Below, in pieces: positions 1-21,817 of a stretch of DNA of 21,817 nucleotides. A program made the translations under genes and the position numbers. The stretch is taken from IMG/VR virus record IMGVR_UViG_3300030098_002067, positions 1-21,817 of that record; one strand, 5' to 3'. Under the pieces are notes generated by a model that was given only the letters and a program-made list of their open reading frames with translations, was not told the DNA's origin and ran no database searches. The stretch comes from a virus. Every line of letters begins with the position of its first letter. Positions within the stretch are counted from its first letter, which is position 1.

Positions 1-806
1 TTGCTGTTGATGCCCCTGATTCTACCTGCGTTAATGCCGATACCAGCACGTTGTGCGACATATTTGCCAATAGCCATATCACTGCTAAAGATACTATCGA
101 GGGTGTCATCAATATCAACCAGAACACAAGATGCAAATTGACGAATGGGTGTCCTGACCCCTGCCATGATGGGGGTTGGGATGTTGATTCTGTGCCTACT
201 GATTGCGTCGTAGTATCGTCTGACATAATTTAACCTCGTTTGTTTTGGATATTCTGCAAAGATCGTCAATGCGATCATCATGTACATAAACTGAGGTGTT
301 TCATAAACCTCACCAGTACTTCGGTCTTGTACCAGGTATTTATCTACGACCTGCCTAAGACCAGCATATGTAAAAAGAAAATCTCTATTATGATCAATGT
401 ATCCATTTGCTTTCTCGATATCCTCCTTGGAATACTTTGAATAAATGTCAGCATCATAAACCTCTTGATTAACACATGTAACAATATGATCCTCTAAAAG
501 AGGCATATCTCTTGATCTACCATACAAACTCTTTCTTATTGAAAATAATAAGAGTCGTGCAGAAACAAATTGGTAGTTAGGATGATCCAAATCAATGAGA
601 TCACTAGCAGACTTAATAAGGATCTCTTGTATTTCAGCAGTCGTGATACCGTCATAGAATTGAATCCCCGATTGTATTTCTACTTGACTTGCAGAGACCC
701 CTGCAATGCCCTTGGTTGCTTCTTCAACCATCTTATGCATCTTTTCAAGGTTAAGGGCCTCAGTCCCTCTTCCATTTCTCTTTTTAACTTTAATGCCGTT
801 GCTCAT
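1..806 (-). CDS. nrdA: Ribonucleotide reductase class I, large (alpha) subunit, partial
   Basis: The frame is open from the ATG at 806 to the left edge, giving 268 residues of a protein usually about 750 long. NrdA reduces ribonucleoside diphosphates to deoxynucleotides in the infected cell to feed phage DNA synthesis. Residues 1-95 look like the N-terminal ATP-cone (IKVKKRNG near the start, then a helical stretch). Further in are PQFMYMMIALTIF (171-183) and ASCVLVDIDDTLDSI (225-239), where C227 matches the redox-active cysteine that forms the active-site disulfide in class Ia enzymes. Its start overlaps the primase stop as ATGA (803-806), so translation is probably coupled. The catalytic barrel lies outside the window. 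Family assignment is from motifs; class I is preferred because of the ATP-cone and this cysteine. Confidence 0.93.
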   Translation of the reverse strand, partial: MSNGIKVKKRNGRGTEALNLEKMHKMVEEATKGIAGVSASQVEIQSGIQFYDGITTAEIQEILIKSASDLIDLDHPNYQFVSARLLLFSIRKSLYGRSRDMPLLEDHIVTCVNQEVYDADIYSKYSKEDIEKANGYIDHNRDFLFTYAGLRQVVDKYLVQDRSTGEVYETPQFMYMMIALTIFAEYPKQTRLNYVRRYYDAISRHRINIPTPIMAGVRTPIRQFASCVLVDIDDTLDSIFSSDMAIGKYVAQRAGIGINAGRIRGINS

Positions 807-1774
807 ATGCGTTTCCAAGTGTTAAATTGAAGTTTTGCTTTTAGTCCATCATATACATTTGATTCTACTATAGTCTGAACATCATGTCCAGCAAGAACCA
901 TATCATTTATGTCTTTTTCTTTTATGTTTGTAGGCCAGATGACGACCTTATCACCTCTGTCGATGGTGTTGGAGATCCTTGACGTAATTTCTGTAGACCT
1001 CGGTTCGTTATCATAAACCCAAACAGGAGTGCTAACACCCCACTTCCCAACATCACCGTCTGCACCGCACATAGCGATGCTATTGCGAATGAACGTGCTG
1101 TCGAACGGTCCTTCTGTAATATAGACTGGAGTTCCTCCTCTGATTTGATCCAGTCCGTAGATCTTTGGTGAGTCATCATGAAACATTACGGTGAGATATT
1201 TAGGTTGGATCCAAGGGTCTAAACTTCGACCTTGAAATCCAATAAGGGTATCCTCATAAAAGAGAGGAATTATAATTCTAGCATGATCTTTATCAATATT
1301 GTCAAATGTTTTCTTTTGTGAATTTGTCCATGCCTTAAACTTATCAGTATAATAAAAGTTAATAGGATTTATCTTTCTCTTCTTAAGATAATCACTGGCT
1401 CGTGGGATCTCAGATGCTTTGGGAAGATTGACTTTAGGTTTAAATTTAGGAGGTTCAAATTTAAATTCAGGTTCTTCTACAACCGTACCTCTCCCAGTAC
1501 TCCCTTGCTTAAATCTTTCAAAAATATATTGTTTATGAGCAACAGGATCTATCTTCTTTAAAAAACTACTGAACGTCATAGATGCTCCACAATTATGGCA
1601 TCTAAAATTCATATCTGCTTTTACAGCATACAAATATCCTCTTGTCTTACTCTGAGTCTTCTTAGAATCCCCACAAATAGGACAACGAAAATTATATAAA
1701 TCTGTTTTAACCTTCTTAAACTTCTGAAGACGGGATGAAACCAATCCAATATATTTGGAATCAACCAGATTCAT
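803..1774 (-). CDS. 61: DNA primase, T4 gp61-like
   Basis: This 323-residue protein is close to the length of T4 gp61, the primase that works with helicase gp41 to lay down RNA primers on the lagging strand. An N-terminal zinc ribbon is visible: CPIC (C31, C34) and CHNC (C59, C62). The TOPRIM region shows VYITEGPFDS with E221, then VYDNEPRS with D255 and E257, the likely metal ligands. A charged, proline-rich linker (about 95-125) joins the two. It follows the coiled-coil gene by 9 bases and overlaps nrdA by ATGA. An AGGA lies about 14 bases before the start, so the ribosome site is weak. The gene lies downstream of a late-type structural gene rather than beside gene 41, so it may be read from more than one promoter. 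Confidence 0.9.
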   Translation of the reverse strand: MNLVDSKYIGLVSSRLQKFKKVKTDLYNFRCPICGDSKKTQSKTRGYLYAVKADMNFRCHNCGASMTFSSFLKKIDPVAHKQYIFERFKQGSTGRGTVVEEPEFKFEPPKFKPKVNLPKASEIPRASDYLKKRKINPINFYYTDKFKAWTNSQKKTFDNIDKDHARIIIPLFYEDTLIGFQGRSLDPWIQPKYLTVMFHDDSPKIYGLDQIRGGTPVYITEGPFDSTFIRNSIAMCGADGDVGKWGVSTPVWVYDNEPRSTEITSRISNTIDRGDKVVIWPTNIKEKDINDMVLAGHDVQTIVESNVYDGLKAKLQFNTWKRI

Positions 1775-1783
1775 TACAAGAGT

Positions 1784-2158
1784 TTATATTTCCTGTATTA
1801 TAGTAGAAGGTGTCTCTGATGTCAATATTGTTCCAACAACTCTTTGCCCAATAGGAGATACAACGAAACTAATGATGGCAATAGCACCAGCAATAGTCCA
1901 CATTTTCTTCTCTATTGTCCTCAATCTCTCATCTACCTTGCGAATATCTCTCTCACATCCTGCTTTAATCTCCGCACTTTGACGGTTGACCTCTCTATGA
2001 ACCGATTGAATTTTCTCAAATAATACTGCATCTATCCTATCCTGTTTGTCTAATTTTTCATCATGGACAGCAAGCATCTGTCCCATCTTAACTGAATTAT
2101 CCTGAAGAGTTTCAATGACTCTCTCCAGTCTATCTAACATAGCTTCACTTGGTCTCAT
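1784..2158 (-). CDS. Coiled-coil protein with C-terminal membrane segment
   Basis: I chose the ATG at 2158 (124 residues): it overlaps the previous stop as ATGA and has GAGG five bases upstream. An in-frame start at 2182 would add 8 residues. The first 85 or so residues are a charged heptad-type helix (LDRLERVIETLQD onward). Residues about 86-106 (MWTIAGAIAIISFVVSPIG) form one hydrophobic segment, followed by a short polar tail. This arrangement recalls XhlA-type holin accessory proteins and other small phage membrane proteins with a long coiled coil, but I cannot name the family. A role in lysis or at the host membrane is an inference from topology only. Confidence 0.75.
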   Translation of the reverse strand: MRPSEAMLDRLERVIETLQDNSVKMGQMLAVHDEKLDKQDRIDAVLFEKIQSVHREVNRQSAEIKAGCERDIRKVDERLRTIEKKMWTIAGAIAIISFVVSPIGQRVVGTILTSETPSTIIQEI

Positions 2159-2358
2159 TTTTTCCTCAGAGATCTTGACCAAGTACCTAAAGTTTTCTTT
2201 CTTTTCATAACCTTGCCCATTACAGGAGTAAACCCTGCTCTTGGACCTTTTGCGGGAGCATCTGCACCAAAACCACCCTGACCCCCAGGAGGATTGGCAG
2301 TCATCATCTCTTCTCTTATTATAGCAATGATTCTATTAAGTTTTGTCCTTTCCATCAT
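2155..2358 (-). CDS. Small basic conserved phage protein, function unknown
   Basis: A 67-residue protein. An AGGAAG ribosome site lies just upstream of two consecutive ATG codons (2358 and 2355). The N-terminal third is helical (LNRIIAIIREE), the middle is glycine/proline-rich (PPGGQGGFGADAP), and the C-terminal part is strongly basic (KVMKRKKTLGTWSRSLRKK). The GFTPVMGKV segment looks like a conserved element of small proteins in T4-like cyanophages, from memory. It overlaps the preceding gene by 23 bases and the following coiled-coil gene by ATGA. The basic tail could bind nucleic acid or a partner; function is unknown. Confidence 0.65.
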   Translation of the reverse strand: MMERTKLNRIIAIIREEMMTANPPGGQGGFGADAPAKGPRAGFTPVMGKVMKRKKTLGTWSRSLRKK

Positions 2359-2728
2359 AGATTCTTCCTAGTTCTGAAAGACAATATTCATCAATTCCTA
2401 CATCATGAATAAAACATTTAGGATATTCGGGCAATTTATCTAAGAAAACAACGAATGTTTTCATAACTTCCCACATCTCCTTTTCAATTTTATAAAACAA
2501 CATAGCAGTTGTTCCCTCACCAAAAATATTATAGAGAATAATAAAATGATTAAGAAGAAGGTGAGCTTTGAGCTCACCTGTATTCCTGTATCTTTTTAAT
2601 AATCTCTTGATGTACTTAAAGTGATTTAAGTCCTTTTCAAAATCTTCTTTGGTTACTGCTTGGGGATTTTCGTAATGTTTAATAGCAAATAACAGAAAGT
2701 TTTCTGAAGTCAATTCAGTGAAAATCAT
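2336..2728 (-). CDS. Conserved hypothetical, mostly helical protein
   Basis: A 130-residue protein with regular helical composition: a helix rich in lysine and arginine (FKYIKRLLKRYRNTGELKAH, 33-52), a hydrophobic run (LLLNHFIILYNIFGE) and an acidic C terminus. No catalytic motif is apparent. It starts 14 bases after the structural gene at 2743-3843, so it is probably on the same late transcript, and it overlaps the next gene by 23 bases. Its pattern resembles small conserved hypothetical proteins of T4-like cyanophages, but I do not recognise the family with certainty. Confidence 0.65.
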   Translation of the reverse strand: MIFTELTSENFLLFAIKHYENPQAVTKEDFEKDLNHFKYIKRLLKRYRNTGELKAHLLLNHFIILYNIFGEGTTAMLFYKIEKEMWEVMKTFVVFLDKLPEYPKCFIHDVGIDEYCLSELGRIYDGKDKT

Positions 2729-2742
2729 ATCATATTATGCGA

Positions 2743-3843
2743 TTAAGAAGTAACTGAAATGGTTGTAGTTCCTAGACCAACTACACCAGCACCATCAATG
2801 GTTCCTCCAGCATTTGGTTCAAAAGATCCACTCATGAACGTACCAGCACCACCAACCTGTCGGATGATATTAGCAGAGTTACCTCTGAATACCTTGGTAG
2901 CAGCATCTCCATAGAAGGATGTAACTGTTCCAACCACACCTGCTTCTATATCAATGAATAGTTTTGTCTCATCCGTTCTATTACTGAATGTAACCGTAGC
3001 ACCACTACCCGCAAGGGCTTGTCCTGCCATTGTCATTCCAAGACCAACAGTAACAGATGTAGAACCAACAGCAATGATTGGAGCATTAGTTATTGCTACA
3101 CCAACATTAGAGTCAACTGTGATAGAACTTGCGGTAGAAACACCATCTAAGTTAGTAACATAGTAGACAGTAGATCCAATACCAGTAGCACCAGTATTTG
3201 CAAACGCAATATCAGTTACAGTGAAGTCGTAATTAGCACTTAGAACTGTACTTGGAGCAGTAAGGGCAAATGATATTCTGTTACTTATCTGACCATCAAA
3301 ATTGGTATACTCAACAATACCCTCTGTATTTGCAAAGGCAACAATTGGAGCACCATAAGTTGCTGAAGTTGCGTAACCAATAATTCTTGTACTTTCATTC
3401 TCACCATTTACATCGAATGTACGAACCTTGATAGTAGCACCAGTACCACAGAAAACATTTTCGTTATATACTAAGTGAACATTAACATCAGCCTCTGTAG
3501 CAACAGCAGTTGTACCACCAGCACTAACACTAATAGGGTTATTTTTATTAGGATCCTCAAAGAAGATTGCTACTGGGGTTGCAGTGCCTAATCCAGTCAT
3601 GTTCTGATCTGTAGCACCATATCCAGTTGTGTTAAGACCTGCTACAGGTGCAATAACTTCATCGTAGAAAACAGTAGATAAACCTGATTGCTCATCAGTT
3701 TGATAACGTCTATATATCCATCCACGCTCATCTGCGAAACAGTTGTGTGGAGTAAAACTCCTATCACTATCATTGAACCACTTAGGAATCGCATAGTTGT
3801 TATCAGCTGCTTCCTGCGTGGTAGAAATACCCCAGAGTGCCAT
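2743..3843 (-). CDS. Virion structural protein, Gly/Thr/Val-rich (tail or fibre-like)
   Basis: A 366-residue protein whose first 40 residues (MALWGISTTQEAADN, then YAIPKWFND) form a compact head. The rest is low-charge sequence rich in Gly, Ala, Thr, Ser and Val with alternating beta-like runs such as GSTSVTVGLGM and TISVTS at the end. That composition is typical of phage tail-fibre, decoration or other beta-structured virion proteins. A TATAAATA late promoter sits 32-39 bases upstream of the ATG, which fits expression late in infection. It contrasts sharply with the lysine-rich genes before it. Which virion part it belongs to cannot be told from the sequence. Confidence 0.75.
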   Translation of the reverse strand: MALWGISTTQEAADNNYAIPKWFNDSDRSFTPHNCFADERGWIYRRYQTDEQSGLSTVFYDEVIAPVAGLNTTGYGATDQNMTGLGTATPVAIFFEDPNKNNPISVSAGGTTAVATEADVNVHLVYNENVFCGTGATIKVRTFDVNGENESTRIIGYATSATYGAPIVAFANTEGIVEYTNFDGQISNRISFALTAPSTVLSANYDFTVTDIAFANTGATGIGSTVYYVTNLDGVSTASSITVDSNVGVAITNAPIIAVGSTSVTVGLGMTMAGQALAGSGATVTFSNRTDETKLFIDIEAGVVGTVTSFYGDAATKVFRGNSANIIRQVGGAGTFMSGSFEPNAGGTIDGAGVVGLGTTTISVTS

Positions 3844-3874
3844 TCTTTTACCCTATCTAATTTGTTCGTAAAAA

Positions 3875-3882
3875 TATTTATA
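3875..3882 (-). promoter_or_regulatory. Late promoter (TATAAATA)
   Basis: The minus strand reads TATAAATA in the short gap before the structural gene at 3843. This matches the T4-type late promoter recognised by gp55 sigma with the sliding clamp. Initiation about 10 bases downstream would give a leader of roughly 20 bases. Confidence 0.75.
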
Positions 3883-3907
3883 AAAACCAGAGACCCAAGA
3901 TTTTGAT

Positions 3908-4090
3908 CTAAACAGCCCCCAATTTCATTGCTTTTTTGATCTTTGCAACAAGTGCATCATCAATATCATTATCAGTAGATTTGGAATACTCTTCCATCAT
4001 CTCAACAGCAAACACTTTCATCTGCTTCTTAAACACCTTCCTCACAAGCATGAGAAGAAAGGGTTTAAGTAATAAGAATAGTAAACTCAT
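3908..4090 (-). CDS. Small membrane-anchored protein
   Basis: A 60-residue protein with an N-terminal hydrophobic segment (LLFLLLKPFLLMLVRKVF) followed by a basic patch and an amphipathic acidic/lysine C-terminal half ending near KIKKAMKLGAV. One membrane segment with the rest probably cytoplasmic. The ATG overlaps the lipase stop as ATGA (4087-4090), so the two are likely made together. A phage membrane protein placed directly after a lipase could be a lysis or membrane-remodelling partner, but that is inference; no holin family is recognised. Confidence 0.7.
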   Translation of the reverse strand: MSLLFLLLKPFLLMLVRKVFKKQMKVFAVEMMEEYSKSTDNDIDDALVAKIKKAMKLGAV

Positions 4091-4710
4091 AGAATTACTT
4101 TCTTATCCGCAAAATGCTTTTCTGCTGCTTTTACATAGTCACCAATGTTATGATCTGTAACACCATCCAATCTAGTTTCTTCAATGTCTTCTAACTGAAT
4201 CTTATGATGAGGATGAACATATCCAACCAACCAAGGAGGTGTATTAGGAACAATATCATTTCCATGAACGAAACGATACTGTTCTAAACCTTCCAATCTC
4301 TTTCTAAGTCTACGTCCACCTGGTCTTGGAGCTCCAGCAGTAACAAGTGCAATGTTTTTATTACCAGATTCCCATAGTAAGTCTGCGATTAGCGTAGCAG
4401 TAGCACCACCAAGTGAATGGCCTGTAATAATAAGTTTCTTTTTAGGATCTAATCCCTCATAATCAACTACTAGTTTTGCTAGTGTTCTATTACAATTGTT
4501 CTTAAATCCTCTATGGCAATCATCTCTTCTGATTAGAAACTTAAGATTAGTTACCCAATCAGTGGTTTCTTTTGTACCTTCTACCGCAAGTATAGTGTGT
4601 CCTGTGATCTTTCTACTTACGAGGTAATCTTCTGAGTGAGGATATACATCTCGACAACACCTTAATGCTTCGAGAATTACTTCATTTGAAAGAGTTCTCG
4701 TGCAACTCAT
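4087..4710 (-). CDS. Class 3 lipase-like alpha/beta hydrolase
   Basis: A 207-residue protein with a clear alpha/beta-hydrolase signature: VEGTKETTDW (43-52), a segment typical before the lid region in Lipase_3, the nucleophile elbow GHSLGG (97-102, S99), the TAGAPRPGG strand, VHGNDIVP (148-155, D152) and DHNIGDYV (186-193, H187). S99, D152 and H187 form a plausible catalytic triad. Class 3 lipases hydrolyse acylglycerols or phospholipid acyl chains. No signal peptide is seen, so it would act in the cell or within the particle. It lies in the late block between a DUF3008-like protein and a small membrane protein whose start overlaps its stop. A role in membrane damage during lysis or entry is inferred; the family assignment is strong. 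Confidence 0.88.
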   Translation of the reverse strand: MSCTRTLSNEVILEALRCCRDVYPHSEDYLVSRKITGHTILAVEGTKETTDWVTNLKFLIRRDDCHRGFKNNCNRTLAKLVVDYEGLDPKKKLIITGHSLGGATATLIADLLWESGNKNIALVTAGAPRPGGRRLRKRLEGLEQYRFVHGNDIVPNTPPWLVGYVHPHHKIQLEDIEETRLDGVTDHNIGDYVKAAEKHFADKKVIL

Positions 4711-4723
4711 TTTAATATAGCAA

Positions 4724-5521
4724 CTAATCTATATATACATTTCTCATAAAATCTTTATACGAAATCCCCTCTTTTATTGCAGGTTTGTCATGCTTTTTCT
4801 TACTACCAATTTTCTTTTTAAGTTTTTCATAATCATCTGATTCATTTACATCCCCACCACTGTCACCCTTATGGAGAGTTTTATAACGATGTGCCATAGC
4901 CTTCTTATTCTTCTTCTTCCAATCCTTATCACCAGCATAAGCATTTCCAAAAAGATTATTATCCTTCATGGTTGTTGCTTCATTTCTCATTTTTTTCTTT
5001 GCCTTAATCTGCCTCATTAAATCCTTATAATCAATCTCAGTTCTTCTTGCCCTAGCACTATCCCAATCTTTAGGATCCTTACTTTGATCAAGCACCGATG
5101 CTTTCTTTAATTTCTTACTATCCTTTACACTCAAAGATTCTTCTTGATACTTCTTATACTTCTTATCAGTACCAGGTTTATAATGTGGTTTGTCACCTTT
5201 CTTCTTCATAGACCACATCAACTTAAACATATCCGCAGTCTTTTCCTTCTTGGTTGTACTACCAGGCAATCCTTTAAATCTACCATCATCCAGTGCTCTC
5301 TTGAAGGCAGCAGCAGTTCCACCAATCTTTGACTTAGGTTTCCAAGGTTTAGTTTTTTCTTTCTCTGCCTTCGTATGACCCCAACCAGGAGGGGATACTT
5401 CCTGAATATCTTGTGCAAAATCCTTAGCAACTTTCTTACTGATACCCTTTTTCTTTCTCTCCTCTGGATTAGACAAGAGATAACCGAAATATTTTTGTTG
5501 CTTCTTAGAGACGGCTGGCAT
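4724..5521 (-). CDS. Lysine-rich protein with DUF3008-like N terminus
   Basis: I place the start at 5521 (265 residues) because GGGAGG lies eight bases upstream and the protein then begins MPAVSKKQQKYFG, the typical opening of DUF3008 proteins. An in-frame start at 5563 would add 14 residues. The remainder is basic and low in complexity, with many KKK runs, a repeated YKDxM element (IDYKDLM and the near-terminal SYKDFM), and little predicted hydrophobic core. It overlaps the upstream acidic gene by 17 bases. In the late lysine-rich block, it is probably a virion-associated or DNA-contacting protein; no enzymatic motif is visible. Confidence 0.75.
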   Translation of the reverse strand: MPAVSKKQQKYFGYLLSNPEERKKKGISKKVAKDFAQDIQEVSPPGWGHTKAEKEKTKPWKPKSKIGGTAAAFKRALDDGRFKGLPGSTTKKEKTADMFKLMWSMKKKGDKPHYKPGTDKKYKKYQEESLSVKDSKKLKKASVLDQSKDPKDWDSARARRTEIDYKDLMRQIKAKKKMRNEATTMKDNNLFGNAYAGDKDWKKKNKKAMAHRYKTLHKGDSGGDVNESDDYEKLKKKIGSKKKHDKPAIKEGISYKDFMRNVYID

Positions 5522-5795
5522 TTTCAGATCCTCCCTCAAAGTCATGAATACTTTCCGATCCACCTATCGCAAAAGGATTATACTTTGCTCTTGCTAATCT
5601 ATATGCTTTTTCGTGCATAGTTACAATTTCCTCTGCACTCTTTTCAAATTCAGGGGTATATTCATGACGTGAAGCATAAGCATCTGCTATCTCTTCTTCA
5701 GGTCTTGGATTTTCGTCAGTTGCAATTGGCATAACATCATGTGGGTGAGGTTTACTGAACCATTCATCATAAGGCATTTCAGGTAAAGGCATCAT
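5505..5795 (-). CDS. Small acidic hypothetical protein
   Basis: A 96-residue protein, acidic and rich in proline, histidine and glutamate at the N terminus (EMPYDEWFSKPHPHD) and helical in the middle (EFEKSAEEIVTMHEKAYRLA). It starts in a TAATG overlap with the preceding lysine-rich gene, using either of two adjacent ATG codons (5795 or 5792), and its end overlaps the start of the DUF3008-like gene. Its acidity stands out among basic neighbours, so it could be a partner of one of them. No family is recognised. Confidence 0.65.
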   Translation of the reverse strand: MMPLPEMPYDEWFSKPHPHDVMPIATDENPRPEEEIADAYASRHEYTPEFEKSAEEIVTMHEKAYRLARAKYNPFAIGGSESIHDFEGGSENASRL

Positions 5796-6853
5796 TAACC
5801 CTTTGGATAACGACCTTGTGATGGGTCTTTCGCACGTTCTGCTGCATTTTCTGCATCAACTTTTGCTTGATGAGCACGAGCCTTTGCTTTATCAGCAGCA
5901 CTTTGTGGTTTAATTTTATCACGCTTTGTCAATACTCCATCACCATACTTCTTCTTAAGTTTAGAAACGACATAATCATAGGCCTTGTCTTCCTTATTAA
6001 AAGGTCTAAATGCTGCCTTACGTGTTGCTCTGTTAACTTCCTTGGCACTATCCACCCCATCTCTAGGTTCCACTAAATTATTTGGATTTTTCTTTGCTTC
6101 CATCTCAACATAGGCTGACTTGTCACCTTTGATCTTCTTATCTCCACGATCAGATCTATGGAGTGCTCTCCTTAGTTTACCATGACCAGCAACATTGTGA
6201 CTGACACCAAACTTACGAACGTTTCTATCCTTCTCCTTCTGTTCTGGTGACTTACCTGCATCTACCTTTGCTTCTAATTGAACTTCTTCATAAGCATATC
6301 TGTCATCAGACTTGCTGGTATCACCCTTTCTCTTTGCTATATCCTTTGCAGTTTGTAGCATAGAATCTGCTGCTTGATTCTTTACAGAACCAGGTCCACG
6401 ATCCTTCTTAGCAGCCTTCTCAAATCTTTTTCTAACTTTAGGATCTCTCTTAAATGCTGTTAATACTTCTCCTGTTTTCTTCTTTTCATAGGTAGTTTCT
6501 CTTATATCATCAGGAACATTATCCTCACTACCAGAAACATACTTAGCATGTGCCTTTCTTGCTAACTTTCTCTTTGCTCTTGCACCAGCATCCATTGCTT
6601 TTTCAGCTTTCTTCTCTTTCTTCTTTCTAGCAACACTCTTTATCATCTTCATTACACCTTCAACCAACTCACCGTCTGGTTCATGTGATGCCATGATACC
6701 AGTAGCACCACCTCTTACTGCTCTCATCTTGGTCATGAGAACACGTTTCTTCAACATGTTCTCTTTATCTTGAGCCTGTTTCAGTTTAGGATCTTCCTTT
6801 TTAGGTTCCTCTGCAGGTGATGCCTGTTCTAAAAATTGATAAAGTGTCTTCAT
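5795..6853 (-). CDS. Lysine-rich late protein with capsid-targeting-like N terminus
   Basis: A 352-residue, highly basic, low-complexity protein. The first residues MKTLYQFLEQA resemble the capsid-targeting peptide of T4 internal head proteins (MKTYQEFIAEA), which is cleaved by the gp21 protease during head maturation. The rest consists of short basic helical stretches (for example RKRFEKAAKKD and RKFGVSHNVAGHGKLRRALH) separated by polar linkers, and a C-terminal AKARAHQAKVDAENAAERAK helix. No enzyme motif is seen. It overlaps the 502-residue gene by ATGA (6850-6853). I infer a head-internal or DNA-associated protein; a scaffold-core role is an alternative. Confidence 0.8.
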   Translation of the reverse strand: MKTLYQFLEQASPAEEPKKEDPKLKQAQDKENMLKKRVLMTKMRAVRGGATGIMASHEPDGELVEGVMKMIKSVARKKKEKKAEKAMDAGARAKRKLARKAHAKYVSGSEDNVPDDIRETTYEKKKTGEVLTAFKRDPKVRKRFEKAAKKDRGPGSVKNQAADSMLQTAKDIAKRKGDTSKSDDRYAYEEVQLEAKVDAGKSPEQKEKDRNVRKFGVSHNVAGHGKLRRALHRSDRGDKKIKGDKSAYVEMEAKKNPNNLVEPRDGVDSAKEVNRATRKAAFRPFNKEDKAYDYVVSKLKKKYGDGVLTKRDKIKPQSAADKAKARAHQAKVDAENAAERAKDPSQGRYPKG

Positions 6854-8358
6854 CTTACGTTAGCAGCATACCATCTTTCAAACTCTTCCCGATCCTTATT
6901 TCCTCTTGGTGGCATTTTACGACGTGCCTGTCCACGAATTGCTTCACCCTTTTTCGCTGCGGCACGTTCCTTTCTTTCACCTTCTTCAGGATTACGTTGA
7001 TAACCTTCGTCAAATTGAATCCACGCCATGTTGCGATCATCTTCCACTATCATAAGATAAATCATTTCTTCAATGTCTTCTTTCTTCATTGAAGCAAAGG
7101 TCTGAGCAAGATTTGCTTGACGTTCTGTACGGGTGCTGTACTTAGACTTGTTAGCATCAACATGCTTTGCAAACTGCTGAACACTCATACCTGCTGCTTT
7201 TGCCTTACGGGTAAATGCACCTGGTCTCTTAACTGCACCTTGAATCCAATCTTTTGCTTCCTTTACACCAAACTTATAACCTTTATAATTTGGAGTATCC
7301 ACCTTATCTGCCTTAGCAACATCCTTACCCTTTAAAGTTTTACCTGCTTTTGAAAGATCCTTAAGTTCTTTACTTACTACACCTTCTGCTGCGTAAGAAT
7401 CCTTTATGTAAGCATGTGTTTCACTCTTCTTACCTTCTTTCTCCCTAGTAGATCCCTTAGCATGTTTCCAACGGTGACCTGACTTCTGTGCATCTTCTGC
7501 TCCCTTGTCACGTTGCCACTTAGCATAGTCACGTTCTCTCTTAGCTTGCTTCTTCTTACCATGCATACTGTCATAGGTAGCATCTCTCGTACCTTTCCTT
7601 GCCTTATCAAAAGCAATAACTGCCTTTACCTGATCAGGAGTGTCCTTATCTTTTTTCTCTTGAAGATCTACTTCGGTCTCAGAAATTACTTGACCACCAA
7701 TCTCAGCAACTGCTTCACTCATCTTAGGGTTGATAATTACCTTATTCTTAATACCCTTCTTCTCAGTTACTTCCTTTTCTGATTCAACATCAGTAATAGG
7801 ATGAGCACTTACAATCTCTCTAAGATCATCTCTCCAACTTGAGAAAGATTCTTTTTTCATATGATCAGCAGCCTTATAACCTTTTACACCTGCTTTATAA
7901 TTTTGATATGCCTTAGTGTTTGCTTTCTTATCTGCATTAGTAACAGTTAATGGAGCACCAGCAAGATTATCTTTCTTACGACGTTCTGCTTCTACTTGTG
8001 CAGGAGTCTTTCCATACACTGCTTCTTTTACTTCACCCTTCTCGTATCCTTTTCCATCACCATCATCATCCCACCATCTCTTTTTCTTCTTACCATTTTT
8101 ACCATTCTTGTTTGGTGCTCCTGCTAGATCATCATCCTTTTTCTTTTTCTCTTCCATATCAGCAGGATTTAAGGAATTACCCTTCTTATCATACCCATAA
8201 TCCTTATCCTCTTTACTTAAATTCGCCATAGTCTTCATTTGAAGGTTAAGTTCACCCTCCCATCGCTTCACTTCGGTCTCTTCTTCCTTCTTGTTCATCT
8301 TAGCAATAGTATCCAAATATGTTCTGGATATATCATTCAACGGATTTAAAGTTGACAT
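6850..8358 (-). CDS. Very lysine-rich late protein with DDLAGAP motifs and an acidic DxDGDG loop
   Basis: A 502-residue, extremely charged protein. Two copies of a short motif are present: KKDDDLAGAP (73-82) and RRKKDNLAGAP (126-136); the nucleotidyltransferase gene just upstream carries a third. Residues 95-106 (WWDDDGDGKGYE) look like a calcium-binding EF-hand or dockerin-type loop, a motif I remember as common in marine T4-like phage proteins. Later parts contain a helical stretch (GMSVQQFAKHVDANKSKY, about 387-404) and a basic C terminus. A TATAAATA late promoter lies 33-40 bases before the ATG. No strong ribosome site is seen. The likely role is structural or head-internal; no enzymatic function is evident. 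Confidence 0.78.
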   Translation of the reverse strand: MSTLNPLNDISRTYLDTIAKMNKKEEETEVKRWEGELNLQMKTMANLSKEDKDYGYDKKGNSLNPADMEEKKKKDDDLAGAPNKNGKNGKKKKRWWDDDGDGKGYEKGEVKEAVYGKTPAQVEAERRKKDNLAGAPLTVTNADKKANTKAYQNYKAGVKGYKAADHMKKESFSSWRDDLREIVSAHPITDVESEKEVTEKKGIKNKVIINPKMSEAVAEIGGQVISETEVDLQEKKDKDTPDQVKAVIAFDKARKGTRDATYDSMHGKKKQAKRERDYAKWQRDKGAEDAQKSGHRWKHAKGSTREKEGKKSETHAYIKDSYAAEGVVSKELKDLSKAGKTLKGKDVAKADKVDTPNYKGYKFGVKEAKDWIQGAVKRPGAFTRKAKAAGMSVQQFAKHVDANKSKYSTRTERQANLAQTFASMKKEDIEEMIYLMIVEDDRNMAWIQFDEGYQRNPEEGERKERAAAKKGEAIRGQARRKMPPRGNKDREEFERWYAANVR

Positions 8359-8367
8359 GGCAAGCTT

Positions 8368-9630
8368 TTAACTCTTCTTTTTCTTATATTTATTTATAAA
8401 CTGTCTACCCCATGCTGGTTTGGATTGACCAGGAACCATTGTTTCTGCATACTTTTTATAAGCATCTGTACCAATTAACCTTTGATCTGACGGAACTCCC
8501 GATGGATTTACTGCTTCCATCACGTCTTTTACCCATGATTTGAACATATAATTCTCTTTTGTCACACATATAAGGTGATTTGTACCTCTACGGATGATTT
8601 CACCTATCAATCCTGTGTTTAAATTCTCTACAATATCTCCTATCTTATAGATTAATCCCTGTATATAATTCTCTCTTAGTCCTTTTCTATCTAAACTTGG
8701 TGCAATTTCCCATAAATCATAAGACTCTTTTACTTTCTTCTTCTTTTGCTTCATTCCAGTGCGAACAGCATCAAAAACTGCTTGTGCATCCGCATCTTTC
8801 AATCCTTTTGGGGTTCCTCTCTTAAAAGCATCAAAATCATCGTCTTGAACTGCCTTTCTCATCTTAGATGCAGACATTCCTTCCACTCCTTCAGCATCAG
8901 AATCCCTTACACCAGCTGAAATTACCCTAATTAAGTCGAAATTATAGAGTTCTCCGTTGTATTTTTGTGCTAAGTTCTCAAATTCTGCCTGTCTGTCTGC
9001 TCCTACAATGATATTTACGTTCTTAAATCCATCTGCTTCTGCGGTTTTAAGCACATCAAAGATAGTTTTCATTTCACCATCATTAATAATCTCTTCCTCA
9101 TAATCAGGGAACATTTTTTTCATATAAGAGACCTTCATGTCAGGATCAAGAGGATTTTTCTTCGGATCCTGTGATCTTGAGGGATAAATCTTAAGTGCTC
9201 CACCTGCTGCTGCCTTTCTTGCTGCTCCTAATAGTTTTTCATGACCTACAGTTGGAGGATTAAACCTACCAAATGCTGTTGTAAGGGTCTCACCTTCACC
9301 TTTTTCTCCTTTTTCCTCTGGTTTTTTCTGTAAAGGTGCTCCTGCAAGGTCATCATCCTTCCTACGCTTTGCTTCAATCGCTTCTGGCGATCTTGCCATC
9401 TTCTTCGCATTTACAGGAAGATGTGATGGACGGCCTGGAGTCTGATCTGGATCTTTTCCTGGTCTCTGATTCTTATTGAAAAATCTTAACTTATCTCCTT
9501 CTGTTTTTGCTACAAATTCTCCACTACGATCCAACCAACCACCGTGGCCATCGCTCTTGAGTCCCAATTTAAGTGCTTGTTCTCTCGCCTTGGACTGCGT
9601 TTCGGTTAAAAATTGGAATAAAGTCTTCAT
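8368..9630 (-). CDS. Nucleotidyltransferase-like late protein with capsid-targeting-like N terminus
   Basis: A 420-residue multidomain protein. Residues 1-10, MKTLFQFLTE, resemble the T4 capsid-targeting peptide, and LTE fits a gp21-type cleavage site. Residues 20-55 form a module around SDGHGGWLDRSGEF. A KDDDLAGAP motif follows (91-99). Residues about 116-290 carry nucleotidylyltransferase superfamily marks: AFGRFNPPTVGHEKL (119-133, a variant HxGH with TVGH), IIVGADRQAEF (207-217) and MSASKMRKA (252-260, the ISSTxxR-like motif), which would join a nucleotide to a phosphate-bearing partner. Residues 328-372 look like a small SH3/KOW-type barrel (KIGDIVENLNTGLIG). Substrate is unknown. It follows a late-promoter-like box and precedes the lysine-rich gene. 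Confidence 0.82.
   Translation of the reverse strand: MKTLFQFLTETQSKAREQALKLGLKSDGHGGWLDRSGEFVAKTEGDKLRFFNKNQRPGKDPDQTPGRPSHLPVNAKKMARSPEAIEAKRRKDDDLAGAPLQKKPEEKGEKGEGETLTTAFGRFNPPTVGHEKLLGAARKAAAGGALKIYPSRSQDPKKNPLDPDMKVSYMKKMFPDYEEEIINDGEMKTIFDVLKTAEADGFKNVNIIVGADRQAEFENLAQKYNGELYNFDLIRVISAGVRDSDAEGVEGMSASKMRKAVQDDDFDAFKRGTPKGLKDADAQAVFDAVRTGMKQKKKKVKESYDLWEIAPSLDRKGLRENYIQGLIYKIGDIVENLNTGLIGEIIRRGTNHLICVTKENYMFKSWVKDVMEAVNPSGVPSDQRLIGTDAYKKYAETMVPGQSKPAWGRQFINKYKKKKS
8391..8398 (-). promoter_or_regulatory. Late promoter (TATAAATA) inside the end of the nucleotidyltransferase gene
   Basis: The minus strand reads TATAAATA about 33-40 bases upstream of the 502-residue gene. It lies in codons for the basic C terminus of the upstream protein (INKYKKKK), so AT-rich lysine codons could produce it by chance, but the position is right for a late promoter. 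Confidence 0.5.
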
Positions 9631-9649
9631 ATAACTTACTGTTATACTA

Positions 9650-9657
9650 TATTTAGC
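9650..9657 (-). promoter_or_regulatory. Possible late promoter (GCTAAATA)
   Basis: In the 33-base gap before the nucleotidyltransferase gene, the minus strand reads GCTAAATA, six of eight bases of TATAAATA, followed by TATAGTATAA. A start about 10 bases downstream would leave only a short leader before the ATG at 9630. Confidence 0.4.
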
Positions 9658-9663
9658 ATTTTA

Positions 9664-11019
9664 CTAATGTAATATTTCACTACACCCACCTTCTTTCATG
9701 AGTGCTTGAAATTCTTTTGTCATGGTAGCAAAAAATTGTGGCATAGCCGTAAAAGAACCTTTATATCTTAACTCAATATCAAGAATAGGTGTGTCCCCTT
9801 TTTTTAGAATAAAAAATACCTTCGCTGCTTTACTATTTGCTTTAAAAGTTTTAGATTTATCTATCTCAATACTAGACTTCTTCTTTGCCAGAATAGCAAT
9901 AGCACACATAATAGTATGAATATCATAAACAGAAGCATCAGAAATATTAGCAGTTTTAGTTGATTCTTTAAAACTTCCCACCCCCTCTATAACATAAAAT
10001 CCAAACTCATTCTTTTCCCAATCCAAAAGATTAAGAAGTTTTGTTTTTAATACTCTGGCTAATAAAGTATCGGCAAGTTTATCTCTTACTTCCTCCACAT
10101 TCATAGCATCATAAAAAGATTGATATAAAGGACTTAACTTACCCCCACTGCTGACCAATGAACTATTAATCTGTTTTCTAAATGCACTATCAGCACTTTT
10201 ATTCCCAACTGATTTAGCGGCACTACCTTCAGTAAGGATTGTATCTTCATCCTTTAAGTTAATTAAGGGAACCACCTCATTTACTATCTCATTTTTAACC
10301 TTTTTAGTTTTAGTTGTAACAACTTTCATACTCCATAAAGTCTGAGCATCAGCATCACTTGTCTCTGGTTTTAATTTTTCTATAGATTTATTACCCGTAA
10401 TTCTAGCGAAATTAGCAAGTGGTCCTTTACCAGTAGATGCTTTTTTAATCTCGGTGGCAAAAAATCTTTTACGTTCTTTATCTAATTTTTTTCTTAATTC
10501 TAAAAATTCTGGCCCTGTCACAAATTTAGAAAAAGCATTATTAATCATCGTAGGACTAGGAGCATCTGCTTTCCTTTTCTTTTTTAGAGAAACTCCAACA
10601 TATTGATTAGGAGGATAAAATAAAATAAGGTCAGAAGAATTATAATCTGCCATTCCAAAAGCATCTACCTTGAACTCTTCTACATCTTTATGCCATCTAT
10701 TTCCCGTCAAATAAACTGCTTTGGGAATATCACTTTTAACATCCTTCCTTGTAGCAAGAACAGCAGAAATAGCACCAGCTAAGTCATCATAAACATCACC
10801 TTTTTTCTTCTCAGTAGCACTACTTATATCAAGTGCTGCTGCTAATCCATTTCTTGTTTGAGTTCCCTTCTCTTTAATATCTTTACTCTCTTTCAACATA
10901 TTAACGGACATATTATAAAGATCTAAAAACTTTTGACCACCATTCTTAGCTTCCTTTAAAGTAGAGGTATCTATTAAAGATAACCCTGCATATAATCCTT
11001 CCGACGGTTCGTATGCCAT
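9664..11019 (-). CDS. Hypothetical 451-residue late protein with a possible PD-(D/E)XK-like motif
   Basis: I do not recognise the family. The N-terminal 60 residues are helical. Residues 125-148 show two adjacent strands: SSDLILFYPP with D130, and YVGVSLKKK with S144 and K146. A D-x(13)-SxK pattern of this type occurs in diverged PD-(D/E)XK nuclease folds, here with serine instead of the usual glutamate, so activity is uncertain. The middle is lysine-rich and helical. The C-terminal part ends in strand-rich sequence (ILDIELRYKGSFTAMPQFF), which looks like a conserved phage element. A late-type AATAAATA box lies about 20 bases upstream, making it the first gene of the late block. It could equally be a virion protein. 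Confidence 0.7.
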   Translation of the reverse strand: MAYEPSEGLYAGLSLIDTSTLKEAKNGGQKFLDLYNMSVNMLKESKDIKEKGTQTRNGLAAALDISSATEKKKGDVYDDLAGAISAVLATRKDVKSDIPKAVYLTGNRWHKDVEEFKVDAFGMADYNSSDLILFYPPNQYVGVSLKKKRKADAPSPTMINNAFSKFVTGPEFLELRKKLDKERKRFFATEIKKASTGKGPLANFARITGNKSIEKLKPETSDADAQTLWSMKVVTTKTKKVKNEIVNEVVPLINLKDEDTILTEGSAAKSVGNKSADSAFRKQINSSLVSSGGKLSPLYQSFYDAMNVEEVRDKLADTLLARVLKTKLLNLLDWEKNEFGFYVIEGVGSFKESTKTANISDASVYDIHTIMCAIAILAKKKSSIEIDKSKTFKANSKAAKVFFILKKGDTPILDIELRYKGSFTAMPQFFATMTKEFQALMKEGGCSEILH

Positions 11020-11037
11020 CTAACCAAACTTTCTAGT

Positions 11038-11045
11038 TATTTATT
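11038..11045 (-). promoter_or_regulatory. Late promoter (AATAAATA) at the boundary of replication and late blocks
   Basis: The minus strand reads CTAATAAATAAC, seven of eight bases of TATAAATA, overlapping the stop codon of the DUF1257 gene and lying about 20 bases before the ATG at 11019. It marks the change from replication genes to the late block. Confidence 0.6.
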
Positions 11046-11427
11046 AGACCCACCTTGTAACTGTAAGTTCAATAGTATTATCCTCCATCTCCCACTCTTC
11101 TTCTACTTGAAATCCCATTTCCTTAACAGTATTATGCACTGTCATTCTTGCATACTGCTGATTAACCTTATCCATAAACCTCTCTACAGGAATAGGTTGG
11201 TTCCATGTTTCAAGATCTGCTACTAATTCATACTCACCTGTCATTGGATTCATACGGAAACCAATATCATTTCCTATAGAAACATCTACCTTTACCTTTT
11301 CATGTTGATGATCAATAGGATTAACCAACTCTTGATCCTCCTTTACATCATATTGTAGAAGTTCTAAAGCCTCAACTAGTTGAGGTTTGTTCCTCAATTT
11401 GGTCTTGATTGTACTGAAGTGCGACAT
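11044..11427 (-). CDS. DUF1257 / Ycf35-like protein
   Basis: A 127-residue protein beginning MSHFSTIKTKLRN, the characteristic start of DUF1257 (chloroplast Ycf35) proteins. It continues with LVEALELLQY, DIGFRMNPMTGEYELVAD (74-91) and a C-terminal VNQQYARMTVHN then VTRW. Ycf35 homologues are widespread in cyanobacteria and plastids; their function is not established. The gene overlaps the DUF2997 gene by 56 bases in another frame and has no strong ribosome site, so translation is probably coupled. The pairing with DUF2997 copies the arrangement in cyanobacteria, which suggests joint acquisition from a host. It ends the replication block. Confidence 0.85.
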   Translation of the reverse strand: MSHFSTIKTKLRNKPQLVEALELLQYDVKEDQELVNPIDHQHEKVKVDVSIGNDIGFRMNPMTGEYELVADLETWNQPIPVERFMDKVNQQYARMTVHNTVKEMGFQVEEEWEMEDNTIELTVTRWV

Positions 11428-11593
11428 TGTTTGAGTAAAATTCGGGTTTAAATTGACGAGTTTCTAATTCTCCAAGTTTATTATCTATTTCTCTGGTGAG
11501 TTCTACACACTCATTAGATGTTGCTCCGATAACTTCTTCAGTTACTCTACCATCTTGTCGGATAGTAAACTTAAGTGTTTGTTGTCTTGTCAT
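11372..11593 (-). CDS. DUF2997-like small protein
   Basis: A 73-residue protein. The opening TLKFTIRQDGRVTEEVIGA (6-24) followed by CVELTREIDNKLGELE matches my memory of DUF2997 proteins, which occur next to Ycf35/DUF1257 genes in cyanobacteria. The final 18 residues, encoded in the overlap with the DUF1257 start, are acidic and glutamine-rich and look like an unconserved tail. It starts in an ATGA overlap with the MazG-like gene. Function is unknown; a regulatory or chaperone partner of the DUF1257 protein is a guess from their fixed pairing. Confidence 0.75.
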   Translation of the reverse strand: MTRQQTLKFTIRQDGRVTEEVIGATSNECVELTREIDNKLGELETRQFKPEFYSNNVALQYNQDQIEEQTSTS

Positions 11594-11994
11594 AGGTCTC
11601 CCTCGGCACGATTTTCTGAATGATGAACATCAAACTCACCACCAGGATATCTTTTCTTTAATTTATCTACATTCATCTCAATGATTTCATCAAAGTCAGT
11701 ATCAAGTGCCATACAAGCCTGTGCAACATACCACATGATGTCTCCAAGTTCTCTCTTCATATGAAATACATTCTCTTCATTAAGTGGTTTACCCTGAAAC
11801 GTCATCTTCTTAACTACCTCAGTGAACTCACCACCTTCAGCACATATACCAAGAGCAGCAGTTAACAATCTTTCAATAGGAAGTCCTTGTGAATGTAAAT
11901 CAAAACATCTTTTATTGAAATACATATACTCATTAGATTCTTGAGATGTTACTGCGTCTACAAACTCAGTATACTTTTTGGTGTCAACAGTCAT
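11590..11994 (-). CDS. mazG: MazG-like nucleotide pyrophosphohydrolase
   Basis: A 134-residue all-alpha NTP pyrophosphohydrolase of the MazG type. Visible metal-binding residues are E53 and E56 in AEGGEFTEVVKK (52-63) and E82 and D85 in RELGDIMWYVAQA (81-93), the ExxE...ExxD pattern of the family. Such enzymes hydrolyse nucleoside triphosphates to monophosphate and pyrophosphate; cyanophage MazG has been proposed to affect host nucleotide pools or the alarmone response, though substrate work has pointed to ordinary (d)NTPs. The start forms TAATG with the helicase stop, and the end forms ATGA with the next gene, so it is part of the replication transcript. Confidence 0.88.
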   Translation of the reverse strand: MTVDTKKYTEFVDAVTSQESNEYMYFNKRCFDLHSQGLPIERLLTAALGICAEGGEFTEVVKKMTFQGKPLNEENVFHMKRELGDIMWYVAQACMALDTDFDEIIEMNVDKLKKRYPGGEFDVHHSENRAEGDL

Positions 11995-13370
11995 TAGAAT
12001 TTAAAGTCGCTAAATGATTTTTTAGTTTTTTTCTCTTCTGGATTATACTCTTCTTCTTGTCCACTGTCAATAATATCTTCTTGTGCTTTTTGTTCACAAT
12101 CATATAATCTCATTTTGGCCCTATCAATACCAACAACAAATCTTTTATTCATTGTAGGATCATTATATCTATTCTTCAATTGCTTTACCATTATTTGACT
12201 TAAACCCTCCAACTCTTCTGTAGAAATAAGGGCAAACATAAGGTCAGCAGTAGCAGGGAGTCCAAAAGACTCAGAGGTGTCAGTAAGGTCCACATCAGAA
12301 CTAGCAAAGCCGCTACGAGTAGTTTGAGTGGCAGATACAATCGGAAGGTTCGCCTCAACTGCGAGACCCCTAAGTTCTTCTGCGATTGCTTTGATGTAGG
12401 AGTAGGAGTTGACGTTACTTCCTGCTCTGTATCGTGATGAGGCACAGATATTCAAGTAATCTATGAATATTATATCAGGTTTGAATGACTTTTTCAATGC
12501 TAACTCATTGAGCAATGATTTAAAATGTCCTGAGTGAGCAGAAGCAGTAGGATACTCTTTAATGATAAGAGTTCCTTGGGTTTTTTTTGCAAGACTTTCT
12601 ACCTTTGTATCAAACATAGGTTTAGGTAGATCAGTTATGTCTTGTATATTGACATTAAGTAAATTAGCATCGATCCTCTCCGCAATCTTTTCCTCTGCCA
12701 TTTCGAGAGTGATGTAGAGGACATTCTTCCCTTGGAGGAGGACACTGCTAGCCACATGACACATGAAAAGAGACTTTCCAACCCCTGTGCCAGCAAGAGC
12801 AATGTTGAGAGTTTTATTCGGGAGACCTCCTTTCGTAATTTTATCGAAGTATTCAAGGTCGAACGGGATCTTATCTTCCTTCCTGTGGTACGATTCATAC
12901 CTTTCTTCATAGTCTGTTAAGTAATCATGTCCTACATTAGTATCAAAAGAAACAGAAAGAGCAGTAGAGAGAATACTAGGAATAGCATCCCTTCCTTTGG
13001 ATTCATCTTTTCCATCTGCTAACTGAATTGATTCCATCAGTGCCAAATATATAGCACGATCTCTACACCATTTCTCTGTGGTGTTAACCAACCAATCTAA
13101 TTCAGAAGGAGACTCTTCTAAAGATAAAATAAGATCTGTAATCTCTTTAAAAGAAGAATCATTTATATCTTGACGTTTTTCAGTCTCAATACATAGAACT
13201 TCTTTAGTAGCAGGTGTGTTGTATTCCTCAACAAAATTTAAAATCTCTTCAAATACAACCTTTTGATTAAAGTCCTCAAAGTATTCTGCTTTAATAAAAG
13301 GAATTACTTTGCGAACATACTCCTCATTATATAAAAGGTTTCTAAGAATTAGAAACTCAACCTTCTCCAT
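11994..13370 (-). CDS. 41: Replicative DNA helicase, T4 gp41-like (DnaB family)
   Basis: A 458-residue DnaB-type helicase that unwinds DNA at the fork and recruits primase gp61. Residues 1-130 form the helical N-terminal domain. The RecA-like motor carries Walker A AGTGVGKS (193-200), VLYITLEMAEEKIAERI (217-233, with the catalytic glutamate E223), Walker B IIFIDYLNI (300-308) and the SATQTTRSG segment (H3-like). The C terminus is acidic (about 430-458, EEEYNPEEKKTKKSF), which may be a protein-binding tail. Length agrees with T4 gp41 (475). It overlaps the uvsX end by 14 bases and the mazG start by TAATG. Confidence 0.94.
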   Translation of the reverse strand: MEKVEFLILRNLLYNEEYVRKVIPFIKAEYFEDFNQKVVFEEILNFVEEYNTPATKEVLCIETEKRQDINDSSFKEITDLILSLEESPSELDWLVNTTEKWCRDRAIYLALMESIQLADGKDESKGRDAIPSILSTALSVSFDTNVGHDYLTDYEERYESYHRKEDKIPFDLEYFDKITKGGLPNKTLNIALAGTGVGKSLFMCHVASSVLLQGKNVLYITLEMAEEKIAERIDANLLNVNIQDITDLPKPMFDTKVESLAKKTQGTLIIKEYPTASAHSGHFKSLLNELALKKSFKPDIIFIDYLNICASSRYRAGSNVNSYSYIKAIAEELRGLAVEANLPIVSATQTTRSGFASSDVDLTDTSESFGLPATADLMFALISTEELEGLSQIMVKQLKNRYNDPTMNKRFVVGIDRAKMRLYDCEQKAQEDIIDSGQEEEYNPEEKKTKKSFSDFKF

Positions 13371-14364
13371 AACTAAATTCCTTTTGTGCTATTTCATCAA
13401 GGGCTTGCATTACCTCATCGGTAAAGTAAGTCTCTGGTGAGGTAAGAATCTGTTTTGCATATAACTTTTTACCAGCAATTTCGTATCTTCCTGCGACATT
13501 TTTCCAGAGTCCACCGATCTCACCGAGTTCCAATAAACCATAATACCTATCAAGACCACGATCATCATAGAATAAACGTATCTCAACGGTCTTATTCTCC
13601 TTACTTAAACGAGATTTGTGAGTCTTTGCTTTGATAATGTTTCCGATGACTTCTTTTCCATCTTTCTCTTTTTTCTTGCTGAGATAAATGATTGTACTCG
13701 CTGCATATTTGAGTCCACTGCCTCCCCCCATTTCTTTCGTTGGTACGTAAGCTCCGATGACATCGTACGTATGATTAGTGACAATGAGTGGTACATTCGC
13801 TTGACCAAGTTTAAGGGTTAACATTCTAAATGCTCCCTTAACCAATTGAGATTTGGTCATATCACGCACCTGTTTGTCGTCAAGTGCGTCCCTAATCTCT
13901 TTCTCGGTAGAGAGCATTCCAAGAGAGTCTAACACAAACATACACGGTTTGCGATCCTCTATGGGCATTTGTAAATATTTATCAACTGCCTTAAGTGCCT
14001 TACCTCTAAACTCCTCAATAGTTACTACATTAATAACAACCAGTCTACTTAAGTCAATGCCACGAGATTTGAGTAATGGTTTATTAACAGCAGCCTCAGT
14101 ATCGAAATAGAGACAGTAACCGTCAGGATTAGAGTCCAAAAAGTTCTTGACAACTGCGAGGGAGAAGAAAGTTTTCCCAGTACTGCTTTCACCAGCGATG
14201 GCAGTAATTTTATTGCTAGATACGCCACCATAAATGGAACCCGACACCAATCCGTTAAAGATGTACGAACCTGTGTCGATGAACTGTTCGGTTCCTTCGA
14301 TGTCTTTGGCGAGTTGGGTGTAGTCATCACCGATCTCTTTTACTATCTCTTTTAAAAAATCCAT
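13357..14364 (-). CDS. uvsX: UvsX RecA-like recombinase
   Basis: A 335-residue recombinase that forms filaments on single-stranded DNA and drives strand exchange for recombination-dependent replication and repair. Walker A is GESSTGKT (58-65), followed by CLYFDTEAAV (84-93), Walker B MFVLDSLGML (142-151) and the IVTNHTYDV segment, which corresponds to the region near DNA-binding loop 1. The C terminus is shorter than in T4 UvsX (391). It lies between a 50-residue ORF and helicase gp41, and no Shine-Dalgarno sequence is obvious before the ATG. The order 43-uvsX-41 is typical of T4-like cyanophages. Confidence 0.94.
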   Translation of the reverse strand: MDFLKEIVKEIGDDYTQLAKDIEGTEQFIDTGSYIFNGLVSGSIYGGVSSNKITAIAGESSTGKTFFSLAVVKNFLDSNPDGYCLYFDTEAAVNKPLLKSRGIDLSRLVVINVVTIEEFRGKALKAVDKYLQMPIEDRKPCMFVLDSLGMLSTEKEIRDALDDKQVRDMTKSQLVKGAFRMLTLKLGQANVPLIVTNHTYDVIGAYVPTKEMGGGSGLKYAASTIIYLSKKKEKDGKEVIGNIIKAKTHKSRLSKENKTVEIRLFYDDRGLDRYYGLLELGEIGGLWKNVAGRYEIAGKKLYAKQILTSPETYFTDEVMQALDEIAQKEFSYGEG

Positions 14365-14379
14365 AATTTAAATAATGAT

Positions 14380-14532
14380 TTAGATGTCACACTCTGCTAT
14401 GTCAAATTTCTCCTTCTCTAGATTGTTAGTATCACGAATGTTTTTTAAAAGAAAGTAGAGTCTAGTATCTCCACCCAAAGAAAGTGCATGAATAATAGTA
14501 TCTAAATCTTTATGATCGATAGGTAATTGCAT
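14380..14532 (-). CDS. Small 50-residue ORF between gene 43 and uvsX
   Basis: This ORF begins in a TAATG overlap with the polymerase stop and ends at a TAA 15 bases before uvsX. It encodes 50 residues starting MQLPIDHKDLDTIIHAL, with a helical SLGGDTRLYFLLKNIRD stretch and an acidic end. It fills the only gap in the 43-uvsX region, and its coupling, base composition and normal residue make-up support it as a real gene. No Shine-Dalgarno sequence is seen, so it would depend on translation of gene 43. Function unknown. Confidence 0.65.
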   Translation of the reverse strand: MQLPIDHKDLDTIIHALSLGGDTRLYFLLKNIRDTNNLEKEKFDIAECDI

Positions 14533-17030
14533 TAGGAGAAGAAAAGTTCTAGGTTTACAGTTTTCTCAACATTCCACCCAATAGCATCTAAAATGATCTT
14601 GAGTGGTTCCAAGAAGGCTTTGTCAAATTGTAAGTCATAATCTATGTACTTGTCAATACCAATTTCGCATGGAAAATCCTGAATAAACGAAATAATATTC
14701 TCATGAATAATATTAGGTTTCTTCAGGTAACAGAATTTAATTTTTTCACCATTCTGGATGAGAGAGTACTTATTATCCAACTTATGTTGCTTAACATAAT
14801 GGTTATACAATAAAGCACCACGTATATGTATAGGAGTTCCTTTGGCATATATTGTGGAAGATGCCTTATACTTTGACACATTAGAAGCAGTTCGAGGGAA
14901 TGCAATATCCTCTGGTGGAAGTTTCTTAAATTCCTTCCGTGACTTGTCAATAAAATTAATTACTTCATCTTCTGTACCATTCATCATAATCTTAAGGGCA
15001 TCCTTAATCATGGTACGACAAGGTGCAGGTGTAGAGGATTTAACTGCCTCAATACCCATCATCTTTAATTTTGGTTCTTCATATCTCACACCTTCACTAT
15101 CCCATACATTAAGGATATAACGCTTCTTAGCAGTCCATATACCCCTCTCAGCGATATTCTCTCGCTTCATTTGCATCTTTTGGTCATAAGCACTTACGTA
15201 GTCGGCCAACGCTTGGTAAGAACTCTCAATAAAAGGTTCAAATTCATTTTCACACACCTTATTAAGGAACGTGACAACGCCCTGATTAGTTTTCTCTCTG
15301 CCCTCGTATACACGGTCAACCAAAGGCCCCAAATTAAGATAAATGGAATCAGTATCTGAAGCAATAACATAATCAACATCCTCAGTTTTTAAGATCTTAT
15401 TGATCTTTTGGTTCATCTTATTCTCTATCCAACGTATGGATACTTGTCCAGACAAAGTAATTGCTTCTGCATTAGCGAGTTTGTAATAGCGGAAGTACTG
15501 ATTGCCGATAGCACCATAAGCACTGTTAAGAGATATCTTTTTCGCCATCTGTATATTGTTGCATCTGGCAATTTCTTTACTAAGAGAAACAGATGGAGTC
15601 TTCTCATAAGCTTGTTTGGCATCTAACATTCTCCGTTTAAATACTACTCTATCACCATACATCTTATCCATCAACTCTGGTAAGAATCCACGCACATCCT
15701 TTCTATACTGTGCTCCATTTGCACATGTAGCATACTCAGGATCGAAGTCTGTTATCTCCTCATTTAAGATCCCTTCAACACTCGAACTGGCATGTCGAGT
15801 CTCCCTGAGGGTTTCTGGGGAAATGTTATATTGCATAATAAGATGAGGATACAGACTGTTAAGGTCAAAAGAGACCACCCAATCATACTTTCCTGGTTTC
15901 GGTTCCTTGACATAAGCCCCCGCATACTTTTCGTTTTTTTGTGATCTATTCTTGGGAGGAATCACTATGTTCCTCTTCTTCAAATAGTTATAGATTATGG
16001 TGTCCCACATCCGTACCTGATAGAACACATCATTATAATTGACCTTGGCATCATAGGCCATAGTCAGACACAGTTCTATTAACTTCATCTTGTCTTCCAA
16101 TCGGTCAACAAGTTCAACGTCAATTATATTATACTCAATAAACTTCTGCCAACCCTTTGTATAGAATTCCTTAAACGTATCATACTCCGAGTGATCTAAC
16201 TTCTTCTGCCCTAGTTCTACTTGGGCAATATAATCCAATCTATAAGACTCTTGTGCCTTATAAGTAAACTTCTTATAAAGATCAATATAATCTAGTTGAG
16301 TGACACCACCTACATCAAATACGGTATGAGTTCTACCCATAATATGAATCTCACTCTCAGATACAAGTCCCCAAGGAGAGAATCTCTTCATCAACTTCTC
16401 ACCCAGAACTCTATCTAATCTCTTACAAATATAAGGTATATCAAATAATTGTATGTTCCATCCAGTAATCACATCTGGAACATCCTGCATCCAATAGTTT
16501 ATGAACGATGTAAGTAATTCATGTTCTGTTGGACAATGATGATAGATTACATCATTCCTAGTATTCTTAAAGGGTTTACTTCCCCAAGTAGTGATCTGCT
16601 TAGTTGTATAATCTTGGATTGTGATTGCCAAAATCTCTTCTGAGCACGATTCAACATCAGGGAAACCTTGCTCAGACGTAGTTTCAATATCCAAAGTAAC
16701 AAGCTTAATCTTAGATATGTCAAACTTGATTTCATCCTCTGGGTATTTCTCTGAAATATATTGATATATGTATCTGTCATTCCCATATATTTCAAATCCC
16801 TCAATATCTTCGTACTTCTTATAGAAGTCACGACAGTCTCTAACGGTTCCTGGATTAATTGCTTCAACTTTTTCTCCACTCAACGTTTTATATTTAGTCT
16901 TAAGATTCTTTTTAGATTTGACAAATAGAGTTGGAAAGAACTCATCACGATGTTCATACCTTCTACCATTCTCAACTCCACGGACCAAGAACTGGTTTCC
17001 GATTAGTTGAACGTTGGTGTAGAATTTCAT
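14532..17030 (-). CDS. 43: DNA polymerase, family B, T4 gp43-like
   Basis: An 832-residue replicative polymerase with proofreading exonuclease; T4 gp43 is 898. Exo I is VTLDIETT (111-118, D114 and E116), Exo II WNIQLFDIPYI (191-201, D197) and Exo III YNIIDVELVD (300-309, D304). Polymerase motif A is SFDLNSLYPHL (387-397, D389), motif B KKISLNSAYGAIGN (497-510), and motif C ASDTDSIY (557-564, D559 and D561). The C-terminal NLELFFS resembles the clamp-binding peptide. All catalytic residues are present, so it should be active. It starts in an ATGA overlap with the second Sm-like gene. RegA, encoded upstream, may regulate it as in T4; that is from knowledge of T4. Confidence 0.97.
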   Translation of the reverse strand: MKFYTNVQLIGNQFLVRGVENGRRYEHRDEFFPTLFVKSKKNLKTKYKTLSGEKVEAINPGTVRDCRDFYKKYEDIEGFEIYGNDRYIYQYISEKYPEDEIKFDISKIKLVTLDIETTSEQGFPDVESCSEEILAITIQDYTTKQITTWGSKPFKNTRNDVIYHHCPTEHELLTSFINYWMQDVPDVITGWNIQLFDIPYICKRLDRVLGEKLMKRFSPWGLVSESEIHIMGRTHTVFDVGGVTQLDYIDLYKKFTYKAQESYRLDYIAQVELGQKKLDHSEYDTFKEFYTKGWQKFIEYNIIDVELVDRLEDKMKLIELCLTMAYDAKVNYNDVFYQVRMWDTIIYNYLKKRNIVIPPKNRSQKNEKYAGAYVKEPKPGKYDWVVSFDLNSLYPHLIMQYNISPETLRETRHASSSVEGILNEEITDFDPEYATCANGAQYRKDVRGFLPELMDKMYGDRVVFKRRMLDAKQAYEKTPSVSLSKEIARCNNIQMAKKISLNSAYGAIGNQYFRYYKLANAEAITLSGQVSIRWIENKMNQKINKILKTEDVDYVIASDTDSIYLNLGPLVDRVYEGREKTNQGVVTFLNKVCENEFEPFIESSYQALADYVSAYDQKMQMKRENIAERGIWTAKKRYILNVWDSEGVRYEEPKLKMMGIEAVKSSTPAPCRTMIKDALKIMMNGTEDEVINFIDKSRKEFKKLPPEDIAFPRTASNVSKYKASSTIYAKGTPIHIRGALLYNHYVKQHKLDNKYSLIQNGEKIKFCYLKKPNIIHENIISFIQDFPCEIGIDKYIDYDLQFDKAFLEPLKIILDAIGWNVEKTVNLELFFS

Positions 17031-17287
17031 TCTGTAAGGTCTAAGTATTTTTCAAGTAAAGTTGGTGTGGGATCTACAAGAGTAAGAATCTTGTCAGAAC
17101 TCATCATGAATATATCATCCTTAGTCACATTAAGCAACCAAGGTTCTAATACATTATCTTCCTTAACAATAAAAGGATTGATTAGTTTACAATCTGGTTC
17201 ACCAGGAACCACAGCTGCAATTTCTGCAATCTCACTAATCAGAGTCTGATGTGTCGTGAGTTGAACTATCTTCACTATCTTTGCCAT
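17027..17287 (-). CDS. Probable Sm-like (LSm/Hfq-fold) protein, second copy
   Basis: An 86-residue protein of short beta strands: KIVQLTTHQTLISEI (6-20), KLINPFIVK, then IFMMSSDKILTLVDPTP and a closing helix LLEKYLDL. It aligns with the preceding gene product in the same strand order (KxVxLxxxxxxIxxxxE ... PxIxK ... VxPxxxLxxxYLxx), so the two are probably diverged tandem paralogues. I recall a crystal structure of an Sm-like protein of putative cyanophage origin, which suggests an RNA-binding ring. Its start lies 53 bases inside the upstream gene, with GGAGG 12 bases before the ATG; its stop overlaps gene 43 as ATGA. Sm fold is inferred from pattern only. Confidence 0.75.
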   Translation of the reverse strand: MAKIVKIVQLTTHQTLISEIAEIAAVVPGEPDCKLINPFIVKEDNVLEPWLLNVTKDDIFMMSSDKILTLVDPTPTLLEKYLDLTE

Positions 17288-17588
17288 TTCCTACTACATC
17301 CTCCAAATACATTGTTCTTAATTGTTCTTTTGGTTCCACCATTGTAACTACCCAATCAGCTGGAACAGGGATCTTAGGATCTTCTGAGAGAGGCATCCAA
17401 GGAAACATAGAAATCTTATATGCAGATTTCTGATCTTGTATTTCTTCACCTTCTCTCAATTTAATGATACAAGGTTTATCAAAAAAATATCCAACTATTC
17501 TTCTTTCATCTTCTTCTCCCACAACCATCTCAGTAACATCAGCAATGATGTCTTCTCCAGATTTTAAGAGAACTAATTTAGTCGTCAT
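17235..17588 (-). CDS. Probable Sm-like (LSm/Hfq-fold) protein, first copy
   Basis: A 117-residue protein with strands KLVLLKSGEDIIADVTEMV (4-22), VGYFFDKPCIIKL (32-44), YKISMFPWMPLS (57-68) and WVVTMVEPKEQLRTMYLEDV (79-98). The LKSGEDIIADV element resembles an Sm1-like motif. The last 20 residues (DSEDSSTHDTSDSD type) are acidic and encoded in the overlap with the next gene, so they are probably an unconserved tail. It is the first gene after a consensus promoter embedded in a terminator. A ring-forming RNA-binding role, perhaps in phage or host mRNA handling, is inferred from the fold and from its place ahead of gene 43. Confidence 0.78.
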   Translation of the reverse strand: MTTKLVLLKSGEDIIADVTEMVVGEEDERRIVGYFFDKPCIIKLREGEEIQDQKSAYKISMFPWMPLSEDPKIPVPADWVVTMVEPKEQLRTMYLEDVVGNGKDSEDSSTHDTSDSD

Positions 17589-17600
17589 AATAGATATTTA

Positions 17601-17605
17601 CCTCC
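17601..17605 (-). promoter_or_regulatory. Ribosome binding site GGAGG of the first Sm-like gene
   Basis: GGAGG lies 12 bases before the ATG at 17588 and starts at or next to the expected transcription start of the consensus promoter, so the transcript would have a very short leader. Confidence 0.55.
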
Positions 17606-17609
17606 TTAT

Positions 17610-17638
17610 ATTATAAGAAAAAAAAGAGAGTCTGTCAA
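17610..17638 (-). promoter_or_regulatory. Consensus sigma70-type (early) promoter
   Basis: The minus strand has TTGACA (17638-17633), a 17-base spacer and TATAAT (17615-17610), a perfect match to the bacterial vegetative promoter. It would drive the Sm-like pair and the gene 43-41 block using host RNA polymerase. The -35 box lies in the loop of the upstream terminator and includes the TGA stop of the 67-residue gene. Confidence 0.85.
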
Positions 17639-17646
17639 GACTCTCT
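17618..17646 (-). terminator. Rho-independent terminator after the hsp20 / 67-residue gene pair
   Basis: On the minus strand AGAGAGTC, the loop TTGACA and GACTCTCT form a perfect 8-base stem, followed by a run of T (eight in all, the first belonging to the stem). It overlaps the stop codon of the 67-residue gene and ends the hsp20 transcript. Confidence 0.88.
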
Positions 17647-17838
17647 CTTCTTCTCAATTTCAGCATCTACAATGTCTTGGAGTTTCTCAAATTCTCTAAC
17701 ACGATCAATATCTATAAGCAATTGAGAGAGTTGAGTAACCACTATGGGTTTTTCATTTGTAGCAGAACATCTAATTGCTGCTCTGAGACTACCCTCTGCT
17801 TCAAGAAGATGGTCTAGTGTTTGTTGAGATAAAGCCAT
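17635..17838 (-). CDS. Small helical hypothetical protein
   Basis: The ATG at 17838 gives 67 residues (an in-frame TTG at 17850 would add four). It begins two bases after the hsp20 stop, with an AAGGAT inside the end of hsp20 as a possible ribosome site. The protein is predicted to be two or three helices: SQQTLDHLLEAEGSLRAAIR, then VVTQLSQLLIDIDRVREFEK and a charged end. Its TGA stop sits in the loop of the terminator hairpin. It is co-transcribed with hsp20; no family is recognised, although it resembles small conserved cyanophage proteins. Confidence 0.7.
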   Translation of the reverse strand: MALSQQTLDHLLEAEGSLRAAIRCSATNEKPIVVTQLSQLLIDIDRVREFEKLQDIVDAEIEKKRES

Positions 17839-17840
17839 AG

Positions 17841-18269
17841 TTAAAACCAATCCTTACGTGTGTGATGTTCGGGAACAATTTTACCCAACTTAATGGTAAG
17901 AAGTCCATCTTCAAAATTTACATCTCTAATTTCTGTATCATCAGAGAGTGTCCAAGATCTTTCAAAGGATCTTTGTGCCAAACCCTTATGGGCATAATCG
18001 GCATCCTCTTTTTCTTCTTTTTGTCCTTCAACTGTTAGTTTACCATACTCTGTGTAAACATGCACCTCTTTCTTTTTAAATCCTGCAAGTGCAATCTCTA
18101 AACGAGACTCAACATTATTTACATTGACAAGATTGTATGGTGGATAGTTGGTTTGATTGGTGACACTAAAAAAACGATCTAGATAATCATCTAAACCGAT
18201 ACTATTTCTATTAATCTTCTCCATCAATTCTGGAAGATTAGCAGCGTGATACCTTGTTAGGTTTCCCAT
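17841..18269 (-). CDS. hsp20: Small heat shock protein, Hsp20 / alpha-crystallin family
   Basis: A 142-residue small heat shock protein. The alpha-crystallin domain (about 44-130) shows VNNVESRLEIALAGFKKKEV (50-69), KLTVEGQKEE and QRSFERSWTLSDDTEI with the closing VNFEDGLLTIKLGK. It would bind unfolding proteins as an oligomer without ATP; cyanophage copies are thought to help folding or protect host complexes during infection. The C-terminal IXI motif of bacterial homologues is not seen; the tail instead ends PEHHTRKDWF. AAGGAG lies eight bases before the ATG, a TATAAT box about 60 bases upstream, and a terminator separates it from the preceding genes. Confidence 0.92.
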   Translation of the reverse strand: MGNLTRYHAANLPELMEKINRNSIGLDDYLDRFFSVTNQTNYPPYNLVNVNNVESRLEIALAGFKKKEVHVYTEYGKLTVEGQKEEKEDADYAHKGLAQRSFERSWTLSDDTEIRDVNFEDGLLTIKLGKIVPEHHTRKDWF

Positions 18270-18329
18270 GATTGTAGCTCCTTTACTAAGCGAGTGTGTT
18301 TGTATGTACCCTTGCGGCGTACACTACTA

Positions 18330-18335
18330 ATTATA
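18330..18335 (-). promoter_or_regulatory. -10 box (TATAAT) of the hsp20 promoter
   Basis: The minus strand reads GTGTATAATTAG between the terminator and hsp20. No good -35 hexamer lies 16-18 bases upstream, where the terminator stem sits, so an activator or an alternative contact may be needed. The box is inside an imperfect dyad with arms CTTGCG and CGCAAG. Confidence 0.6.
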
Positions 18336-18345
18336 CACGCAAGCA

Positions 18346-18372
18346 TTAAAAAGAGGGGTGTGAAACCCCTCC
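18346..18372 (-). terminator. Rho-independent terminator after the twin-CX3C gene
   Basis: On the minus strand GAGGGGT, a five-base loop TTCAC and ACCCCTC form a perfect 7-base stem followed by TTTTTAA. It lies 24 bases past the stop of the 51-residue gene and upstream of the hsp20 promoter. Confidence 0.88.
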
Positions 18373-18395
18373 AAATTCTATTCGGTTTTCTGAAC

Positions 18396-18551
18396 TTAAT
18401 CTAAAACTAATCTGCACTCCTTAATGCAGTTTTTGTCGTCTATTGCACAGTCAGTGATACACTCAAAGTATTCCGCTACTTGATCTGTACCATTTGTGGC
18501 TTCATATGAAGGCCATGCTTTGAGATTATTGTACGAGATTAAATTGTGCAT
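18396..18551 (-). CDS. 51-residue protein with twin CX3C motif
   Basis: The ORF has an excellent ribosome site, GGAGG four bases before the ATG at 18551, and is closed by a terminator. The protein has four cysteines: C31-x3-C35 and C42-x3-C46, separated by six residues within FECITDCAIDDKNCIKEC. This CX3C-x6-CX3C spacing suggests a short helical hairpin held by two disulfides or binding a metal. The N terminus (SYNNLKAWPSYEA) is polar. From memory, small proteins with this kind of double cysteine motif are common hypothetical proteins in T4-like cyanophages. Function is unknown. Confidence 0.78.
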   Translation of the reverse strand: MHNLISYNNLKAWPSYEATNGTDQVAEYFECITDCAIDDKNCIKECRLVLD

Positions 18552-18616
18552 TTTACCTCCAGTGTACTTCTAATAACATCCATAACCAATTTTAGTTTAG
18601 GATCATTTGTTTTCAT
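18539..18616 (-). CDS. Possible 25-residue ORF (leader peptide)
   Basis: An ORF of 25 residues starting MKTNDPKLKLVMDVIRS, which overlaps the start of the twin-CX3C gene by 13 bases and contains its ribosome site. It begins 14 bases after a TATAAATA box and has no Shine-Dalgarno sequence. The residue make-up is protein-like, but an ORF this short could be chance; it may act as a translated leader. Confidence 0.35.
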   Translation of the reverse strand: MKTNDPKLKLVMDVIRSTLEVKCTI

Positions 18617-18629
18617 TTTAACACAAAAC

Positions 18630-18637
18630 TATTTATA
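18630..18637 (-). promoter_or_regulatory. Late promoter (TATAAATA) after regA
   Basis: The minus strand reads CATATAAATAG in the gap after regA, a full match to the late consensus, ahead of the small-gene pair. A TTGTAA hexamer lies 14 bases upstream of TATAAA, so an early promoter could overlap it, though the spacing is short. Confidence 0.6.
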
Positions 18638-18670
18638 TGTAAAGCACTTTTTTACAAGACTTTAGTAAAG

Positions 18671-19105
18671 TTACGTATCTTCTGTAGGTTTAGTTTTCTT
18701 ACCAATATTATATTTCTGTTCTAATATCCAATCTCCTTTATCTTTATATGAAAGAACCTTAATCTGATTTAAAGGTGCAATATCAGTGACTGATTCCTCC
18801 TTTACCACAGAAATAAGTCCCCAATCCGCAAGAAGACGGGTAATACGATTCCTACGTTGAACATCATTACCAGTAAGATTAGCATGTTTACCATCAAGAG
18901 CAAACAATTCCTTAAAGTGTACAATATAGTATCTACCCTGCTTATGCAGTATATGACAACTTTGATATAATTTCTTTTCCTTACGTGATGCTACACCAAT
19001 TCTTGTAAGAGTTTCTCGTACCTTTAGAAAATCATCAGGTTCATTTAAGGTCACCTCTACCATTTGGGCTTGCGACCACTTTACTTCAGGTTCAGTGGTA
19101 GTCAT
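18671..19105 (-). CDS. regA: RegA translational repressor
   Basis: A 144-residue protein that matches T4 RegA along its length: VEVTLNEPDDFLKVRETLTR (16-35), LYQSCHILHKQGRYYIVHFK (46-65), LLADWGLI, and the closing KYNIGK. RegA binds early phage mRNAs at their start codons and blocks ribosome entry, shutting off early proteins including, in T4, gp44 and itself. Compared with T4 (122 residues) it has about 14 extra N-terminal residues and a short C-terminal tail. I keep the long start because GGAGG lies six bases upstream and the ATG overlaps the gp62 stop as ATGA. The order 62-regA is conserved with T4. Confidence 0.95.
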   Translation of the reverse strand: MTTTEPEVKWSQAQMVEVTLNEPDDFLKVRETLTRIGVASRKEKKLYQSCHILHKQGRYYIVHFKELFALDGKHANLTGNDVQRRNRITRLLADWGLISVVKEESVTDIAPLNQIKVLSYKDKGDWILEQKYNIGKKTKPTEDT

Positions 19106-19476
19106 TTCGATCCTCCAATTTCAAGTCGTTGTTTAATAAATTTAATTTGTTCAGGGGTTAATATTTTCAAAGCATTAGATGCCTTTTCGTTACTATAACC
19201 ATAGTATTGTTTGATGATTTCAAGGTCTGTGACTTTATCCTTACGGAGCCAGGGACTGAATCTTTTCTTTTTCCTAAGTGTATTTAGATAAAATGAATAT
19301 TGCATGTCCTTATCTAGGAATGAATACTTATTCATTTCATTAGCATACATTATACAATCAATATGTCCTGATAAACAACGGTTAACAATATATGGAGAAT
19401 AATCCTTTATATCATGAGACAAATCCTCTTTAGTAAAATTGATTGAATTCAACCAATCTTTCAATTCAGTTTTCAT
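19102..19476 (-). CDS. 62: Clamp loader small subunit, gp62-like
   Basis: A 124-residue protein placed immediately before regA, exactly where T4 has gene 62. The sequence is diverged, but SPYIVNRCLSGHIDCIMYANEMN (26-48) and YLNTLRKKKRFSPWLRK (63-79) resemble the central part of T4 gp62 (the region with a conserved KRYGKWAK-like patch). With gp44 it forms the complex that loads sliding clamp gp45 on DNA. It is shorter than T4 gp62 (187), as is usual, from memory, for cyanophages. ATGA overlaps bind it to the 61-residue gene and to regA. Assignment rests on both similarity and position. Confidence 0.82.
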   Translation of the reverse strand: MKTELKDWLNSINFTKEDLSHDIKDYSPYIVNRCLSGHIDCIMYANEMNKYSFLDKDMQYSFYLNTLRKKKRFSPWLRKDKVTDLEIIKQYYGYSNEKASNALKILTPEQIKFIKQRLEIGGSK

Positions 19477-19658
19477 AATGCAGGGCGTTTCATTTTTTCA
19501 TCCTTTACGGAAATGATGATTCTATTATTTTCATAATCAGCCTTAAACTCTAATTCCACGTCATGAGGCCACATTAGTTCTTCATATAAAGCATTGAGAC
19601 GATCCATATCCTCCCAAAGATTATTAATGTGTTCTGGTAGATAATCTTCTTCTTCCAT
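19473..19658 (-). CDS. Small acidic hypothetical protein between the DruA-like gene and gene 62
   Basis: A 61-residue, acidic protein: EEDYLPEHINNLWEDMDRLNA is followed by a beta-like half VELEFKADYENNRIIISVKDE. It starts in a TAATG overlap with the DruA-like gene and ends in ATGA with gene 62, so it is translated as part of the chain. It has no recognised family. Position within the clamp-loader cluster suggests a role with either neighbour, but nothing in the sequence proves it. Confidence 0.7.
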   Translation of the reverse strand: MEEEDYLPEHINNLWEDMDRLNALYEELMWPHDVELEFKADYENNRIIISVKDEKMKRPAL

Positions 19659-20785
19659 TATCTTATGATTTGAATGTTGTCATCTTCTGTCCAGAGTTCG
19701 ACCTCAGTTCTGAACCTTCCTTCCTTTTTAAGTTTCTCATAGCGTTTACCTGCTTTACGTTTCCACCATGATATAATGTTATCTAGGTAAAATTTATCCC
19801 AGTTAGGTCCAGGTATTAACTTATCTTGCTCACCGAGTAAGACTTCTCTAACATTTCCATATCCATAATCAGATGTATATGACCTCTTCCTTTGTGTAAG
19901 AGTAAATGCATTTTTAAGAACTCCATCTAACTCTTCAAGTTTCTCAAGTTGGTCATGTTCTTTTAAAGAATTCTTAGTCCATGAAATCATCCTAGTTTGT
20001 CTTTTCATCTTTTTAGATGAAACATAACTAGGAGTTACAGGATTATTATCATTGATCCTAGTAAATCGATCATGAAGTTCATGAAATGCTTTATCATGAA
20101 GCAATGGAAGGAATTTACTATCAGTTAACCCTTTATACCTTATAAAGGGTTTAAGACCGTCATACTGCGATGCAGAGGTCGTAGAACCATACAATGAAGT
20201 AGTCTCGAACCATCCAATATCTTTATCAAATACTTTATTCAAATGCTCTCTTGCAAAGTGGGACACACACATCAATGCAAGAAGTTTTCCACCAAGACAA
20301 TTATAACCAAAAGGCTGAGAAGGAACAATCGCAAACCCCATTACAGCATGACGATTAAATATAGAAAGATTTGCAGGTTGACCTAACCATTCATTCCGTG
20401 GTTTAGAATTAATAGTGGGAGAACCAAACCTAATAAATCCAATTATCTTCTTACTATTCTTTTCATATACTATCCAACGTAACTCCCTACCAGGAATATT
20501 CTTCTCAATAATCGCAGAAGAAGTTGCTGTTAAAAGTTCATGATAATATGCTTGAGGAACTGATTGTTGAAATCTCTCTCCAACAAATCTAACTTCAAAA
20601 TCCATATCCTCAGGATGAACGTCCTCATTAAAGAACTCATCCTTCAAAGAAACTATAGATTTACCTCTTGCATTAACTGCTGCTTCTTTAGTTACCCGAA
20701 TATAATCCTCAATAGTATTAAATCTTTCAAAGTAATTAATAAATTGATCAGCAGCCCATATAGCGTCTACCTCACTAATAATCAT
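19658..20785 (-). CDS. DUF4338 / DruA-like protein
   Basis: A 375-residue protein that resembles DUF4338, the family of DruA from the Druantia anti-phage system. The comparison rests on IGFIRFGSPT (114-123), a tryptophan with NEWLG, then NLSIFNRHAVMGFAIVPSQP (138-157), LLALMCVSHFAREHL (168-182) and ETTSLYGSTTSASQYDGLKPF (198 on), which parallel the LGFLLF, NL, FLILP and LLETF elements of DUF4338. The C-terminal 100 residues are basic (RKAGKRYEKLKKEGR). It begins 14 bases after the PsbN-like gene without a clear ribosome site. DUF4338 biochemistry is not settled; in a phage it may act on DNA or on host defence. Family assignment is from memory of motifs, not a search. Confidence 0.7.
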   Translation of the reverse strand: MIISEVDAIWAADQFINYFERFNTIEDYIRVTKEAAVNARGKSIVSLKDEFFNEDVHPEDMDFEVRFVGERFQQSVPQAYYHELLTATSSAIIEKNIPGRELRWIVYEKNSKKIIGFIRFGSPTINSKPRNEWLGQPANLSIFNRHAVMGFAIVPSQPFGYNCLGGKLLALMCVSHFAREHLNKVFDKDIGWFETTSLYGSTTSASQYDGLKPFIRYKGLTDSKFLPLLHDKAFHELHDRFTRINDNNPVTPSYVSSKKMKRQTRMISWTKNSLKEHDQLEKLEELDGVLKNAFTLTQRKRSYTSDYGYGNVREVLLGEQDKLIPGPNWDKFYLDNIISWWKRKAGKRYEKLKKEGRFRTEVELWTEDDNIQIIR

Positions 20786-20799
20786 AATAAAATAAAACC

Positions 20800-21099
20800 T
20801 TAATCTTTATCGTGGTTATGTTTCAATTTACCAGACATCTCATATGCCTCTTTGTTTCCACCGTGGCCATGTGCGATACCTAGTTCATGCATTTTAGCAT
20901 GTTCGTCAATAGAATCTCTCAGTTTCTTACTTCCAGTACCGAATGTAAGATATAATCCCCATCCAACTAAACCAAAAAGAAGTAAACCAAAGAATAAAAT
21001 AAATCCTTGATCTGGAGTAAGATTTAGATGCTGGATCATAGGTTGTTTCTCCCATGTTCCTGATAAGTGATAGACTGATGGTGTTGATAGAAAAATCAT
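20800..21099 (-). CDS. PsbN-like membrane protein
   Basis: A 99-residue protein with one membrane helix (QGFILFFGLLLFGLVGWGLY, 31-50) directly followed by LTFGTGSKKLRDSIDEH (51-67). The pattern G-x-Y-x-x-FG-x-x-SKxLRDxxxEH is that of photosystem II protein PsbN (about 43 residues), which is needed for photosystem II assembly and repair. A 32-residue histidine/lysine-rich tail (HELGIAHGHGG onward) is extra. The start at 21099 forms ATGA with the preceding ORF; an alternative ATG at 21039 has GGGAG nine bases upstream and would remove 20 residues. Its place in the replication cluster suggests early expression. Whether it acts on photosystem II or is only PsbN-shaped is open. Confidence 0.72.
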   Translation of the reverse strand: MIFLSTPSVYHLSGTWEKQPMIQHLNLTPDQGFILFFGLLLFGLVGWGLYLTFGTGSKKLRDSIDEHAKMHELGIAHGHGGNKEAYEMSGKLKHNHDKD

Positions 21100-21185
21100 T
21101 TTTGTTTTTTCCAGTATTCGATTAGGGTTTGAAGTTCTTTAATGCGTTCTTCCGCATTTTTAATTTTATCTTTTAATTTTGTCAT
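21096..21185 (-). CDS. 29-residue coiled-coil ORF
   Basis: A 29-residue ORF, MTKLKDKIKNAEERIKEL then QTLIEYWKKQK, joined by ATGA to the gp44 stop (21182-21185) and by ATGA to the PsbN-like start (21096-21099). Overlaps at both ends and a regular heptad helix support it as a translated gene despite its size. It has no Shine-Dalgarno sequence, so it would depend on gp44 translation. It could be a small partner protein or a coupling peptide. Confidence 0.6.
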   Translation of the reverse strand: MTKLKDKIKNAEERIKELQTLIEYWKKQK

Positions 21186-21817
21186 TTAAAATTACATTCT
21201 ACCATAATTTCGGTAAGACATGCAAGCATATTTATCTCTTGGTCTGCGACGAATGCGATTTGATATTGATATTTCGCAATAACAAGAACGGCAGCAGGAA
21301 TAGAGCTAGGGATAAGGGATTCGTAAAGACTATCGTAAATACGACGCAATAATACACTAGGATCATTGTCCAAGTTATTGACACACCATTTACGTACTTC
21401 TGGAAAGTTTTTTTCTTTGAGGTTTTTAATGAGATCATTTACCTTTACGTCAGAAAAATGTGCAAGTATACCAGTATCTATCTTACCTCCTACTGAGTAT
21501 CTCTGACACTCATTAAGAACTCTTCTCCAATCAGGGAAGTGCTTATTAATTAATTGTGCTAGGACTTTCTTATCTGCTTCTATATGTTCTTGCTTTAATA
21601 TATCTACTAATCTTCCGAAGAATTTTGCTGCAATTTCTTGTTTATGTTTTCCCTGAATACCAAACTCCACCACAGCACATCTCGAATGGAGGGGTTCAAT
21701 GATTTTATTTTTGTAGTTGCAAGTGAAAATGAATCTACAGTTGTTGGAAAACTCCTCAATACTCGCTCTAAGAAGGAGTTGTACGTCGGGAGTGGTATTG
21801 TCTGCTTCATCGATAAT
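21182..21817 (-). CDS. 44: Clamp loader large subunit gp44, C-terminal part
   Basis: The frame is open from the right edge, giving the last 211 residues of an AAA+ protein usually about 320 long. It starts at Walker B (IIDEAD), then shows the sensor-1 strand FIFTCNYKNKII and the arginine finger LHSRC. The C-terminal collar has LAQLINKHFPDWRRVLNEC, matching T4 gp44 (KNFPDFRKTIGEL). gp44 hydrolyses ATP to open and load sliding clamp gp45 with gp62. In T4 its mRNA is a main RegA target. The Walker A part lies outside the window. An ATG at 21673 is only an internal methionine or valine-region codon, not the start. Confidence 0.95.
   Translation of the reverse strand: MIDEADNTTPDVQLLLRASIEEFSNNCRFIFTCNYKNKIIEPLHSRCAVVEFGIQGKHKQEIAAKFFGRLVDILKQEHIEADKKVLAQLINKHFPDWRRVLNECQRYSVGGKIDTGILAHFSDVKVNDLIKNLKEKNFPEVRKWCVNNLDNDPSVLLRRIYDSLYESLIPSSIPAAVLVIAKYQYQIAFVADQEINMLACLTEIMVECNFK

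Follow-up and report, generated by a model that had tools for sequence, protein, structure and literature searches.

Does a short N-terminal leader load two viral proteins into the phage head? The window, a 21,817-nt stretch of DNA (IMG/VR record IMGVR_UViG_3300030098_002067), encodes on its minus strand a 420-aa protein with the N terminus MKTLFQFLTETQSK and a 352-aa protein with the N terminus MKTLYQFLEQASPAEE. An earlier note on this DNA compared both starts with the capsid-targeting sequence of T4 and proposed that the two proteins are packed in the head. The shared T4-like start was confirmed by ORF calls and by scanning the window with the relaxed pattern MK-x-[FLY..]-x-x-[FYL]-[LIVMF]-x-[EQD], which matched just these two ORFs. 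As a T4 control, IPII and IPIII begin with MKTYQEFIAE↓A and IPI with MKTFKEFTSTTTPVSTITE↓A. The best explanation of the whole, which we regard as very likely, is that a T4-like cyanophage carries the 420-aa protein inside its head, as an enzyme brought in by a T4-type leader, and that its 352-aa neighbour is probably packed as well. The features are listed in Table 1.

Table 1. Features of the window that bear on head packaging
Feature	Position	Strand	Basis
420-aa tagged enzyme, whole gene	8368..9630	-	Orthologue in S-SCSM1 (63% identical) detected in virions by mass spectrometry
Leader MKTLFQFLTE of the enzyme, expected to be cut after E10 (LTE↓T) by a gp21-type protease	9601..9630	-	Conservation in 71 orthologues, T4 leader, T4 mutagenesis
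Small 'SDGHGGWxD..GEFVAKT' domain directly behind the leader, residues 12-56	9463..9597	-	Profile matches
Nucleotidyltransferase domain (NMN/NaMN or phosphopantetheine adenylyltransferase type), residues about 114-300	8731..9291	-	
C-terminal domain GDIVENLNTGLIGEIIRRGTNHLICVT...SWVKDV, residues 318-372	8515..8679	-	Profile matches in all six cyanophage orthologues
CTAAATA box resembling a T4 late promoter, ahead of the enzyme gene	9650..9656	-	Kept upstream in relatives
502-aa lysine-rich protein between the tagged genes, without leader	6850..8358	-	Related (E 3e-14) to SSCSM1_92
352-aa lysine-rich mosaic protein	5795..6853	-	Residues 283-352, a C-terminal module, also occur in further proteins of relatives
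MKTLYQFLEQ, leader of the 352-aa protein, with targeting positions 4 and 7 and without L/I-x-E at residues 8-10	6824..6853	-	
67-aa protein with a copy of the major capsid protein's mature N-arm	2155..2358	-	Related to virion protein SSCSM1_97

The leader of the enzyme was compared among 71 distinct orthologues. The pattern MK-x-[F/L]-x-x-F-L-x-E, with A or T as the usual next residue, was present in 71/71; M1, K2, F7, L8 and E10 were invariant, position 4 was F or L, and length variation set in just past residue 11. Mutagenesis of the T4 sequence assigned residues 4 and 7 to targeting and residues 8 and 10 to processing, and targeting was independent of the cleavage residues (reviewed in PMC9026906). 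All four of these T4-mapped residues were kept in every one of the 71 relatives, and the targeting half (MK-x-[FYL]-x-x-F) was found in both window proteins as well as in all 71 orthologues of the first. The LTE at residues 8-10 of the enzyme fits an L/I-x-E site closing a leader of 10-19 residues, as the earlier note had claimed for this protein only. An L/I-x-E also lies at the matching place in the major capsid protein of T4 and six cyanophages: LTE↓A in T4 and S-CREM2, LAE↓A in S-SCSM1, LSE↓A in P-SSM2, LTE↓T in S-SM1 and Syn9, and IAE↓Q in S-SM2. The S-SZBM1 orthologue of the enzyme has the N terminus MRFRQFIIE↓A, the HTVC008M homologue starts with MKTLKELLRK and has neither F7 nor a cleavage site, and the S-PM2 copy of the gene is interrupted.

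That one of the two proteins is an enzyme was rightly predicted: judged by its sequence, the 420-aa protein is an NMN/cytidylyltransferase-like enzyme. It matched phrog_395 (E 2e-102) and scored 20.6 bits against PF01467, slightly below the cut-off of 21. The active-site motifs (H/T)xGH and SxSxxR in a Rossmann-like fold were found in its GRFNPPTVGH and GMSASKMR segments. The invariant blocks of the relatives are GRFNPPTxGH and GMSASKxR, with every TxGH and SxSxxR residue unchanged. In a Foldseek search, the enzyme model (mean pLDDT 67.9) matched NadD/CoaD (E 8.5e-06) and also NadM; NadD-type and CoaD-type structures matched about equally well. A PDB sequence search with the enzyme returned nothing useful. 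In seven complete phages, the SDGHG profile matched only the nucleotidyltransferase orthologues and S-CREM2 kinase ORF14 and ORF12; among these matches, the published virion proteins are those of S-CREM2 and S-SCSM1 and the S-SM1 orthologue.

The presence of the window's enzyme in virions was judged by orthology to relatives in purified-virion proteomes. Mass spectrometry detected the orthologue in virions of S-SM1 (PMC3037559), S-SZBM1 (PMC9146016), S-SCSM1 (PMC9602691) and S-CREM2 (PMC10665884). These are detections of orthologous enzymes in four phages and not four independent cases. The occurrence of the orthologues in purified virions had been shown by others, and packaging of the enzyme had been published; we found no paper linking the enzyme to the T4 tag. 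The present analysis shows the leader, how well it is kept, and its association with virion proteins and with gp21-type phages. The packaged-enzyme reading is well supported for the 420-aa protein.

The earlier note had suggested a search for tagged starts among the virion proteins of relatives. The full-motif proteins of S-CREM2 are the SAM hydrolase ORF6, ORF13, the kinase ORF14 and the cytidylyltransferase ORF154, and 4/4 belong to the 52 proteins, out of about 219, that were detected in its virions (p 0.003). When S-CREM2 and S-SCSM1 were pooled, 5/6 motif proteins were virion proteins (p 0.0014). S-SCSM1 ORF30 (106 aa) is tagged and has no virion label; it may have been missed. The tag is not required by all virion proteins, because several detected proteins from the enzyme's gene block do not carry it. 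Two candidates were set aside. S-CREM2 ORF12 ('Cas9') was rejected as a tagged protein: LRFASFMAE sits at residues 17-25, where the possible start codon is CTG. Pfam found no domain in ORF12, which makes its Cas9 label doubtful. The strict-motif match in S-SZBM1 proved to be a hypothetical protein of 105 aa encoded close to the terminase gene and not the cytidylyltransferase.

Could the enzymes be late products, made in abundance, that adhere to virions in the CsCl purification, with the leader used otherwise, for example as a tether to the membrane or to a late assembly site? The authors of the S-SCSM1 and S-CREM2 papers allow for mere co-purification of the enzyme (PMC9602691, PMC10665884). 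We nevertheless consider this improbable, given that the enzyme was detected repeatedly, in four phages, and that its leader agrees with the T4 signal at the positions probed by mutagenesis and continues into a cleavage motif like that of the capsid protein. Moreover, the leader is enriched in phages with a gp21-type protease. Peptidase_S77 (PF03420) was found on 15/32 tagged contigs vs 2/28 random contigs (p 0.0006), and on 8/9 of the tagged contigs over 100 kb. The window is a fragment without head genes; the annotations of S-SCSM1 and S-CREM2 include a prohead protease. It is harder still to credit that the shared start carries no signal and stems from a single ancestral gene or from coincidence. 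The same orthologous enzyme does account for most occurrences in cultured cyanophages, but 69 tagged proteins fell into at least 34 families without BLAST similarity beyond residue 12. Column shuffles and a scrambled pattern also produced almost no matches. When MK.[FLY]..F[LIM].E was scored on 1630 gene N-termini of seven T4-like phages against shuffled columns, 14 matches were observed vs 0.035 expected; at 7643 internal methionines the same expression matched once, at what is itself an alternative start codon. A collection scan for MK[ST]FKxFLxEA returned at least 120 stretches, and the scrambled pattern returned 0. By a rough product of column frequencies, a random gene would start with MKTLxQFL at a rate of 2e-7.

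The 352-aa protein is the less certain member of the pair. The leader may target the enzyme only, the 352-aa protein merely resembling tagged proteins and staying unpacked; we take this seriously as an alternative while doubting it. Its residues 8-10 are LEQ and its earliest L/I-x-E is at residue 65, so that a cut at residue 10, which is Q, is not expected. Relatives start with MKTLNKFLEQ, MKNLNQFLNE, MKTFKQFKEQ, MKTYKQFTEQ or MKTFEQFTEG, and positions 8 and 10 vary among them. The protein is a poorly conserved, fast-changing mosaic. It had no match in Pfam or PHROG, a viral contig scan recovered one relative, phage tblastn gave partial matches only, and no homologue was found among published virion proteins. 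Against this, several relatives keep positions 1, 2, 4 and 7 despite a reshuffled remainder, the cleavage residues are unnecessary for targeting in T4 (PMC9026906), and SSCSM1_92, a homologue of the untagged 502-aa neighbour, is a mass-spectrometry virion protein. Packing of the 352-aa protein in the head is no more than plausible. The proposal that both proteins are packed holds for the first, with its orthologues in four virion proteomes and its four conserved residues, and is weakened for the second by the missing cleavage residue at position 10.

The genomic setting was also compared with what had been proposed, namely that both genes lie behind late-type promoters in a lysine-rich block. 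The block is indeed lysine-rich, with 12-23% K in its main proteins. The promoter claim stood for the enzyme gene, where [CAT]TAAATA occurs within 60 nt upstream in 25/26 relatives, and failed for the 352-aa gene, which has no box of its own: this gene overlaps the end of the 502-aa gene, and the nearest upstream box (8397..8387) lies ahead of the 502-aa gene. Within the window alone, the count of late-promoter boxes was not above chance, and a sigma-70 scan was uninformative. Elsewhere in the window, the 67-aa protein aligned with the arm of the S-SCSM1 capsid protein (z 7.8, 0/2000 shuffles); the tagged 86-aa protein of P-SSM2 did not match the capsid arm.

For the enzyme as an internal head protein, we infer a course in which the leader targets the protein and is cut off and the enzyme is injected; its substrate and its benefit are likewise proposed. 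The first ten residues would act as a T4-type capsid-targeting sequence, in which residues 4 and 7 would bind the prohead core and residues 8 and 10 would be read by a gp21-type prohead protease that cuts after E10. The freed enzyme, with its small SDGHG domain ahead of the nucleotidyltransferase, would remain in the head, enter the cell along with the DNA and, ahead of all phage gene expression, probably act on the pool of NAD or of a related nucleotide. The 352-aa neighbour bears the targeting half of this signal; it, too, is probably packed, and no cut at residue 10 is expected. For both proteins, loss of the N terminus and entry into the cell may be envisaged.

On balance, we lean towards a broader view, in which T4-like marine viruses use the T4 capsid-targeting leader generally, as an exchangeable cargo tag that loads dozens of unrelated enzymes and unknown proteins into their heads as injected effectors. 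The cargo would form a pre-made set that includes SAM hydrolase, kinase, HAD phosphatase, methyltransferase, acetyltransferase and double-psi-barrel domains. If so, gene starts alone would predict what a virus delivers at infection. The tag sits on many unrelated phage proteins and should help to find what these viruses inject into ocean bacteria. In uncultured T4-like viruses, most of whose genes lack a known function, the ten-residue signature offers a way to list candidates for injection. If the cargo consists of anti-defence or host-takeover factors, as with T4 IPI, it would reveal what viruses carry in before transcription. Several virion studies of cyanophages have found enzymes in particles and left cargo vs contamination undecided; a T4-type leader and site offer a mechanism and a simple test.

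Among known systems, the leader of T4 Alt is not of the MKT type. Alt is, by description, comparable to the enzyme as a head-carried enzyme processed by gp21 (review PMC9026906). The likeness to T4 IPI, IPII and IPIII lies in a leader of 10-19 residues, MKT[FY]xxF followed by L/I-x-E, with unrelated bodies under one leader. Unlike these small proteins, the body here is a conserved 420-aa enzyme with a second shared domain (SDGHG) behind the leader, and its cleavage is predicted. The window's enzyme is an orthologue of the virion-associated NMNAT/cytidylyltransferase of cyanophages (T4-GC190; S-SCSM1 ORF91, to which it is 63% identical, and S-CREM2 ORF154). The accessible parts of the papers on ORF91 and ORF154 contain no evident mention of a targeting leader, and this leader is what the present analysis adds.

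The sequence of the window marks it as a piece of a T4-like cyanophage genome: its DNA polymerase-like gene and those resembling UvsX, gp41 and primase are 60-83% identical to their counterparts in Synechococcus phage S-SCSM1. Among all window ORFs, only the first and second proteins start with an MKT-type leader. The CTAAATA/ATAAATA boxes in the window were all on the coding (minus) strand (12/12).

Coordinates of the two tagged genes and of proteins copying the capsid N-arm
Feature	Coordinates	Strand	Details
First protein gene	9630..8368	minus	420 aa, N terminus MKTLFQFLTETQSK
Second protein gene	6853..5795	minus	352 aa, N terminus MKTLYQFLEQASP
N-arm copy, window	2358..2155	minus	67-aa protein, same kind
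N-arm copy, T4 gp61.1	L188:467-631		
N-arm copy, S-SM2	91376-91804		
N-arm copy, S-SM1	152805-153353		
N-arm copy, Syn9	154429-154953		
N-arm copy, S-SCSM1_97	93121-93306		
N-arm copy, S-CREM2 ORF160	128342-129235		

The first protein matched 528 phage records, mainly cyanophages. In 71 distinct orthologues M1, K2, F7, L8 and E10 were invariant, position 4 was F or L, and length variation started directly past residue 11. In the T4 leader, residues 4 and 7 serve targeting and residues 8 and 10 processing; gp21 cleaves after L/I-x-E, and D at position 10 abolishes cutting but keeps targeting (review, PMC9026906). T4 and six cyanophages each have an L/I-x-E-type site at the corresponding position of the capsid protein. 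The body of the first protein contains the motifs GRFNPPTVGH and SxSxxR. Structure prediction (mean pLDDT 67.9) gave a model resembling NaMN and phosphopantetheine adenylyltransferases. A short RRKKDDDLAGAP-like motif occurs once in this protein and twice in the lysine-rich 502-aa protein (6850-8358, minus strand).

For comparison, T4 IPII and IPIII start MKTYQEFIAE/A and IPI starts MKTFKEFTSTTTPVSTITE/A (slash, place of the gp21-type cut, predicted for the cyanophage proteins). Applied to rough gene calls from seven T4-like phages, the pattern MK.[FLY]..F[LIM].E matched 14 of 1630 N-termini, against a mean of 0.035 expected from 2000 column shuffles. Its single match among 7643 internal methionines was an alternative start codon, and the T4 proteins selected were IPII, IPIII and gp61.1. 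Searched for in one of its DNA forms, MK[ST]FKxFLxEA, the motif had at least 120 matches in 2.9 million viral contigs, against none for a scrambled pattern of identical composition. In most of the matches listed, the upstream stop was only a few codons away, as at true gene starts. These listed matches included 69 tagged proteins of at least 60 aa in 34 families. Most had no Pfam domain found; the domains seen, mostly weak, were nucleotidyltransferase, HAD phosphatase, methyltransferase, acetyltransferase, double-psi barrel and DUF6267. The motif was counted 22 times in 1.78 Mb of a set picked for having the tag versus once in 1.81 Mb. A gp21-type protease (PF03420) was found in 15/32 tagged versus 2/28 random contigs, sets unmatched for length (p 0.0006), and in 8/9 tagged contigs above 100 kb.

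The earlier note had proposed that both window proteins are packed in the head and delivered with the DNA. For the enzyme, published mass spectrometry of purified virions detected an orthologue in each of S-SCSM1, S-SM1, S-CREM2 and S-SZBM1 (PMC9602691, PMC3037559, PMC10665884, PMC9146016). These start MKSFLQFLKE/A in S-SCSM1, MKNFSSFLTE/A in S-CREM2, MKKFSAFLNE/A in S-SM1 and, one residue shorter, MRFRQFIIE/A in S-SZBM1. Against the complete printed S-CREM2 virion protein list, all four full-motif proteins were virion proteins (ORF6 SAM hydrolase, ORF13, ORF14 kinase with a GTG start, and ORF154; p 0.003); pooled with S-SCSM1, the count was 5/6 (p 0.0014). The leader is followed by a small SDGHG domain; across seven phages, this domain turned up only in the nucleotidyltransferases and in S-CREM2 ORF12 and ORF14, both of them virion proteins. 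ORF12 (S-CREM2 record OR473000, 7704-10313), annotated as CRISPR-Cas9 nuclease, matches phrog_3561 (unknown function) and has an LRFASFMAE segment close to its start. No Pfam domain was found in it, and the Cas9 label looks unsupported.

The second protein's relatives start MKTLNKFLEQ, MKNLNQFLNE, MKTFKQFKEQ, MKTYKQFTEQ and MKTFEQFTEG, with otherwise reshuffled bodies; proteins sharing only modules with it start differently. Targeting positions are retained in this group and cleavage positions are not, the earliest L/I-x-E in the second protein being at residue 65. It is probably targeted to the head and uncut at residue 10. Since the untagged 502-aa protein, encoded between the two tagged genes, has a homologue among virion proteins, the leader is not the sole route into the particle. 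Another N-terminal motif recurs in the same lysine-rich block: the lysine-rich protein at 4724-5521 (minus) starts MPAVSKKQQKYFG, resembling the start of the virion protein SSCSM1_93, MPAVSKAQQRFMG. The block also encodes a class 3 lipase-like protein (4087-4710, minus; PF01764, E 1e-20), and in P-SSM2 one gene of the corresponding block is annotated as a lipase. Elsewhere in the window, 19658-20785 (minus) matches PF14236 (DruA, Druantia; E 4.5e-08, residues 91-187).

Six of seven T4-like phages encode one further protein whose sequence duplicates the mature N-arm of their own major capsid protein, and it is the single strong outlier in each of those proteomes. T4, S-SCSM1, S-CREM2 and the window all have its gene near the gene 61 primase. 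T4 gp61.1 and the S-SM2 copy also bear the leader, so in these two the arm copy would be uncovered by the predicted cut. Two of the N-arm copies have been reported as virion proteins.

A search of part of the literature found no publication linking the T4 leader to cyanophage proteins. Most likely, the leader would bind the prohead core, as T4 experiments and conservation suggest; a gp21-type protease would free the enzyme, as the presence of the cleavage site suggests; and, by analogy, the enzyme would be ejected with the DNA. One possible benefit is restoration of NAD against an NAD-depleting defence, a role considered because NAD-rebuilding pathways are known in phages (PMC12774641).
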